Below, in pieces: positions 1 through 64,000 of a DNA stretch of 64,000 nt (position 1 is its first letter; each line of letters opens with the position of its first letter). This DNA is from Solimicrobium silvestre (GTDB taxonomy: Bacteria; Pseudomonadota; Gammaproteobacteria; Burkholderiales; Burkholderiaceae_D), in NCBI RefSeq assembly GCF_002976435.1, contig NZ_PUGF01000009.1:1-64000 (forward strand), read 5' to 3'. The position numbers and the translations under genes were made by a program. The notes below the pieces were generated by a model. That model saw only the letters and a list, made by a program, of their open reading frames with translations, searched no databases and was not told the DNA's origin.

Positions 1-182
1 AACGTAAGTCCATAGTATTGGCTGTATTCCAGGTCATAATGGCGGCTCCGATTGGACATCATTCTTGATGCCCAATAGTGTTACCTATGTCCTGATACAG
101 GTGTTACCCATGTCTCACGTCTATACACTTCGCCAAAAAAGTGTAAGCCAAAAAAGGCGACCCACTGCCGCTGAATTCCCGA

Positions 183-265
183 TTAATTGAGCTAAAAATG
201 GGAAAAGTTCGAAACTCGCTGCGCTCAGACAGCGAACCTTTCTGATCCATTTTTAGCTCAATTAA
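183..265. repeat. Inverted repeat with 19-bp perfect arms
   Basis: The arms at 183-201 and 247-265 are perfect reverse complements (TTAATTGAGCTAAAAATGG and its complement). They enclose a GC-richer centre that itself contains a small CGCTG/CAGCG hairpin near 218-235. No coding frame was recognised in bases 1-337. The stretch at 80-125, with repeated GTTACC(T/C)ATGTC, resembles sequence I associate with ends of transposase-bearing elements, so this may be an insertion-sequence relic. That origin is inference. Confidence 0.6.
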
Positions 266-337
266 CCGGCAGCGTCAGAATGGGAGGTAGATCAAAAGCC
301 ACTTCAAAAGCAACTTCAACAGCAACACAAACAAGCT

Positions 338-1327
338 TCAACTAGCGCGGCTCGTATCAATTAAATTCTTTAAAGTTGGCACACACCAAAACTTACGCAG
401 TGCGTTGCCGCTAGTTTGTACGCTTAATAAGGTATTGCTGTTACTTAAATGCAGATGGAGTTGCTTGAGTTTGCGGTCTTTTAATGCCGTGTACAACGGT
501 TTAAACCAGCTGCGTTCAAGTTCTATCATTCCTGCTGCCCAAGTACCCCAATCGTTTGCTAATGCCGCTGCGCTCAGTTGATCCAGTACAGTTAATTGCG
601 GTGTAAGAATGAAGTTTTCTACACTGTGTGCAGGGCTGGCCGGTTTAATTTGCTCGGCTTTAAATCCATTTTTTAATGCTGTGCCACCCCATAACCACAA
701 GCCGTTAACGACTTTTTCAGCGCGTCGTTCACGTTGCTCTTGCAGCGGATGGATAAACCATTCCATTTGAATTTCATTTTGCAATTTACGCCAGGCGAGT
801 TCTTTTTGCCCCTTGGCGGACCAAATTTCAATATTATGCCCGCACGCTGCGTCAGGGGTGGAGGTGGCGAAATCGGCCCAGTCGTTTGCGCGTAAAAACC
901 AGCTAGTGGCATTGCCATAGACCAGCTCCAGGCCAACTTCTTCGCATAGTGCCTGGGCTTTTTGATAAAGCAGGATGGAATCTGGTTCCGATAACGCCAG
1001 TTGCCGGTAATCGGTGAGCACTAAATGGTTTCTGGCGATATGCAAATGCACGGGATTCAATATAAACCAGTGTCCCGCCGTCAGTTCAACGCCTAATGTG
1101 CTGGCTTGCTGTTGCAAATTGCTGTGTTGCTGCGTTTTAGTTAACCAGGTTTCATGTGGTAATTCGGGCGAAAAATCGTCAAAATGCGTGCGCTTAAGCG
1201 TTTGATGGCGTGATAGCAGCATGGCTAAACCGTCTGTTCCGCACTCAGACGCTAGCATTTTCACTAGGTCTTTAGCGTGTTCAGCAGGGGGGAGGCTAAA
1301 TGGGATGATAATTTCTGGATGACTCAT
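338..1327 (-). CDS. rpfE: RpfE-type conserved protein
   Basis: This is a cytoplasmic protein of about 329 residues of the family annotated as RpfE-type regulatory protein or, doubtfully, as phosphoglycerate-mutase-like. Its biochemical role is not established. The recognisable part is the middle stretch WFILNPVHLHIARNHLVLTD, which is typical of the family. No membrane segment or signal peptide is visible. An upstream in-frame Met at 1345 exists, but the Met at 1327 (MSHPEI) fits the family start better. The gene is divergent from lolCD, a neighbourhood usual in Burkholderiales. It ends close to the repeat-bearing region at the window edge. Confidence 0.7.
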   Translation of the reverse strand: MSHPEIIIPFSLPPAEHAKDLVKMLASECGTDGLAMLLSRHQTLKRTHFDDFSPELPHETWLTKTQQHSNLQQQASTLGVELTAGHWFILNPVHLHIARNHLVLTDYRQLALSEPDSILLYQKAQALCEEVGLELVYGNATSWFLRANDWADFATSTPDAACGHNIEIWSAKGQKELAWRKLQNEIQMEWFIHPLQEQRERRAEKVVNGLWLWGGTALKNGFKAEQIKPASPAHSVENFILTPQLTVLDQLSAAALANDWGTWAAGMIELERSWFKPLYTALKDRKLKQLHLHLSNSNTLLSVQTSGNALRKFWCVPTLKNLIDTSRAS

Positions 1328-1372
1328 GCCGCCATTATATGGCACACTGCGTGCTGTTCTTGGGAGGCAATA

Positions 1373-2635
1373 TTGAATTTTCTTAAAAAACTGCCGTATG
1401 AATGGCAGATTGGGCTACGTTATACACGTGCCGGACGTCGCAGCGGACGAAATAGTTTCATTTCCTTTATCTCGTTAATTTCAATGGCAGGCATCGGTTT
1501 GGGTGTGGCTGCGTTAATTATCGTGCTGTCTGTGATGAATGGCTTTCAAAAAGAAGTGCGTGACCGGATGTTGTCGGTGGTGTCGCACATCGAGGTGTCT
1601 GGCGCGGGCGGCGTACTGCCTGACTGGCAGGAAACTGCGCGCGAAACTTTGCTCAATAAGCACGTTAAAGCGGCCGCTCCTTATGTTGAAGGGCAGGCGT
1701 TAATAATTAGTGACAGCATGCGCGGTGTCATAGTGCGCGGGATTTTGCCTGAACAAGAGCCTACTGTGTCGGAAGTGATCAGCAAAATCAAGCAAGGCAG
1801 TTTTACCAGCTTGCAGAGCGGTGAATTTAATATTGTGATCGGTAAAGATTTGGCGCTGGCATTAGACGCTCATCTGGGCGACAAAATTACTTTAGCAGTG
1901 CCGCAAGGACAGGTAACGCCAGCCGGTGTTACACCCCGCCTTAAGTCATTTACCGTGACCGGTATTTTTGAAGCCGGAACCTACGAATATGACTCTGCCC
2001 TGGTGTTTGTGCAAATGACCGATGCAGAAAAATTGTTTCGCCTGAGCGCGCCCACTGGTGTCAGATTACGGGTTGATGATTTATTGCAAGCGCCAGCGAT
2101 TGCTCTTGAGTTATCGACGAGCTTAAGCGGCGATTTATTGTTACGCGATTGGTCGCAACAAAACCGTAATTACTTTGCCGCAGTTAAAGTTGAAAAACGC
2201 ATGATGTTTATTATTTTGACGCTGATTATTGCGGTGGCAGCCTTTAATCTGGTCTCAACGCTGGTCATGACGGTGCGTGACAAGCAGGCCGATATCGCTA
2301 TTTTGCGCACTCTCGGCGCGTCGCCAGCTTCCATCATGAAGATTTTTATGGTTCAGGGCAGCATGGTCGGTACGCTGGGAACGTTGTTGGGTGTCGGTTT
2401 GGGCGTCATCGTTGCGTTAAATATTCCAGCGATGGTGGGTTTTTTCGAACATTTATTTGGTGTGCAATTTCTTGATAAAGCCATTTACTTTATCACCAGC
2501 GTTCCATCCGATCTGCACTGGGACGACGTGAGCTATATCGGCGGCATGGCGTTAGTGTTTGCCCTGTTGTCTACCATTTATCCGAGCTGGCGCGCTTCGA
2601 ATGTTAAACCGGCTGAGGCTTTACGTTATGAGTGA
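1373..2635 (+). CDS. lolC: Lipoprotein-releasing system membrane subunit LolC/LolE
   Basis: This is the inner-membrane permease of the LolCDE machine, which extracts mature lipoproteins from the inner membrane and passes them to LolA. The protein has about 420 residues. One membrane helix lies near residues 25-50 ([20 protein letters not shown]). A large periplasmic domain follows, then three helices in the C-terminal third, as expected for MacB/FtsX-fold permeases. The start is TTG at 1373: a GGGAGG ribosome site at 1362-1367 sits 5 nt before it, and the product then begins [19 protein letters not shown], matching the family. An ATG at 1277 would add 32 atypical residues. The gene overlaps lolD by 8 bp, so translation is probably coupled. 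Confidence 0.93.
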
Positions 2636-3329
2636 ACTACAAAAGATGAATTTAGATATTGTGCTGGAATGTTCCGGCGTAGGTAAAACCTATGGTGACG
2701 GTGAATTTGCTGTGCCGGTTTTACAGGGCGTTAATTTGCAGGTAAAGCGCGGTGAGCGGGTCGCCATCGTAGGTGCTTCAGGTACCGGTAAATCTACGTT
2801 ATTACATGTGCTGGGTGGATTGGATAATGCGAGTACGGGTTGGGTAAAATTGCAGGGCAATGATTTTTCTAAAATGACTGAATTGCAGCGCGGAAATTTG
2901 CGCAATAGCTCACTTGGTTTTGTGTATCAGTTCCATCATTTGTTGCCTGAATTTTCCGCTTTGGATAACGTCGCCATGCCGCTCATGATACGTCGCATGC
3001 CGCACGCTCAAGCGCAGAGTCAGGCACAGCGGATGCTGGAGCAGGTCGGTCTGGGGCATCGGGTTAGTCATGTTCCCGGAGAATTGTCTGGTGGTGAACG
3101 CCAGCGCGTGGCATTGGCGCGTGCTCTGGTGACTAAGCCAGCCTGTGTTTTGGCGGATGAGCCAACCGGTAATCTGGATCGGCAAAATGCCCAGCATATT
3201 TTTGACGCAATGCTCGATTTAGCACACAGTTCAGGTACTGCTTTTGTGATCGTGACTCATGATCTGGAATTGGCGAGCCGCTGTGACCGGATTTTGAGTT
3301 TGACGCAGGATGGTTTGGATTTGAAATGA
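2628..3329 (+). CDS. lolD: Lipoprotein-releasing ATPase LolD
   Basis: This is the ABC ATPase that powers LolCDE. It has 233 residues, with Walker [10 protein letters not shown] near residue 50, the Q-loop in [12 protein letters not shown], the signature [15 protein letters not shown], and Walker [13 protein letters not shown] followed by the H-loop VTHD. The ATG at 2628 lies inside the end of lolC, giving an 8-bp overlap typical of this operon. Longer in-frame starts (from 2559) would lie within lolC coding sequence and are unlikely. The short N-terminal extension [14 protein letters not shown] is normal for LolD. Confidence 0.95.
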
Positions 3330-3411
3330 TTATTTCGTAATTTCCACACTTGGTATTTAATTGTTAATTACGTGGTTTTCTAAGTATTGCTATTGAACCA
3401 ATAATATACCG

Positions 3412-3467
3412 CCTGTTTTTATGATTTTCATCACCTTAAAACACATTGAATAGGTCATAAAAACAGG
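3412..3467. terminator. 13-bp inverted repeat downstream of lolD
   Basis: The arms 3412-3424 (CCTGTTTTTATGA) and 3455-3467 are exact reverse complements with a 30-nt loop. The position after lolD and before the acyltransferase gene suggests an end-of-operon structure. The loop is long and no clear U-tract follows, so an operator is also possible. Nothing else is evident in 3330-3540. Confidence 0.4.
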
Positions 3468-3540
3468 TTGGGGTAGGGGTGTATATAAAAAGTGCTATTT
3501 TCAGGCAGGAATAGCTTTAAAAAGACCTACTCTTTTCATT

Positions 3541-3600
3541 TGTCATCAATTCGACATAAATTCGTCATCAACTTGAAGTATTCGTTAGTTACGCTATACA
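3541..3600 (+). promoter_or_regulatory. Tandem Pho box and -10 upstream of the N-acyltransferase gene
   Basis: Four 7-bp units follow each other at exact 11-bp spacing with mostly AT-rich spacers: TGTCATC (3541), CGACATA (3552), CGTCATC (3563) and a weaker TGAAGTA (3574). This is the layout PhoB recognises. A -10-like CTATAC/TATACA lies at 3594-3600, about 14 bp after the last unit. PhoB control of the following gene is inferred from this pattern. Confidence 0.65.
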
Positions 3601-3622
3601 GGTCTAAATTCTAGGCCACACT

Positions 3623-4390
3623 ATGCGATTACTGACCTCTACATCTGAACAAAATTCTAATTTTTCAAAACTAAGTTTAAGCTTAGCGAGTAGCCCTGAA
3701 GAAGTCCGTGAAGTTCAGCGCTTACGCTATAAAGTGTTTATCGAAACCATGGGTTTATCTACTTTAGAAAATCCGGAAGGTTTAGATAAAGACGAGTTTG
3801 ATGACTATTGCGACCATTTAATTGTGCGTGATAGCAAAAACTTAAAAATTGTCGGTACCTATCGGGTTCTAGGCCCGCATTCGGCACGCAAAATCGGACG
3901 CTATTATTCTGAGTCTGAATTCGATTTATCGCGTTTTGCCCATATTCGCGATCAAATTGCCGAAGCCGGACGTGCTTGCATCCATCCTGATTACCGCAGC
4001 GGCGCCGTTATCATGATGTTATGGGCTGGATTAGCAGCGTTTATGCGGCGCGAGCAATGCAATTATTTAGTCGGTTGCGCTTCGATTAGCTTGGCAGACG
4101 GCGGAATGAATGCTAACGCCTTATTCAACAGCCTGAAGCCGGAAGAAATGGCGCCGATAGAATATAGGGTTACGCCAATACTCCCTTTTCCGCTAAGCGG
4201 TGAAGTAGACGGTAGTTTTCAAAAAAATGTTCCGCCGTTGCTTAAAGGTTATTTGCGTGCTGGCGCCTGGGTGTGTGGTGAGCCTGCCTGGGATCCTGAT
4301 TTCCATTGTGCAGATTTGTTTTTATTGCTACCGCTAGAGAATTTGGATGGCCGTTATTCGCGGCATTATTTGAAGGATAAAGCGGAGTAA
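3623..4390 (+). CDS. OlsB-like GNAT N-acyltransferase
   Basis: This 255-residue cytoplasmic GNAT-fold protein belongs to the family (Acetyltransf_5, often annotated putative hemolysin) that includes OlsB, the acyl-ACP:ornithine N-acyltransferase that starts ornithine-lipid synthesis. Supporting stretches are EVQRLRYKVFIE near residue 30, the acidic GLDKDEFDDYCDHLIV, the strand VGTYRVLGP, and EAGRACIHPDYRSG with the acyl-donor binding region after it. The length matches single-domain OlsB proteins. No OlsA partner lies adjacent. A tandem Pho box precedes the gene, fitting the known role of ornithine lipids as phosphorus-free membrane lipids when phosphate is scarce. Another amine acceptor cannot be excluded. 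Confidence 0.75.
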   Translation: MRLLTSTSEQNSNFSKLSLSLASSPEEVREVQRLRYKVFIETMGLSTLENPEGLDKDEFDDYCDHLIVRDSKNLKIVGTYRVLGPHSARKIGRYYSESEFDLSRFAHIRDQIAEAGRACIHPDYRSGAVIMMLWAGLAAFMRREQCNYLVGCASISLADGGMNANALFNSLKPEEMAPIEYRVTPILPFPLSGEVDGSFQKNVPPLLKGYLRAGAWVCGEPAWDPDFHCADLFLLLPLENLDGRYSRHYLKDKAE

Positions 4391-4452
4391 ATAAAATAGG
4401 GTGAGCATTCTATGCCCACCCTATTAATACGCGAGAATAACTATTTTTGAAT

Positions 4453-4926
4453 TTACTTAACCACCAACTCCGGTGTCATTACCACCTTTAAAAACGTCGT
4501 AGGAGCATCTTCGGCGTCTTTTTGGCTAATCCACCAAACATTCCCTTTGCGGATCGCGCAATCTTGAATCGTAGGAATCAGCTTGCTTACTACGTCACCC
4601 AAATGTGGCTGATGGCCGATAATTAGCACTGGTTCGCGGCTATTCGGCCAATTGCATGCCGCTAAAATCTGATCTGCATCACTGTCGGTGCCAATTTCGC
4701 TCACCACTTTAAACTTGCGGCCTAAGGCAAGGGCTGTTTGCATTGTGCGTTGGCTGGGGCTAACCAAAATTTTACAGCTGTGCGGAAGCACGCTATCCAG
4801 CCAAAGCGCCATTTTAGCGGCTTGTTTTTGGCCTTTAGGGGTGAGTTTACGTTCGCTATCAACCCGATGCAGCATGTCTTCGGTTAGCGCTTCCGCGTGC
4901 GCATGGCGCCATAAAATGAGATCCAA
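4453..4926 (-). CDS. sixA: Phosphohistidine phosphatase SixA
   Basis: This small histidine-phosphatase (phosphoglycerate-mutase fold) of 157 residues removes phosphate from phosphohistidine in phosphotransfer proteins. The catalytic RHAH motif is at residues 7-10, with the second half LVSPSQRTMQTAL near residue 60 and the late catalytic His in LIIGHQPHLGD. The start is TTG at 4926: an AGGGGG ribosome site lies 7 nt upstream, and the product begins exactly at MDLILWRHAHAE as in the family. It sits 33 bp downstream of ppk on the same strand, probably in one transcript. That links it to phosphate metabolism by position; its substrate here is unknown. Confidence 0.88.
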   Translation of the reverse strand: MDLILWRHAHAEALTEDMLHRVDSERKLTPKGQKQAAKMALWLDSVLPHSCKILVSPSQRTMQTALALGRKFKVVSEIGTDSDADQILAACNWPNSREPVLIIGHQPHLGDVVSKLIPTIQDCAIRKGNVWWISQKDAEDAPTTFLKVVMTPELVVK

Positions 4927-4959
4927 TTAATTTCCCCCTTCTTGGTTTTAGCTGCGTAA

Positions 4960-7170
4960 TTAAGAATCAGTTTGGCCTAGCGTATCCATTAGGTACTGTT
5001 GTGCACCATAAGGTTTGGCACGGCTTTTACGCAGTTTATATTCGCCGTCTTCATCCAATAGCCAAGCATTGCAATTGTCTTTTAAGTAGGGCATGAGTCC
5101 TTCTTCCATGACCCGTTTTTTCAGGTTTTTATCCAAAATCGGGAAGGCAACTTCAATCCGTCTGAATAAATTGCGATTCATCCAATCAGCACTTGATAAA
5201 TAGGTGTCATGCGCCAAGTCATTGCGGAAGTAAAAAATACGGCTGTGTTCAAGGAAGCGGCCAATGATAGAACGCACGCTGATATTTTCAGATAAACCCG
5301 GTACGCCCGGCCTTAATGCACAAGCACCGCGCACGATCAGTTCGATTTTTACGCCATCATTCGAGGCAGCATACAGAGCGCGAATCACAGATTCATCGAG
5401 TAACGCATTCATTTTGGCGATAATGCGCCCGGGTTTGCCTGCTCTGGCTAGGCGTGCTTCGTTGCGTATCGCCCGGATAAGCTGGTTTTGAAATGAAAAT
5501 GGCGCTAACCATAAATGCTGGAATTTTTTGTGCTTGGTTAAGCTGGTTAAATGAATAAATACTTCATTCACTTCCGATGCAATTGTTGGATTGGCCGTGA
5601 GCAGGCCAAAGTCCGTGTAAAACTTGGTGGTGGTCGGATGGTAATTGCCGGTCCCTAGATGGGCATAGCAGCGTAATTGATGACCAACTTCACGGCGTAT
5701 AACTAAGGCGAGTTTGGCATGCGTTTTTAACCCCACTACGCCATAAACAACTTGCGCGCCAGCGCGTTGCAGACGGTCAGACCAGTTAATATTAGCTTCC
5801 TCATCAAAGCGCGCCATTAACTCCAAAATAACCGTGACCTCTTTGCCTGCTTGTGCGGCACTAATTAAGGCTTCCATTAAATCGGAATTCATTCCGGTAC
5901 GGTAGATGGTTTGTTTGATGGCGACGACAGCTGGGTCAGCGGATGCATCGCGGACAAAGTCAATGACGGTTTGAAATGATTGAAACGGGTGATGCAATAA
6001 AATGTCTTGTTTGCGCAATGCGGCAAACACATCGGGTTGCGTATAGGGCGTGCTGGTATTGGCGTAAAACGGCGTAAAACGTAATTCCGGCAGGTTAACC
6101 AGTTCACCGATTTCAGACAAGCGCGCTAAATTAACCGGGCCATTTACCTCATATAAACGGCTGTGGTGTAGATTAAATTGTTCCAGCAAAAATTTAGATA
6201 GATTAGGTGGGCAATTTTTAGCCACCTCTAAACGGACTGCTGCGCCAAATTGGCGGCCTTGTAATTCACCTTGCAAGGCAACCCGTAAATTTTTAACCTC
6301 ATCTTCATCGACCCACATATCGCTATCGCGCGTCACCCGGAATTGTGAATAGGCGACCACTTCGCGGCCATTAAATAAGTCATCAATATGGGCATGAATC
6401 ACGGAAGAGAGCAGGCAAAATGAGGCGCCGCCCTTTGGACTTAATTCATCCGGTAAACGGATCACCCGTGGCAGTACGCGCGGTGCTTTGACAATCGCAA
6501 TGGCAGTGCCGCGTCCGAATGCATCTTTGCCGGCCAGAGAAACGATAAAATTTAAACTTTTATTTACTACCTGTGGGAAAGGGTGAGCCGGATCGAGTCC
6601 GATCGGAGTTAATAGTGGCCGTACTTCGCGTTCAAAATAAGCTTTTACCCATGCGCGCTGAGCCGGGTTGCGATCATTATGGCGTAATAAATGTACGCCT
6701 TGTGAGGACAATTGAGGCAATACATCTTCATTTAATACTTCATATTGGCGTGTAACCAGGCGATGCGCTTCAATGCTGATGCGTTCCAACGTCGCTTTTA
6801 ATTGCGGGTGCAGTTTGGTCGATTCGCCTTGATGGGCTAACAGACTAGCTACCCGTACTTCAAAAAACTCATCTAAGTTACTGCTGGCTATACATAAATA
6901 ACGTAAGCGTTCGAGTAGCGGCACATTATTATCTTCGGCCTGTGCCAATACGCGCCAATTAAAGGAAATTTGAGATATTTCGCGATCTAAAAATTGACCG
7001 GCTTTTTTTTCAGGGGAGGGTGCCGAGGCTGTCGAGCTAATTAAGCTTTCATTTGTTTTTATAGTCTTTGCCAATTTTTTCAGTCCAGTTGTCTTGGGTA
7101 TGGTGGTCGATTTTCGTTTACTTTTTACTTTTGGTGTTGATTTTGCATTAACAAGATGTGATGTACTCAT
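4960..7170 (-). CDS. ppk: Polyphosphate kinase 1
   Basis: This enzyme reversibly polymerises the gamma phosphate of ATP into polyphosphate. It has 736 residues, slightly longer than usual because of a Lys/Ser/Thr-rich, probably disordered first 55 residues. The usual PPK1 start follows (FLDREISQISFNWRVLAQA). The phosphorylated catalytic His lies in KTHAKLALVIRR (about H484), followed by HLGTGNYHPTTTKFYTDFG. A second essential His is in RFLEHSRIFYF (about H642), before SSADWMNRNLFRRIEV. Upstream on the minus strand is a clear Pho box. The gene is divergent from pstS and leads into sixA, so storage and uptake of phosphate share one control region. Confidence 0.95.
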   Translation of the reverse strand: MSTSHLVNAKSTPKVKSKRKSTTIPKTTGLKKLAKTIKTNESLISSTASAPSPEKKAGQFLDREISQISFNWRVLAQAEDNNVPLLERLRYLCIASSNLDEFFEVRVASLLAHQGESTKLHPQLKATLERISIEAHRLVTRQYEVLNEDVLPQLSSQGVHLLRHNDRNPAQRAWVKAYFEREVRPLLTPIGLDPAHPFPQVVNKSLNFIVSLAGKDAFGRGTAIAIVKAPRVLPRVIRLPDELSPKGGASFCLLSSVIHAHIDDLFNGREVVAYSQFRVTRDSDMWVDEDEVKNLRVALQGELQGRQFGAAVRLEVAKNCPPNLSKFLLEQFNLHHSRLYEVNGPVNLARLSEIGELVNLPELRFTPFYANTSTPYTQPDVFAALRKQDILLHHPFQSFQTVIDFVRDASADPAVVAIKQTIYRTGMNSDLMEALISAAQAGKEVTVILELMARFDEEANINWSDRLQRAGAQVVYGVVGLKTHAKLALVIRREVGHQLRCYAHLGTGNYHPTTTKFYTDFGLLTANPTIASEVNEVFIHLTSLTKHKKFQHLWLAPFSFQNQLIRAIRNEARLARAGKPGRIIAKMNALLDESVIRALYAASNDGVKIELIVRGACALRPGVPGLSENISVRSIIGRFLEHSRIFYFRNDLAHDTYLSSADWMNRNLFRRIEVAFPILDKNLKKRVMEEGLMPYLKDNCNAWLLDEDGEYKLRKSRAKPYGAQQYLMDTLGQTDS

Positions 7171-7212
7171 GTAGACCTTACCTATTGTTGCTAAAAGATT
7201 CTAAATTTTAAT

Positions 7213-7230
7213 TGTGACATTAAGATGACA
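7213..7230 (-). promoter_or_regulatory. Pho box for ppk
   Basis: Read on the minus strand it is TGTCATC-TTAA-TGTCACA, two near-consensus 7-bp PhoB half-sites at 11-bp spacing, about 43 bp upstream of the ppk start. PhoB activation of ppk is inferred from the match and from known regulation of ppk in other proteobacteria. Confidence 0.75.
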
Positions 7231-7346
7231 CTAAAAATAACGATGTTGACCTGTAACTAGTAATCTACCCCTCTAATCAAGCTCTCTAGCGAGGGCGTGC
7301 CATATTATGAAACTAATTGTGACAAGCACTAAAATGGACTGCTGTT

Positions 7347-7390
7347 TGTCATCTGCATGTCATAAATGGACTGTAAAGTGCGCCTATGTT
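7347..7390 (+). promoter_or_regulatory. Pho box and -10 of the pstS promoter
   Basis: TGTCATC (7347-7353), TGCA spacer, TGTCATA (7358-7364), AATG spacer and a weaker third unit GACTGTA (7369-7375) form a Pho box. A -10-like TATGTT lies at 7385-7390, about 10 bp after the third unit, the spacing seen in PhoB-activated promoters. The -10 overlaps the in-frame ATG at 7386, which argues that pstS starts at 7431. Confidence 0.8.
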
Positions 7391-7430
7391 ATCGGAAATG
7401 AATGTTGAATTAAATTATCAAGGAGCGAAT

Positions 7431-8480
7431 ATGTCTATTAGTAAACTCATAAAAAGCCTCATTATTGTAGTTGGTGCAAGTTCAGTTTTTGCAGCTAGTG
7501 CAGTGCATGCAGAAGATATGACTGGTGCTGGTGCAACTTTTCCTTATCCAATTTATGCAAAATGGGCCGATGCCTATAAGAAAGCAACTGGCAATGGATT
7601 GAATTATCAATCAGTTGGTTCTGGTGCAGGTATCAAACAAATCAAAAATAAAACAGTCGATTTTGGCGCATCAGATATGCCGCTGAAAGCTGAAGAATTA
7701 GATGCAGCGGGCCTAATTCAGTTTCCAGCCATTATGGGTGGGCTGGTTCCGGTAGTCAATCTGGACGGCATTGCTGCGGGCAAGATGAAGCTCACCGGTG
7801 ATGTTATTGCCGGAATTTATTTGGGCAAAATTACCAAATGGAATGCACCTGAAATCGTTGCATTGAATCCAGATATTAAATTGCCAGCCACAGATATTAC
7901 TGTAGTGCATCGTTCTGATGGATCAGGTTCTACATTCCTGTGGACTGATTATTTGTCTAAGGTAAATGCAGAATTCAAATCAACGATAGGTTCAGGTACA
8001 GCTGTTAAATGGCCAGTTGGTTTGGGCGGTAAAGGCAATGAAGGCGTAGCAGCCAGCGTACTGAATATCAAAGGTACGATCGGTTACGTAGAATATGCCT
8101 ACGTTAAAAAGAACAAAATGATTTATGCGCAATTGAAAAATCGCGATGGTAATTTTGTAGAGCCGGGTGACGATTCATTTAAAGCGGCAGCTGCCGGTGC
8201 TGAATGGTCAAAAGTGCCGGGCTACAACATTGTGCTCACCAATCAAACTGGTAAAGCTAGCTGGCCTATTACTGGCGCCTCGTTTATTTTGATGTACAAA
8301 CAGCAGGCTGACAGTACTAAGGGCCGTGAAGTGTTGAAGTTCTTTGACTGGGCTTTCAAGAACGGCGAAGCAATGGCTGCTGAATTGGATTACGTTGCGA
8401 TGCCAAGTGCGGTAACTAAGCTGGTTCAAGAAACTTGGAAGGCAGAATTGAAAGATACTGCTGGTAAGCAAATCTGGTAA
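7431..8480 (+). CDS. pstS: Phosphate ABC transporter, periplasmic phosphate-binding protein
   Basis: This periplasmic protein of 349 residues before processing binds inorganic phosphate for the Pst transporter. A signal peptide occupies residues 1-27 with a likely cut after AVHA. The mature protein begins EDMTGAGATFPYP, the hallmark PstS start. Phosphate-binding stretches are QSVGSGAGIKQI and HRSDGSGSTFLWTDYLSK. The ATG at 7431 has AAGGAG 5 nt upstream and begins a proper signal peptide. An upstream ATG at 7386 overlaps the promoter and is rejected. It is followed by a strong hairpin before pstC, which fits high pstS output compared with the membrane subunits. Confidence 0.96.
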   Translation: MSISKLIKSLIIVVGASSVFAASAVHAEDMTGAGATFPYPIYAKWADAYKKATGNGLNYQSVGSGAGIKQIKNKTVDFGASDMPLKAEELDAAGLIQFPAIMGGLVPVVNLDGIAAGKMKLTGDVIAGIYLGKITKWNAPEIVALNPDIKLPATDITVVHRSDGSGSTFLWTDYLSKVNAEFKSTIGSGTAVKWPVGLGGKGNEGVAASVLNIKGTIGYVEYAYVKKNKMIYAQLKNRDGNFVEPGDDSFKAAAAGAEWSKVPGYNIVLTNQTGKASWPITGASFILMYKQQADSTKGREVLKFFDWAFKNGEAMAAELDYVAMPSAVTKLVQETWKAELKDTAGKQIW

Positions 8481-8522
8481 TTGGTATCTGGTAATTCCTA
8501 ATACTTATTAACATAAAAGTGT

Positions 8523-8556
8523 ATCCCAGCTTCTTTCTGCAAGAAGCTGGGATTTT
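8523..8556 (+). terminator. Hairpin between pstS and pstC
   Basis: A perfect 13-bp stem (8523-8535 with 8541-8553) encloses a 5-nt loop and is followed by a short U-run. It probably ends or attenuates most transcripts after pstS, or stabilises the pstS mRNA, lowering expression of pstCAB-phoU-phoBR. Confidence 0.8.
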
Positions 8557-8580
8557 AAAAAATGGTTTAATGGTTTTCTC

Positions 8581-9624
8581 ATGCTTATGAATAGTTCACC
8601 TGATATGACATCGGACTCCATCAATCAAATTTCAACTGAAACTTCGGTTAAGTCTTCAGTCGAAACCTCGCAATCTAAGATGAATTTACCAATGCGTTCA
8701 CATAAGTTGGGTGATTTTATATTTCATAAAATCACCCTTAGTTTTGCACTCAGCGTATTGCTGGTTTTATTAGGCATTATTGTTTCCTTGCTGATCGGCG
8801 CATGGCCCGCCTTGCATGAATTTGGCCCCGCTTTTATCACCACCATCGAGTGGGATCCGGTCAATGAGAAATACGGCGCATTGATCGCCATCGTCGGCAC
8901 GTTAGCCACCTCTTTTATAGCCTTGCTGATCGCATTTCCGATCAGCTTTGGTATTGCGTTATTCCTCACTGAAATTTGCCCAGCCTGGCTAAAACGCCCG
9001 TTAGGCACCGCCGTTGAATTGCTGGCAGGTGTGCCCAGCATTATTTACGGCATGTGGGGCCTGTTTATTTTTGCACCGTTCTTTGCCAAATATATTCAAC
9101 CGGTATTGGCGGCAACGTTAGGTCAATTACCCGGCATAGGGAAGTTGTTTCAAGGCCCTATGATCGGTATCGGTATTTTGGCTGCGGGAATTATTTTGGC
9201 CATCATGATTATTCCATTTATTGCCTCGGTGATGCGCGATGTGTTTGAAGTCGTGCCGCACATCCTAAAAGAATCGGCCTACGGTTTGGGCTGCACAAAA
9301 TGGGAAGTGGTCCGAAAAGTGGTGCTGCCTTATACCAAAATTGGTGTCGTCGGCGGCGTGATGCTGGGACTTGGCCGAGCTTTGGGTGAAACCATGGCAA
9401 TTACTTTCCTGATCGGAAATGCCAACCGCCTTTCATGGTCCTTATTTGCTGCGGGTAACAGCATCGCCTCAACATTGGCGAATGAGTTTGCTGAAGCTGA
9501 TACACCGTTACATGTTTCCTCTTTATATGCCTTAGGTTTGATTCTTTTTGTGATCACCTTGATTGTGTTATCAGCGGCAAAATTAATGTTGCTAGGTTTG
9601 AAAAAAAGTGAAGGTTTAAAATAA
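8581..9624 (+). CDS. pstC: Phosphate ABC transporter permease PstC
   Basis: This inner-membrane permease subunit pairs with PstA. It has 347 residues with a hydrophilic Ser/Thr-rich N-terminus of about 45 residues and then six predicted helices. The first is near residues 50-75 ([22 protein letters not shown]), and [16 protein letters not shown] lies in the middle. The ABC-coupling loop is seen in [20 protein letters not shown], followed by [12 protein letters not shown]. No strong ribosome site distinguishes the ATG at 8581 from the one at 8587. The stop overlaps the pstA start by one base. Confidence 0.94.
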
Positions 9625-10520
9625 TGAATGCTCACTCAACACTAACAACCGTTGAAACTAAGTCAACTCCAATCAATAACGCAGTTTATCAACGTCGTTT
9701 ATGGGTACATCGGATCGGCATTAGCCTTTCTTTCCTGGCGATGGTGATCGGGGTGTTTTTCTTGTTATGGATCTTGCTTACCTTGTTCATTAAAGGCTTT
9801 AGCTCACTTAATTTAAGCATGCTTACTGAATCAACACCTCCTCCAGGCAGCGATGGTGGTGGCTTATTAAATGCTATCGTCGGTAGCGCAATGATGGTTG
9901 GTGTAGCGACCGTTATCTGCACACCAATCGGCATTCTGGCAGGGTTGTATCTGGCTGAATATGGCGAAGCAAACTGGTTTGCACAATTAACTCGCTTCGT
10001 TACCGATATTATGTTGTCGGCACCGTCGATTGTGATCGGCTTGTTTGTGTATGCGCTGTATGTCGCCAACATGAATCATTTTTCAGGCTGGGCAGGCAGT
10101 ATTGCCATTTCATTGATTGCGATTCCGGTCATCGTTCGTACCACCGATAATATGCTGCAACTGGTTCCTGGAAGCCTGCGTGAAGCGGCTTTTGCCTTGG
10201 GCGCGCCACGTTGGAAAGTCGCCATTCTGGTGCGTTTGCGCGCCGTTAAGGCTGGCGTCATTACCGGCGTGTTGTTAGCCGTTGCTCGGATATCCGGTGA
10301 AACAGCCCCCTTGTTATTTACTGCTCTAAATAATCAGTTTTATAATTCAGATATGAATAAACCGATGGCGAATTTGCCGGTAGTGATCTATCAGTTTGCG
10401 ATGAGCCCTTACGAAAATTGGCGCACTCTGGCGTGGGGCGGTGCCTTGATTATTACCTTGAGCGTGTTAGGTTTAAATATTTTGTCACGCACACTTTTTA
10501 ATCAAAAAATTCAAGGTTAA
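9624..10520 (+). CDS. pstA: Phosphate ABC transporter permease PstA
   Basis: This is the second inner-membrane permease subunit, 298 residues. Helices begin near residue 30 (ISLSFLAMVIGVFFLLWILL). The family stretches SAPSIVIGLFVYALYV and REAAFALGAPRWKVAILVRL (coupling loop for PstB) are present, followed by ARISGETAPLLFTAL. The coupling loop ends VRLRAVKAG, whereas many PstA proteins have LPAAKAG there, a small departure. Its ATG overlaps the pstC stop, so translation is probably coupled. Confidence 0.94.
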   Translation: MNAHSTLTTVETKSTPINNAVYQRRLWVHRIGISLSFLAMVIGVFFLLWILLTLFIKGFSSLNLSMLTESTPPPGSDGGGLLNAIVGSAMMVGVATVICTPIGILAGLYLAEYGEANWFAQLTRFVTDIMLSAPSIVIGLFVYALYVANMNHFSGWAGSIAISLIAIPVIVRTTDNMLQLVPGSLREAAFALGAPRWKVAILVRLRAVKAGVITGVLLAVARISGETAPLLFTALNNQFYNSDMNKPMANLPVVIYQFAMSPYENWRTLAWGGALIITLSVLGLNILSRTLFNQKIQG

Positions 10521-10590
10521 GCTCAATTTCCTTAGAGCTTATTTGCCACTTATTTATAGCTGCTTTACAGTTTATTCACAGGACTATTAA

Positions 10591-11382
10591 ATGCCTTCTT
10601 CCGCACATTCTATAGCGCACGAAACATTGCCATCTGCAATACAAATATCAGGTTTAAATTTTTTTTACGGCGCAACGCAAAGCCTTAAAAACATTAATTT
10701 ATCGATTAAAGACAAAAAAGTAACCGCTTTTATCGGACCTTCCGGCTGTGGTAAATCCACTTTGCTGCGCACCCTAAACCGTATGTATGATTTATATCCG
10801 GGCCAGCGCGCTGAGGGAAATATTATCTACAACAATAAAAATATTTTAGATGCCGATCAAGACATCAATATGCTGCGCGCTAAAATCGGCATGGTATTTC
10901 AAAAGCCAACCCCGTTCCCGATGTCGATTTACGACAACATCGCGTTCGGTGTGCGCCTGTATGAAAACCTGTCCAAAGGCGAGATGAATGAGCGCGTGGA
11001 ATGGGCTTTGAATAAAGCGGCATTGTGGAGCGAAGTTAAGGATAAATTATCAAAAAGCGGTTTGAGTTTATCTGGCGGCCAACAACAGCGGTTGTGCATT
11101 GCACGCGGCGTTGCGGTTAAACCGGATGTGCTGTTGCTGGATGAACCGACTTCGGCGCTCGACCCGATTTCAACGGCTAAAATCGAAGAATTGATCAACG
11201 AATTAAAGCAAGATTACACGATTGCGATTGTTACTCACAACATGCAGCAAGCGGCGCGTTGCTCTGATTACACCGCCTACATGTATTTGGGTGAGCTAGT
11301 TGAAGCAGGCGTGACAGATCAGGTATTTATGAATCCGGTTAAAAAAGAAACGCAGGATTACATTACCGGACGCTTTGGCTAA
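10591..11382 (+). CDS. pstB: Phosphate ABC transporter ATPase PstB
   Basis: This is the ATPase of the Pst transporter, 263 residues. Walker A is GPSGCGKST near residue 50, the Q-loop is [19 protein letters not shown] (a PstB hallmark), the signature [14 protein letters not shown] and Walker [16 protein letters not shown]. The switch His lies in [14 protein letters not shown]. The C-terminus [13 protein letters not shown] is standard. It lies 70 bp after pstA and 78 bp before phoU on the same strand, as in the common pst operon. Confidence 0.96.
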
Positions 11383-11460
11383 GTCACAATTAATCACGAT
11401 TAGCCGCGATCAACAGTTTAATAATTAAGCGTAAAAAATTACAATTTTAGGGGATGAATA

Positions 11461-12159
11461 ATGACGGGCGAACACTCTTCCAGACAATATGACACCGACT
11501 TGGAAACCTTACGTTCCAAAGTACTGTTAATGGGTGGATTGGTAGAAAATCAATTCCACGACGCTATCGCGAGTTTTAGAGTCGGCAATGTGGAATTAGC
11601 AGCCAGTGTTATTAAAGCGGACGCAGGTGTTAATCAGCTGGAAGTCGATTTAGATGACGCTTGCCGTCATTTAATCTTAAAGCGCCAGCCAGCCGCTAAT
11701 GATTTGCGTACAGTCATGGCGACCGTAAAAGTTATTACCGATTTAGAGCGTATCGGTGACGAAGCCAGTAAAATTGCGCGGATTGCGCAAGGTAAAGATA
11801 CCCAGCGTGGCGCGTTGATATTTAACGATTACGAAGCAGTACGCGGCCTGGCTTCGCAAGTCGGCAATATGCTGCACGATGCCTTGGATGCGTTAGCACG
11901 TCTGGATGAAAAACAAGCCGTTAAGTTGATCGCCAAAGATGCGATTATTGACCAGGATTTCCGTGCCGTTATGCGTAATTTGATCACGTACATGATGGAA
12001 GATCCGCGCACCATTTCAGCCGCACTGGATGCTTTATGGATAGCCAAAGCGATAGAACGGATTGGCGACCATGCTAAAAATATTGCCGAACACGTGATCT
12101 TTATCGTTGAAGGCAAAGACATCCGTCATACGGATTACGCTGCGACACATCTTGCGTGA
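11461..12159 (+). CDS. phoU: Phosphate signalling protein PhoU
   Basis: This cytoplasmic three-helix-bundle protein represses Pho signalling when phosphate is ample, by linking the Pst transporter to PhoR. It has 232 residues with two PhoU repeats. Each contains the metal-binding pattern, seen as VITDLERIGDEASKIARIA (first) and IAKAIERIGDHAKNIAEHVI (second). Start support is an AGGGG site about 9 nt before the ATG. It precedes phoB by 17 bp, so repressor, regulator and transporter are in one operon. Confidence 0.95.
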   Translation: MTGEHSSRQYDTDLETLRSKVLLMGGLVENQFHDAIASFRVGNVELAASVIKADAGVNQLEVDLDDACRHLILKRQPAANDLRTVMATVKVITDLERIGDEASKIARIAQGKDTQRGALIFNDYEAVRGLASQVGNMLHDALDALARLDEKQAVKLIAKDAIIDQDFRAVMRNLITYMMEDPRTISAALDALWIAKAIERIGDHAKNIAEHVIFIVEGKDIRHTDYAATHLA

Positions 12160-12176
12160 ATTGAACAGGACATCAA

Positions 12177-12866
12177 ATGAGCTTAGATAAAACCACGATA
12201 TTGATTGTGGAAGACGAGCCGGCCATTGTTGAGCTGGTCAGCTTTACTTTACGTGCGGCAGGTTGGGAAACCTATGCCGTCAATAACACAGCAGATGCTT
12301 GGGCTTTCATTACCCGGCGCATGCCGCATTTAGTGCTGCTGGATTGGATGTTGCCAGATCAAAGCGGTATTCGCTTGCTTTCTAAAATTCGCGCAGACCG
12401 TCAATTTGGTGCATTACCTATTATCATGCTGACCGCGAAAAGTATGGAAGAGGATAAAATCGCTGGCTTGGATCATGGTGCTGATGACTATGTCACCAAA
12501 CCGTTCTCACCGCGTGAACTCACCGCACGCATCAAAACTGTATTGCGCCGCAAAGCACCGGAACACGGGCAGGGTGTATTGTCCGCTGGCCCGATTGTGT
12601 TAGATCCGGTGAGCTGCTCGGTATTGTTGAATGATCAGCGCATTGAGATCGGTCATGCTGAATTCAAACTGCTTAAATTCTTTTTGGCGCATCCAGACCG
12701 GGTTTTTTCACGTAGTCAGTTGCTCGATAAAGTGTGGGGCGATCATGTGGTAATTGAAGAACGCACAGTCGATGTGCATGTTCTGCGTTTGCGGAAAGTG
12801 CTTAAAACATCGGAGTCACTGATCAAAACGGTGCGTAGCGTTGGCTATATGCTGTCGGAAAAATAG
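12177..12866 (+). CDS. phoB: Phosphate regulon response regulator PhoB
   Basis: This OmpR-type regulator has 229 residues. The receiver domain has the acidic pair EDEP at the start, the phosphate-accepting Asp in VLLDWMLPDQSG (D56) and the Lys in DDYVTKPFSPREL. The C-terminal winged helix runs from about residue 130 with EFKLLKFFLAHPDRVFSRSQ and RTVDVHVLRLRKVLK. When phosphorylated by PhoR it binds Pho boxes such as those seen at 3541, 7213 and 7347. An AGGA ribosome site precedes the ATG. A hairpin terminator separates it from phoR. Confidence 0.96.
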   Translation: MSLDKTTILIVEDEPAIVELVSFTLRAAGWETYAVNNTADAWAFITRRMPHLVLLDWMLPDQSGIRLLSKIRADRQFGALPIIMLTAKSMEEDKIAGLDHGADDYVTKPFSPRELTARIKTVLRRKAPEHGQGVLSAGPIVLDPVSCSVLLNDQRIEIGHAEFKLLKFFLAHPDRVFSRSQLLDKVWGDHVVIEERTVDVHVLRLRKVLKTSESLIKTVRSVGYMLSEK

Positions 12867-12901
12867 ATGTGCTGAATTGCGTAAAAGATGCATAGGGATG
12901 C

Positions 12902-12940
12902 AAGGGGTGCGTGGAGGGGAAAGCCTTGCGCACCTTTTTT
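12902..12940 (+). terminator. Hairpin with U-tract between phoB and phoR
   Basis: A 10-bp stem with two G-U pairs (12902-12911 with 12929-12938) is followed by six Ts. A competing perfect 6-bp stem GCAAGG/CCTTGC overlaps it. It looks like an intrinsic terminator or attenuator that lowers phoR expression relative to phoB. Confidence 0.65.
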
Positions 12941-12990
12941 ATTCGTTCTAGAGTAGCAAAATCATCAAATAAAGAAGATAAAGAAGACTA

Positions 12991-14283
12991 ATGAATCCGT
13001 TAATTGTATTTTGGGTACCCGCTATTTTAAGAACTCTCATCGTGGTGTGCGGCGCGTTGGTTGTCGGTTATTTTTGGGGTATTTTGTGGTGCGCGATAGC
13101 GGTTGGTAGCGGCTTGGCGGTATTAATTGGACTGCAATTACACTATTTATACAGGCTTTCAATTTGGCTGGATAAACCTGATAGCAGTAAATTACCGGAC
13201 GGTTGGGGCGCATGGACAGAAATTTTTTCACGCTTGTACCGGATGCGTCGTGAAGATGAAAAAAATCAGGCCGAACTCTCGGAATGGTTAGCTCGTTTTA
13301 GACAAGCCATGACCTTGCTGCCCGATGGCGTGGTGATTATGGATGATGTTTTGTTTTTGGAGTGGTGCAATCCAGTTGCTGAGCAACATTTGGGATTGAG
13401 CCTGAGCAAAGATAAAAATATGCGGGTAACCAATCTGATTCGTAGCCCGGAATTTATGGATTACGTTATTTTAGGCCGTTTTGACAAGCCGCTGACTGTC
13501 ACGCACCGCGACCGCAAATTAATTTTACACATTATTAAATTTGAAAATCGCCGCCAAATTTTAGTCACACATGACATTACCGAAAGCGAACGAATCGATA
13601 TGATGCGGCGCGACTTTATCGCCAATGCGTCACATGAGTTACGTACCCCGCTTACCGTGATTAACGGCTTTTTGGAAATCAACGCAATGCAACCTGATCT
13701 GGATAGTAAAATCAGGGCAGGGCACATCAAGTTGATGACTGAGCAAGGGCAGCGTATGCAAGGCTTGGTGGAAGATATGTTGACTTTAACGCGGCTTGAA
13801 TCGGTGGATTTTCCAGTGCGTCCGGAGCGCGTCAACATGACGCAGTTATTGGAGTCGGTTGTATCGGAAATGCACGGTTTATCAGTCGGCAAGCATGAAT
13901 TAATCTTTATTAATGAAGGCCCGGATGTGATGGGCAGTTTTGATGAGTTGCGCAGTGCATTTGGTAACCTGGTTTCTAATGCTGTTCGCTACACCCCGGT
14001 GGGCGGCACGATCACCATTAGCTGGACTAATTCCGATGCAGGCCCGAAATTTATGGTGAAAGATAGCGGAATTGGTATTAGTTCTGAGCATATATCGCGC
14101 TTAACCGAACGTTTTTACCGGGTTGATAAAAGCCGTTCACGCGAAACCCAAGGCACTGGTTTAGGTTTGGCAATTGTGAAGCACGTTGCGTTGCGGCATA
14201 AGGCGCAATTAACAATTGAATCGACCTCCGGTGTGGGAAGCGCTTTTTCAATTCAATTTCCAATGCCAGTTTCTATTGCATAA
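12991..14283 (+). CDS. phoR: Phosphate regulon sensor histidine kinase PhoR
   Basis: This inner-membrane kinase of 430 residues phosphorylates PhoB at low phosphate. Two close membrane helices occupy about residues 8-50 with almost no periplasmic part, as in other PhoR. A PAS domain follows at about 100-200 (RFRQAMTLLPDGVVIMDD). The dimerisation/phosphorylation helix has the His in NASHELRTPLTVI (H215). ATPase boxes are NLVSNAVRYTPVGG, VKDSGIGISSEHI and GTGLGLAIVKH. A terminator follows at 14304. Confidence 0.95.
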   Translation: MNPLIVFWVPAILRTLIVVCGALVVGYFWGILWCAIAVGSGLAVLIGLQLHYLYRLSIWLDKPDSSKLPDGWGAWTEIFSRLYRMRREDEKNQAELSEWLARFRQAMTLLPDGVVIMDDVLFLEWCNPVAEQHLGLSLSKDKNMRVTNLIRSPEFMDYVILGRFDKPLTVTHRDRKLILHIIKFENRRQILVTHDITESERIDMMRRDFIANASHELRTPLTVINGFLEINAMQPDLDSKIRAGHIKLMTEQGQRMQGLVEDMLTLTRLESVDFPVRPERVNMTQLLESVVSEMHGLSVGKHELIFINEGPDVMGSFDELRSAFGNLVSNAVRYTPVGGTITISWTNSDAGPKFMVKDSGIGISSEHISRLTERFYRVDKSRSRETQGTGLGLAIVKHVALRHKAQLTIESTSGVGSAFSIQFPMPVSIA

Positions 14284-14303
14284 ATAGGCATTAAGATACC
14301 TAA

Positions 14304-14338
14304 ATGGGGCGTATTTCATATACTCCCCATATTTTTTT
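14304..14338 (+). terminator. Terminator after phoR
   Basis: ATGGGGCGTA and TACTCCCCAT form a 10-bp stem with one mismatch and a 7-nt loop, followed by a T-rich run. It marks the end of the pst-pho operon. Confidence 0.75.
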
Positions 14339-14751
14339 AAATATTCCACCTATTGAGTGGGTTTGCCTTCAATTAAAAACAAATTTTTCGACAGTATATT
14401 TAATACATAAGCTAGATATTAATCATTCCGATGGTTTTTAAAAAAAATACTAGAGTACTGTAATCTTAAATGGGGAAATAATATTGCCATTTTCCATTAT
14501 TTAAAACTCCCTCCTTCTTTATTTAGCGTTAAAGTAATTGCTTTCTCAACTGCAATTTCGTAAATTCTTGCGCGTGTCACATGGCAAAGGAATTAATTTG
14601 TTATATGTGTTGTTTTATGGGAATTTTTAGTGGTTCTTCTTAGGCAAATTAATGACAATATCAATAGAGCATAAAAAGCTGTGAACGTACGTAGATAGTC
14701 AACGCATAGCCCCCCATCAGCGCGATCAGTTTTAATCAAAGAATTTTAAAA
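14339..14751 (+). other. Long AT-rich region upstream of dctA
   Basis: No coding frame with family features was seen in these roughly 410 bp. The stretch is AT-rich and probably carries the dctA promoter and leader. I looked for a -24/-12 sigma-54 element, common before dctA, and found no convincing match. Confidence 0.4.
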
Positions 14752-15996
14752 ATGAAAAAACCTTTCTATAAAATATTGTATGTCCAAGTTTTGTTTGCAA
14801 TTTGTTGCGGAATTTTAATCGGCGTATTTCAACCGCATTTTGGCGTTGAATTAAAGCCGTTAGGCGATGGCTTTATTAAGCTGATCAAAATGATCATTGC
14901 TCCAGTTATTTTCTGCACCGTAGTGAGCGGCATTGCGGGAATGCAAGACATCAAAAAAGTAGGGCGAGTAGGTGGTAAGGCCTTGATTTATTTTGAAGTG
15001 CTGTCTTCAATCGCCTTACTAATCGGCTTAATCGTCGCCAATGTAATACGTCCCGGTGACGGCTTTAATGCCAATTTAGCGTCGCTAGATACCAGCGGTA
15101 TTGCGCAATTCACTACAAAAGCAATGCCGACCACGGTCGAATTCATTATGAACATTATTCCCGAGACCTTGGTCGGCGCTTTTGCGCATGGGGATATTTT
15201 GCCGGTGCTGCTAATCGCTATTCTGTTTGGTTTTGCCTTATCTACTTTGGGTGAAAAAGGAAAACCGATTCTGCATTTGGTTGATGACCTCTCGAAGGTC
15301 ATCTTTGCAGTCGTCGGTATTTTGATGAAGGCTGCACCGATTGGAGCCTTTGGTGCCATGGCATTTACGATCAGCAAGTACGGCATCGCTTCCTTGTTGC
15401 CATTAGCAAAATTAATGGGTTCTTTTTACCTGACTTGCGGCTTATTTATCTTTGTTGTGCTGGGTATTGTCGCCAAATTAACCGGATTTTCAATCTGGAG
15501 GTTTTTGGTTTATATCAAAGAAGAATTGCTGATTGTGCTCGGCACCAGTTCCTCGGAGAGCGGCTTACCTTTGTTAATGGAAAAATTACAACGGCTCGGT
15601 TGCGCAAAATCAGTGGTAGGTTTGGTCGTGCCGACTGGATACTCCTTTAATTTGGACGGCACCAATATTTACATGACCATGGCCGCGCTATTTATTGCAC
15701 AGGCAACTAATACCGATCTCACCTTGACCCAGCAATTGACTATACTTGGTGTTGCGATGCTGACTTCAAAAGGCGCATCAGGTATTACTGGCGCTGGCTT
15801 TATTACCCTGGCAGCAACTTTGGCGGTAGTCCCGACAATACCGATTACTGGCATGGCACTCATTTTAGGAATCGACCGGTTTATGAGTGAATGTCGGGCA
15901 TTAACTAATTTTATTGGCAATGGTGTTGCAACTATTGTTGTGTCAAAATGGGAAAATGAATTGGATATGTCTATACTGAAACAAGAATTATCGTGA
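14752..15996 (+). CDS. dctA: C4-dicarboxylate:cation symporter DctA
   Basis: This inner-membrane transporter of 414 residues takes up succinate, fumarate and malate with protons or sodium. Family landmarks are [20 protein letters not shown] near residue 40, [19 protein letters not shown], the serine-rich re-entrant loop [31 protein letters not shown], the second re-entrant loop [14 protein letters not shown], and the substrate-site helix [20 protein letters not shown]. No DctBD pair with clear identity lies beside it. The histidine kinase that follows on the same strand could be a sensor partner, but that is not shown by sequence. Confidence 0.93.
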
Positions 15997-16266
15997 GTAG
16001 GTATGTTTCAGTAAGTAAGCTTCATTTGTGAGCATCAAAGCGTAGTAACCAATGGCAACAATGCGGTGAATAACTGTTTTGTTGCTTTTTCATTGAACTA
16101 GTACTTTGCAAAACCACAAAAGAAACATATCTTGCTATAACCATGTTGAGTAAATCCATTTTAGAATTTTTCGCCGAGGTAAGGCGACTAGAACCAACTA
16201 ACTTACTTTTTTCAAACATAAATCAGCGCACTATGGCCGGTTTTTCATCATGTATACGATAGCACT

Positions 16267-18693
16267 ATGAGAATTACCCTTAAATGGAAAGTCATTGTTG
16301 GTTGTATCTTGCTGGAAATTATTGCTCTGGCGTTTATTGCTGGCATTAACTTTGAAATTAATAACGATTATCTCGACCAAATATCCCAAAATCGCCTACA
16401 ACAACTTAATACTTGTTTAAATAGTCAGTTTGAACATCGCCGCTTTGACTTAAAAGATGATGTAGTCGCTTCGCTGATGGACGCATGCCAAACCAAAGAC
16501 AGTTTGACTTACTTTGTACTCTTTGATCAAAATGATCGCGTTGTCTTAAAAAAAGGCTGGCCAGGTTCTGAATTGTCCGGCACGACCAGCTTAAGTAGCG
16601 CCATTAGTGCTATTGGCAGCCTGCCGTGGAAAACTCCCAGCTTTTACAATTCCATGCTGCTCACTACGCCGCAATATTCCCATTTGCTATACGGTGGAAC
16701 TACTGTTTTCAAACAACAGGCGCAATTTGAGTTAGCCAAAAAAGCATTGGTACTTTCGTTGATTGCGATTGTTCTTAGCATCGCATTCTTTGTTCTGTTA
16801 ATGGGCTGGCTAAGCCGTCATTTGAAAATGCTCGAAAATGCGGCCAACGAAATTTTAGTAGGTAACTATGATGTCTCGATTGATTACCTTGGTAATGATG
16901 AAATTGGACGAGTTGGTTTTGCCATCAATCTGGTGACGACAACATTAAAAAATGAAATTCAGGCATTAAGGAAAAGTGAAGAAAGCGAGCGCCAGACCGC
17001 CGCGCGGATGTTGAAGGTAATTGATGCTGTTCCTGACTTTATGCTGTTAAGCCGTATTTCGGATGCGTACATTATTTATGCCAATGCCGGTGTTGAAAAC
17101 ATGACCGGCCATGCATACAGCGAATTAGTCGGAAAAACCATTGATGAAGTCGAACTTGGCATCACCAAAGCACAGCGCAAAGATTGGCAAAACCAGCTCA
17201 ACAGAAATGGTTCACTCACCAACTACGAAACCATCATTAAACATAAAGACGGTAGTTTAATTAATGTATTGGTCTCGGCTTCCTTGTTGGAAATTGATAA
17301 TGCTGCTCATGTCTTGATTATCTGCCGCGATATCACTGACCGAAAATTAGTTGAAGCCGCTGTTGCACATGCAAACCGACAATTAAACTATGTGCTGGAT
17401 GCTGCTTCCGAGATAGCGATCATTTCTACGGATGTTAATGGCATCGTGCAGATGTTTAATCGTGGTGCTGAAAAGATGTTGGGGTATCGTGCCAGGGAGC
17501 AAATTGGTATGCCGATGCGCTTTGATATTCATGATACGTATGAATTAGTGCAACGTAGTAAGGAGTTAAGCCGCCAGTTTGGACGTGAAGTGCAAACTTC
17601 CGAGGTGCTTACCCTGATTCCCGTCAAGCTAGGTTCGGAAACGAGAAACTGGACGTATATTTGCAAAAATGGTCAGCGCTTAAATGTCTCGCTAACCGTT
17701 ACCAGAGTGCAAGATGGTGCCGGCAAAGTAGTCGGTTTCCTTGGTATCGCCCGCGACATTACGTTGCAGCTGCAAGCGGAACAGGCACTGCAAGAATTAA
17801 ATTATCAACTGGAAAAACGGGTAGAAGAGCGCACCGCGGAATTAGGTGAAACCAATAAAAATCTGGCGAATACGATGCACAATCTTCAGTTAGCTCAAGC
17901 TGAATTAGTGCGTTCAGAAAAACTGACCGCACTGGGGGATATCGTGGCAGTCGTTGCGCATGAAATTAATACCCCGATCGGTAATTGTTTAACAGTCGCC
18001 ACCACGCTGCGTGACCGTAGCGTCGAGTTATATGAAGAAGTAGAGCAGGGCACAATCCGCCGCTCAAGTTTGAGTCGCTATATGAACGACAGTAAAACCG
18101 GGATGGATATTTTAATTCGCGGCTTGAACCGTTCCAGTGAATTAGTCAGCAATTTCAAGCAAGTTGCGGTAGATCAGACGAGTGAGCAGCGGCGTGTCTT
18201 CAAGCTGCACAAAGTAGTCAATGAAGTGGTCGCGTTGATGATACCGATGTTGCGCAAAACGCCGTACAAATTATCCATCTCTATTCCTGAGGATATTTCG
18301 ATGGATAGTTTTCCGGGCCCTATCGAGCAAATCGTCACCAATTTAATCAACAATTCAATCTTGCATGCCTTTGAAGAAGACAAGCAGGGCAATATGACAT
18401 TGACTGCAGCCAAGCAAGATCAGAATGTGAAGATAGAGTTTTCTGATGACGGCAAAGGTATTCCCGAGCATCATTTAAACCGCATTTTTGATCCGTTTTT
18501 CACCACCAAACTGGGGCGTGGTGGCACTGGTTTAGGTCTGAATATTGTGCATAATATTGTGCGGAAAATGCTGGGCGGGCAGATTGAAGTCAGTAGTCAG
18601 GCCAGTGGCGGAACTTCTTTTGTGATTGTGTTGCCCCTGTTTGCTCCAGCAGCCAGTCCGCCGGAGAAAAGGCAGTCAACCCATTTTATTTAA
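16267..18693 (+). CDS. Membrane PAS-PAS sensor histidine kinase
   Basis: This large hybrid-free kinase has 808 residues. A first membrane helix near residues 8-28, a periplasmic domain of about 130 residues and a second helix near 158-180 are followed by HAMP, then a PAS domain (about 250-365) and a second PAS/PAC (about 370-515). A coiled linker ends in the kinase core. The phospho-accepting His is H565 in [12 protein letters not shown]. ATPase boxes are [24 protein letters not shown] and [13 protein letters not shown]. This is the HisKA/HATPase type resembling DctB-like kinases. No response regulator is adjacent, so it is an orphan in this window. Its last codon overlaps the stop of the convergent VF530 gene. 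The signal sensed is unknown. Confidence 0.85.
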
Positions 18694-18911
18694 GGGTTAG
18701 TTTTTTTAATTGCTACATACATGGCTTCGACTTTGTCACGCGCCCAAGGTGTTCTGCGTAAAAACTTTAAACTGGATTGAACACTTGGCTCATGGGTAAA
18801 GCAGCGAATATTGACTTCTTTAGCCATTTCTTCCCAGCCGTAAACTCTCACTAACTCAGTCAGAATATGCTCAAGCGTTACGCCTTGCAGCGGATTGTTA
18901 GGATGTGTCAT
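18690..18911 (-). CDS. VF530-family (DUF2132) small protein
   Basis: This 73-residue protein belongs to the VF530/DUF2132 family, shown by [26 protein letters not shown] at the start (split here by family motif [10 protein letters not shown]) and [19 protein letters not shown] at the end. The family has a compact helical fold and is described as possibly DNA-binding. No specific role is established. It converges on, and overlaps by 4 bp, the end of the upstream kinase gene. An independent promoter on the minus strand is expected. Confidence 0.85.
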
Positions 18912-19005
18912 GGGGAAAGTAGCAATTGATGAAGCTGAGATTTTACCAAGCTATGGAATGCTTGAGTGGTCATTTTTCGCTGGCTGCGCCGATTTGCTGA
19001 GATGA

Positions 19006-19296
19006 CTAATGTTCCGGGGGGCAGTTTCGGCGTTCATGAAAAACATGGAGTATTTGCACTTGATCACCTTGCACTTGATACGCAACAAGGTACGGCGTAC
19101 TGGAAATAACCAATTCGAAGCTGCCGCTAATACGGCCTTTGCGGCCAAGTAAGGTAAACTCAATAAGTTGGCTGACCTGCTGTTTTATGTGGGTATCAAT
19201 GCCTAATGCCGCTAACACATTGCGCTCAGCAATGTAGTTTAGGATATCGTCTTTCTCTGCAATTGCTTCTGACAACCAAACAACACTACTTTGCAT
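19006..19296 (-). CDS. ParE/RelE-superfamily toxin
   Basis: This 96-residue protein shows the ParE-type toxin pattern. The N-terminal helix SEAIAEKDDILNYIAERN is followed by a second helix and the beta-sheet end GSFELVISSTPYLVAYQV and VQILHVFHERRN. ParE toxins act on DNA gyrase, while RelE relatives cut mRNA; the target here is not known. The gene overlaps its upstream antitoxin partner by 11 bp, typical of these pairs. In this region the pair stands between unrelated chromosomal genes and has its own promoter, which fits an acquired module. Confidence 0.85.
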   Translation of the reverse strand: MQSSVVWLSEAIAEKDDILNYIAERNVLAALGIDTHIKQQVSQLIEFTLLGRKGRISGSFELVISSTPYLVAYQVQGDQVQILHVFHERRNCPPEH

Positions 19297-19507
19297 TGAA
19301 ATTGCCAGCGAGTTTGCTTAACAGACGGGCTTGGGAGGCTGTAAACGCATTCTCATGGGTAACGAAAACGGTTTGTTGGTCGTTGGCGATCGCCATCCGT
19401 TCACTAATGGTCTTCCGGATAAGTTCGTCATGTAATTGCGCTTCGGCGTTATCGATTTCGCGCTCTAGCGCAGCTCCGGTCGGTATATTCAATGTTGCTG
19501 TATTCAT
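19286..19507 (-). CDS. Antitoxin of the ParE-type pair
   Basis: This 73-residue acidic protein is translated just before the ParE-like toxin and overlaps it by 11 bp. The start at 19507 (MNTATLNIPTGAALEREI) has an AGGTG site upstream; an in-frame upstream start at 19591 would run through the promoter and is rejected. The N-terminus with the short strand ATLNIP could form a ribbon-helix-helix-like DNA-binding part, and the Ala/Leu-rich remainder probably wraps the toxin. I do not recognise the exact antitoxin family; the role is inferred from position and size. Confidence 0.75.
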   Translation of the reverse strand: MNTATLNIPTGAALEREIDNAEAQLHDELIRKTISERMAIANDQQTVFVTHENAFTASQARLLSKLAGNFNAK

Positions 19508-19533
19508 ATTTTCACCTATGGCCTGATCCCGGT

Positions 19534-19564
19534 ATTGTATCCTTTGAGTTGGACAAGTCAACTC
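19534..19564 (-). promoter_or_regulatory. Promoter and operator of the toxin-antitoxin pair
   Basis: On the minus strand TTGACT (19561-19556) and TACAAT (19539-19534) stand 16 bp apart, a near-consensus sigma-70 promoter. An inverted repeat GAGTTG-N7-CAACTC (19546-19564) covers the -35, a fitting site for autorepression by the antitoxin. Confidence 0.7.
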
Positions 19565-19591
19565 ACGCCCCAAGTCTGACTGCTTATCCAT

Positions 19592-20344
19592 TTACCTCAT
19601 CGGCACTGCGGGAGCCTTTATTTGATCAAGTTCCTCGGCTAATTTCCGCGCTGCTTGCCAGCGCCGTGCTGGTGCTGGATGTTCTAGGCTATCGAAATGG
19701 GCCATGGGGTCGATCCGTGCCAGTTTTTGAAAAAAGCCAGCTAGCTTGAGTGCTGGCCAGCCTGCTCGCCATGCCATCTGCAAACCTTCTAAATCGGCCT
19801 GATTCTCTTGCTCGACATTGAATTTGCTCAATTTGGCCATCAGCGTTTCATCATGATCGACCGCGTCTTCCAAGGCAAGAAAAGAGTATTTTTGCAGGTT
19901 TGGTTCTATCCTTAATGCCTCTTGAAATTCCTTTAGATTGTGTTCTAGCACCGCGTGTTGAATTTCATGGCTAAGCAGCATCGCCAATTCGGCATTATTT
20001 AAATCCATGGTGTTTACATAGTTATGGCTGACTAGCATCTTGCCGCCAGCCATACAGAAAGCACTTTCTTCAGGATCATCGCTTGTGTGAATCTCCCAAT
20101 CTAGCGCGGCAGTAACGGGATGTTCACGCTTAGCCTGTTCTATCAAACCCAGTGCGATGCGTTGGACGCGCGCCAGAAAGGCCGGGTCATTATCCAGTTG
20201 AAATTTGGACTGAGCTTCGACTATGCGTGCGCGATATAACAGTTCTGCGCCTGCGACGACTTCTTCGCGTGTGACGGCTTGCGCAGACATGCACAACATG
20301 AAAAAAGCCACGATCAGCGCAAGGTGAGGGTATTTATTAGTCAC
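19592..20344 (-). CDS. Secreted M48-family metalloprotease
   Basis: This zinc protease of 250 residues has a signal peptide at residues 1-23 (LALIVAFFMLCMSAQA) and is probably periplasmic. The zinc site HEIQH is at residues 126-130 and the third ligand lies in the later ENQADLEGLQMAW helix. It resembles the soluble BepA/LoiP side of the M48 family, which degrades or assists outer-membrane proteins, but without the BepA TPR part. The following gene upstream encodes a lipoprotein with TPR repeats, and the two are 32 bp apart on the same strand, so they may work together in the envelope. Confidence 0.83.
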   Translation of the reverse strand: MTNKYPHLALIVAFFMLCMSAQAVTREEVVAGAELLYRARIVEAQSKFQLDNDPAFLARVQRIALGLIEQAKREHPVTAALDWEIHTSDDPEESAFCMAGGKMLVSHNYVNTMDLNNAELAMLLSHEIQHAVLEHNLKEFQEALRIEPNLQKYSFLALEDAVDHDETLMAKLSKFNVEQENQADLEGLQMAWRAGWPALKLAGFFQKLARIDPMAHFDSLEHPAPARRWQAARKLAEELDQIKAPAVPMR

Positions 20345-20376
20345 TATTAATAGCTCCTAGTATTGTTTCACACTGA

Positions 20377-21540
20377 TTACTTCACACCCAATGCTTTGAG
20401 CCTTTGCAGTTTTTCCTCATACAACCCACGCATCTTTTTTGATGGGCTGAGTTCAATCGCACGCTTTAAATGTTTCATTGCATTTTCATTGTCATGCAAA
20501 TTAAAATAAACGAGCGCCAGACCTAGTTCGTATTCGTGGTGATCCGGGTCGCGGGCAATTTCTTTTTCATACAGGCGCCGTGCGCTTTCAAAATGACCTG
20601 CACTCATTTCTGATTGGGCTTGAAAGTAATAACTCATGAGCGGATGCGGATCCAGTTCTAAAAGACGCGCCGCTTTTTCTTTGGCTTCTTGCACTCTTCC
20701 CAGATCTTTAAGAACTAAAATTTGATTGGTTAATATAGTTGTGTTGTCAGGTTCGTTAATCGCAGCACGCTCTAATATTAATTCAGCGATTTCCGGATGA
20801 TGTGCCGTGCGATAGATAACACCTAAGGTGACATAGGCGTTGAAAAATTCGCGGTCTTGTAACAACGCTTCACGTGCCCACCAATAGGCATCATCGTTTT
20901 TTCCCTGAATCAATGATTCGACCGCTCGATTGTTTAGATACATGGCCAACACGGTCTTTTCTTCAATTTCTCTCGTTACCAATACATTTGCTTGTTCCGG
21001 CGGCAGAAAATCAATCAGCATTGCTTGTGTCGCCACGGTCTTCATATTACTTTCCTTCGGAATTTCATCCATCAGTAAATTAACATGGCCGACGGCGACA
21101 AAAAAACTATCCGATCGACTCCAATCCGTCACCCCAATCACCGTTTGATAGCGTATCGGTAAGTGTAATTCCTTCGCCATGGCGGCGGTCATCAACACTA
21201 ATGACAAACAATTACCAGATTTTGCATCAAAGGACTCTGCTGCCGTGCGGGTAAGAATAGAGTCATATTCCAAGTGTAGCTCGCCGCCATTGTAAAGAGC
21301 TTCAATCAACGCCCTGCGCCTATCTTCCATATTGAGATGGCCTTGTCTGTGACTGAGTTTGGCTTGGGCAAAATCACGCATCGGCTGGGAGATTGCAAGT
21401 GCATCTGCGGCATTGATTGGTATGGAGGCTGCTACAAACATTTCATCGTGAAACAAATCATTAACTGGCGGTGTTTTTGTTAATTGGCTTGCACAACCAG
21501 TAAGCAGCCAGGCAATGAATACAAGGTAAACAATCTTCAT
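20377..21540 (-). CDS. Transglutaminase-like/TPR lipoprotein
   Basis: This 387-residue lipoprotein has the signal and lipobox LLTGC at residues 13-17, so it is anchored to a membrane, probably the outer one. Residues about 90-180 resemble a transglutaminase-like fold, with SGNCLSLVLMTAAMAKEL holding the candidate catalytic Cys and later His/Asp positions in WSRSDSFFVAVGHVNLLM. From about residue 210 there are at least four TPR helix pairs. The combination with a secreted M48 protease next to it suggests cell-envelope quality control. The substrate is unknown and I do not recognise a named gene. Confidence 0.75.
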   Translation of the reverse strand: MKIVYLVFIAWLLTGCASQLTKTPPVNDLFHDEMFVAASIPINAADALAISQPMRDFAQAKLSHRQGHLNMEDRRRALIEALYNGGELHLEYDSILTRTAAESFDAKSGNCLSLVLMTAAMAKELHLPIRYQTVIGVTDWSRSDSFFVAVGHVNLLMDEIPKESNMKTVATQAMLIDFLPPEQANVLVTREIEEKTVLAMYLNNRAVESLIQGKNDDAYWWAREALLQDREFFNAYVTLGVIYRTAHHPEIAELILERAAINEPDNTTILTNQILVLKDLGRVQEAKEKAARLLELDPHPLMSYYFQAQSEMSAGHFESARRLYEKEIARDPDHHEYELGLALVYFNLHDNENAMKHLKRAIELSPSKKMRGLYEEKLQRLKALGVK

Positions 21541-21783
21541 TTACATATCCCTAAAGGTGATGAGTAGTCAAAATGAGTCAGATTTGTTTCTAAAGAGGAA
21601 AAATTTGTGATGGGAAATTATTGCATGAGCAGCAATAAAAGTAACGATTTCAACCAGAAAATGTAATTTTTGTTTCATTAAATCAACACTAAATTATGGG
21701 AAGGTTTTAGTCAACTAGGTAGCACGGTAGCTTTAAAAGCTTGCTCGACAGGCGAACTGATTAAATCGTTGATGGTTTTTTAG

Positions 21784-22017
21784 GGGCGTGCTAGTGCAGC
21801 TATTCAACTATTTTTTTCTGATTCTTGTGAACAGGTACGTGCGTTTTACACCGAATGTGGGCTTGTTCAGGTCGTGGAGTTGCTGCGTGTTGTTTTCGCT
21901 TCAGATAATCACGATGCCGAGCCTATGCGCATCACGCCGCAACTCGATATACAAGATTACTTTGGAAAGCTGACCGACCAGTATGGCGTTCAGTGGATGC
22001 TCAATTGCGCAGTCTAG
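21784..22017 (+). pseudogene. Remnant of a VOC/PhnB-like protein
   Basis: One open frame without a start codon encodes an N-terminal piece with SDSCEQVRAFYTECG, which matches the start of PhnB-like VOC proteins. It runs directly into a C-terminal piece DYFGKLTDQYGVQWMLNC ending in a stop. The roughly 60-70 residues normally between them are missing. I read this as an internally deleted, non-functional copy. The remaining bases of 21541-22137 hold no recognised gene. Confidence 0.7.
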
Positions 22018-22074
22018 CTGCTGAGAGTGGGGCAAGAATGAGGGAGGGCTACTTAGTCGATTCTAACCAAGTAC

Positions 22075-22121
22075 CTGAACTTACCTTGCAGCGATGAGGC
22101 ATGTCTGCAAGATAAGTTCAG
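22075..22121. terminator. Long hairpin downstream of the dehydrogenase gene
   Basis: Arms of 17 bp with one mismatch (22075-22091 and 22105-22121) lie 17 bp after the stop of the aldehyde dehydrogenase gene. There is no clear U-tract on either strand, so it may act as an RNA-stabilising end structure or a weak terminator. Confidence 0.55.
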
Positions 22122-22137
22122 CATCATAATCTAACGA

Positions 22138-23652
22138 TTAAAAGTCAAAGCTAATACCCTGAGCTAGCGGTAAAGAATGGCTGTAGTTGATGGTATTGGT
22201 AGAGCGGCGCATGTAGGCTTTCCATGCGTCAGAGCCGGATTCACGTCCGCCGCCGGTGTCTTTTTCGCCACCAAATGCACCACCGATTTCGGCACCGGAA
22301 GGGCCGATATTCACGTTGGCTATTCCACAATCACTGCCGCTGTCGCACATGAACTTTTCAGCTTCACGAACATCAGTAGTAAATATGGAAGAAGATAAAC
22401 CTTGCGGTACTTCATTATTCCAGGCAATTGCTTGATCTAAATCGGTATAGCGTACGATGTATAAAATCGGTGCAAACGTTTCATGATGCATTGATGCCGT
22501 TTGAGTCGGCATTTCTACCAACGCCGGATGCACATAATAGCCATCGGTACAGCCTTCGACTTTGGCACGCTCTCCGCCAAAAACTTTGCCTTTTTCTGAC
22601 TTGGCGGTATTCAACGCTTCTTGCATTGCGCTAAACGCGTTGGCATCAATCAGTGGGCCGATTAAGGTTGATTTTTCTAATGGGCTACCAATTGGCAAAC
22701 CTGCATAGATTTTTTTCAGACGTGGCACAACGGTGTCATATACGCTGTCATGCACAAACAAACGGCGTAAGGTTGTGCAGCGTTGTCCAGCGGTTCCAAC
22801 GGCAGAGAAAGTAATGCCGCGCAGTGCCATTTCAATATCTGCACTTGGTGCCACGGTCATTGCGTTGTTGCCGCCCAATTCCAAAATAGTACGAGACAAA
22901 CGGGTGGCACAACGTTGTGCAACATCACGTCCCATTCGGGTGCTACCTGTAGCACTAACTACTGGAACACGGCGATCATCCACCATGGCAATGCCGGCAT
23001 CGCTATTGCCGATAATTAATTCGGCTAAACCGGCAGGCGCATCGCTACCAAAACGTGCAACTGCTTTCATGAACAAACTATGTATGGCAATGGCAGTGAG
23101 TGGTGTTTTTTCAGACGGTTTCCACGTCACGCTGTTCCCGCAGACAAATGCCAGTGCGGCATTCCATGCCCAAACTGCGACCGGGAAATTAAACGCAGAA
23201 ATAACGCCAACCACACCAACCGGATGCCATTGTTCCATCATGCGGTGACCTGGGCGCTCTGACGCAATGGTCAAGCCATATAGTTGACGTGACAATCCGA
23301 CCGCGAAGTCGCAGATGTCGATCATTTCTTGTACTTCGCCTAAGCCTTCTTGCAAAATTTTGCCGGCTTCTAAGGTCACTAATTGGCCTAAGGCAGCTTT
23401 GTGCGTACGTAATTCGTCGCCAAATAAACGCACTAATTCACCGCGTCGTGGCGCAGGAATTTCACGCCATTGTAAGTAGGCGGCATGTGCCGAGCCAATT
23501 TTGGACGCAACGTGCGCGCTATTGTCGGCACGTAAGCTGGCTAAAATGAGGCCGTTAATTGGCGATACGCTGTGAATCTGGTTGCCAGAATAAGGCGCTA
23601 GATCAACGCCTAATTCCTTGAGCAAATCGTTGATGTTGTTCATCGTGTTCAC
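22138..23652 (-). CDS. amaB: L-alpha-aminoadipate-semialdehyde dehydrogenase (ALDH7 type)
   Basis: This NAD-dependent aldehyde dehydrogenase of 504 residues oxidises aminoadipate semialdehyde/piperideine-6-carboxylate to 2-aminoadipate in lysine breakdown. Landmarks are the ALDH7-like start, SAFNFPVAVWAWNAALA and WKPSEKTPLTA for cofactor binding, the general-base Glu in ILELGGNNA, and the nucleophile Cys in AGQRCTTLRR (C292). The C-terminus GGAFGGEKDTGGGRESGSD is typical of ALDH7A1/AmaB. It lies 57 bp downstream of a saccharopine dehydrogenase gene on the same strand, which supports the pathway assignment. A long hairpin follows the stop. Confidence 0.88.
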   Translation of the reverse strand: MNTMNNINDLLKELGVDLAPYSGNQIHSVSPINGLILASLRADNSAHVASKIGSAHAAYLQWREIPAPRRGELVRLFGDELRTHKAALGQLVTLEAGKILQEGLGEVQEMIDICDFAVGLSRQLYGLTIASERPGHRMMEQWHPVGVVGVISAFNFPVAVWAWNAALAFVCGNSVTWKPSEKTPLTAIAIHSLFMKAVARFGSDAPAGLAELIIGNSDAGIAMVDDRRVPVVSATGSTRMGRDVAQRCATRLSRTILELGGNNAMTVAPSADIEMALRGITFSAVGTAGQRCTTLRRLFVHDSVYDTVVPRLKKIYAGLPIGSPLEKSTLIGPLIDANAFSAMQEALNTAKSEKGKVFGGERAKVEGCTDGYYVHPALVEMPTQTASMHHETFAPILYIVRYTDLDQAIAWNNEVPQGLSSSIFTTDVREAEKFMCDSGSDCGIANVNIGPSGAEIGGAFGGEKDTGGGRESGSDAWKAYMRRSTNTINYSHSLPLAQGISFDF

Positions 23653-23709
23653 CTGTTATGTTCAGCTGTTAATGAGAGGGTGCAAATGTAATCAATTTAG
23701 TTGCATTTA

Positions 23710-24801
23710 TCAAGCAGCGTAATATTGTCCAAAGCGATTAGCAAGGAAGTCAGCCAAGGTGGCTTCTTCTTGGCGAACCATGCCGCTTTGTGGCAATTTG
23801 CCGTGAACCAGCATGTCAACCATGGCGCAAATACCTGACGCTGTGGTGAGCTGAATCGCTGACAATAATTGACCGTTCACGGTTTGGCTATAGATTTTTT
23901 TAGCATACGATTCTTGTTCTAAGCGACCTTCACGTATACCGGATACGCTGACAAAGACCAGTACCACGTCTTGTTTGGTGATTGGAATAGCTGTTTCCAA
24001 CACTTCTTTTAAAATCGGGCGACGATCCAATTGGCCTAATTGCAGATCGCGTACCAGCATTTTGACGATGTCGCGGTGACCTGGGTAACGCACGGTTTTG
24101 TAATTCAGGTTTTGTACTTTACCTTTCAGGCTTTCGCACAGCGTGCCTAAGCCGCCGGAAGTGTTAAATGCTTCGTAATTAATACCGTCTAAAGAGAAAT
24201 GTTCCAATTCTTCCAGTGGTGACGTTTCACGTAACTGGCCGTCAACAATTGCTTCGCATGGATTGCAATATTCGTTAATTAAACCGTCGGTGCTCCAGGT
24301 CAGGTTGTATTTTAAGGCGTTATTTGGGAAGGTCGGCAACGCGCCAACTCGCATGCTCACGTCACGCAAGGAGTCAAAGCGTTTTGCAACGTCATTGGCA
24401 ACGATAGAGATAAATCCTGGTGCCAAGCCGCATTGTGGAACAAACGCGGTTTCGGCGTTTTCTGCCAATTGTTTAACCAAACGTGTGCTTTCAACGTCTT
24501 CCGTTAAATCAAAATAATGTGATTTGGCTTGTTTAGCTGCAGTCGCAATAATCGGCGTTAAAAAATACGGGCAGGCCGACATAGTGATTTGATGACCGCG
24601 AATAATTTCAGTTACCGCAAGTTTGTCGGACAAATCAATTTGCACACAGGTAGTATTAGGAAACGCTGCTTTAGTGACGTAATCAAGGCGAGCTGTATCA
24701 CGATCAGCCACAGTGATTTGATATTCACCGGTATGTGACAACAGATTTAAAATTGCATCGCCGATTTTGCCTGCGCCTAATAAAATTAATTTGGTTTTCA
24801 T
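23710..24801 (-). CDS. Saccharopine dehydrogenase family protein
   Basis: This NAD(P)-binding enzyme of 363 residues probably cleaves saccharopine to glutamate and aminoadipate semialdehyde, the substrate of the neighbouring dehydrogenase. The Rossmann start is LILLGAGKIGDAILNLL, followed by VADRDTARLDYV and VQIDLSD. The later motifs CGLAPGFISIVANDVA and WSTDGLINEYCNPCEAI are characteristic of saccharopine reductase-type proteins. A CAGGAG site precedes the ATG. No lysine-ketoglutarate reductase, which would make saccharopine, is present in the window. The gene is divergent from an Lrp-type regulator. Confidence 0.85.
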   Translation of the reverse strand: MKTKLILLGAGKIGDAILNLLSHTGEYQITVADRDTARLDYVTKAAFPNTTCVQIDLSDKLAVTEIIRGHQITMSACPYFLTPIIATAAKQAKSHYFDLTEDVESTRLVKQLAENAETAFVPQCGLAPGFISIVANDVAKRFDSLRDVSMRVGALPTFPNNALKYNLTWSTDGLINEYCNPCEAIVDGQLRETSPLEELEHFSLDGINYEAFNTSGGLGTLCESLKGKVQNLNYKTVRYPGHRDIVKMLVRDLQLGQLDRRPILKEVLETAIPITKQDVVLVFVSVSGIREGRLEQESYAKKIYSQTVNGQLLSAIQLTTASGICAMVDMLVHGKLPQSGMVRQEEATLADFLANRFGQYYAA

Positions 24802-24985
24802 GTAGGGTCTCCTGAAGGGGATTGATATTTTCTAAACGTTTAAACGCTTGTTATTTACTGCTGCTCAGAAGTTTAGAATGCTTTCGTGTCAGATAATAGA
24901 GAGCAAACTAGTGTCAATCTGATGTATTGCGCTACAATATGACGAACTATTCATTAAATATGCGCGTAAAAGGTAAGAGAAGGCT

Positions 24986-25435
24986 ATGAAACCAAATTTA
25001 GATAAAATTGATAATCAAATACTTTCGTTATTGATGGATGATGCGCGTATGCCTGTTACCGTCATCGCCAAAAAAATTGCGATGGCGCGTACTACTGTCA
25101 TCGCGAGAATTGCTGCGTTAGAGCAGCGCGGCATTATTGCTGGGTATGGTGTGAGGTTAAATCAGACTTTATTTCAATCAGGTGTGCGTGCTTATGTGGG
25201 CATGTCGGTAGAGCCGCGCAGTTCTGCCGCTTTAGTGAAATTGTTGCAACAATGGCCCGAAGTAGAAACCTTGTGTGCAGTCAGCGGCGCGATTGATTAC
25301 ATGATGACGTTACGCTGCACCAGCACGGAAAATTTGGATAAGTTACTAGATCAAATTGGTGATTTAGAGGGCGTGCGGCAGACTTCAACTTCGGTTATTT
25401 TGAGTAATCGGATAGATCGTAGTGCCTTGGGTTAA
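24986..25435 (+). CDS. Lrp/AsnC-family transcription regulator
   Basis: This 149-residue regulator has an N-terminal winged helix (LDKIDNQILSLLMDDARMPV, then VIAKKIAMARTTVIARIAAL) and a C-terminal ligand-sensing RAM domain from about residue 65. It is divergent from the lysine-catabolic pair, so it probably controls that operon in response to lysine or a product. The shared 184-bp region contains the perfect palindrome TAAACGTTTA at 24833-24842, a possible operator. The ligand is an inference from neighbours. Confidence 0.87.
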   Translation: MKPNLDKIDNQILSLLMDDARMPVTVIAKKIAMARTTVIARIAALEQRGIIAGYGVRLNQTLFQSGVRAYVGMSVEPRSSAALVKLLQQWPEVETLCAVSGAIDYMMTLRCTSTENLDKLLDQIGDLEGVRQTSTSVILSNRIDRSALG

Positions 25436-25493
25436 CCTTGTAATCTGAGCATTAAGTCACATATAGCCGGCATCTCAGGGCTAGGATAACTTC

Positions 25494-27095
25494 ATGTTCA
25501 GCTTCATTTTCAATTTCGCTGCAAGTAAATCCGCTAAAATTTCTCGCTCATTCTTTCCAGAAAAAGAACCCGCGGCATTTCCTGAATATACCTTCGAACA
25601 AATAGCTGCCTTCCATCAAATTACCTTGCACAATGCACGCCAGATGGATGACGCCACATGGCGTGATCTGCAGGTGGATGCCTATCTACGCAAAATCAGT
25701 GCATCAGTCAGTATTTTTGCGCGTCAAACGCTGTATAAATTACTACGCTCGCATCAGCAAGCAAGTGCTTCTTTATCCCTGCAAAAACGTATCCGTGAAC
25801 TGCAATTGCGACCAGATGTGCTGGAGCAAATTGCGGCTGCATCTGCCGTACTGCGTAGGGTTCCTGGCGACGCAAGTAGCCTGCTTTTTTCTGAACAAGG
25901 TTCTGATACACCATATTGGGCGAAGGCGGTTTTTTTAATCCCGCTTGGTTTATTACTTGGTTTCTTTCTATTTACGCAAACCGTGTTTGGGCTAGCTGTA
26001 ATGGCCTTGTTCTTTAGCTTGATTTTGGCTTTGCAGTCGCGGTTTAATCGTGAAATGGTACTTTGGCGTTCGCAATGGGGCGCTGTGTGTGCTTTGATGA
26101 ATGCGCTGCAACGCTTGGCACAACCATGCCAGATACACATTGCTGGCTGTGAAAATAGTGCGGATGTAGAACGTTTGGCGCGGCTGATTCATAAACAAAT
26201 CAGCGCTAAACCTTCTATATCAATAGAAACTGAAGCCTACGGCAACTGGTTTTTACTGACCAATATCAAACATCATTTTAAAGCGATGCAAAATTATCGT
26301 TTGCACCGTGAATTTATTCGCGCCAGCTTTGTTCAACTCGGTGAAATTGAAGCGGCCTATGCTTTGGTTCTGCATTTGCAAAGCGTACCGTACACGACAT
26401 GGATGGAATGGCAGCAAGCAGAGACTTTTCATTTTGACGGAGTAGTTCATCCTTTGTTAGAAAACCCGCAGGCAATATCGGTCAATTTAACTGCGCCGGG
26501 GATGTTAATCACCGGGCAAAATGCGGGTGGTAAAAGTACTTTTATGCGCACTTTAGGACTAAATATGATTGTGGCCCGCGCTTTTGGCTTTTGCTACGCT
26601 AAACAGGCACGAGCTCCGTATTTACCGGTTTATGCCAACATGCAAAATCAAGATGATTTACAGGGAGGCGAAAGCTATTACATTGCCGAGTTGCGGCGTG
26701 CCAAAGAATTGCTCAATAGCGCGCAAAATTCTGGTCGAGGTTTGTATTTAATTGATGAGATTTTTCGCGGCACCAATCATATCGAATCAGTCGCCGCCGC
26801 CAGTTCGTTTTTACATGCTTTATCTAAATTGGCGCCGGTTGTCGCGGCTTCGCACAACATTGAATTGGCGGTGATTTTAAAAGAGCGTTTTCAAGCAATG
26901 CGGTTTCAGCATGGGACAGCGAATAAATATCAATTGGAGGAGGGAATACTTGAATTGAGTAATGGCCTGTGTTTGTTTGAGCGGGAAGATTTTGGGGAAG
27001 AAGTAAATCAAGGTGCCGTGAATGCGCTTGGATTTTTGCAGCAACATTGCCGCCATCCTGATTTATCTAAACTGGTTTTGCCGACGTTGACGTAA
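25494..27095 (+). CDS. Membrane-anchored MutS-like ATPase
   Basis: This 533-residue protein keeps the MutS lever/clamp region and ATPase. Walker A is GQNAGGKSTF (from residue 341), a glycine-rich DDLQGGESYYIAEL follows, Walker B is LYLIDEIFRGTN, and the switch His lies in VAASHNIELAV. It lacks the mismatch-recognition domain with its Phe-x-Glu, any Smr nuclease, and the usual MutS length. In the middle, residues about 141-185, are two hydrophobic helices (VFLIPLGLLLGFFLF and VFGLAVMALFFSLILAL), so it is probably held in the inner membrane. Family members of this kind have no settled function. A good AGGA site precedes the ATG. Confidence 0.8.
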   Translation: MFSFIFNFAASKSAKISRSFFPEKEPAAFPEYTFEQIAAFHQITLHNARQMDDATWRDLQVDAYLRKISASVSIFARQTLYKLLRSHQQASASLSLQKRIRELQLRPDVLEQIAAASAVLRRVPGDASSLLFSEQGSDTPYWAKAVFLIPLGLLLGFFLFTQTVFGLAVMALFFSLILALQSRFNREMVLWRSQWGAVCALMNALQRLAQPCQIHIAGCENSADVERLARLIHKQISAKPSISIETEAYGNWFLLTNIKHHFKAMQNYRLHREFIRASFVQLGEIEAAYALVLHLQSVPYTTWMEWQQAETFHFDGVVHPLLENPQAISVNLTAPGMLITGQNAGGKSTFMRTLGLNMIVARAFGFCYAKQARAPYLPVYANMQNQDDLQGGESYYIAELRRAKELLNSAQNSGRGLYLIDEIFRGTNHIESVAAASSFLHALSKLAPVVAASHNIELAVILKERFQAMRFQHGTANKYQLEEGILELSNGLCLFEREDFGEEVNQGAVNALGFLQQHCRHPDLSKLVLPTLT

Positions 27096-27102
27096 TTAGC
27101 CC

Positions 27103-27642
27103 TCAAAATGACGAACCCGGCTGTTCTAAAAATTCAATTTCTTCGGGCGTTGAAACCCGTCCCAAAATGGCATTGCGGTGCGGATAGCGCCCAAAACGCA
27201 GGATGATGTCGCGATGCCGCTGCTCAAAATGTAAGCTGTTTTCTAAACCCGGCTGGGCAAATAATTGCAATGCCTGTTCATGAATTAAGACGGATTCCGA
27301 ATGCATAAAGGGCATGTAGATAAATGCCCGCTGGATCGGATTTAACTCCTGGTCTGCGTGGACAGCAACAGCGTGTTGCGCCAGACATAAAGCCAGACTA
27401 TCGCAAGTAAAAGCCGCCGGGGTGTTGCGTCCCAAGTTGCGTGAAAACTGATCTAGAATAATAATTTCAGCTAATCTGCCTTGAGCGTTAGCACGCCAAT
27501 GCTCTAATTCTCCTGCGATGGCACTTTGATGAAGTTGCCCGAATTTTTGTTGCAATAATAAATCAAACGCCAAGTCTTTCTTGTACCACTGCTTAGTGTC
27601 AATTTCTTCAAACCAAAATCGAATAATGTTGTGATAGCTCAT
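27103..27642 (-). CDS. DUF924 family protein
   Basis: This 179-residue helical protein of the DUF924 family shows IIRFWFEE at the start, RLAEIIILDQFSRNLGRNTPAAF in family form (its core being LAEIIILDQFSRN), FIYMPFMHSE, and the closing pattern FGRYPHRNAILGR. The family is widespread in proteobacteria and distantly resembles TPR-like helical proteins, with no proven activity. An AAGGA site precedes the ATG. It is 8 bp downstream of the Cdd1-like gene and probably shares its transcript. Confidence 0.88.
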   Translation of the reverse strand: MSYHNIIRFWFEEIDTKQWYKKDLAFDLLLQQKFGQLHQSAIAGELEHWRANAQGRLAEIIILDQFSRNLGRNTPAAFTCDSLALCLAQHAVAVHADQELNPIQRAFIYMPFMHSESVLIHEQALQLFAQPGLENSLHFEQRHRDIILRFGRYPHRNAILGRVSTPEEIEFLEQPGSSF

Positions 27643-27650
27643 TCCATTCC

Positions 27651-27944
27651 TTAGATTTTGTAATTTTTTTTACGCTCTTCCGTATGCGCCCACCATGGCA
27701 ATTCTGGCCCACCTTCCATATATTGAACCACGGCAATAAACATATCCAGCACACATGGATCATGCCGTTTGCCGGTCAGCTCACACAAGCGTACATACAT
27801 GTTGTGTGGATCTTGGCCGCGTAATTGTTCGGCTCGTTCAATGCCTAGCAACCTTAAATCAGCGGCAGTAGCTTTGCCCACATTGGGTAAATCTTCTAGT
27901 TTTTTAATGTGACTGCGATTTGTGTTTGGCATATTTATGGGCAT
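27651..27944 (-). CDS. Helix-hairpin-helix (Cdd1-type) protein
   Basis: This 97-residue protein of the 'pathogenicity locus' Cdd1-like family has a helix-hairpin-helix-like part LEDLPNVGKATAADLRLLGI that could bind DNA without base preference, then DPHNMYVRLCELTGKRHDPC and the closing PWWAHTEERK. Two in-frame starts, 27944 and 27932, are possible and neither has a clear ribosome site. It is followed closely by the DUF924 gene. The biological role is not known. Confidence 0.83.
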   Translation of the reverse strand: MPINMPNTNRSHIKKLEDLPNVGKATAADLRLLGIERAEQLRGQDPHNMYVRLCELTGKRHDPCVLDMFIAVVQYMEGGPELPWWAHTEERKKNYKI

Positions 27945-28287
27945 TTTTAATTTGAGAATAATCTAGCATTGCATTTTAAATAACGCCTTATTGGTAATGT
28001 ATATATTGTCAAAATACTAGTTTTTAGTGACTCTAATTGCCATTGGATACGTTGAAAAATCACAAGTTGAGATAGTATATTTTTTGCTGATATCAAAACA
28101 ATTTAGCCTGATTTTATTTAACTTATCGTGATTGTTTCATTTATGTAACATATTGTTGATTTCTTGGTTGTTTTAATGATATTTTTCACACTTTTATGTC
28201 CATAAACGTAATAATTCCTTTCGGCATTTAAATGTGCCTGTTACTTCCCTGTTTTCTTTTCGCACCTTCACGATACTTATTCATCCA
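27945..28287. other. AT-rich divergent intergenic region
   Basis: About 340 AT-rich bases lie between the divergent Cdd1-type and S9 peptidase genes. No gene, tRNA or strong hairpin was found. An in-frame upstream ATG at 28234 exists for the peptidase but precedes the signal peptide and is judged non-initiating. Promoters for both directions are expected here. Confidence 0.4.
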
Positions 28288-30282
28288 ATGAACAAACATC
28301 CGCTAGTTACTTTTTTGTGTGCCCTGATTCTGATTCCAAGCTGCCATCTTGCATTGAGTGCAGATAGCCTGCCGAGTGTTGAAAGTTTTTTTAAAGACCC
28401 TGAAATTCGTCAGGCGATTCTTTCGCCGAATGGTCATTCGATCGCTATTTTATCCAAACTTCCAGATGGTCGTCAGGTTATTGCTGTACGTGATACTTCT
28501 GACCTGCAAAAAGTGACTGTCCCCGTAACCGCCACGGACGATAAAATCACTTCGTTTAATTGGGTCAATGAAAATCGAATTAGCTTTACGCTGATGAGCA
28601 CGCGCCTCGAATTTATCGGCAATTTGGATCTTTTTGCGGTGAATCTGGACGGATCGAATAGGACGCATTTGATTTCTGGAAATTGGAAACATAAACTGCA
28701 AAATACCGGAAGCAATATCATTGAAAAAACATTGACCGCAGATTACTCTTATTTTGGCAGTACGCATGATGGTTCGGACGATATCATCGTTAGTAAAATT
28801 ACTTACAATCATTTTGAAGTGCTAAGCCATTATTTATTCCGCTTAGACACAAAAACGCGTAGTTTAACCGCCTTACACAAGGGAAAACAGCCAGGTAATG
28901 TTTATTACTGGGAACTCGATGCGAATGACGTGCCGCGCATAGCGTTGTCAAAACTTGAAGGACAATGCATTACCTCTTATTGGGCACCTGATTCAGAAAG
29001 CTTTACTGAAATTGCGCATGCTGACTGTTATAACGACAAACGATTTACTCCGTTATTTTTTGAGGCTAGTGAAAGTGTGTATGGACGTGCATCTTACAAA
29101 GGCCACGATGCCTTGTTTAAATATGATCTCAAAAAAATGCAAATGGCTAGTGAGCCGTTTTTGTCGATAGACGGATTTGATTTTATCGGTTGGCCGGAGA
29201 CTGATCTTGTTGCGAAAAAAGTACTTGGCATTCATTATGACGGCGATGCCAAAGCCACAGTTTGGCTGGACCCCCATTTTAAAGAAATACAAAAAAAAGT
29301 GGATGACATCCTTACCCAAACTTCTAATACAGTTCGTTGCGGATCGGACTGCCTAAACTCACCAGCCGTATTGGTAATGGCAACGTCAGATCGTCAACCT
29401 AAGCAATATTTCTTGTATACGACAGCTACTGGAGCCATGATCAGGATTGGGAGCGCTTACCCAAATATCAATCCAGATCAAATGGGGACGCGTGATTTTT
29501 ATCATTATCAGGCGCGTGACGGCAGGTCGATTCCAGTTTACGTCACGCTGCCACCAGGTAATGTCACTGCACCAATGCCAACCGTGGTGCTGGTGCATGG
29601 CGGTCCGAATGTGCGCGGATCATCATGGGAATGGGAACAGGATGCGCAGTTTCTTGCTTCACGTGGTTACGTCGTTATTCAACCTGAATTCCGTGGTAGT
29701 ACTGGTTTTGGTTTCGATCACTTTAAGGCTGGTTGGAAGCAATGGGGACTAACCATGCAAGATGATCTAGCCGATGCTGCAAAGTGGGCCGCACAGAAGG
29801 GTTGGGCTGATTCTAAGCGGACCGCCATTATGGGCGCAAGTTACGGCGGATACGCGACTTTAATGGGCTTGATCAAGAATCCGGAAATTTTCCGTTGTGG
29901 TGTTGAATGGGCAGGCGTGACAGATATCAATATGATGTTTGACCGGGCAGAAAGCGACGCATCGCAGGAAAATCTCAATTACAGTATGAAGACCTTGATT
30001 GGCGATCAAAGTGTTGATGCTGAGATGTTTAAGGAAAATTCACCATTAAATCATGCCGATAAACTGACGCAACCCCTATTAATTGCACATGGCGTCCAAG
30101 ATCACCGCGTACCGCTCGTTCAGGCAACTGAATTTCGTGATGCGGTTAAAAAGACCAATAAGAATGTGGAGTGGATCGTTTATACCGATGAAGGCCACGG
30201 TTGGATTCATGAGGAAAACAATATCGACTTTTGGAAACACGTGGAAGTTTTTCTCGATAAAAACCTGAAATCGGTAGAGTGA
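28288..30282 (+). CDS. S9 family (prolyl-oligopeptidase-type) peptidase
   Basis: This secreted serine peptidase has 664 residues. From the Met at 28288 a signal peptide MNKHPLVTFLCALILIPSC leads into LALSADSLPSVESFF; the Cys at its end also permits lipoprotein processing. The first 400 residues form a beta-propeller that limits access. The C-terminal alpha/beta hydrolase has the oxyanion stretch VLVHGGPNVRGSSWEWEQD in family form (core VLVHGGP), the nucleophile Ser518 in MGASYGGYATLMG, Asp in HGVQDHRVPL and His in DEGHGWIHEEN. It belongs to the S9C-like acylaminoacyl/dipeptidyl group and probably degrades peptides in the periplasm. Confidence 0.88.
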   Translation: MNKHPLVTFLCALILIPSCHLALSADSLPSVESFFKDPEIRQAILSPNGHSIAILSKLPDGRQVIAVRDTSDLQKVTVPVTATDDKITSFNWVNENRISFTLMSTRLEFIGNLDLFAVNLDGSNRTHLISGNWKHKLQNTGSNIIEKTLTADYSYFGSTHDGSDDIIVSKITYNHFEVLSHYLFRLDTKTRSLTALHKGKQPGNVYYWELDANDVPRIALSKLEGQCITSYWAPDSESFTEIAHADCYNDKRFTPLFFEASESVYGRASYKGHDALFKYDLKKMQMASEPFLSIDGFDFIGWPETDLVAKKVLGIHYDGDAKATVWLDPHFKEIQKKVDDILTQTSNTVRCGSDCLNSPAVLVMATSDRQPKQYFLYTTATGAMIRIGSAYPNINPDQMGTRDFYHYQARDGRSIPVYVTLPPGNVTAPMPTVVLVHGGPNVRGSSWEWEQDAQFLASRGYVVIQPEFRGSTGFGFDHFKAGWKQWGLTMQDDLADAAKWAAQKGWADSKRTAIMGASYGGYATLMGLIKNPEIFRCGVEWAGVTDINMMFDRAESDASQENLNYSMKTLIGDQSVDAEMFKENSPLNHADKLTQPLLIAHGVQDHRVPLVQATEFRDAVKKTNKNVEWIVYTDEGHGWIHEENNIDFWKHVEVFLDKNLKSVE

Positions 30283-30348
30283 AATGAGGCTGGCAGTCAA
30301 TTAGTACTTTTCTGTTAGGATTCTTTTTTAGTTTTGAAAGTACAACAC

Positions 30349-30768
30349 ATGCCGGCTTCTTCACATCAGCTTATTTTTCACGGATCATTAGTTTTATTGT
30401 TTGGTTTATTATTGGGCGCACCGTATGCCAAAGCGATTAAAAACAATGCTGCGGCAAACATTATTAATTCCTGGCGAGTCGCTCATCTGAGTTTGCCCAT
30501 TGGGGCAACACTGATGTTTGCCATTGCCGCTGTGTTGTCAGCTCTAGCCGTGTCGGCCGCAATTGCTTGGGTAATAGCAGTGGCGTTAATTATTTCTGCG
30601 TATGGTTTTTGTATTTCCACACCATTAGCCGCAATCTGCGGTCAGCGTGGCTTATCTTCTGATGCTACTGGCTTAGGTAAGTTGGTGTATTTGGGGAATA
30701 TAGTTGGTGCGTCGTGTTCTGTTATTGCTGCTGTAGCGCTGGTATACGCGGCATTTATTTCGCTATAA
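30349..30768 (+). CDS. Small four-helix membrane protein
   Basis: This protein has 139 residues from the ATG at 30349, with about four membrane helices (near residues 8-25, 48-70, 72-92 and 110-135). The first helix begins HGSLVLLFGLLLGAP and a conserved-looking WRVAHLSLPIG precedes the second. The layout is reminiscent of small styrene-oxide-isomerase-like membrane proteins, but the match is too weak to name it. A TTG 15 bp upstream (30334) is a less likely start. It ends 19 bp before a bidirectional terminator. Confidence 0.65.
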   Translation: MPASSHQLIFHGSLVLLFGLLLGAPYAKAIKNNAAANIINSWRVAHLSLPIGATLMFAIAAVLSALAVSAAIAWVIAVALIISAYGFCISTPLAAICGQRGLSSDATGLGKLVYLGNIVGASCSVIAAVALVYAAFISL

Positions 30769-30786
30769 AATTTTTATCCCATAAAA

Positions 30787-30820
30787 AACCGCCCATTGCA
30801 TAGTCATGGGCGGTTTTGTA
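30787..30820. terminator. Bidirectional terminator
   Basis: A 9-bp GC-rich stem AACCGCCCA/TGGGCGGTT (30787-30795, 30807-30815) is flanked by an A-run on the left and a T-run on the right. It serves both the membrane-protein gene and the convergent ABC exporter gene. Confidence 0.88.
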
Positions 30821-30845
30821 TTTTTGAATGTGCTTTTATGTGGAT

Positions 30846-32612
30846 TTACGACTCAAATGTCTGAAACTGCAATGCAGCCAATTTAGCGTAAATACCACCT
30901 TCGGCAACCAAGCTGTTATGCGTGCCAGTTTCAACAATGTGGCCATGTTCCATCACCAAGATCCGGTCAGCGCGTTGCACAGTTGCCAAGCGGTGCGCGA
31001 TGATTAATGTTGTGCGGCCTTGCATTGCGGTGACTAATGCGCCTTGTACCAAGCGTTCCGATTCGGCATCTAGCGCGCTGGTAGCTTCGTCCAGAAGTAG
31101 CAAAGCAGGATTTTTTAACAGGGCGCGGGCAATGGAAATACGTTGCCGCTGTCCGCCCGATAAACGTACGCCGCGTTCGCCTAAAAATGACTGGTAGCCA
31201 TCCGGCAGTTTTTCAATAAACTCATGTGCCGCGGCCATTTTGGCAGCGTTAATGACTTCGGCATCGCTTGCGCCGCTACGTCCGTAACGAATATTTTCCA
31301 TTGCGTTAGCAGAAAAAATGACGGTGTCTTGTGGAACAATACCAATCGTATCGCGCAGCGTGTGCAAGCTTAGGTCACGAATGTTAATGCCATCCAGATT
31401 AATTTGACCTTGTTGCGGATCATAAAAACGTAATAACAACTGAAATAGGGTGGTTTTACCTGCGCCGGATGAACCAACTACGGCCACAGTTTCTCCCGCC
31501 GCGACTTGAATCGATAGGTGTGAAAGTGCTGCAGTATTTGGGCGTGAAGGGTAATGAAAGCCGATGTCTTTCAATGTGAGTGTGGCACCATTACTGGAGC
31601 GCGGTGGCAGCGCAACTGGCTGTGCCGGTTCACTAATACTGCTTTTAGCGGCTAATAATTCTAATAAACGTTCGGTGGCTCCCGCCGCACGTTGCGCGTC
31701 GCCCATGACTTCCGAAAGTGCGCCAACAGCGCCGGCCACAATGGTGGCATATAAAATAAATTGGCTAAGTTCGCCGCCGGTCATGCGTTTATCCATTACC
31801 GCATGTGCGCCTAACCAGAGTACGAAAACAATGGCACCAAATACCAGCAAAATTGCGACGACTGTTAGTAGTGAACGGGCGCGAATGCGGCGCATGGCTG
31901 TGGCAAAGGCGTTTTCTACTGATAATTTAAAGCGTGCTGCTTCATGCGGTTCTTGGGTATAGGCTTGCACGATCGGCATGGCGTTGAGGATTTCACCGGC
32001 TAAAGCAGATGCGTCGGCAATGCGGTCTTGCGAGTCGCGCGACAAAGTACGAACCCGACGGCCAAATAAAACAATTGGCAGCACGACTAAAGCAAGTGCC
32101 ACGATGATGATGGAGGATAATTTGGGGCTGGTAATAAACAACATCACCAAGCCGCCTAAAAATAATAAGGTATTACGTAATGCCATGGAAATGCTGGTCC
32201 CCACCATGGCTTGAATTAATGTCGTGTCGGTAGTTAGGCGTGACAATACTTCGCCTGATCGGGTCGTTTCAAAAAATTCTGGGCTTTGTTCAATCACGTG
32301 TTCATACACAGCAGTACGAATGTCGGCAGTGACGCGTTCACCTAATAAAGAAACCATGTAAAAGCGTGCTGCCGTAGCGATTGCGAGTACGCAGGCAACG
32401 CCAAATAAGGCTAAAAACGCGGCATCTACATGGCTGATGCTACCTTGTCCGCTAAAACCCATGTCGATCATTTGACGGAACGCATAAGGAATTGCCAAGG
32501 TAGCGGACGCTGCTACCAGCAAGGCTAAACCGGCTAAATAAAACTGTTTGAGATACGGACGTAGAAACGGCAATAAACCTTTTAAGGTGTTGATGCTGCT
32601 AGGAGCTTTCAT
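30846..32612 (-). CDS. ABC exporter half-transporter (MsbA/multidrug type)
   Basis: This is a homodimeric-type exporter of 588 residues. Six membrane helices span about residues 20-310. The nucleotide-binding domain follows, with Walker A VGSSGAGKTT near residue 385, Q-loop GIVPQDTVIF, signature RLSGGQRQRISIARAL, Walker B LLLLDEATSALD and switch IAHRLATVQ. It belongs to the group that includes lipid A flippase MsbA and drug exporters; no lipid-synthesis gene is next to it, so the substrate remains open. It stands alone between a terminator and a 200-bp upstream gap. Confidence 0.87.
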   Translation of the reverse strand: MKAPSSINTLKGLLPFLRPYLKQFYLAGLALLVAASATLAIPYAFRQMIDMGFSGQGSISHVDAAFLALFGVACVLAIATAARFYMVSLLGERVTADIRTAVYEHVIEQSPEFFETTRSGEVLSRLTTDTTLIQAMVGTSISMALRNTLLFLGGLVMLFITSPKLSSIIIVALALVVLPIVLFGRRVRTLSRDSQDRIADASALAGEILNAMPIVQAYTQEPHEAARFKLSVENAFATAMRRIRARSLLTVVAILLVFGAIVFVLWLGAHAVMDKRMTGGELSQFILYATIVAGAVGALSEVMGDAQRAAGATERLLELLAAKSSISEPAQPVALPPRSSNGATLTLKDIGFHYPSRPNTAALSHLSIQVAAGETVAVVGSSGAGKTTLFQLLLRFYDPQQGQINLDGINIRDLSLHTLRDTIGIVPQDTVIFSANAMENIRYGRSGASDAEVINAAKMAAAHEFIEKLPDGYQSFLGERGVRLSGGQRQRISIARALLKNPALLLLDEATSALDAESERLVQGALVTAMQGRTTLIIAHRLATVQRADRILVMEHGHIVETGTHNSLVAEGGIYAKLAALQFQTFES

Positions 32613-32810
32613 GGGGATTTTCTATGAATGGTTAGTTGTGTTGTTCTTTTGCGTACGTTGTTATGTACGTCGCTACCTAAATTCTTGCGCAGATTTGCAG
32701 CGCAAATTGTAAGGCAGAATCAAAAGCAATGCTGATGGTTTGCTGCTCACTGCATAAGTTTATTTTAGGGAGGGTTCAGCTGTACAGCCGGTGAGCAATT
32801 ATGCTAGCGA

Positions 32811-33773
32811 TTAAAGCGGCAGATATTGGACTTGATTCCGGCCTTTTTGTTTTGCTGCATACAAAGCCAGGTCAGTATTTTTGAGGAAGGTGTCGGCGTC
32901 GACAATCATGCCTGGCGGGCAGCTTGAGACGCCAATACTGACGGAGAGGTGCTTCGCCGTGAGTGAGCTCAGGTGCGGTATTTTTAAATCAAAGACAGCT
33001 TGCCGTATGATTTCCGCGAATAATTGTGCGGCGGTAGAGGTGGAGTTGGGGAGTAAAACAATAAATTCTTCGCCGCCATAGCGTGCTGCCATATCTGAGC
33101 TGCGTTGCAGTTTGTTTTTGATGCAGTTAGCAACCGCGATAATGGCAGCGTCACCAGCCGGATGTCCGTAATGATCATTGTAATTTTTGAAATAATCAAT
33201 ATCCAGCATGATGAGTGACAAGGTTGTTTTTTGGCGTTGCGCCTGGCTTATTTCTAGTTTGTAGTGAGCATCAAAAAAACGACGGTTATAAATACCGGTT
33301 AATGGATCAGTCGTCGCGTCTTTCTTATGTGTTTCAGAGTGATCGCGCAGCATTTGCTCGCGTTTAATGGAGGTGCTCGAATCGTTGACCTGAATTAAGC
33401 ACATTAACTTACCTTGGTCATGCAAGTTTTTGAGTGGGCTAAGAATAATCGATTGAGAGATACGCTCGCCGGAACCATTTAAGTTAAATAGCGGCAAAGG
33501 AAATTTGTGTAAGGCATTGGATAAAACCACCGGTAATTTTGTGCTTAATGCTCGGTTAATCGCTGCGATAAATGAACCGGCTAGCGGCTCGGGAAAGGCG
33601 TTGATGAGCGCTTTATTTATCACCGTATCGCTATGTATTCCGCTATGTTTGGTAATCCATTCATTCCAAAGTAATACACATCCTTGTTCATCGACCAGGA
33701 TTAATCCTATATTGAGCGCTTCAAATAGTTGTGCCCAATCAAACTGAATGGCCGGCACGTTCTCTTTTGTCAT
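32811..33773 (-). CDS. PAS-GGDEF diguanylate cyclase
   Basis: This 320-residue cytoplasmic enzyme makes cyclic di-GMP from GTP. A PAS domain at about residues 15-130 (ALNIGLILVDEQGCVLLWNEW) is followed by the GGDEF domain, with TDPLTGIYNRRFFDAHY at its start and active site ARYGGEEFIVLLP. An inhibitory-site RSSD stands five residues before GGEEF, so product feedback is expected. Its first codon overlaps the stop of the CheC-like gene by 4 bp. It is the third gene of a response regulator-CheC-cyclase operon. Confidence 0.9.
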   Translation of the reverse strand: MTKENVPAIQFDWAQLFEALNIGLILVDEQGCVLLWNEWITKHSGIHSDTVINKALINAFPEPLAGSFIAAINRALSTKLPVVLSNALHKFPLPLFNLNGSGERISQSIILSPLKNLHDQGKLMCLIQVNDSSTSIKREQMLRDHSETHKKDATTDPLTGIYNRRFFDAHYKLEISQAQRQKTTLSLIMLDIDYFKNYNDHYGHPAGDAAIIAVANCIKNKLQRSSDMAARYGGEEFIVLLPNSTSTAAQLFAEIIRQAVFDLKIPHLSSLTAKHLSVSIGVSSCPPGMIVDADTFLKNTDLALYAAKQKGRNQVQYLPL

Positions 33774-34381
33774 ATATTTTGCAAAAAATTATCTATTTTG
33801 CTGCGTAGCATACTTAAAGACGATGAGCTAAATAAAAAAATCAAGCGGCCATTGATTTGGCGGCGTTCAATTTCCAAGTCGATGTGTAAAATCATGACGT
33901 AGCCATGATCTTGCGTTTCGATAATGTCGCTGATGACTTCATCAGAACTATAGATGTTGTAAGTGGGCAGTGAGCTTTCTAATTGGATATCTAGCATATC
34001 CGCCATAGCCGATAAGCAGGCATTCAAAATAATATTGCCTAATTCGCACATCGCTTCTTGCTCAAATTCGGCTAATTCTTCAATGCTTATTTGTGAACCG
34101 AGCATGTCGCGCAAAATTTCTAATGCGTTCTCTTCTGTTAGTAATAGAGAGGCTTCCGCTTGAAAGGTGCCGCTAAATTGTTGCTTTACAACACCGAATT
34201 GAGTTTGCTCTAAGGATAATGCTTTAGCATTTAAATCCGCACTTTTACAAATTTCTACGGCGGGAACCGAAAGTTTAACTTCTTCATTAACAATCTCGCT
34301 CAGCGAAGCAGCTGCGCGACCGGCTCCGATATTAAAAACTTCGGAAAGTGCATCAAGTTGCAGATCGGTGAGTTTATCCAC
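33770..34381 (-). CDS. CheC-family phosphatase
   Basis: This 203-residue protein is CheC-like and probably removes phosphate from a CheY-type receiver. Two copies of the catalytic pattern (E-x2-N with a Pro about 22 residues later) are visible: LSEVFNIGAGRAAASLSEIV near residue 13 and MCELGNIILNACLSAMADML near residue 110. Having both copies resembles true CheC rather than FliY. The gene lies 5 bp downstream of a stand-alone receiver gene, its likely substrate, and overlaps the diguanylate cyclase gene by 4 bp. Confidence 0.87.
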   Translation of the reverse strand: MDKLTDLQLDALSEVFNIGAGRAAASLSEIVNEEVKLSVPAVEICKSADLNAKALSLEQTQFGVVKQQFSGTFQAEASLLLTEENALEILRDMLGSQISIEELAEFEQEAMCELGNIILNACLSAMADMLDIQLESSLPTYNIYSSDEVISDIIETQDHGYVMILHIDLEIERRQINGRLIFLFSSSSLSMLRSKIDNFLQNI

Positions 34382-34386
34382 CTGGG

Positions 34387-34776
34387 TTATCCGTCAGCGT
34401 TTTTAAAGAACGTGATTGCCTGCTCTACGGATTTTTCAGTAACCGGTTTTGCCACAAAACGGGCGCCAAGTTTCGCTGCGTGGGTGCGCAGGCATTCTTG
34501 AATATTGGCTGAAAAAACCGCAATTCGCATGTGTGGATATTTGAGTAAAATTTGTTCTGTCGCGACGGTGCCAAGTGTGCCGGGCATGTTGATGTCCATT
34601 GTGCAGAAATCAAAGCGATGTTGCTCAACTAACTTCATTGCTTCATCGCCCGAGCTTGCTTCCGTGATTTGCCATGTTGGGTTTTTGTCCAGTACAAAAG
34701 CACGAATCATCATCCGTGAAACTCGACTGTCATCAACAATTAACAATGAAAATAAATCGCTAGTTTCGGTCGTCAT
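34387..34776 (-). CDS. Stand-alone CheY-like response regulator
   Basis: This receiver-only protein has 129 residues from the Met at 34776, chosen because an AGGT site precedes it and the receiver begins shortly after (LLIVDDSRVSRMMIRAF). The acidic pair is D15-D16, the phospho-acceptor D61 in FCTMDINMPG, the Ser/Thr switch in AVFSANIQ and the Lys in FVAKPVTEKS. An upstream in-frame start at 34866 is unlikely. It is the first gene of the operon with a CheC-like phosphatase and a PAS-GGDEF cyclase. Confidence 0.88.
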   Translation of the reverse strand: MTTETSDLFSLLIVDDSRVSRMMIRAFVLDKNPTWQITEASSGDEAMKLVEQHRFDFCTMDINMPGTLGTVATEQILLKYPHMRIAVFSANIQECLRTHAAKLGARFVAKPVTEKSVEQAITFFKNADG

Positions 34777-34899
34777 AGAATACCTAAAATAGTTAAATAC
34801 TAACGAAATGGAGAATGGAGCACATGGCGGCGCTTCCTCGGTAAAGTATTGTCTATTTTGTGGCAATTTTCTAGGAGTATTTAAATTTTATACTCGCTT

Positions 34900-36516
34900 T
34901 CATTCCTTCATTTTGCGCCAAAGAGTAGTACGACTTATGCCTAAATGAGCTGCCGCCGCAGCGCGATTTCCTTTAAAGCTGTGCAAAATGTTAGTTAAGT
35001 TTTGTCGGCTTAAGTCAGGTTCAGCATCGGCTTCAGGCTGTTGATGATTGGAATGATGGCTAAGTTGTGGTGGTAATTTTGTATTGAGTTCCGGCATGGC
35101 CAGCATTAATAACCGTGGTGTGAGCGCCTGTAGTGGTTCTGCCAACAAAAACAGGGCAAGCCGTTCACACACATTACGTAATTCCCTTACATTACCCGGC
35201 CAGTCATAACTTTCCAATAATGATCTGCAGGCAATCACCTCCGCACTCAGATTGGCATGCGGCTTTACACCCAGGTTCGCCAAGGCATTTTTCAAACACC
35301 ATTCGGTCAGATTCAGCAAATCCTCCAAGCGTGCTGAGAGAGTAGGTAAACGCAGCTGCAATACCGCTAAACGGTAATATAAATCACGTCGAAATTGTCC
35401 TAATTCCATTTTTTCCAGTAAATCACAATGCGTGGCACTGATAATGCGGATATCTACCGGAATCGGCCGAGTTGCGCCTACCCGTACCACTTGGCGTTCT
35501 TCTAAAACACGCAGCAAGCGGGTTTGTAAGGTAAGCGGCATTTCGCCGATCTCGTCCAAAAAAAGTGTGCCGCGTTGCGCAGTTTCAATTAGCCCCGCAT
35601 GGCCGCCGCGCCGTGCGCCAGTAAAGGCGCTGTCTTGGTAACCAAATAACTCAGCTTCTAATAAAGACTCGGCAATTGCTCCGCAATTTACCGCTACAAA
35701 AGGTGCTCGTGCGCGGCTGCTGGCTTGGTGCGTAGCTTGCGCGGCAAGCTCTTTACCACTACCGGTTGCGCCTTGAATTAACACGCTGGCATTTGAACGT
35801 GCAAAAAGCGTAATGTTTTGCCGTACCTGTTGCATGAGTTCAGATTCGCCGCGTAAGGCTTCTACCCCATGTCGGGCTCGTAATGTGTCGCGGTTAGCCA
35901 AGCTCGGGCCAGCTTCCAAGCGTGAAAATTTAGCGATTTCTAATGCATCGTTAAACGCTTGCCGGATTGAGTTGGATGAATATAAAAATATTCCGGCTAA
36001 ACCCGCTTCTTCGGCCAAATCAGACACTAAACCTGCTCCGACGATGGCTTTAATTCCGTCGGCTTTAAGTTCATTAATCTGGGCGCGCGCATCTTCTTCG
36101 GTACTGTAAGTTCGCTGCGCGATGTCAAAGCCGAAAGTGGTTTTAAATTCAGCCAGTTCCGGCATGGTTTGTTGATAGGTAATAATGCCAATCGCCGCGC
36201 TAATTTTGCGCGCACGGGCTAATGCTTGCATCACATCAAAGCCGCTCGCTTTGGCGATAATAACGGGAACCGGTAGCCGGCTTTTTAGGTAAGCGGCATT
36301 GGACCCTGCGGCAATAATCGCGTCGCAACGCTCAGTTTGCATCCGTTCACGGAGCACTTTGACAGCATCTTCAAAGCCGAGATGAATGGGTTCGATGTGA
36401 GCATCATCAGCGTATTCCAGCATGATGTCGCGAAACAGATCGAATAGCCGTGAGATGGATACCGTCCAGATAACGGGTTTGTCGAATTGGTCAGAGCGAG
36501 GTGAAGTGGGGCGCAT
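34900..36516 (-). CDS. prpR: PrpR-type sigma-54 activator
   Basis: This 538-residue regulator activates sigma-54 promoters, in PrpR's case for propionate use through the methylcitrate cycle. Residues about 10-190 form the PrpR N-terminal sensor domain ([16 protein letters not shown]). The AAA+ domain has Walker [12 protein letters not shown], the loop [11 protein letters not shown], Walker [13 protein letters not shown] and the arginine-finger region [11 protein letters not shown]. The C-terminal Fis-type helix-turn-helix is [20 protein letters not shown]. The loop usually reads GAFTGA; here the first Gly is Ser. The ATG at 36516 is preferred over a TTG at 36570. No prpBCD genes adjoin. Confidence 0.85.
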
Positions 36517-36563
36517 GAGGGTTTTTAAAAAAATGTTCCACGCAGTTTCGCCGCGTTTCAACT

Positions 36564-36576
36564 GTTTCAATGAAAC
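36564..36576. promoter_or_regulatory. Palindrome upstream of prpR
   Basis: GTTTCAATGAAAC is a perfect 13-bp palindrome 48 bp before the prpR start, with an additional GTTTCA half-site at 36555. A second inverted repeat ATAACCAT/ATGGTTAT lies at 36601-36627. Autoregulation by PrpR is an inference. Confidence 0.5.
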
Positions 36577-36699
36577 GAATTATGCAATACATCCGTTGAA
36601 ATAACCATGTTAGCCATCTATGGTTATCATTTTTCCAATAAAACGGCCCAGCAGTCAAATCTAAAAGAGATGAACAAGAGTTAACTTAACAGCGCTCCA

Positions 36700-37153
36700 G
36701 TGTCATTGAAAATTCACGCGGCGGATGGCTATCCAATCAACGGGTTTGAATGGCGGCATTCAGAGCCGATAGAAGCCCGGCCGATCGCGATCATTAATCC
36801 TGCCACATCGGTGCGGTGTCAATACTACTTCTGCTTTGCTGCATTTTTATTCCAAAACGGTTTTGATGTGATCACCTACGATTATCGTGGTATCGGCGGC
36901 TCACGTCCGCTATCGAGCGCTTGTTAGGCTATTTTCGGAATAGTCCTGCAACACATTTACGCATTTCACGGAATCGATTGCGCAACAAGCGATTGGTCAT
37001 TTCGCTTTTTTTCACAGCCGTTTTGAGCAAAGTCTGTGGAACATTCCGTTAGAGTGGTTGCAAACAGGGAGTCTTGCTTCAGATGTGCGGGGAGTTGTAA
37101 TTGGTGCCGATACTCGGGCAATATTTCCGACTACAGGTGAAAATCAACATTAG
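36700..37153 (+). pseudogene. Decayed alpha/beta hydrolase gene
   Basis: A first fragment (36700-36927) encodes the hydrolase start with GYPINGFEWRH, AIINPATSVRCQYY and the strand DVITYDYRGIGGSRP, then runs into a stop. A second fragment in another frame (36983-37153) gives QQAIGHFAFFHSRFEQSLWN and ends GVVIGADTRAIFPTTGEN. The central part with the catalytic region is deleted and the frame is broken. It is a non-functional remnant. The following 180 bases hold no gene that I can see. Confidence 0.75.
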
Positions 37154-37331
37154 TATTTGTGATTTAGCATACCCGTAGCATACGTTTTAGTATTGCTCAA
37201 TATAGCCGTTATTTTACATCGGGCATTATTTATATAATGTCGAAAAATCTGATTTTAAACGATCGCTAACAAGGGTAGTAGTTTGCTTCCTTAATCGTGA
37301 AATGTGATCGAATGGTATTTCTTGCATTGAT

Positions 37332-38132
37332 TTATCCAAACCGAAAACTAGACACTGTCAGACCACCCATAAACGTATTTTCATGATAAACACAGCTAGC
37401 AACGTCTTCTTGCGCAGCACCCAGCGCCACCATTAAAGGCAGCAAATGCTCTTCACGCGGATGGGCGGCACGAGCTGATGGAGCCTGGCTCCATGCTAAT
37501 AGCTTTTCGACCCGTCTAATCGAGTCCGATTGAATTAATGTGTCTTGCAACCAATCGTCAAATTCACGCGATGCAGCATATCCGGAGGGCCCAAACTGAC
37601 GCAGATTATGGTAACTCAAGCCGCTGCCGATAATCAGTATTCCCTGTTGACGCAATGGTGCTAAGGCGCGGCCAAGCGCGATGTGGCTGGCTGGATCTAA
37701 ATGTGCTTTTAACGACAGCTGCACAATTGGAATATCGGCGTTGGGATAAATAGGGAAGAGCGCCGAGTAAGTACCATGATCAAAACCACGCTGTAAATCT
37801 AACTTGGCTGCAAAGCCCGCTTGTTCAATCAATGCTTGTACTTGCTTAGCCAGTTCGGGAGAGCCTGGTGCAGGGTAGCTGATGTGGTAGGTGTGTTCAG
37901 GAAAGCCGGAATAGTCATATATCATGCCGGGCGTAGCGTTGGCTTGCACGGTAAATTCAGCTTCTTCCCAATGAGCGGATATAACTAAAATTGCTTTCGG
38001 CGTTACGCCAAGCTGACGTGGCATGTCTTGTAAGGTGGCTTCTAATTTAGCGTAAGTTTGTCCGTATTCAGTTTTCATGAATGGCCAAGGACCGCCGCCG
38101 TGCGAGATGAAGTAGGTAGGAAGAGTGGTCAT
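37332..38132 (-). CDS. DODA-type (class III) extradiol dioxygenase
   Basis: This 266-residue enzyme belongs to the LigB/4,5-DOPA-dioxygenase family that opens catechol-type rings; E. coli YgiD is a close relative in type and uses zinc. The metal ligands are indicated by YFISHGGGPWPF (H11), LVISAHWEE, the Asp/His in LQRGFDHGTYSALFPIYPNA, and HPREEHLLPL near the end. The ATG at 38132 gives the usual family start MTTLPTYFISHGG; a longer frame reaching 38423 adds about 97 atypical residues and is rejected. It is divergent from the EptA-like gene. The natural substrate is unknown. Confidence 0.87.
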   Translation of the reverse strand: MTTLPTYFISHGGGPWPFMKTEYGQTYAKLEATLQDMPRQLGVTPKAILVISAHWEEAEFTVQANATPGMIYDYSGFPEHTYHISYPAPGSPELAKQVQALIEQAGFAAKLDLQRGFDHGTYSALFPIYPNADIPIVQLSLKAHLDPASHIALGRALAPLRQQGILIIGSGLSYHNLRQFGPSGYAASREFDDWLQDTLIQSDSIRRVEKLLAWSQAPSARAAHPREEHLLPLMVALGAAQEDVASCVYHENTFMGGLTVSSFRFG

Positions 38133-38238
38133 TTTATGCTCGGTTTTGGTAATAATGGCTTGCTTGAGTGCAATATATAAGTATGATTGTAAATAAAAAA
38201 AGTGTACCGAGTTTTCTTTTATAAAAATCAGGCGGAAT

Positions 38239-39894
38239 GTGTTTAAATTCAAAACATTAAAAAATAACGGTGCTATAGCACGTATTTTATTTTGGTTAGT
38301 GCTGTTTTTACCCACTATCCTGGCGTTATGGCGCTCACATGGAAATGGACGTACGTGGCAAACACTACTTTGGGCTGCGGCAGCTTGTTTATTCCCGGCA
38401 ATTTTACCGCCAGTGCTATTCATTGCAGTTCAATGGCTCTGTCTGCTTCTGCTACCGGTTTTACTTTGGTGGATAGCTTATGCTGCACTCAATGGTATAG
38501 GTCCAGGATGGGAAGCCGCCGTTGCAGCTATTTCAACTTCGCCTCAAGAGGCTAGTGGCGCTGCACTATTGGCAATCAATACGCCGAATTTTTTGCTGTT
38601 TGCAGTGGCTTGCAGCCTGCTTTTGATTGCGAGTATCGTGCTCATGTTCCGAGCACGAAAGAGTCATGTATTAAATGATGCTTCACAAGAATGTCGTAAA
38701 GTACTTTTTGTGCTAGCTCTTGCACCGTTTTTTATTTCGTTTATGACTAATGCAACGGGCGTGCATTTGCCCGTGTTATTTATTGCCTCTGATCCCAGTT
38801 TTTCGACATTAGGAACGACAACTAGGTTGCTCTGGGAAGGCGTTGATCAGATTATGTATGGCGATATTATGACTGTTGCTCCAGAACGGCGTAAGGCAGT
38901 AGCTCCACGGATGGCTAAGGATGTAAGGTTAGCCATTTTTGTGATTGGCGAAAGTATGAGAGCTGGCGGTATAGGCCCAGCTCAAAAACAACGCGGCCCT
39001 TGGACCAAAGCGCTCAATGAGCGCGTTGAAAATCATTTAGGCGTATGGCTGCCAACCACCTGCGCCGGTGCCAATGGTACTGCTGGTTCGGTACCGATGT
39101 TGTTGACCGGTTTAGCACCACGTCAGTATGCAGAATCTGGCACAGCACCATCGGTGCTTGCGGTATTAAAAGCTGCTGGTTATAAAACGGCTTGGATTAG
39201 CAATCAAGATAAGTCCGTTTTTACCGAACATGGCCATGATTATTATTGGACAATCACTCATTCCGCATCAGTCAGTGATTCATACGATGAACAACTGGTT
39301 CCTATCGCAAAAACTTTTGCTGCCCCGATCCTTAATCATGGTACTCAATCACGTATTCCATATGCGATGGCTTTGCACATGCATGGCAGTCACTTTGACT
39401 ATCAGGATCGTTATCCGGTCTCTCAATTTGCAGCAGAACCAACTGGGCTTTCTTATGAGGATTTAGTTGATCTGCGCTATGAGCGAACCGAGGAATATAC
39501 GGCTAAAGTAATTAATGATTTAGCTGCTTTGCTAGATGCCAGCGAAGCACCTTCTTTTTTAATTTATAGCAGTGACCATGGGGAAAATTTACCTAGTGAT
39601 CATAATGGTGTGACTACCCATTTAGGGCCAAGAGCAACGCTCAGGGATGGCACCACAACGTCATTTGTTTTGTGGAATTCAGCGATGCAGAAAACAGGCA
39701 AGCCGACAGAAATTTTAAGCCAGTTAATGAAAGAACCTATGATTGCTCACGCTGATGTAGCTAAAATTTTTCTGGCGTTAGCTGGGGTGGGAGATGAGGC
39801 GATTGTCACTAATTTGCCCCCGGAAATTCTGGCTCCAGTTGAATTGGGTGGTTCTTATAATAAACCCAATGCCTGTTCTTTACTTAAGCCATAG
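38239..39894 (+). CDS. Phosphoethanolamine transferase (EptA/CptA-like)
   Basis: This inner-membrane enzyme of 551 residues transfers phosphoethanolamine from phosphatidylethanolamine to lipid A or another periplasmic glycolipid. Four or five membrane helices fill about residues 15-180. The periplasmic sulfatase-fold domain follows, with the metal Glu in VIGESMRAGG, the nucleophile Thr281 in NGTAGSVPML, and SSDHGENLPSDHNG near the C-terminus. It resembles EptA in layout but lacks several of the usual cysteines. Acceptor and any polymyxin effect cannot be read from sequence. The start at 38239 is the first Met of an open N-terminus. Confidence 0.8.
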   Translation: MFKFKTLKNNGAIARILFWLVLFLPTILALWRSHGNGRTWQTLLWAAAACLFPAILPPVLFIAVQWLCLLLLPVLLWWIAYAALNGIGPGWEAAVAAISTSPQEASGAALLAINTPNFLLFAVACSLLLIASIVLMFRARKSHVLNDASQECRKVLFVLALAPFFISFMTNATGVHLPVLFIASDPSFSTLGTTTRLLWEGVDQIMYGDIMTVAPERRKAVAPRMAKDVRLAIFVIGESMRAGGIGPAQKQRGPWTKALNERVENHLGVWLPTTCAGANGTAGSVPMLLTGLAPRQYAESGTAPSVLAVLKAAGYKTAWISNQDKSVFTEHGHDYYWTITHSASVSDSYDEQLVPIAKTFAAPILNHGTQSRIPYAMALHMHGSHFDYQDRYPVSQFAAEPTGLSYEDLVDLRYERTEEYTAKVINDLAALLDASEAPSFLIYSSDHGENLPSDHNGVTTHLGPRATLRDGTTTSFVLWNSAMQKTGKPTEILSQLMKEPMIAHADVAKIFLALAGVGDEAIVTNLPPEILAPVELGGSYNKPNACSLLKP

Positions 39895-39895
39895 G

Positions 39896-41428
39896 TTAAG
39901 CTCGGCTCAATAACGTAACTAGTGCGCTACTATTTTTTTGATTTTCTTGCCGGGCAACTTGTTGGGTAATTTCGTGAATTTTAAAGTCGTATAGATTAGC
40001 TAAATGGCGAATATATTGTTCTGTATGTGCATAACGATTCGTTGCTTTTAGTATGAAGTCATGGCCTTGAATTTCTTCCGCCGCTTCCTCAACTGAAAAG
40101 CAAAATAAACCACCGGATCGTAAAGCTTGATGAACCCTGCTAAACACGCCAGATAAATCGCCGATATATACCAGTACATCCGCAGCACAAACCAAATCGA
40201 AATTATCGATTTTTTCACTTAAAAATTCAGTTATTTCAGTACAAATTAACTGGTCATAATGCTTAAGTTGACTGGCCTTATCTAGCATTTTTTGCGATAA
40301 ATCAACGCCGGTTAGTGTTCGAGAATAAGGACGTAAATACGATCCACACAGCCCGGTGCCACATCCTAAATCTAAACTATCAAGCTGATCTCGCATGCGA
40401 TATTTTTCAATTGCGGTGGCCACTATTTGCGGCATTTCGTATTTTAAAACATCGACTAAATGCACATCGAAATGCTCTGCATAGTGATCAAATAGTTCTT
40501 TTACATAGGTGGTCGGTGGCGCAGATGGCGGAGCACCGACGCCAAGGGCCGCTAATGCAAAAGTAATTTGCTGAGAGTCAGCCCCAAGCTCCAATGCGCA
40601 TTGATACGCTTCAATCGCATCTTCGATACGCATCAGCTGCCGTAACGTATTAGCTCGGTAATGATGCGCTTTGGCGTAGTTTTTCTGGTAGTGAATGGCT
40701 AGCTCAAAATTGTCTAATGCTGCTTGAAATTGTTGCAGTTTGTTGAGTGTTATCCCGCGATTTAAATATGCTTCACTATAATCAGGTTGCAGTGTAATCG
40801 CCTGATCATAGCTGACGAGAGCTGATTCATAGTCGTACAAACTTTGAAATGCAACACCACGCGCAAAATAGGCTGCTGGATAATTAGTTTTTAGCTGTAT
40901 CGCACGCTCAAAACAATTTAGCGCCTTAGTATATTGTTGCTGAAGCTGGTAAGTCGTGCCGCAGTTGTAGTATGCATCTGGATAATTGGGGTGGTAATGC
41001 AGAGCGTTTTCATAACTGTGAATGGCGGCCTCCAATTTGCCGCAATTTTTAAATGTATTGCCTAGGTTGTTGTGCGCAATGGAGTAGTCCGGCTTAAGAA
41101 GAATGGCCTGTTGATAGTTTTTAAGCGCTTGTTCTGTTTGCCCGCAATCTTGAAATGCCGTCCCCAAATTACAAAATGCACTAGCGTGGTTGGCATTAAG
41201 GGCAGTGGTTACCGTGTTAATGGCAGCTGATATTAATGAAATTGCTTCAAGGGGATTTCCGGTTTGCTTGGCAATGACACCTAAAAAATGCAACGCTTCA
41301 AACTGATGCGGATTAATCTGCAAAATTTGTTGATACCGATTTTTCGCACTCGCTAACTCACCCTGTTGGTGCAGTTTGACTGCGTGTTGCAACAGTTCTG
41401 GAATTGAATTTATTGTTTTTATGTTCAT
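39896..41428 (-). CDS. TPR-repeat protein fused to a SAM methyltransferase
   Basis: This 510-residue protein begins with about nine TPR units (residues 10-310), the repeats marked by patterns such as ALKNYQQAILLKPDYS and AYFARGVAFQSL. A class I methyltransferase domain follows (about 340-500) with the SAM-binding LDLGCGTGLCG, then TGVDLSQKMLDKA and VCAADVLVYIGDL. The TPR part probably holds a protein or glycan partner. Similar fusions are known as 'tetratricopeptide repeat methyltransferases' without proven target. The stop is 2 bp from that of the convergent EptA-like gene. Confidence 0.85.
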   Translation of the reverse strand: MNIKTINSIPELLQHAVKLHQQGELASAKNRYQQILQINPHQFEALHFLGVIAKQTGNPLEAISLISAAINTVTTALNANHASAFCNLGTAFQDCGQTEQALKNYQQAILLKPDYSIAHNNLGNTFKNCGKLEAAIHSYENALHYHPNYPDAYYNCGTTYQLQQQYTKALNCFERAIQLKTNYPAAYFARGVAFQSLYDYESALVSYDQAITLQPDYSEAYLNRGITLNKLQQFQAALDNFELAIHYQKNYAKAHHYRANTLRQLMRIEDAIEAYQCALELGADSQQITFALAALGVGAPPSAPPTTYVKELFDHYAEHFDVHLVDVLKYEMPQIVATAIEKYRMRDQLDSLDLGCGTGLCGSYLRPYSRTLTGVDLSQKMLDKASQLKHYDQLICTEITEFLSEKIDNFDLVCAADVLVYIGDLSGVFSRVHQALRSGGLFCFSVEEAAEEIQGHDFILKATNRYAHTEQYIRHLANLYDFKIHEITQQVARQENQKNSSALVTLLSRA

Positions 41429-41524
41429 AATTTGGGAAGTGGCGCGATTATTTTTGAGTCACTGATGTAAATTTGATGTTAATCATCCTATTTAATTTGA
41501 ACACCCCTAGAATCAAGTTAATCG

Positions 41525-41552
41525 CTTGCAAAATAAAAAACACACCTAATCT
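41525..41552 (+). promoter_or_regulatory. Candidate heat-shock (sigma-32) promoter of clpB
   Basis: CTTGCAA (41525-41531) and CCTAATCT (41545-41552) with a 13-bp spacer approximate the sigma-32 consensus CTTGAAA/CCCCATNT. The pair is enclosed by a 7-bp inverted repeat CCCTAGA/TCTAGGG (41505-41511 and 41550-41556). Confidence 0.55.
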
Positions 41553-41588
41553 AGGGCAAGTATCGACAACATCGTTTAGGGGAATTTC

Positions 41589-44174
41589 ATGCGTTTTGAC
41601 AAACTGACCACAAAATTACAAGCCGCTTTAGCTAATGCACAAAGTTTAGCTGTGCGGCATGACAACGCTTATATCGAGCCCGTGCATATTTTGCTGGCTT
41701 TGCTGGACGATGATGATATGTCGGCCAGCTCCATATTGCAACGCGCTGGCGTCAACGTGGCGGCATTAACTACCTCTCTGAATGCGGCTTTAGGGCGTTT
41801 TGCCAAAATCTCAGGCCATGGCGGTGAAGTGCAATTGAGCCGTGAATCATCTGCCTTATTTAATTTGGCTGAAAAAGAATCCCAGCAGCGCGGTGACCAG
41901 TTTTTAGCGTCAGAAATCGTGTTGCTCACATTTTGTGACGATAAATCCGAAGCGGGTCAATTGGCACGCCAGCATGGTTTAAATAAAACCGCGATGAAAG
42001 CGGCGATAGAAGCCGTGCGCGGCGGTGCAGCAGTGGATGCGCCAGAAGCTGAAGGCCAGCGCGAGGCGTTGAAGAAATACACGGTTGATTTAACCGCATT
42101 GGCGCGTAAAGGCAAATTAGATCCGGTGATTGGGCGCGATGATGAAATTCGTCGCACTATTCAAATCTTGCAGCGCCGTAGTAAAAATAACCCAGTGCTA
42201 ATCGGTGAGCCAGGCGTAGGAAAAACCGCGATTGTAGAGGGCTTGGCACAACGAATTGTGAACGGTGAAGTGCCCGACAGCTTAAAGTCAAAACGAGTTT
42301 TATCACTGGATATGGCTTCTTTGTTAGCTGGCGCCAAATACCGCGGTGAATTTGAAGAGCGCCTGAAATCGGTGCTGAAGGAAATTGCCTTGGACGAAGG
42401 GCAAACGATTGTGTTCATTGACGAATTGCACACGATGGTCGGCGCAGGGAAAGCCGAAGGTGCCATCGATGCTGGCAACATGCTGAAGCCGGCACTGGCG
42501 CGTGGCGAATTGCATTGCGTCGGCGCGACGACTTTAGACGAATACCGTAAGTATGTGGAAAAAGATGCGGCCTTAGAACGGCGTTTTCAAAAAGTGCTAG
42601 TTGATGAGCCGAGCGTAGAAGCGACGATTGCGATTTTACGGGGCTTGCAAGAAAAATACGAAGTGCATCATGGCGTAGATATTACGGATCCCGCAATTAT
42701 TGCGGCGGCTGAATTATCACATCGCTATATTACTGACCGGTTTTTACCTGATAAAGCGATTGATTTAATAGATGAAGCGGCCGCCAAAATTAAAATTGAA
42801 ATTGATTCGCGCCCAGAGGTGATGGATAAGCTTGATCGACGCACGATACAACTCAAAATTGAACGTGAGGCGATCAAAAAAGAGAAAGATGACGGATCAA
42901 AAAAACGCTTGCTCTTGTTAGACGAAGAAATTGTTAAGCTGGAACGTGAATATGCCGATTTAGAAGAAATCTGGAAAGCGGAAAAAGCATCGGTGCAAGG
43001 TAGCACGCTAATTAAAGAAGAGATTGAAAAAGCCCGTTTGCAAATGGAAGAAGCCCGCCGCAAAGGTGATTGGCAAGCCATGTCTGAGTTGCAGTACGGT
43101 CGTTTGCCTGAATTAGAGGCGCAGCAAAAGCAGATTGATAAAGGTGAAGCAAAGGCCGATGGCAAAACACCGAAACTGCGTTTATTACGCACTCAAGTCG
43201 GAGCTGAAGAGATTGCTGAAGTAGTTTCACGCGCCACTGGGATTCCTGTTTCAAGGATGATGACAGGTGAGCGTGAAAAACTACTGCAAATGGAACAGCG
43301 CTTACATCAACGTTTGGTTGGTCAAGATGAAGCTGTTGTGGCAGTTTCTGACGCGATTCGTCGCTCTCGCGCAGGTTTAAGCGACACCACCCGTCCATAT
43401 GGCTCTTTCCTGTTTTTAGGCCCAACAGGCGTCGGCAAAACCGAGTTATGCAAAGCGTTGGCAGGCTTCTTGTTTGATAGTGAAGATGCCTTAATCCGCA
43501 TCGACATGAGCGAATTCATGGAAAAACATTCCGTGGCACGTTTAATCGGCGCGCCTCCGGGCTATGTCGGCTACGAAGAGGGCGGTTACCTGACGGAAGC
43601 GGTTCGACGCAAGCCGTATTCAGTGATTTTGCTTGATGAAGTAGAGAAGGCGCATCACGATGTATTCAACGTGTTGTTGCAAGTGCTTGATGATGGCCGG
43701 ATGACAGACGGGCAGGGACGTACCGTTGACTTTAAAAACACCGTCATTGTGATGACGTCGAATCTGGGTTCACATCGCATTCAAGCGATGGAAGAAAGCG
43801 AACCATCGTTAGTGAAAATGGCGGTAATGGCTGAAGTGCGAGAACATTTCCGACCTGAATTCATTAATCGGATTGATGAAATTGTGGTGTTCCACGCATT
43901 GGATGCTAAAAATATCGGTTCTATTGCCAAAATCCAGCTGGGTATTTTGCAAGGGCGCTTGGCAAAGCTGGAAATCGGCTTTGAAATTAATAATGAAGCG
44001 TTATTGAAAATTGCCGAAGCGGGTTTTGATCCGGTTTATGGTGCAAGGCCATTAAAACGCGCCATTCAACAAATGATCGAAAACCCTTTGTCCAAATTGA
44101 TTTTGGAAGGTCGCTACGCACCAAAACAAACGGTGCATGTGCTGGTGAAAGAGGGCCAGATAGCGTTTGAGTAA
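41589..44174 (+). CDS. clpB: ATP-dependent disaggregase ClpB
   Basis: This hexameric chaperone of 861 residues threads aggregated proteins through its pore with DnaK help. The N-domain repeats are at residues 1-145. The first AAA+ ring has Walker A GEPGVGKT (near 206), the pore loop [13 protein letters not shown] and Walker [12 protein letters not shown] long coiled-coil middle domain (about 405-525) separates ClpB from protease-linked ClpA. The second ring has Walker A GPTGVGKT (near 611), pore loop GYVGYEEGG and Walker [13 protein letters not shown] candidate heat-shock promoter lies upstream and a bidirectional terminator downstream. Confidence 0.97.
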
Positions 44175-44189
44175 ACGCTGATGTAAATT

Positions 44190-44222
44190 AAAAACGCTGC
44201 AGTAAGTTACTGCAGCGTTTTT
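44190..44222. terminator. Bidirectional terminator between clpB and smpB
   Basis: A 15-bp stem (44190-44204 with 44208-44222) with a 3-nt loop has A-rich and T-rich flanks, so it can stop transcription from both convergent genes. It touches the smpB stop codon region. Confidence 0.88.
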
Positions 44223-44672
44223 TTATCGGCGATGAATTTTCATCATTTGTTGCTGCTCACGTTGCCAATCGCGATCTTTTTCTGTATCGCGCTTGTCATA
44301 CTGTTTCTTTCCCTTTGCAAGCCCGATTTGCAGCTTAATTCTGCCACCTTTAAAGTGCATATTGACGGGCACCAAGGTGTATCCAGCGCGTTCAACTTTG
44401 ATCACCAGCTTATTTATTTCTGATTTGTTCAGTAATAGCTTGCGGGTGCGTAGAGCTTCGGGGCTAATGTGGGTTGATGCGGTCGGGAGCGCGCCTATAT
44501 GTGCACCGAACAGAAAAATCTCGTCATTCTTGACGATCACATAGGCTTCTTTAAGCTGAACGCGACCAGCGCGGATTGCTTTGACTTCCCAGCCTTGCAA
44601 AACGACACCAGCTTCAAATTGTTCTTCGATAAAATAATCGTGAAAGGCTTTTTTATTATCAGCAATACTCAT
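44223..44672 (-). CDS. smpB: SsrA-binding protein SmpB
   Basis: This 149-residue RNA-binding protein brings tmRNA to stalled ribosomes in trans-translation. Family landmarks are the start [20 protein letters not shown], then [30 protein letters not shown], and the basic C-terminal tail [17 protein letters not shown] that reaches the decoding centre. The tmRNA gene itself is not in the window. The gene is divergent from ratA, the common betaproteobacterial arrangement. Confidence 0.96.
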
Positions 44673-44741
44673 AGCGGGTAAGTCAGGTAAAATTTCGGAT
44701 CAGAGGAAAAGCCTCATCCACATACATATGGTTTATAAAAA

Positions 44742-45176
44742 ATGGCAGTAGTGCAAAAATCAGTTCTCGTCGGATATAGCGCCGAACAAATGTTCGCTTT
44801 AGTTGATGGTGTGGAAGAATATCCACACTTTTTGCCTTGGTGCGGTGGCGTCCAAGTACTACAACGGTGTGAAACGGGCTTAGTCGCCACCTTGAATATT
44901 AATTTTCACGGAGTGCATCAGAGTTTTACCACAGAAAACACTAATTCTGCGCCTACCTTAATGAAAATGAAGCTAATTTCCGGGCCATTTAAGCATTTGG
45001 ATGGTACTTGGCACTTTAAAGCGCTACGCGAAAATGCCTGCAAAATTGAATTTGACTTGCATTACGAATTTTCCAGCAAGATTTTAGAGCATTTGATCGG
45101 CCCCGTGTTCAGTAAAATAGCGAATAGCTTTGTCGATGCGTTTTGTAGCAGGGCTGAAAGTGTTTATGGGAAGTGA
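44742..45176 (+). CDS. ratA: RatA/Coq10-type START-domain protein
   Basis: This 144-residue protein of the polyketide-cyclase/START family is annotated in E. coli as RatA (PasT) and resembles mitochondrial Coq10. Landmarks are VLVGYSAEQMFALVDGVEEY in family form (core YSAEQMFALVD), YPHFLPWCGG and the C-terminal helix PVFSKIANSFVDAFCSRAE. E. coli RatA was reported to block 70S ribosome assembly, while Coq10-like proteins support ubiquinone-dependent respiration. The conserved chromosomal setting beside rnfH favours a housekeeping role over a true toxin. It overlaps rnfH by 11 bp. Confidence 0.9.
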   Translation: MAVVQKSVLVGYSAEQMFALVDGVEEYPHFLPWCGGVQVLQRCETGLVATLNINFHGVHQSFTTENTNSAPTLMKMKLISGPFKHLDGTWHFKALRENACKIEFDLHYEFSSKILEHLIGPVFSKIANSFVDAFCSRAESVYGK

Positions 45177-45447
45177 TATCTCCGTGCAGGTGTGCTTTAT
45201 AACACCGCAATTACAATTTCTTCGCACGCTGAGCGTAGTGCCAGGAACAACCATTCAACAAGTCGTTGCGTTGAGTGGCATATTGGATGAAATTCCTGGG
45301 ATAGATATTAATCAGTTGAAAGTGGGAATTTATTCTAAGATTAAAAATCTGGATACGGTATTGAAGGAGCATGACCGGGTAGAAATTTATCGCCCTTTAC
45401 AAGTCGACCCAATGGTGGCGCGACATCGAAGGGCGAATAAAAAATAG
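45166..45447 (+). CDS. rnfH: RnfH family ubiquitin-fold protein
   Basis: This 93-residue beta-grasp protein (called RatB in E. coli) has the family pattern VQVCFITPQLQFLRTLSVVP, GIDINQLKVGIYSK and the closing HDRVEIYRPLQVDPMVARHRR in family form (core RVEIYRPLQVDP). The ATG at 45166 overlaps the ratA stop by 11 bp, so the two are translationally linked; a start at 45130 would add 12 residues inside ratA. Its molecular role is not established. Confidence 0.9.
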   Translation: MGSDISVQVCFITPQLQFLRTLSVVPGTTIQQVVALSGILDEIPGIDINQLKVGIYSKIKNLDTVLKEHDRVEIYRPLQVDPMVARHRRANKK

Positions 45448-45463
45448 TAGTTCACCCCTATCT

Positions 45464-45964
45464 TTAGTTGCCGCAATCACTCAAGTTTTGGCTAAGTTGA
45501 GTTTGCTCTTGCGCCCGTTTTTCGTCAGTCATGTAGCTTTTTTGACCAGTAGCATCCATTTGGCTTATCCGTTGACCCGAATCCAGGCTTTGCTTGTACT
45601 CGCGCATGCGTTTGCAATTGTCACTTTTTGCAGCGGAGGCCTTGGCTTCATCGGCGTCCTTTTTTTCTTTTGCGGCTAATTCATCACGCCGTTTTTTGAA
45701 CGCAAGTTCTTTGTCTGCCAAACTATCGGCTGGCTTTGTAGTGCCAGCTTTGCTGTTGTCTGCATCAGTCGATGAGTCTTGATTGTCGATTATTTTCCCC
45801 GAAAACTTTAAAATCTTGTTTTTAGGAACAGAGGCTGGTGGTGGTTGATCGGAAAATTGTTTGTTCCCTTTTTCATCTAACCATACATACTGAGCTAATG
45901 CCGATGTGCTGATTGTGGCGAGGGTGGCCAGAACGATCAGCGTGTGACGAATTGATAATTTCAT
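45464..45964 (-). CDS. DUF4124 domain secreted protein
   Basis: This 166-residue protein has a signal peptide (residues about 1-24, ending TSALAQ) and then a DUF4124 domain YVWLDEKGNKQFSDQPPP, a short beta-rich module usual at the start of periplasmic proteins. The rest is a Lys/Ala/Asp-rich coiled stretch with ELAFKKRRDELAAKEKKDA. The ATG at 45964 is preferred to a GTG three codons upstream. It sits convergent to rnfH and upstream of guaB, as in many Burkholderiales. Function is unknown. Confidence 0.85.
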   Translation of the reverse strand: MKLSIRHTLIVLATLATISTSALAQYVWLDEKGNKQFSDQPPPASVPKNKILKFSGKIIDNQDSSTDADNSKAGTTKPADSLADKELAFKKRRDELAAKEKKDADEAKASAAKSDNCKRMREYKQSLDSGQRISQMDATGQKSYMTDEKRAQEQTQLSQNLSDCGN

Positions 45965-46128
45965 AATATTCACTTGTAAACAGAATGATTAAACAGCGAT
46001 AAAGCATCAATTTCGACATGCTTTGTCGTTTCTGTCAATTAAGTTTCGCTTTAGCCTTCATATTTGAATTTTTTTTTAAAATAATTAAAAAATCTTTTAA
46101 GCAATAAGACGGTGCGATTGGTTTTCTG

Positions 46129-46134
46129 TATAAT
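46129..46134 (+). promoter_or_regulatory. Candidate -10 of guaB
   Basis: A perfect TATAAT lies 27 bp before the guaB ATG. No good -35 is seen at the usual distance, so the promoter is only tentatively placed. An AGGA site follows at 46151-46154. Confidence 0.45.
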
Positions 46135-46160
46135 TCGGTTTTGCGCCTATAGGAAATACT

Positions 46161-47621
46161 ATGCGTCTCCTTCAAAAAGCACTCACTTTCGATGATGTGT
46201 TGTTAGTCCCAGCTTATTCAGACATTCTCCCAAAAGAGACTTCACTTGCTACGCGTTTGACACGCAATATCACTTTAAACATACCTTTGTTGTCCGCTGC
46301 AATGGACACCGTTACCGAAGCGCGCTTGGCTATTGCCATGGCGCAAGAGGGTGGCATTGGTATTATTCATAAAAATTTTACTGCTAAAGAACAAGCTAGC
46401 GAAGTTGCTAAAGTAAAACGTTTTGAATCCGGTGTGTTACGTGATCCGATCACTATTCCTCCCGACATGAAAATTCGTGACGTGATTGCGCTTTCGCAGC
46501 AACACGGTATTAGCGGTTTTCCGGTTGTGGAAGGCAAAGTCGTAGTTGGCATTATTACCAACCGTGATTTACGCTTTGAGCGCGAACTGGATGCCAAAGT
46601 ACGCGACAAAATGACCCCGCGTGAAAAATTAGTCTACGTTGATGAAAATGCTGACGTAGTAGAAGCGAAACGCTTGATGAACAAACACCGCTTAGAGCGC
46701 GTGTTGGTTGTTAATGCCGGTTTTGAATTACATGGCTTGATTACAGTAAAAGATATTCAAAAATCAACTGAACATCCGTTTGCCTCTAAAGATACTCACG
46801 GAAAATTACGAGTTGGCGCTGCGGTTGGCGTTGGACCTGACAATGACGAGCGGATTGATTTATTAGTCAAAGCTGGTGTTGACGTGTTGGTAGTTGATAC
46901 TGCGCACGGACATTCCAAAGGTGTGTTGGATCGCATTCGCTGGATTAAAACCAATTATCCGCAAGTTGACGTTATTGGCGGCAATATTGCTACCGCAGCG
47001 GCCGCCTTGGCAATGGTCGAGCATGGTGCTGACGGCGTTAAAGTCGGTATTGGTCCTGGTTCTATTTGCACCACCCGGATTGTTGCCGGTGTTGGTGTGC
47101 CGCAAATTTCTGCCATTTCAAATGTGGCAAATGCCTTAAAAGGCACTGGTGTTCCATGTATTGCCGATGGCGGCGTGCGTTATTCTGGTGATGTTTCTAA
47201 AGCATTGGCCGCTGGCGCTTCAACTGTCATGATGGGTAGCATGTTTGCCGGTACTGAAGAAGCGCCAGGTGAAGTGATTTTATTCCAAGGCCGTAGCTAT
47301 AAATCGTATCGCGGCATGGGTAGTTTAGGCGCAATGGCGGCAGGCTCAGCAGATCGCTACTTCCAGGAAGCCGATGCCAGTACAGAAAAAATGGTACCTG
47401 AAGGAATTGAAGGTCGGGTTGCTTACAAAGGCAGCGTTTTAGCCATCTTGTTCCAACTGGTTGGCGGCGTGAAGCAGTCGATGGGTTACTGTGGCTGCGC
47501 AACGATTGAAGATTTACATAACAAGGCTGAATTTGTTGAAATTACTTCAGCTGGTATGCGTGAATCGCATGTCCATGATGTGCAAATTACTAAAGAAGCA
47601 CCTAACTACCGCGCTGAGTAA
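46161..47621 (+). CDS. guaB: IMP dehydrogenase
   Basis: This tetrameric enzyme of 486 residues oxidises IMP to XMP, the first committed step to GMP. The TIM barrel starts with [18 protein letters not shown]. Two CBS domains, which bind nucleotides and regulate activity, occupy about residues 95-205. The catalytic Cys is C303 in [11 protein letters not shown], and the flap/Arg-Tyr pair lies in [14 protein letters not shown] and later GRVAYKGSV. It is followed at short distance by a GAF-GGDEF gene and then guaA, so the GMP branch genes are co-oriented. Confidence 0.97.
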
Positions 47622-47665
47622 TTACCTTAATTTTGCTAAACCGTATTTCTAACCCTGGAGCGCGT

Positions 47666-48694
47666 ATGAAGACACCTGTTGGCACTTCGGCTGTTAATCA
47701 GGAAGCAAATACGGGAGTGGCTTCATTTGCAATTTCACCTCAGGAAGATCGGATTCTTCGCATTGAAAGAATTGCGATACGCTTATTTGGGGTGGCAAAT
47801 TGTATTGTTAGTTTTGGACAAGTGTCAGCTCGGTTTGGTAAGGGTGAGCGCTCGATGGCTGCATTGGAGGCGGCCTTCTGTGATTCTTTATCTTTCCCAC
47901 ATGATCCTGTGATTGTTAATGATGCGCGTTTAGACCCAAAGACGGCGACCAATCCATGGGTGGTTGGCGCCCCTTATATTCGGTTTTATGCGTCGCAACC
48001 GATAGTCGACAATAACGCGGTGGTTGGCGCTATTTTCCTGATTGATTATGTCGCACGTCAATATCAGGAAGAAGATACGTTTTTACTCAATGATTTATCT
48101 GGCTTGGTCGAGCAGGAATTGCAGTTTGATTCTATGCAAGCCGCGCACGATGACATGGTCAGACAAAATCGTTCGTTGCGGCGCGACAGCATGATAGATC
48201 CGATGTTTGGCACCTGGAATCGCGGGGCCATTGTCCGTTCACTTGAAATTGAAGTTATCCGCTGTCGGGCTGCGGCTAAACCAATGTCACTCGCCATGGT
48301 TAGTGTTGATAATTACGCTGACTTGAAGAATGAATTCGGCCTACATGCTTCTGAAGCCATTTTAATAAAAATGGTTAGCCGGATGCGTTCATGCATACGC
48401 CCATTCGATGCTTTAGGGCGTTATGGAACAGAAGAATTTTTAGTGGTTTTGCCAGGCGCATCACATGTGGTGATTCAAGCGATTACGGAGCGAATTCGCA
48501 GTACTGTGCTAGCGCATCCAGAAGTTATTAATGACAAAACGAGAGATGTTACGGTTTGTGTTGGCACGGTTTCAACCGATGTGTTTACTACGGCGAGTCC
48601 AGATGAATTAATGAGCCAGGTTGAGCAAGCGTTGCACTCTGCGAAAAAGGTCGGTAATAACTCGGTAATTCATGCTGTGCCGGTTGGATCGTAA
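47666..48694 (+). CDS. GAF-GGDEF protein with degenerate active site
   Basis: This 342-residue protein has a GAF domain (about residues 30-165) with SFPHDPVIVNDARLDPKT and APYIRFYASQPIV, then a GGDEF domain starting at SMIDPMFGTWNRGAI. The active-site signature reads RYGTEEF instead of GGDEF/GGEEF, so the second Gly is replaced by Thr and cyclase activity is doubtful. The inhibitory-site RPFD five residues before it is kept, which would allow cyclic di-GMP binding. The ATG at 47666 has GGAG 5 nt upstream. It lies 44 bp after guaB and 68 bp before guaA. A role as a nucleotide receptor is inference. Confidence 0.83.
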   Translation: MKTPVGTSAVNQEANTGVASFAISPQEDRILRIERIAIRLFGVANCIVSFGQVSARFGKGERSMAALEAAFCDSLSFPHDPVIVNDARLDPKTATNPWVVGAPYIRFYASQPIVDNNAVVGAIFLIDYVARQYQEEDTFLLNDLSGLVEQELQFDSMQAAHDDMVRQNRSLRRDSMIDPMFGTWNRGAIVRSLEIEVIRCRAAAKPMSLAMVSVDNYADLKNEFGLHASEAILIKMVSRMRSCIRPFDALGRYGTEEFLVVLPGASHVVIQAITERIRSTVLAHPEVINDKTRDVTVCVGTVSTDVFTTASPDELMSQVEQALHSAKKVGNNSVIHAVPVGS

Positions 48695-48762
48695 CAAAGC
48701 TCTAAAAGCTCCTCCTTCCGCATTTACTTTATTTTTAACATTTATTTAGCTTATTTACTTTC

Positions 48763-50343
48763 ATGCATTCAAAAATTCTGATCCTTGATTTTGGTTCACA
48801 GGTTACTCAATTAATCGCACGCCGCGTTCGTGATGCGGGTGTATTTTCTGAAGTCTATCCCTATGATGTGAGCGATGAATTTATTCGCAACTATGGTGCA
48901 GCAGGAATTATCTTGTCTGGTGGCCCAAATAGCGTTACTGAAGATGAAACGCCACGCGCTCCGCAAGCAGTTTTTGAATTAGGTGTTCCAGTTTTAGGTA
49001 TTTGCTACGGAATGCAAACCATGGCAGCTCAATTGGGCGGCCAGGTAGAAAACGGCACGGTACGTGAATTTGGCTATGCAGAAGTACGCGCCCGTGGCCA
49101 TACCAACTTATTAAAAGACATCGCTGATTTCACGACAGCGGAAGGTCATGGCATGCTCAAAGTATGGATGAGTCATGGCGACAAAGTAAATAGTATGCCG
49201 GTCGGTTTTAAATTGATGGCATCCACCGATAATTGTCCTATCGCTGGTATGGCAGACGAAGAGCGCCGTTTTTACGCGGTGCAATTCCATCCGGAAGTAA
49301 CTCACACCGTGCAAGGCGCAGCTTTATTAGGTCGTTTTGTGCATGAAATTTGCGGCTGTAAATCTGACTGGAATATGCCGGATTACATTAGCGAAGCGGT
49401 TGCTGCAATTCGCGCTCAAGTTGGTTCGGACGATGTAATTTTAGGTTTGTCGGGCGGCGTAGATAGTAGCGTTGCGGCGGCCTTAATTCATCGTGCGATT
49501 GGTAATCAGTTGACCTGCGTTTTTGTTGATCATGGCCTGTTGCGTTTGGATGAAGGCAAAATGGTCATGGAAATGTTTGCGGAAAACTTAGGCGTTAAAG
49601 TTATTCGGATTGATGCGGCTCAACAATTTATGGGGCATTTGGCCGGTGTTTCTGATCCTGAGCAAAAGCGTAAAATCATCGGTCGTGAATTCGTTGAAGT
49701 TTTCCAGGTTGAATCAGCCAAAATTAAAAATGCTAAATGGTTAGCGCAAGGCACTATTTATCCAGATGTGATTGAAAGTGCCGGTAAAGGCAAAAAAGGT
49801 CACACGATCAAGAGCCACCACAACGTGGGCGGTTTGCCGGAAACCTTGCATTTGAAATTGCTCGAGCCATTGCGTGAGTTATTTAAAGATGAAGTGCGCA
49901 AATTAGGTGTGGCATTAGGTTTGCCTGAGGCGATGGTATATCGCCATCCTTTCCCTGGTCCGGGTTTGGGCGTGCGTATTTTAGGCGAAGTTAAACAGGA
50001 TTTTGCTGATTTGCTGCGCCGTGCGGATGCTATCTTCATTGAAGAATTGCGCAATACGCCAGTCGAAGGTACGGATCAAAATTGGTATCAGGCGACCAGC
50101 CAGGCTTTTGCCGTATTTTTGCCGGTGAAATCCGTCGGTGTGATGGGCGATGGTCGCACTTATGAGTATGTCGTGGCATTGCGTGCGGTTCAAACATTGG
50201 ATTTCATGACTGCACAGTGGGCACATTTGCCGCATGAATTGCTAGGTAAAGTGTCGAACCGTATTATCAATGAAGTACGTGGTATTAACCGCGTTGTGTA
50301 TGATATTTCCGGTAAGCCACCTGCGACGATTGAGTGGGAATGA
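48763..50343 (+). CDS. guaA: GMP synthase (glutamine-hydrolysing)
   Basis: This 526-residue enzyme aminates XMP to GMP. The N-terminal glutamine amidotransferase has the nucleophile C81 in [15 protein letters not shown] and His/Glu in [10 protein letters not shown]. The ATP-pyrophosphatase domain has the P-loop [17 protein letters not shown]. The C-terminal dimerisation domain ends [17 protein letters not shown], the invariant GuaA end. The 3' end of guaA is a known insertion site for genomic islands, and a tyrosine integrase follows 307 bp downstream. The reading frame remains intact after integration. Confidence 0.97.
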
Positions 50344-50390
50344 TAGAACGTCAAGCATTGACTCGCAATTAGAAGTACATAAACACGCTG

Positions 50391-50416
50391 AAGCCCGCAT
50401 GATTGCGGGCTTTTTT
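50391..50416 (+). terminator. Intrinsic terminator after guaA
   Basis: An 8-bp stem AAGCCCGC/GCGGGCTT with a 6-nt loop is followed by a run of six Ts ending at 50416. It ends the guaB-guaA transcript before the integrase region. Confidence 0.9.
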
Positions 50417-50485
50417 GCTATTTGATCTGGCGTTTTCTAGCAGTGGCAAGTTTGCGTAAGCACGGTTTTTATTGTGGCATTGTTA

Positions 50486-50626
50486 ATGGTATGATTTGAA
50501 CCTATACCATGAGCCGCTACCAATACCATGAAGCTACATTTTGACTGTGCATGGTATTGAAATAATCTAACACATTGATTTTAATGATTTAAATTGATAA
50601 AAAATAGGCTGAAAAAATCATGGTAT
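50486..50626. repeat. ATACCATG repeat cluster before the integrase gene
   Basis: Two direct copies ATACCATG (50504-50511, 50523-50530), two inverted copies CATGGTAT (50550-50557, 50619-50626) and a partial ATGGTAT (50486-50492) lie within 141 bp between guaA and int. The number, orientation and place suggest arm-type binding sites for integrase or excisionase. No gene is seen in 50417-50650. Confidence 0.65.
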
Positions 50627-50650
50627 TTATAACCGATATGAACGGATGTC

Positions 50651-51874
50651 ATGTTAACCGATACCAAGCTTCGCAATTTAAAGCCGCAAGGCAAACTGTA
50701 TAAAGTAAATGACCGTGATGGGCTCTATGTTGCCGTTACTCCGGCAGGGTCAATTTCATTTCGCTATAACTACTCCATCAATGGACGACAGGAAACACTG
50801 ACGTTTGGACGGTATGGGGCTGGTGGGATAACTCTATCGGAAGCGCGAGAGCAGCTTAATGACGCTAAAAAACTGATCTCAACTGGGAAGTCTCCAGCCA
50901 AAGAAAAAGCACGTGGCAAGGCGCGGATAAAAGACCTAGAGACATTCGGTGCCTGGGCTGATAAATGGCTCCGTGGTTACCAGATGGCCGACTCTACGCG
51001 CGATATGCGTAAGTCAATTTATGAGCGCGAATTAAAACCTAAATTCGCCAATCAGAAACTGGCCGAATTCACGCATGAAGATTTGCGTGCGCTGACGGAT
51101 TCCATTGTGGAACGCGGAGCGCCGGCAACGGCGGTACATGTCCGTGAAGTAGTTATGCAAGTATTCCGGTGGGCGATTGAGCGCGGCCAGAAGGTTGAAA
51201 ATCCGGCTGATATGGTGCGGCCAACAACCATTGCAAAGTTTGAGCCACGTGATCGTGCTTTAACTCCGGAAGAAATAGGGTTGATGTACCAGTACATGGA
51301 ACGCATCGGAACAACGCCGTCGATTCGTGCGGCGGCTAAATTGCTTTTGTTGACGCTGGTGAGAAAAAGTGAGTTGACTAACGCAACGTGGAGCGAGATC
51401 AATTTTACGGATGCAGTCTGGACCGTACCGAAAGAGCGTATGAAGCGTCGCAATCCGCATCATGTCTATTTGTCGCAACAGGCGTTGGATATTTTTATTG
51501 CTCTTAAAACCTTTGCCGGTGGATCTGAGTATATTTTGCCATCGCGTTATGACTCCGATTTACCTATGAGTAGCGCCACGCTCAATCAGGTTTTGTCGTT
51601 GACGTACAAACTCGCGCAGAAGGAGGGCAAGGCGCTGCCAAAATTCGGCCCACATGATTTACGCAGGACTGGCAGCACCTTGTTGCATGAAGCTGGCTAT
51701 AACACCGATTGGATTGAAAAATGCCTTGCTCATGAACAAAGGGGAGTAAGGGCGGTCTATAACAAGGCCGAATATCGGGAACAGCGTACGGCCATGTTAC
51801 AGGATTGGGCTAATATGATCGATGAGTGGACAATCAAGCGGAAGCAACCATCTGCGTTAAGCCTGGTCGCCTAG
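50651..51874 (+). CDS. Tyrosine-type phage integrase (P4-like)
   Basis: This 407-residue site-specific recombinase has an N-terminal arm-binding DUF4102-type domain (KLRNLKPQGKLYKVNDRDGL, about residues 5-90), a SAM-like core-binding domain (about 100-190) and the catalytic domain. Catalytic residues visible are R238 in LLTLVRKSELT, H and R in FGPHDLRRTGST, H in CLAHEQRG and the nucleophile Tyr370 in AVYNKAEYREQ. Integrases of this class often use the guaA 3' end or tRNA genes. Its 3' end overlaps the convergent AlpA-type gene by 41 bp. Confidence 0.95.
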   Translation: MLTDTKLRNLKPQGKLYKVNDRDGLYVAVTPAGSISFRYNYSINGRQETLTFGRYGAGGITLSEAREQLNDAKKLISTGKSPAKEKARGKARIKDLETFGAWADKWLRGYQMADSTRDMRKSIYERELKPKFANQKLAEFTHEDLRALTDSIVERGAPATAVHVREVVMQVFRWAIERGQKVENPADMVRPTTIAKFEPRDRALTPEEIGLMYQYMERIGTTPSIRAAAKLLLLTLVRKSELTNATWSEINFTDAVWTVPKERMKRRNPHHVYLSQQALDIFIALKTFAGGSEYILPSRYDSDLPMSSATLNQVLSLTYKLAQKEGKALPKFGPHDLRRTGSTLLHEAGYNTDWIEKCLAHEQRGVRAVYNKAEYREQRTAMLQDWANMIDEWTIKRKQPSALSLVA

Positions 51875-52064
51875 CTTGATCCCCAGATGATTTCCGTTCC
51901 ACAATCCACGCTTGAATTTCACCCAAATCCCAGGCGACATTGCGACTGGTGAGTGCAATACGGCGTGGAAATTCACCGCGTTTTTCCATATCAAAGATCG
52001 CCCTATCTGATAACGGAATCATAGCAAGTAATTTTTTACGATTGATAAGCGTTGTTGTATTCAT
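51834..52064 (-). CDS. AlpA-family regulator/excisionase-like protein
   Basis: This 76-residue protein has a MerR-like winged helix of the AlpA/excisionase type, seen in LINRKKLLAMIPLSDRAIFD, then GEFPRRIALTSRNVAWDLGE and IQAWIVERKS. AlpA proteins activate integrase genes or act as excision factors; the position next to int suits either. The ATG at 52064 has an AGGA site and overlaps the stop of the preceding gene (ATGA). A longer frame up to 52118 is not needed. Confidence 0.87.
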   Translation of the reverse strand: MNTTTLINRKKLLAMIPLSDRAIFDMEKRGEFPRRIALTSRNVAWDLGEIQAWIVERKSSGDQARRPGLTQMVASA

Positions 52065-52288
52065 GAGTTGTCCTTCTTTGTAAAAACGGAATTTAAGAAA
52101 TTTGCGTATTCGCGGCAATTTTCTTGAAGTGTTAGCCTGGTATCGTCAAGTCCTCTGATCGGTATCCCGGCTGGTTTGGAAGCGTGGTGCATTTCTGCCA
52201 GCGCGTTAGCTGCCGCCCGGAGATGTTTTTCGGCTTGTATTGCGGATTTTGTATAGCGTTTCATGGCGGTTGCTTGTGTCTTATCCAT
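52061..52288 (-). CDS. Small prophage protein, unknown
   Basis: This 75-residue, mostly helical protein (SAIQAEKHLRAAANALAEMH) has no motif that I recognise. A strong AGGAGACAGGA ribosome site precedes the ATG and its stop overlaps the start of the AlpA-type gene, so it is very probably translated as part of the leftward early operon. The conserved-looking region GLDDTRLTLQENCREYANFL suggests a globular fold. Confidence 0.72.
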   Translation of the reverse strand: MDKTQATAMKRYTKSAIQAEKHLRAAANALAEMHHASKPAGIPIRGLDDTRLTLQENCREYANFLNSVFTKKDNS

Positions 52289-52304
52289 TCCTGTCTCCTA
52301 ATGA

Positions 52305-52496
52305 TTAATCAAAGTCATTCGCCTGCAGTTTTTTTACGTCAAATTTGGCACGGCGTACCATGTGCCGACGTGCTACGTTTTCTACAATGGGACGCAATGC
52401 CGCACTGGCCAGCATGTCATCTAACGGTGTATCGGTGCACAGCTGGCGGTGCGCTATCTCCAGCGCGGCGCGGTCTGGTTGGGCTCGTTTAGCCAT
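52305..52496 (-). CDS. Small prophage protein, unknown
   Basis: This basic protein has 63 residues from the ATG at 52496 (MAKRAQPDRAALEIAHRQL), with a GGAG site 9 nt upstream. It has a helical N-terminus and the stretch LRPIVENVARRHMVRRAKFD. No family is recognised. Its tight packing between the flanking minus-strand genes (gap of 1 bp upstream, 16 bp downstream) supports it as a real gene of the early operon. Confidence 0.65.
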   Translation of the reverse strand: MAKRAQPDRAALEIAHRQLCTDTPLDDMLASAALRPIVENVARRHMVRRAKFDVKKLQANDFD

Positions 52497-52497
52497 A

Positions 52498-52752
52498 TCA
52501 ATCCGCTCCAAATCCCGTCATATATTCAGCCTGTGCCGTGAGTTGTAATCTGGCTTGTTGATCTTCGCTAGCTTCCTTGGCGACTTGCTGCCGGGCTTCT
52601 TCAGCAACAGAGGCAGAGAGGATTTCGTCTTGGTACTGGTTGTCGACGTAGGAGCAGACAAATAGGCCGACTAGGGCGAGTAAAAATGTGCCGAGCCAGT
52701 CTGATATGAAGCAAATGAATTTGCGGCGTGTTGAGTAGTATGTGCGGTTCAT
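52498..52752 (-). CDS. Small single-helix membrane protein of the prophage
   Basis: This 84-residue protein has one membrane helix near residues 17-35 (WLGTFLLALVGLFVCSYV) with a basic N-terminus, then an Ala/Gln/Glu-rich helical tail (SVAEEARQQVAKEASEDQQA) that could form a coiled coil. The orientation with the positive end inside is likely. The function is unknown; superinfection exclusion is one possibility for small phage membrane proteins but is not shown. It lies 1 bp from both neighbours in the early operon. Confidence 0.65.
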   Translation of the reverse strand: MNRTYYSTRRKFICFISDWLGTFLLALVGLFVCSYVDNQYQDEILSASVAEEARQQVAKEASEDQQARLQLTAQAEYMTGFGAD

Positions 52753-52753
52753 G

Positions 52754-53017
52754 TTAGCTCTCCCGTTCTTTGATTTTGATGTGGCCAGTAGCGCATTTCA
52801 TCATGTCATTGACGGCTGTGATGAAGGGGATGGCACTGGGGATGGTGTCGTCAGATGTCAGTACCAGCGCATTGGATGGAAACTCGGAAAACTCTAGACA
52901 CGATGCTCCGCCGATGATGGCGGTTTTTTTATAGTGCCTGGCCAGCGATAGGGCGTAGCCACTGCGGTCGCAACCTGGATCGCAGTAGATGACGACGGCT
53001 TTGTCAGTGGTCGTCAT
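52754..53017 (-). CDS. Small P-loop-like prophage protein (Walker A lost)
   Basis: This 87-residue protein aligns by eye along most of its length with the product of the neighbouring gene at 53223-53618. VVIYCDPGCDRSGYALSLA stands where the other has VLIYGEQGCGKTRHATALA, and both continue with a hydrophobic strand and a late IPF motif (PSAIPFITAVND against YIPFAFAM). The Gly-Lys-Thr of the nucleotide-binding loop is replaced by Asp-Arg-Ser, so ATP binding is doubtful. It appears to be a diverged duplicate. The function is unknown. Confidence 0.68.
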   Translation of the reverse strand: MTTTDKAVVIYCDPGCDRSGYALSLARHYKKTAIIGGASCLEFSEFPSNALVLTSDDTIPSAIPFITAVNDMMKCATGHIKIKERES

Positions 53018-53068
53018 GTCGGCTCTCGCATTAACTGTTGTAAAATAAATATTTTCATGGGAGTTCCA

Positions 53069-53395
53069 ATGATTGATTTAGATATTCGTCGTGTTTATTT
53101 GCCGTACTGTGTTCAGTTGCTACCAGATGGCCGTTACATTGTTTTGAACCGTCTTTATAAGCCGATTGGTATTGCTGTTGCCACTTGGGTTGACTATGTT
53201 GGTCACCCAAGTGCTTGCACGATTAAAGGGCTGACGGCAATTCGGGCTGCGAAAATGTCACATTCAAACTCGCCTGATCTTGAGTGCATTTACTTGTATG
53301 CAGATGGCTGTGTTCCGACTGATTCAAAGGCAAAGATGGCGGCGTATTCAGAGCGGTTGGCGGTGTTGTCTGCTCTGAAGATTGCGGTTGGCTAA
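53069..53395 (+). CDS. Prophage conserved hypothetical protein
   Basis: This 108-residue protein starts MIDLDIRRVYLPYCVQLLPD and contains GRYIVLNRLYKPIGIA and YLYADGCVPTDS. I recognise this as a conserved uncharacterised prophage protein of Burkholderiales. The ATG at 53069 has GGGAG upstream; the 53057 start is less likely. It is the only plus-strand gene inside the leftward operon, and its 3' half (53223-53395) is antisense to the tail of the P-loop gene. The role is unknown. Confidence 0.72.
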   Translation: MIDLDIRRVYLPYCVQLLPDGRYIVLNRLYKPIGIAVATWVDYVGHPSACTIKGLTAIRAAKMSHSNSPDLECIYLYADGCVPTDSKAKMAAYSERLAVLSALKIAVG

Positions 53396-53618
53396 TACTT
53401 AGCATCGCAAATGCAAAAGGTATATAGGGCAGATTTACTGGGCGAACGTTGGTAAAAGCAATGTCGTGCTCAGTGAGTTCGATGCCTTCGCCCTCAATGA
53501 ACTCATCTACGATAGTTGATTTATTAAACGCCTTTGCCAGTGCAGTTGCGTGGCGGGTTTTTCCACAGCCTTGTTCGCCATAAATTAGGACAGGGCTGTT
53601 TTGTATAGTTGATTCCAT
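53223..53618 (-). CDS. Small P-loop prophage protein
   Basis: This protein is 131 residues long. The first 75 residues form a compact unit with an intact Walker A GEQGCGKTRH (from residue 14), a hydrophobic strand and the end VNLPYIPFAFAML. The rest is Ser/Pro/Thr/Gln-rich and coincides with the antisense strand of the plus-strand gene, so it may be a non-conserved tail. It is too short for a normal ATPase and lacks an evident Walker B. It is a paralogue of the product at 52754-53017. The function is unknown; nucleotide binding is inferred. Confidence 0.68.
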   Translation of the reverse strand: MESTIQNSPVLIYGEQGCGKTRHATALAKAFNKSTIVDEFIEGEGIELTEHDIAFTNVRPVNLPYIPFAFAMLSISQPQSSEQTTPPTALNTPPSLPLNQSEHSHLHTSKCTQDQASLNVTFSQPELPSAL

Positions 53619-53672
53619 CTTGATTCCTCGCTTGGTTGATAAAAATTAGAAGTGTTCAGTCGATGAATAAAT

Positions 53673-53897
53673 TTAATCGAGTGGTTTCATGCCAATTACA
53701 GCCGCAAGCGTGCTACTTATTTCTGGCTCGCTATTGGCTAACAATCCAACGGCACACGCTACGAAATCACGAGCATTTGAATTTTTTTGATTGTCTGATA
53801 GTTCGTTGTTTGGGTAATTGGCGCGAATCTCGGCAATTGTTCTTTCCAGTAAACTGCGACGAATCTGGATGAATTCGGAAGGGTAGAGTTTTTTCAT
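53673..53897 (-). CDS. Small prophage protein, first gene of the leftward operon
   Basis: This 74-residue protein (MKKLYPSEFIQIRRSLLERT) shows no recognised family. It is largely helical with the segment ARDFVACAVGLLANSEPEIS. It follows directly on the operator pair at 53948-53984, so it is the first gene of the leftward early transcript and is probably repressed in the lysogen. Confidence 0.65.
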   Translation of the reverse strand: MKKLYPSEFIQIRRSLLERTIAEIRANYPNNELSDNQKNSNARDFVACAVGLLANSEPEISSTLAAVIGMKPLD

Positions 53898-53947
53898 TTA
53901 CTTGCCTTTTAAAATTACCAACGGAATCGGGCTGGATGTTTATAGAC

Positions 53948-53984
53948 ATTAAAGCATTCTTTAATTACAAATGCAAGCATGCTT
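53948..53984. promoter_or_regulatory. Operator pair of the leftward phage promoter
   Basis: ATTAAAG-CATT-CTTTAAT (53948-53965) and the palindrome AAGCATGCTT (53975-53984) lie 50 bp upstream of the first leftward gene. Their reverse complement occurs almost unchanged between the repressor and Cro-like genes, which marks them as sites for the same repressor. Confidence 0.75.
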
Positions 53985-53995
53985 TAAAAATGAGC

Positions 53996-54020
53996 AAAAA
54001 AATATCCGCACATGGCGGAT
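53996..54020 (-). terminator. Terminator of the phage repressor gene
   Basis: On the minus strand a 6-bp stem ATCCGC/GCGGAT with a 5-nt loop (54004-54020) is followed by A and seven Ts. It ends the repressor transcript 75 bp after its stop codon and before the leftward operon. Confidence 0.83.
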
Positions 54021-54094
54021 TTCTTTATTTTCTTTTCATAAGTTCCCAGTTGCTACTCAAAGGAAACTGAAGAATTATTGCTGTAGGACGATTT

Positions 54095-54463
54095 TTATGA
54101 CGCTTTAAGACTTTTTACGTCTTGGGTCGCGTGCCATTTATTGACGCTAAATTCTAAATAATCTTCAATTCTCTGCCTTTCATCTAAAGGTAAGGCAAGA
54201 AATGCTTCTAGTCTTATTTTAAATGGCCACGTTGCCTCGTTCACTTTCGTGGTACTACTTCCATGACCAGTGGCGAGCCAAAATGCATCAACATTCAGGA
54301 ATTTTGCAGCGTATGCTGAGTTTTCAGCGGTCAGAGCTTTAGTCTTTCCTGCAAGGACTTGACCAATAGCTTGTACGCTCACGCCTATTCCATCCGCTAG
54401 CTCTTGCCTCTCTTTTTGCGCTATCCGCAACGACTCAGTAAGTCGATCACCATAAGTTTTCAT
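54095..54463 (-). CDS. CI-like phage repressor
   Basis: This 122-residue regulator has an N-terminal XRE helix-turn-helix, seen in LRIAQKERQELADGIGVSVQ and AIGQVLAGKTKALT, and a C-terminal part with the helix FLALPLDERQRIEDYLEF. It lacks the peptidase domain of lambda CI, so induction by self-cleavage is unlikely. It is divergent from the Cro-like gene with paired operators between them, and a second mirrored pair controls the leftward operon. Maintenance of lysogeny is the expected role. Confidence 0.87.
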   Translation of the reverse strand: MKTYGDRLTESLRIAQKERQELADGIGVSVQAIGQVLAGKTKALTAENSAYAAKFLNVDAFWLATGHGSSTTKVNEATWPFKIRLEAFLALPLDERQRIEDYLEFSVNKWHATQDVKSLKAS

Positions 54464-54486
54464 TATTAAAGATTACTTTCATTTCC

Positions 54487-54526
54487 ATAAAGCATGGTTG
54501 CTTTTGTAATTAAAGAATGCTTTAAT
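54487..54526. promoter_or_regulatory. Operator pair between repressor and Cro-like genes
   Basis: AAAGCATGGTTGCTTT (54489-54504) and ATTAAAGAATGCTTTAAT (54509-54526) fill the 68-bp divergent promoter region. They are the near-exact reverse complement of the pair at 53948-53984, both centred on AAAGNATNCTTT-like palindromes. Confidence 0.8.
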
Positions 54527-54531
54527 TACAC

Positions 54532-54750
54532 ATGAAAAAAATTGACGCTACAACATTGCTGGGAGGGACACCGACCGCTGCAGCTGATGCGATCGGCATC
54601 ACATATCAAGCCTATTCGCAATGGCCAGATGTTTTGCCATTGCGTCTTCAGGATCGAGTTCAAGCCGCAATTGCTAGAAAGCATCTACCGCCTGAGGTGC
54701 TCGGCAGCAAGGTAGTGTCCACACCGGCATCTAAGAATTCAAGAGCTTAA
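54532..54750 (+). CDS. Cro-like regulator
   Basis: This 72-residue protein has a Cro/C1-type start MKKIDATTLLGGTPTAAADA followed by the recognition helix region IGITYQAYSQWPDVLPLRLQ. This pattern (a glycine at the turn, then SQWPDxLP) is typical of Cro proteins of lambdoid phages. It is expected to repress the repressor gene and open the lytic route. The basic C-terminus is loose. It is first in the rightward transcript. Confidence 0.88.
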   Translation: MKKIDATTLLGGTPTAAADAIGITYQAYSQWPDVLPLRLQDRVQAAIARKHLPPEVLGSKVVSTPASKNSRA

Positions 54751-54829
54751 AAAATGCCTCAAAGAATTATATTGAACCAAATGATAGCCATTTGCAACAC
54801 TTTAAATTGAAAGCCGTCACTTAAAAACC

Positions 54830-55132
54830 ATGAATCCATTATCAGCAGAAGACGTAGAAAGATCACGCAAGAACCACGCCATTATCTTGAGTCGCCTTGC
54901 ATCAGTGGGGCAGTCAACGGTCGCTAATGGAATTGGCGTTCACGAGTCCACCATTTCAAAAATGAAAGACGGCGACCTGGAGCGCTTTGCCAAAATAGCG
55001 GCGGTGCTTGGTTTGAAGGTGGTGCCGGTTGAAATGAAGTGCTATCCAGCGGACAAAATGGACGCGATTTTGATTTTGGCCAGATCCAATTTAAATGAGA
55101 TTAGTTGTGTAGAACAGCTGTCGTTTGAGTGA
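54830..55132 (+). CDS. CII-like phage regulator
   Basis: This 100-residue protein resembles lambda CII. A helical start is followed by the helix-turn-helix SVGQSTVANGIGVHESTISK in family form (core VANGIGVHESTISK), and MKDGDLERFAKIAAVLGLKV matches the CII region after recognition. It would activate repressor establishment or integration. It lies 79 bp after the Cro-like gene on the same strand, the usual order cro-cII. Confidence 0.83.
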   Translation: MNPLSAEDVERSRKNHAIILSRLASVGQSTVANGIGVHESTISKMKDGDLERFAKIAAVLGLKVVPVEMKCYPADKMDAILILARSNLNEISCVEQLSFE

Positions 55133-55152
55133 CGGAATTTAGGAAAATCTCT

Positions 55153-55422
55153 ATGGCTGATTTGCATTTACATTTAAAAGGTGAATATTTTGACCAAATT
55201 AAAGCGGGTACTAAAACGCATGAATTCAGATCATGTCACAAATGGGAAAAGCGGCTGGGTGGTAAATCATTTGATCGAATATTTATCAAGCGAGGCTACC
55301 CGAAAACAGGGGATGTTAGCCGAATTATCCAGCGGCCTTGGATGGGATATGAGCGAATAAATATCACGCATCCACATTTTGGTTTGGAAGCAATTGAAGT
55401 ATTCGCGATAAGGGTGAATTGA
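55153..55422 (+). CDS. ASCH/PUA-like domain phage protein
   Basis: This 89-residue protein begins with MADLHLHLKGEYFDQIKAGT, the standard ASCH-type opening, followed by KTHEFRSCHKWEKRL, FDRIFIKRGYPK and the closing GLEAIEVFAIRVN. ASCH domains have a PUA-like fold and are thought to bind RNA or modified nucleotides. The ATG at 55153 with AGGA upstream is chosen; a GTG at 55129 would add an atypical N-terminus overlapping the CII-like gene. Its task in the phage is unknown. Confidence 0.82.
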   Translation: MADLHLHLKGEYFDQIKAGTKTHEFRSCHKWEKRLGGKSFDRIFIKRGYPKTGDVSRIIQRPWMGYERINITHPHFGLEAIEVFAIRVN

Positions 55423-55424
55423 AA

Positions 55425-55850
55425 ATGAAGTTGAATCTACGCGCCGACAGTGTGGCGCATCAAGTGCTGATGATGTTGGTTAGTGAGCCGAAAGGGTGTT
55501 TGCATGTGAGCGCATTTTTTGATTTATTAAAGGGCAAAAGCAGTACTACTCATGGCACCAGAATTATCAATCGATGCGGACGCATTATCAGTGAACGCAT
55601 GGCCACTGTGAAGGCTGAAATGTGGACGATTACAGAGCGTGGACGTAGACAATTAGTAGAGCCGGATAGCATGGATTTTGATGTATCCAACCCTACATTA
55701 ATAACTCCCTCGCGCACGATTCGACCATTTAGACCGCTGCAATTAAAGCAAAATAAGCAACCATATCGAGCGGGATCTAATGACTATTCTTTGATCCCAT
55801 CGCTATTTGGTGACGTTAGAAAGTTACCAAATGGTGAGGTGGTAGATTGA
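55425..55850 (+). CDS. Prophage protein, possible winged helix, unknown
   Basis: This 141-residue protein has an N-terminal part (DSVAHQVLMMLVSEPKGCLH, then RIINRCGRIISERMATVKAE and WTITERGRRQL) that looks like a small winged-helix DNA-binding unit, and a Pro/Arg-rich, probably flexible C-terminus. The ATG at 55425 is preferred to a TTG at 55419. Its stop overlaps the TTG start of the primase gene, so the two are translated together and may cooperate in replication. I do not recognise the family. Confidence 0.68.
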   Translation: MKLNLRADSVAHQVLMMLVSEPKGCLHVSAFFDLLKGKSSTTHGTRIINRCGRIISERMATVKAEMWTITERGRRQLVEPDSMDFDVSNPTLITPSRTIRPFRPLQLKQNKQPYRAGSNDYSLIPSLFGDVRKLPNGEVVD

Positions 55851-58339
55851 GTCGTGACGATTTTCAGCATGTTAAGCAAGCTGCCTTATATTCAATCGAA
55901 GCATTGCTAACGCGATGGCTTCCAAATGGCGTACTTGAAGGGCGTGAGTGGTGCATAGGTTCGCGTGAAGGCGAAGCTGGGCGTTCGATGAAAGTGTGTA
56001 TAGCTGGTGAACGGATTGGACGTTGGTCAGATTTTGCATCGGGCGATACTGGCGGCGATTTGATTTCGCTTTACTCCTATATAAACAGCATTTCTCAACT
56101 CGTGGCCATGAAAGAAGTGGCCGGTCAGTTGGGGATTGATATTGCCAGCGCGCGCATTAAATCCGCTATTACACCTATAAAAACGAGCGTGTCGGCAATA
56201 CCAGAGCTGATTAAAAACAAGCGTACAGCTTGGGTTCCTATTTTGCCTGTACCTGATGATGCGCCGGTTGCACCCGTGGCGCATTTAGTCCGTGGCCGTT
56301 CTGAAATATCGTGGGCATACAGGAATCAGCAGGGTTACTTACTCGGCATGGTGCACCGTTTTAAAACATCTAAAGTCGGTAAGGATGGTAAGCCCGGTAA
56401 GGAATTTTATCCGTGTGTTTATGCGCGGCATCCTAATACCGGAGCCAGTGAGTGGCGCTGGATGGGTTTTCCTGATCCTCGTCCGCTATACCTGACTGCG
56501 CCATTGCGTGACGATGCCCTCGTCCTTATTCCTGAAGGGGAGAAATGCGCAGATGCAGGCTTTAAGGCTTTTCCACAATTGGATGTGGTTAGCTGGGGTG
56601 GCGGTAGTAATGCGGTTGCTAAACATGATTGGACACCGCTGGCCGGACGCAACGTGATTGTGTGGTCGGATGCTGATGCAGCTGGGGCAAAAGCTACGTT
56701 AAAGCTGATTGCAATTCTGTTTGCCATTGGGTGTACGGTCAAAATCGTCCTAATTCCCGATGGTGTGGAGGAGGGTTGGGATATCGTCAATGCGATAGAG
56801 GACGGCCGTGATGTTCGGGCGATGTTGTCGGCTGCCGTGCTGGTGACGGCGAGCGACCTGACGGCATTGGGCGAGACCGGCTCCCCTCCCTCCCCCACCG
56901 GAGAGGAACAACGGTTGGGGGATGAATCCCCCAAAGATGAACACCAAAAAAATCACACTACACGTAAGTTGAGTTTAGTGGTTTCTAATAAGCCTGATAT
57001 CCCTGCGCCTGATGCAGTTCAGCCGGGGGAAGGGAAGGCCAAGCGGAAGTTGGTTGAGCGTGGTGAATCGTTTTGGGATGGTGTTAATCATCTGCTGGAG
57101 CATTTCACACTGCTGTATGGGACGAATACAGCGTGGGACGATGTTGAGCGAATTCAGATTCTGATTCCCAATTTGCGCTATGCATTTGGGGCAGATCAGG
57201 TCAAATTTTGGCTGAATAACCGTGATCGAAAAATGATCAATTCGCGTTGTTTAGTGTTTGATCCAACTGAAACGGTGGATTTGGAAACACATGTCAATAT
57301 GTTTAATGGTTTTAATTTGGAACCGCAGGCTGGTGAGTGCGGTTTGATTTTAGATTTGCTTGCGCATTTATGTGGCGACCAGCAAGAGTTAATCGATTGG
57401 GTGATTAAGTGGATTGCTTATCCGTTGCAACATCCCGGCGCAAAAATGTCGACTTCCATCATTATGCATGGCGATGAGGGTTCAGGAAAAAATCTGTTTT
57501 GGGAAACGGTGGTGCGTAATTTGTATGGTGAATATGGTGGTGTTATCGGTAATGCTCAGCTCGAAGCGCAGTTTAATGAATGGGCATCCAAGAAGCTGTT
57601 TTTTGTGGCGGATGAGGTGGTTACTCGTAATGAGTTAAGGCAGATGAAGGGTAAATTAAAGAGTTTGATTTCTGGTGATGAAATCAATATCAATCCAAAA
57701 AATTTACCGGAACGCCGCGAAGCAAATCACATCAATTTTGTATTTCTGTCCAATGAGTTGCAGCCACTTGCCTTGGACAAAACTGACCGCAGGTATTTGG
57801 TTGTCTGGACCCCGCCAAAGCACGAAGCGGAATATTACAAGGCGATTGCCGACCAGGTTGGAAGTGGTGGGTTAGAAGCGTTTTATCATTACCTTTTACA
57901 AGTCGATTGCAGCGATTTTAACGCGCACACAAAGCCGATTGATACTGTTGCTAAACGCAATTTAATTTCATTAGGTTTGACGTCACCAGAGCGATTTTAT
58001 CGAGAGTGGGAGGCAGGCGTATTACCACTGCCATTTATTAGTTGCTCTGCGATGCAACTGTTTGCCGCTTTTTTACGCTGGAGTAATTTAAATAACGAGC
58101 GATTCCCGCCAACACAAACCGAATTTGGCGGCAAGGTTGAGCGAATGGCCGCCGGTGCTGTTAAGCGGAAAGCGGTGAAATATGATCTGAGAAATGTGGT
58201 GAAGCAAAGAATTGTTTATTTGGTTGGTACGCCACCAGAGGGCAAGAAACTCAACGAGTGGGTTGGCGATGCTTCTGACCTGTTTGAGACGTATTTGAAG
58301 AAGTACCGCCATGTATACGATCAGTCCGAACAGACCTAA
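55847..58339 (+). CDS. Phage primase-helicase (Toprim plus SF3 helicase)
   Basis: This 830-residue replication protein starts DFQHVKQAALYSIEALL, with GRWSDFASGDTGGDLISLY typical of phage DNA primases. A Toprim domain follows (about residues 220-330) with VLIPEGEKCADAGF and VIVWSDADAAGAKA. After a Pro/Glu-rich linker (about 343-380) comes a superfamily 3 helicase domain of the DUF5906 type with Walker A GDEGSGKNLFW, Walker B KLFFVADEVV and sensor VFLSNELQPLALDKTDRR. The start is TTG at 55847 with a GAGGTGG site, overlapping the preceding stop. It is directly followed by an array of 9-bp repeats that may be its origin. Confidence 0.9.
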   Translation: MSRDDFQHVKQAALYSIEALLTRWLPNGVLEGREWCIGSREGEAGRSMKVCIAGERIGRWSDFASGDTGGDLISLYSYINSISQLVAMKEVAGQLGIDIASARIKSAITPIKTSVSAIPELIKNKRTAWVPILPVPDDAPVAPVAHLVRGRSEISWAYRNQQGYLLGMVHRFKTSKVGKDGKPGKEFYPCVYARHPNTGASEWRWMGFPDPRPLYLTAPLRDDALVLIPEGEKCADAGFKAFPQLDVVSWGGGSNAVAKHDWTPLAGRNVIVWSDADAAGAKATLKLIAILFAIGCTVKIVLIPDGVEEGWDIVNAIEDGRDVRAMLSAAVLVTASDLTALGETGSPPSPTGEEQRLGDESPKDEHQKNHTTRKLSLVVSNKPDIPAPDAVQPGEGKAKRKLVERGESFWDGVNHLLEHFTLLYGTNTAWDDVERIQILIPNLRYAFGADQVKFWLNNRDRKMINSRCLVFDPTETVDLETHVNMFNGFNLEPQAGECGLILDLLAHLCGDQQELIDWVIKWIAYPLQHPGAKMSTSIIMHGDEGSGKNLFWETVVRNLYGEYGGVIGNAQLEAQFNEWASKKLFFVADEVVTRNELRQMKGKLKSLISGDEININPKNLPERREANHINFVFLSNELQPLALDKTDRRYLVVWTPPKHEAEYYKAIADQVGSGGLEAFYHYLLQVDCSDFNAHTKPIDTVAKRNLISLGLTSPERFYREWEAGVLPLPFISCSAMQLFAAFLRWSNLNNERFPPTQTEFGGKVERMAAGAVKRKAVKYDLRNVVKQRIVYLVGTPPEGKKLNEWVGDASDLFETYLKKYRHVYDQSEQT
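56915..56934. repeat. Palindrome in the primase linker
   Basis: TTGGGGGAT-GA-ATCCCCCAA is a perfect palindrome with a 2-nt centre, inside a GC-rich stretch (about 56876-56940) that encodes the non-conserved linker between Toprim and helicase domains. It may be a small inserted element that kept the frame. Confidence 0.6.
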
Positions 58340-58423
58340 CCCTCAACACTCTCAACACAACTATCCACACGCGTAACCCGCATGAAATAAGGCTTTGTTG
58401 ACAGTATGGACAGTGTGGATAGT
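58339..58423. repeat. Iteron module 1 (six 9-bp repeats)
   Basis: Plus-oriented 9-mers ACCCTCAAC (58339), ACTCTCAAC (58348) and, after 3 nt, ACTATCCAC (58360) are followed by a 28-bp spacer ending with ATAAGGCTT. Three contiguous minus-oriented units follow: GTTGACAGT (58397), ATGGACAGT (58406) and GTGGATAGT (58415). The consensus is ACTNTC(C/A)A(C/T). It begins at the last base of the primase stop codon. A binding array for a replication or regulatory protein is inferred. Confidence 0.8.
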
Positions 58424-58507
58424 TTTTTTAGCCCCACGTGTGCGTGTGCGCGAGGATGTAATTTTTAAACGGTAACACTCACTAAATCACTCTCTGACTT
58501 ACTTTTA

Positions 58508-58592
58508 ACTATCCATACTATCCACACTATCAATAAACCTAATAAATATAAGGCTTAGAGAGATGGACAGTAGTGTTGAGAGTGTTGATAGT
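58508..58592. repeat. Iteron module 2 (six 9-bp repeats)
   Basis: Contiguous plus-oriented units ACTATCCAT (58508), ACTATCCAC (58517) and ACTATCAAT (58526) are followed by an AT-rich 28-bp spacer with ATAAGGCTT. Minus-oriented ATGGACAGT (58563) comes next, then a 3-nt gap, GTTGAGAGT (58575) and GTTGATAGT (58584). The module is 85 bp, the same as module 1, with the gap in the mirrored position. No gene is seen in 58340-58696. Confidence 0.8.
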
Positions 58593-58696
58593 TGGAATAA
58601 AAGAAAGAATTGAAAGCCAATTGATCATGACAGAACTTTTTATAGCCAGTAGCGAGATGTTGATCTTTGAATTCACCTATTTGATCGGAGGAGTTT

Positions 58697-59095
58697 ATGA
58701 ATAGGGTTGCAAGAGTTATTCCGGTAAATTATATCGAAGAGTCTCCGTTGGATTTATGCTTGCGGCTTTGGGCTAAGTCAAAGCAAGTCGATGATAAGGA
58801 TCTGGGTATTCAAAAACGTTTCAGTTTGAAATCTGATTATGATGGTTATGGTAGTAACGATACTTATCAATCAGACTCAAGCCAGTCACGCAGAGATAAT
58901 GAAATTGCAGATGCAACTGAAGCAATGATCATGAGCTTAACTGGGTGCCATCGATGGGCTATTCAGCGATCAATGAATGTATGCAGAGTTTGGAACTATC
59001 CGCAGTTGAATTATTTAAATGAGCTTGAGGCAGCAAGGGCGGAGCTTGAAAAAAAGTTACGCAACAACCTTGCAACGCGCACGGAGTTCTGTTAG
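58697..59095 (+). CDS. Prophage protein, possible late regulator, unknown
   Basis: This 132-residue protein has a very strong GGAGGAG ribosome site. The first half is polar and loosely structured (DYDGYGSNDTYQSDSSQSRR); the second half (EIADATEAMIMSLTGCHRWA, then IQRSMNVCRVWNYPQLNYLN) looks like a helix-turn-helix ending in a coiled helix. Its place between the replication genes and the terminase genes is where many temperate phages carry a late-gene antiterminator or activator. That role is inferred from position and this fold hint only. Confidence 0.65.
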   Translation: MNRVARVIPVNYIEESPLDLCLRLWAKSKQVDDKDLGIQKRFSLKSDYDGYGSNDTYQSDSSQSRRDNEIADATEAMIMSLTGCHRWAIQRSMNVCRVWNYPQLNYLNELEAARAELEKKLRNNLATRTEFC

Positions 59096-59167
59096 AGTTC
59101 GCTCACTGGGTAGTTTTTGTCGCCCAGAGATTTGTCACTATCAACGATATGATAGGCCAAATATATT

Positions 59168-59199
59168 AGCCGCACTCTTTATTGAGATGCGGCTTTTTG
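59168..59199 (+). terminator. Intrinsic terminator before the late genes
   Basis: A 7-bp stem AGCCGCA/TGCGGCT (59168-59174 and 59188-59194) with a 13-nt loop and Ts after it stands between the possible late regulator and the HNH gene. It would suit an antitermination step. Confidence 0.8.
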
Positions 59200-59226
59200 C
59201 GTTTACGGAGCAATATTTAAAGACAC

Positions 59227-59538
59227 ATGACTGCAGTCCCATATAAGAATTTATACGGTAGAAAAAATTGGTTCCGGTTGCGCTGGAATCAATTGCAACG
59301 TCAGCCTCTATGCGAACTTCATTTGAAATTAAACAGGGTTGTAGCTGCAACCATTGTCGACCACATTAAGCCGCATCGCGGTAATGAAATTCTGTTTTTC
59401 GATCCACTTAACTTGCAATCGTTATGCAAAACTTGCCACGACGGAGCAAAGCAAGAATTAGAAAAGTCTGGAACATTAAGAGGTTGTGATTTATCTGGAC
59501 AGCCGCTTGATTGTAATCATCACTGGAATCGCAAGTAA
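59227..59538 (+). CDS. HNH endonuclease
   Basis: This 103-residue nuclease has the HNH core TIVDHIKPHRGNEILFFDPL, with the zinc/His residues in DHIKPH and the Asn in LNLQSLCKTCHDGAK, ending in the usual C-x2-C half knuckle. Such small HNH proteins beside terminase genes are needed for specific DNA cleavage in packaging of HK97-like phages. It is immediately upstream of the terminase small subunit gene, as expected. Confidence 0.92.
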   Translation: MTAVPYKNLYGRKNWFRLRWNQLQRQPLCELHLKLNRVVAATIVDHIKPHRGNEILFFDPLNLQSLCKTCHDGAKQELEKSGTLRGCDLSGQPLDCNHHWNRK

Positions 59539-59656
59539 TTCAATCAGAAGGGGGGCATGAAAAGTCCACAACCTTCACTTTCCCACACCGCTAGTCTACC
59601 TTTCTTTGCATACCCGCGAAATGGATAGGGTGGGGGGTAATCATTTGGAGATCACT

Positions 59657-60121
59657 ATGGCAGGTAGGCCGCCAAAACCGACAGCTTTAAAAATTGTTGG
59701 TGGAAATGCTGGCAAGCGTGGGATGAATAAGCAGGAACCCGACCCAACTTATCTTCAAGATTTAACTGCGCCAGAGTGGCTACCGAATCGCGCCAAAATT
59801 ATTTGGAATGAACTTGCGCCTCATTTATCTGCCGCGAAATTATTAACCAACGTTGATATCGAGCTGCTATCTCAGGGCTGCGTTGCCATCGCTAACTTCC
59901 GATTATCAACAGAAAAAAGTGGTGAAGATTTGGTCAAGGGAGGCGGTTTTGAAAAAGGCGAAAGCCTCAACCCATGGATGATCGTGCAGAGCATGAGTTT
60001 CAAACAAGCCATGGCAGTATTCCAACAGTTCGGCATGTCACCAGCCGCAAGAACACGTATAGCTATTCAGCCGCAGGGAGATTTGTTTGGTGGAGAAGAT
60101 AAAGCCGCCGCGTATTTCTGA
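59657..60121 (+). CDS. Phage terminase small subunit (P27 family)
   Basis: This 154-residue DNA-recognition subunit of the packaging motor has the P27-type start GRPPKPTALKIVGGNAGKR and the helical middle EWLPNRAKIIWNELAPHLS with AKLLTNVDIELLSQGCVA, ending in a region MSPAARTRIAIQPQGDLFGG. The ATG at 59657 follows GGAGA by 5 nt and gives the family start MAGRPP; an upstream start at 59606 is rejected. It overlaps the large subunit gene by 35 bp. Confidence 0.93.
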   Translation: MAGRPPKPTALKIVGGNAGKRGMNKQEPDPTYLQDLTAPEWLPNRAKIIWNELAPHLSAAKLLTNVDIELLSQGCVAIANFRLSTEKSGEDLVKGGGFEKGESLNPWMIVQSMSFKQAMAVFQQFGMSPAARTRIAIQPQGDLFGGEDKAAAYF

Positions 60122-61817
60122 CCGCGCAACCGACTATGCAAAGAAAGTAGTATCAGGAAAAATACTCGCAGGCCAGCATATTCGCGCCGCGTGCAAGCGC
60201 CACATTGATGATATTAAAACGGGCGCAGCCAGAGGGCTGAAATGGGACAAGGCTCTAGCTGCAAGGGCAATTGGCTACTTTGAAAATGTCCTCTGCCTCA
60301 ATGGAGGTGAATACGAAGGCTTGCCGTTCATCCTGTTGGACTGGCAAGCCTTTATCGTTGGTAGCTTGTTTGGCTGGATTGGTGATGATGGTTACCGCCG
60401 TTTCCGTGTTGCCTATGTTGAAACGGCAAAGGGAAGTGGCAAGTCACCGTTGGCGGCAGGGGTAGGTTTATACGGCATGACATCCGATGGTGAATCAAGG
60501 GCAGAAGTCTACGCCGCTGCCACCAAAAAAGACCAGGCACAAATTTTGTTTCGTGATGCCGTGGCCATGGTTGATCAGTCGCCGCACTTAAACCGCCGAA
60601 TAGAGCGCAGTGGCTCAAAAGGCAAAGAATGGAATCTAGCCCATCAAGCCAGCGCATCATTCTTCAGGCCGATCAGCTCAGACGAAGGGCAATCCGGGCC
60701 ACGTCCACACATTGCACTACTGGATGAAATCCACGAGCACCGCAACGCCCACGCAGTAGAAATGATGCGAGCTGGTACCAAGAGCCGCCGCCAAGCCCTT
60801 ATTTTCATGATTACTAACTCAGGTACAGATAAGCGCACAGTCTGCTGGGATTACCACGACTACGGTGCCAAAGTTAGTGCCGGTCAGTTAAAGGACGACA
60901 GTTTTTTTGCTTACATCTGCTCTATCGATGAAGGCGACAACCCGTTTAAAGATGAAAAGTGCTGGTACAAGGCCAATCCAAGTTTAAAGGACGGAATACC
61001 CGGACTTAAATATTTACGCGAGCAAGTAACCCAAGCGCGTGGCATGCCATCCAAAGAGTCATTAGTGCGCCGGTTGAATTTTTGCGAGTGGACGGAAGCA
61101 ATTTCACCGTGGATATCGAGCGAGTCGTGGTTTATCTGTGAACAAAATCCGCTCATACCCCTAGAACAATTTTACGGGCGCAGTGGTGTAGCTGGGTTAG
61201 ATTTATCCAGTACCACAGATTTAACTGCGCTCGTTGTTGCGCTAGATCCCACTGAAGATGATCCTGTTACGCGCATCATCCCTTATTTCTGGCTACCGGG
61301 CGATGGGCTGCATGACAAAGCCGACAAAGATCGCGTTCCCTATTTGGCATGGCGTGATGCTGGTCACCTTGAGGCTCTACCAGGTAAAGCGATTGATAAG
61401 CTGGCAGTTCTAAATAGAATCTCTCTATTAACCGCCATGTTCAACCTGCGCGAAATAGCCTGTGATCGCTGGCGCCTAGAAGATTTTCAGCAAATGGTCG
61501 ACCGTGAAGGTGTCGCACTGCCACCATTAACACCGTTCGGCCAAGGTTTTAAAGACATGGCACCCGCCATTGATGAATTTGAAAGCATGCTGCTAGATCA
61601 GCGGCTCATGCACAACGGCAATCCGGTCATGACATGGAATGCCGCCAACGCCGTATTAATGACTGACCCGGCAGGTAACCGCAAATTAGCGAAAGAGCGT
61701 GCAACAGGCCGCATTGACGGCATGGTCGCAGCCGTAATGGCAATCGGCTGTGCGATGCGCGGCCTAGCCGTTAAACCGCCCTCAGTGTATGAAACACGCG
61801 GCATAAGGATGCTTTAA
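60087..61817 (+). CDS. Phage terminase large subunit
   Basis: This packaging ATPase/nuclease has 576 residues. The ATPase domain shows the Walker A-type ETAKGSGKSPLAAG near residue 112, a coupling stretch AAATKKDQAQILFRDAV, and Walker B HIALLDEIHEHRNA. The nuclease domain has the first acidic residue in GLDLSSTTDLTALVV (near 373), and further acidic positions follow in EIACDRWRLEDFQQM. The start is TTG 60087 (GGGAG 6 nt upstream) or GTG 60090. It belongs to the family often paired with P27 small subunits. Confidence 0.94.
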   Translation: MVEKIKPPRISDRATDYAKKVVSGKILAGQHIRAACKRHIDDIKTGAARGLKWDKALAARAIGYFENVLCLNGGEYEGLPFILLDWQAFIVGSLFGWIGDDGYRRFRVAYVETAKGSGKSPLAAGVGLYGMTSDGESRAEVYAAATKKDQAQILFRDAVAMVDQSPHLNRRIERSGSKGKEWNLAHQASASFFRPISSDEGQSGPRPHIALLDEIHEHRNAHAVEMMRAGTKSRRQALIFMITNSGTDKRTVCWDYHDYGAKVSAGQLKDDSFFAYICSIDEGDNPFKDEKCWYKANPSLKDGIPGLKYLREQVTQARGMPSKESLVRRLNFCEWTEAISPWISSESWFICEQNPLIPLEQFYGRSGVAGLDLSSTTDLTALVVALDPTEDDPVTRIIPYFWLPGDGLHDKADKDRVPYLAWRDAGHLEALPGKAIDKLAVLNRISLLTAMFNLREIACDRWRLEDFQQMVDREGVALPPLTPFGQGFKDMAPAIDEFESMLLDQRLMHNGNPVMTWNAANAVLMTDPAGNRKLAKERATGRIDGMVAAVMAIGCAMRGLAVKPPSVYETRGIRML

Positions 61818-61820
61818 ACA

Positions 61821-63077
61821 ATGAAACTATTAAACCTGTTCCGGGCAAAGACCACGCCGGAGGCGCAATCACGTCCCCAAGCCTCGGTAGGTCAGTTATT
61901 TGATGGGCTCGACGATCCCGATCTGCTCGCTTTCATGCGTAATGGCGGTGGCACTGCATCCGGTGCCTACGTCACAGCCAGCAAAGCATTGCAAAACATG
62001 GCACTACTCCGATGCGTCACGCTCATTTCAGAATCAATAGGCATGCTCCCATTGAACCTGATTGAGCGTGGTGACGAAAAAAAATACGCCACAACGCACC
62101 CGTTATACAGACTACTAAAATCAAGACCTAACCAGTGGCAAACCGCCTATGAATTTAAAAGCTTGATGCAGTTGCGCCTACTTTTACACGGCAACGCTTA
62201 CGCAAGAATAATCCGGTCACGCGATCAAATCATCCAATTAATTCCCATTGATCCTGCATTGGTAACGCCCAAGCTTGACGACCAATGGAACATGCAATAC
62301 CACTATCAACGCAAGAACGGCGAAACATTAATTCTCCCAGCGTCAGAAATATTTCATTTAAGGGATTTATCAGACGACGGTATCGTTGGCTTATCGCGTG
62401 TCAAGCTGGCCAGAGAAGCCATCGGCATCGCACTGCAGGCAGAAAAAGCTGCTGCTAGATTATTCAAAAACGGCGTCATGGCAGGCGGCGCACTCTCATC
62501 ACCCGACAAATTAAGCGACGAAGCCTACACAAAATTACAAGCGTCGGTCGAAGCCAAGGCCGGTGCCGACAACGCAGGCCGCTGGATGATTTTGGAAGAA
62601 GGCTTAAAGGCAGAGCAATTTGCCAATACAGCCGCCGATGCCCAGCACATCGAAAACCGCAATCACCAGATCGAAGAAATAGCCCGGGCCATGGGCGTGC
62701 CAAGACCACTCCTCATGATGGACGACACATCATGGGGCAGCGGCATCGAGCAGCTAGGCATCTTCTTCGTGCAATACAGCCTACAACATTGGTTCACCGT
62801 GTGGGAGCAAGCTACAGAACGTTCATTACTAACACCGGAAGAATGCGGCAAGTATTTTATTAAATTTAACGAACGCGCCTTATTACGTGGAACGTTAAAA
62901 GACCAGGCCGATTTTTTCACCAAAGCACTTGGCTCCGGAGGACAACAGCCCTTCATGACAGCCAATCAAGTTCGTGAATTACTTGATATGTCTAAAGATA
63001 AAAGCAAACACGCTGACGAACTAGGGACCCCATTAATTAAGGACAAAAATGTCACTACTAACCCTGCCAAAAATTAA
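61821..63077 (+). CDS. Phage portal protein (HK97 type)
   Basis: This is the dodecameric ring protein at the head vertex, 418 residues. Typical stretches are ASKALQNMALLRCVTLISES, HPLYRLLKSRPNQWQTAYEF, LHGNAYARIIR and the core DGIVGLSRVKLAREAIGIAL, with MGVPRPLLMMDDTSWGSGIE near residue 300. It follows TerL by 3 bp and overlaps the protease gene by 29 bp. Confidence 0.95.
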   Translation: MKLLNLFRAKTTPEAQSRPQASVGQLFDGLDDPDLLAFMRNGGGTASGAYVTASKALQNMALLRCVTLISESIGMLPLNLIERGDEKKYATTHPLYRLLKSRPNQWQTAYEFKSLMQLRLLLHGNAYARIIRSRDQIIQLIPIDPALVTPKLDDQWNMQYHYQRKNGETLILPASEIFHLRDLSDDGIVGLSRVKLAREAIGIALQAEKAAARLFKNGVMAGGALSSPDKLSDEAYTKLQASVEAKAGADNAGRWMILEEGLKAEQFANTAADAQHIENRNHQIEEIARAMGVPRPLLMMDDTSWGSGIEQLGIFFVQYSLQHWFTVWEQATERSLLTPEECGKYFIKFNERALLRGTLKDQADFFTKALGSGGQQPFMTANQVRELLDMSKDKSKHADELGTPLIKDKNVTTNPAKN

Positions 63078-63888
63078 CGCCGAAGCACGAATCGGCAACG
63101 CACAATTCGATATGCGTACCGACGCATTAGAACGTTGGGAACCAACAATCTGTGCGTCAACCGACAACTCCACCAGCATATCAATCTATGAACAAATTGG
63201 TGAATCGTGGGATGGCTCCGGTATGACAGCAGCACGCATGTCCGGTATTTTGCGCAACGTCGGTAACAGCGAAATTGTCGTCAACATCAATTCACCAGGT
63301 GGTGATTTTTTTGAAGGCGTCGCCATCTACAACCTACTGCGAGAACACAAAGCCAAAGTCACTATCAAGGTCGTCGGCCTAGCCGCTTCCGCCGCCTCCA
63401 TTATCGCCATGGCCGGTGATGAAATTCAAATGGGTGACGGCGCATTCTTAATGATCCATAACGCATGGGCGGTGGCCGTAGGTAATCGCCATGACCTGAA
63501 AGCTGCCGCAGAAACACTAACCCCGTTCGATGAAGCCATGGCCGATGTCTATGCTGCACGTTCAGGACTCAGCGCCAAAGAAGCCGCCAAGCTTATGGAT
63601 GCCGAAACATGGCTCAACGCATCCAAAGCAGTAGAGCAAGGCTTTGCCACTGGCCTGATGCAACGTGACGAAATCACCCACAACGCCAAAGCACAAGGCA
63701 ACACCAAACACCTAGCTTTGGTTGAAGCAGCCATGGCACGTGCTGGGCATTCTCGCTCGGTCCGGCGCGACACCCTTAAATCCCTCTTTTCCAGCAAGCC
63801 CGGCGCTGCTGAAAACACCGTCAAGCCGAGCGCTGACATAGCAGCATCGTTGCAATCCCTCCTTCAAACCATGAAAGAATCAACATGA
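63049..63888 (+). CDS. Phage head maturation protease (ClpP-like, S14)
   Basis: This 279-residue serine protease trims the capsid protein during head assembly. The ClpP fold is seen in INSPGGDFFEGVAIYNLL, the catalytic Ser in GLAASAASIIAMAGD (S114), the His in LMIHNAWAVAVG and the Asp in the following helix near ETLTPFDEAMADVYA. The C-terminal 80 residues are basic and probably act as a scaffold-like part. The ATG overlaps the portal gene and its stop overlaps the capsid start (ATGA). Confidence 0.94.
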   Translation: MSLLTLPKINAEARIGNAQFDMRTDALERWEPTICASTDNSTSISIYEQIGESWDGSGMTAARMSGILRNVGNSEIVVNINSPGGDFFEGVAIYNLLREHKAKVTIKVVGLAASAASIIAMAGDEIQMGDGAFLMIHNAWAVAVGNRHDLKAAAETLTPFDEAMADVYAARSGLSAKEAAKLMDAETWLNASKAVEQGFATGLMQRDEITHNAKAQGNTKHLALVEAAMARAGHSRSVRRDTLKSLFSSKPGAAENTVKPSADIAASLQSLLQTMKEST

Positions 63889-64000
63889 AACAAACAGCCA
63901 TCGCACGCGGTATCCAGTCTGTTCGCGCAGAAACTGACGTAAGCGCATTAATTGGTAGTTTAAACAAAGCATTTGCCGACTTTAAAGCGGAAAATGATCG
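63885..64000 (+). CDS. Phage major capsid protein, N-terminal part
   Basis: Only the first 38 complete codons lie in the window: MKQTAIARGIQSVRAETDVS and a helical NKAFADFKAEND. This helical start after the protease gene is the scaffold-like delta domain of HK97-type capsid proteins, which the protease removes. The identity is inferred from position and the helical start; the fold itself lies outside the window. Confidence 0.82.
   Translation, partial: MKQTAIARGIQSVRAETDVSALIGSLNKAFADFKAEND

Follow-up and report, generated by a model that had tools for sequence, protein, structure and literature searches.

Immediately 3' of the primase-helicase gene of a prophage in Solimicrobium silvestre lies an array of twelve 9-bp iterons arranged as an exact mirror. 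It was found in a window of 64,000 nucleotides, by which we mean the whole stretch of DNA analysed. Arrays with a comparable layout recur behind related primases; their repeats diverge widely between loci and co-vary with the C-terminal tail of the primase. We consider the array a probable cis-acting replication element, most likely an origin, where the primase-helicase would read the iterons, load as rings and melt the centre.

The iteron array and its prophage setting

The array is organized around a centre flanked by two modules, each with two groups of three iterons and a spacer. Its components, together with the adjoining gene, are:

55847..58339, plus strand: primase-helicase of 830 residues, proposed initiator, with Toprim_2, an SF3-type DUF5906/VapE-like helicase and a predicted C-terminal winged helix
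57983..58312, plus strand: stretch for a winged helix predicted at about residues 713-822, which models and tail co-variation suggest as the reader of the iterons
58339..58368, plus strand: iteron group 1 (58339-58347 with one mismatch, 58348-58356, a 3-nt gap, 58360-58368)
58369..58396, no strand: spacer M, 28 bp, with AACCCGCATGAAATAAGGCTTT; similar 6-mers occupy the same slot in related phages
58397..58423, minus strand: iteron group 2 (58397-58405, 58406-58414, 58415-58423)
58424..58507, no strand: centre, 84 bp
58435..58452, no strand: strict purine/pyrimidine alternation of 18 nt, CACGTGTGCGTGTGCGCG, which recurs in relatives
58508..58534, plus strand: iteron group 3 (58508-58516, 58517-58525, 58526-58534)
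58535..58562, no strand: spacer M', 28 bp, with AAACCTAATAAATATAAGGCTT
58563..58592, minus strand: iteron group 4 (58563-58571, a 3-nt gap, 58575-58583, 58584-58592)

The initial annotation had placed twelve 9-mers at 58339-58592, and their positions and orientations were borne out to the base. They follow the pattern ACTNTCMAY, with eleven exact copies and one, ACCCTCAAC (58339-58347), that differs by a single change; positions 1, 2, 5, 6 and 8 are invariant in all twelve copies and position 3 in 11 of them. Re-measurement returned the same spacing as first described, 30-28-27-84-27-28-30, with the 3-nt gaps restricted to the outer groups and the direct repeat ATAAGGCTT present at 58387 and 58548. 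The two 85-bp modules flanking the 84-bp centre, with iteron orientations + + + - - - + + + - - -, mirror each other exactly: start and end coordinates sum to 116931 in 6/6 mirror pairs, which places the axis at 58465.5. The last base of the primase stop codon (TAA, 58337-58339) is also the first base of the array.

The 11 exact matches in these 254 bp compare with a mean of 0.06 and a maximum of 2 in 2000 dinucleotide shuffles. Across the window there are 19 matches to the 9-mer against 6.6 +/- 2.8 expected, the 8 single copies outside the array being a chance-level number; the whole genome holds one other tandem match, a two-copy site on another contig. The centre is 60% A+T, and its 18-nt alternation, whose composition suggests that it is prone to form Z-DNA, was reached in none of 2000 shuffles of the centre. 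A promoter scan stayed at chance level (1 found, 1.2 expected), and terminator-like sites numbered 2 against 0.6 expected, both on the minus strand. As a single strand the array folds into one long hairpin (z = -6.5), in which the two outer groups (1 and 4) pair with each other, as do the two inner ones (2 and 3).

The surrounding genes, read to position 64000, include an integrase gene at 50651-51874, just behind an ORF that we take to be guaA; CII-like and repressor genes upstream of the primase-helicase gene (Pfam/PHROG); and, downstream of the array, HNH, TerS and TerL genes (59227-61817) and genes for portal and head protease. With an integrase, a terminase, a portal and a head protease of its own, the carrier resembles a tailed prophage rather than a satellite.

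Recurrence, layout and repeat sequence in related loci

Relatives were drawn from three sources: 300 genomes of the same order, 62 of which had a primase match, contributing the loci of the best matches plus a second set gathered by coordinates; IMG/VR, with the best 80 of 587 confirmed matches; and genome_contigs, with the best 80 of 209. They are best-scoring matches, not a random sample. Four loci had been left out beforehand: L040 (truncated), L057 (frame unclear), L007 (primase identical to that of the window) and L008 (on the same contig as L138). Some loci of the first look were replaced by longer stretches. Of the 195 loci entered, 4 were dropped before counting (L090, L152 and L189 as too short, and one with masked bases) and 32 of the remaining 191 were removed as near-duplicates, which left 159, including the window's own locus. 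Among the best 80 of 209 in genome_contigs, the named bacterial contigs belong largely to Beta- and Gammaproteobacteria, and the named primases that match best come from Herbaspirillum and other Burkholderiales.

Repeats were counted as the best 8-mer, with one mismatch allowed, on both strands of the 420 nt after the primase stop. The 159 loci average 9.8 repeats with a mode of 12, as against 4.9 (maximum 8) in coding controls and 4.5 (maximum 9) in shuffles, and 94 of them exceed every shuffle. The inverted-repeat score has a median of 57, compared with 22 (maximum 33) in the coding control. By repeat count or inverted repeat, 143/159 loci lie above all coding controls and 16/159 pass neither test. 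At least one test is passed by 137/142 loci in the three sets for which likeness to the helicase half was the main basis of selection, and by 6/17 in the second order-level set, four members of which are by Pfam one VapE-like protein, two DUF927 proteins and one D5_N helicase. Weak arrays also occur in fairly near relatives (L142, L144 and L151, 5 repeats each). With ties counted, the window richest in repeats is the one at the primase stop in 140/159 loci, and only 6 of 6880 distal windows have as many as 10 repeats. Six named phages with records titled as complete genomes were inspected, and every one has 11-13 repeats. In phage S1 the array stretch is annotated as a hypothetical protein.

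The layout was measured in the 129 loci with at least 8 repeats, where these could be segmented. Median lengths are 79 nt for the centre (121 loci) and 25 and 30 nt for the two spacers (110 loci each). Within the centre, the longest run of alternating purines and pyrimidines has a median of 18 nt against 6 in shuffles, and goes beyond the shuffled 95% point in 101/121 loci. Mirror-opposite orientation is found in 495/661 repeat pairs from the 129 loci, compared with 341 +/- 12 after permutation, and in 90/111 loci the first half is matched better by its own second half than, on average, by the second halves of other loci. Division into 6+6 halves is seen in 22 of the 111 segmentable loci and exact mirroring of six pairs in 2/111 by the 8-mer count, which makes the window an unusually regular case. 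Among the 28 loci with exactly 12 repeats the order + + + + + + - - - - - - occurs in 9, and + + - + + + - - - + - - in 4. Support for a strong A+T-rich block in the centre, at which unwinding could begin, is slight: the best 20-nt A+T content is 0.66 against 0.64 in shuffles, and higher in 70/121 loci.

The repeats fall into 37 classes across the 129 loci by single linkage. Since two chained classes hold 52 and 38 loci, we use 'private' to mean that the repeats vary greatly between loci, though some themes, such as GTTACGC and GCAGGGT, come back. The initial annotation had proposed looking for the 9-mer profile and its spacing downstream of SF3 primase genes elsewhere. The layout does recur behind related primases; the profile misses the relatives, and formed no cluster of three in the first of them (L008, L009 and L011-L039), because it is the layout that is conserved and not the repeat sequence. 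A comparison of the element's DNA with a phage collection gave 58 records; among the 20 listed, the matches were short and no better than chance (best E 7), as expected if the repeat sequence is private. Recurring 6-mers are found in the M spacer, with ACCCGC in 32/110 loci against 6 for the best shuffled 6-mer. A hairpin within the M spacers is not supported in general, and may occur in a minority of loci: the longest stem averages 3.36 in M against 3.14 in shuffles and 3.42 in M' against 3.43, while the frame ARCC...GGYT is enriched in M (12/110 against 0.4 shuffled) and in M' (7/110 against 0.5), and AARCC...GGYTT occurs in 26/159 element windows, 8/139 distal windows and 1/159 coding controls.

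The long hairpin would also suit a structured RNA, or a hairpin that controls transcription where the primase transcript ends, and the plus strand does fold slightly better than its complement in 100/159 loci (p 9e-5; 73/159 in coding controls). A structured RNA would be expected to show a clear excess of wobble pairs. Arm mismatches of the G-T type, which can pair in a plus-strand RNA, number 554 against 494 of the A-C type (p 0.07, in a comparison that had no positive control of known RNAs), and by locus the division is 67 to 51 with 41 ties (p 0.17). Rfam 15 returned for the array of the window one miRNA model at 27.8 of 230 bits, far below its cut-off, and no match at the element in 16 loci. 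Furthermore, an RNA hairpin needs no tandem like repeats within each arm, and the repeat sequence tracks a tail predicted to bind DNA (see below). We accordingly favour a DNA element and regard the RNA reading as very unlikely.

The primase-helicase tail as candidate iteron reader

Pfam recognizes Toprim_2 and DUF5906 in the primase-helicase, with a VapE-like match below its cut-off, and PHROG gives matches to primase families. A structure model of residues 395-830 (pLDDT 90.9) retrieves with Foldseek the helicase region of NrS-1 as its best match (6k9c, E 1.5e-19), followed by the SaPI5 protein (7ola, E 3.8e-10) and other D5-like viral helicases. The tail modelled alone (pLDDT 86.8) is a helical domain with a beta wing, and is predicted to be a winged helix; its matches to winged-helix folds are weak, the best being replication terminator protein at E 0.083, with none at E below 0.001. 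The set of domains fits an NrS-1/SaPI5-like SF3 primase-helicase initiator, with the winged helix as its predicted part.

Where the helicase could be aligned, in 142 loci, the likeness of the iterons goes with that of the C-terminal tail (partial Mantel r 0.219, p 0.001), hardly with that of the N-terminal part (r 0.058, p 0.009) and not with that of the helicase (r 0.018, p 0.21). Natural domain swaps give the same picture: pairs with tails at least 45% identical and N-terminal parts less than 15% identical share iterons in 49% of 88 cases, the reverse swaps, alike in the N-terminal part and unlike in the tail, in 5.6% of 107, and pairs low in both in 2.9% of 3895. These relationships suggest that the tail of the primase-helicase reads the iterons. 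Part of the co-variation may be linkage, since the tail adjoins the array, though the helicase and the downstream gene show little of it.

A different use of the array would be as a binding hub for another phage protein, namely the 143-residue upstream protein or a downstream product, or as a cos/pac packaging site, in keeping with the nearby HNH, TerS and TerL genes. The 143-residue protein has no Pfam or PHROG match. In other phages, however, the array follows the primase amid different neighbours: in H4907 an antitermination gene stands next, on the same strand, and in Turba a holin gene. Iteron similarity is also tied much less closely to the downstream gene than to the primase tail. With the latter added to the model, the tail keeps r 0.217 (p 0.002) and the downstream gene has r 0.051 (p 0.004); pairs with like tails and unlike downstream genes share iterons in 70% of 263 cases, and of the pairs with like downstream genes and unlike tails, which number only 5, none does. 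A hub or packaging site therefore has hardly any probability in our estimate.

The origin or copy-control role that the initial annotation had thought plausible is the best-supported one, because the array keeps its place just behind the primase-helicase gene even in distant phages, and because the repeats track a tail that is predicted to be a winged helix. On this sequence evidence, we take the array to be probably an origin of replication, or that part of an origin to which the initiator binds, with the primase-helicase of the phage itself as its reader. The following course of events can be envisaged: the primase-helicase, made from the adjacent upstream gene, would bind the 9-bp iterons via its C-terminal winged helix; the two mirror-related half sites of six iterons would load two helicase rings facing in opposite directions; the facing rings would melt the centre between them; and the melted centre would let the Toprim domain prime, with replication starting there.

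A more far-reaching proposal, tentative and rather doubtful, is that these arrays make up a widespread class of phage origins with conserved geometry, in which the repeat sequence and the reader domain change together. The mirror would serve as a cruciform-capable scaffold with a Z-DNA-prone tip, the repeats as a lock of replicon identity, and the initiator would recognize folded DNA. If true, each phage would answer only to its own initiator, with a lock between coinfecting phages and satellites, and recognition would extend to folded DNA beyond linear repeats.

Comparison with satellite, phage P4 and plasmid replicons

The earlier statement that no described element has this design was too strong: PICI/SaPI origins and the P4 crr also hold iterons 3' of a primase or helicase gene. 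A literature search by titles and abstract openings, with subscription journals mostly outside it, brought up no description that we recognized as a mirrored array in phages.

P4 offers a precedent for another possibility, that the array is a cis element like crr: the primase-helicase would bind it, and it would be required for replication or hold it in check, as in copy control, with synthesis starting at another site. Ten P4 iterons directly 3' of alpha are annotated as crr, with the annotated origin about 4.5 kb away at six further type 1 repeats, and the P4 crr is in the same position as the window array and similar in repeat size, its short iterons (8-bp in P4) likewise standing in both orientations directly 3' of the primase-helicase gene. 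The alpha protein is described as binding repeats through a winged helix (PMC4234260). The P4 crr differs in consisting of two 120-bp direct repeats of five iterons each (+ + - - +), with no mirror. Unlike P4 with its distant annotated origin, the prophage shows no sign of a second iteron site: outside the array the matches in the window are single and at chance level, and the rest of the genome adds only the lone tandem pair, which is on a different contig. In PICIs, moreover, the 3' array is described as the origin itself (PMC6092414). We regard the crr-like alternative as unlikely and retain the origin reading.

Two other replicons bear a partial likeness. As in the plasmid pRN1, where a stem-loop 3' of the replication gene is reported to be required for replication, a large stem-loop of poorly conserved sequence lies directly 3' of the primase-helicase gene; pRN1, as the account describes it, differs in being without iteron structure (PMC4234260). 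The same source notes a stem-loop of BIP-1 beside that of pRN1 (PMC4234260). Membership of BIP-1 in the array family is not supported, its 4 repeats being background level. The putative origin of SCCmec Cch2 is similar in that direct repeats lie behind the helicase gene and are bound by the C-terminal domain of the helicase, and dissimilar in that the account reports three 5-nt iterons only, with inverted repeats dispensable for binding (PMC7581432).

If the origin reading is true, it would allow origin predictions for many unannotated phages, link satellite origins to phage origins, and provide natural domain swaps in which to study how initiator and iterons change together under a kept geometry. 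Why the repeats change in sequence and the mirror spacing does not is a pointed question that lends itself to testing.

A close parallel is with the satellites. Gram-negative PICIs are described as having, 3' of rep, an A+T-rich region with a set of iterons on either side, and one such rep-ori supported plasmid maintenance (PMC6092414); in SaPIs, the downstream iterons are reported to be read by the C-terminal domain of Rep (PMC7581432). The window array resembles this rep-ori arrangement in that its iterons directly follow the gene of the proposed initiator and form two sets around a centre (PMC6092414), and the helicase fold is close to that of the SaPI5 primase-helicase. It differs in its carrier, which has integrase, TerS, TerL, portal and head protease; in having, by comparison with the published descriptions, about 12 iterons, a four-group mirror and the recurring spacers M and M'; and in a centre marked more by purine/pyrimidine alternation than by A+T enrichment, which is weak. 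According to a paper of 2018, no other bacterial replicon then known had the origin organisation of the satellites (PMC6092414). Something similar to it, or more elaborate, is present in the window prophage, in 6/6 named phages and in most of the viral and bacterial contigs analysed. Our best reading is that the array is a variant of the satellite rep-ori/crr kind, here borne by phages, in which the mirror geometry recurs and the repeats are private.

Variant arrays and the sequence directly 3' of the element

The iteron array is found in variant forms behind related primase-helicase genes. At the L041 locus it is extended to 15 repeats, and the spacer AAACCCGCGCCGTTACTGGGTTT occurs there twice, together with a third related copy. 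Read from the sequence, three loci 3' of primases in the second order-level set (L042, L044 and L048) have an array apparently cut to approximately its first half, with repeats that seem to continue into coding-like sequence; in none of the three does the repeat count or inverted repeat exceed every coding control. These loci may carry the element in a reduced form.

A small protein with a motif like ...EMP.TA.FID.LR.AFG... often seems to lie directly 3' of the element: an ORF listing places one such frame at L011, and, judged by eye, similar proteins seem to follow the element in L009, L013, L015 and L060-L063. The window differs at this slot, having a 132-residue ORF (58697-59095) that has no match in Pfam or PHROG.

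Prophage context

At 48763-51874 of the window, an integrase gene lies immediately behind an ORF that we take to be guaA, coding for GMP synthase; this adjacency suggests attachment of the prophage at the guaA 3' end. Separately, G000:C3:141661-141939, within a 104-residue open frame, shows 61% identity to primase residues 2-94 and is perhaps the remnant of a second related prophage.

Features at related loci

Features at loci behind related primase-helicase genes
L011:3111-3362, small ORF after the element
L023:485-570, C4 antisense RNA (Rfam match), apart from the array
L068:1110-1178, int-alpA RNA (Rfam match), apart from the array
L220:2454-2804, annotated hypothetical protein gp2, Stenotrophomonas phage S1

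The gp2 annotation of phage S1 overlies the repeat array, so a non-coding origin may have been over-annotated here as a gene.
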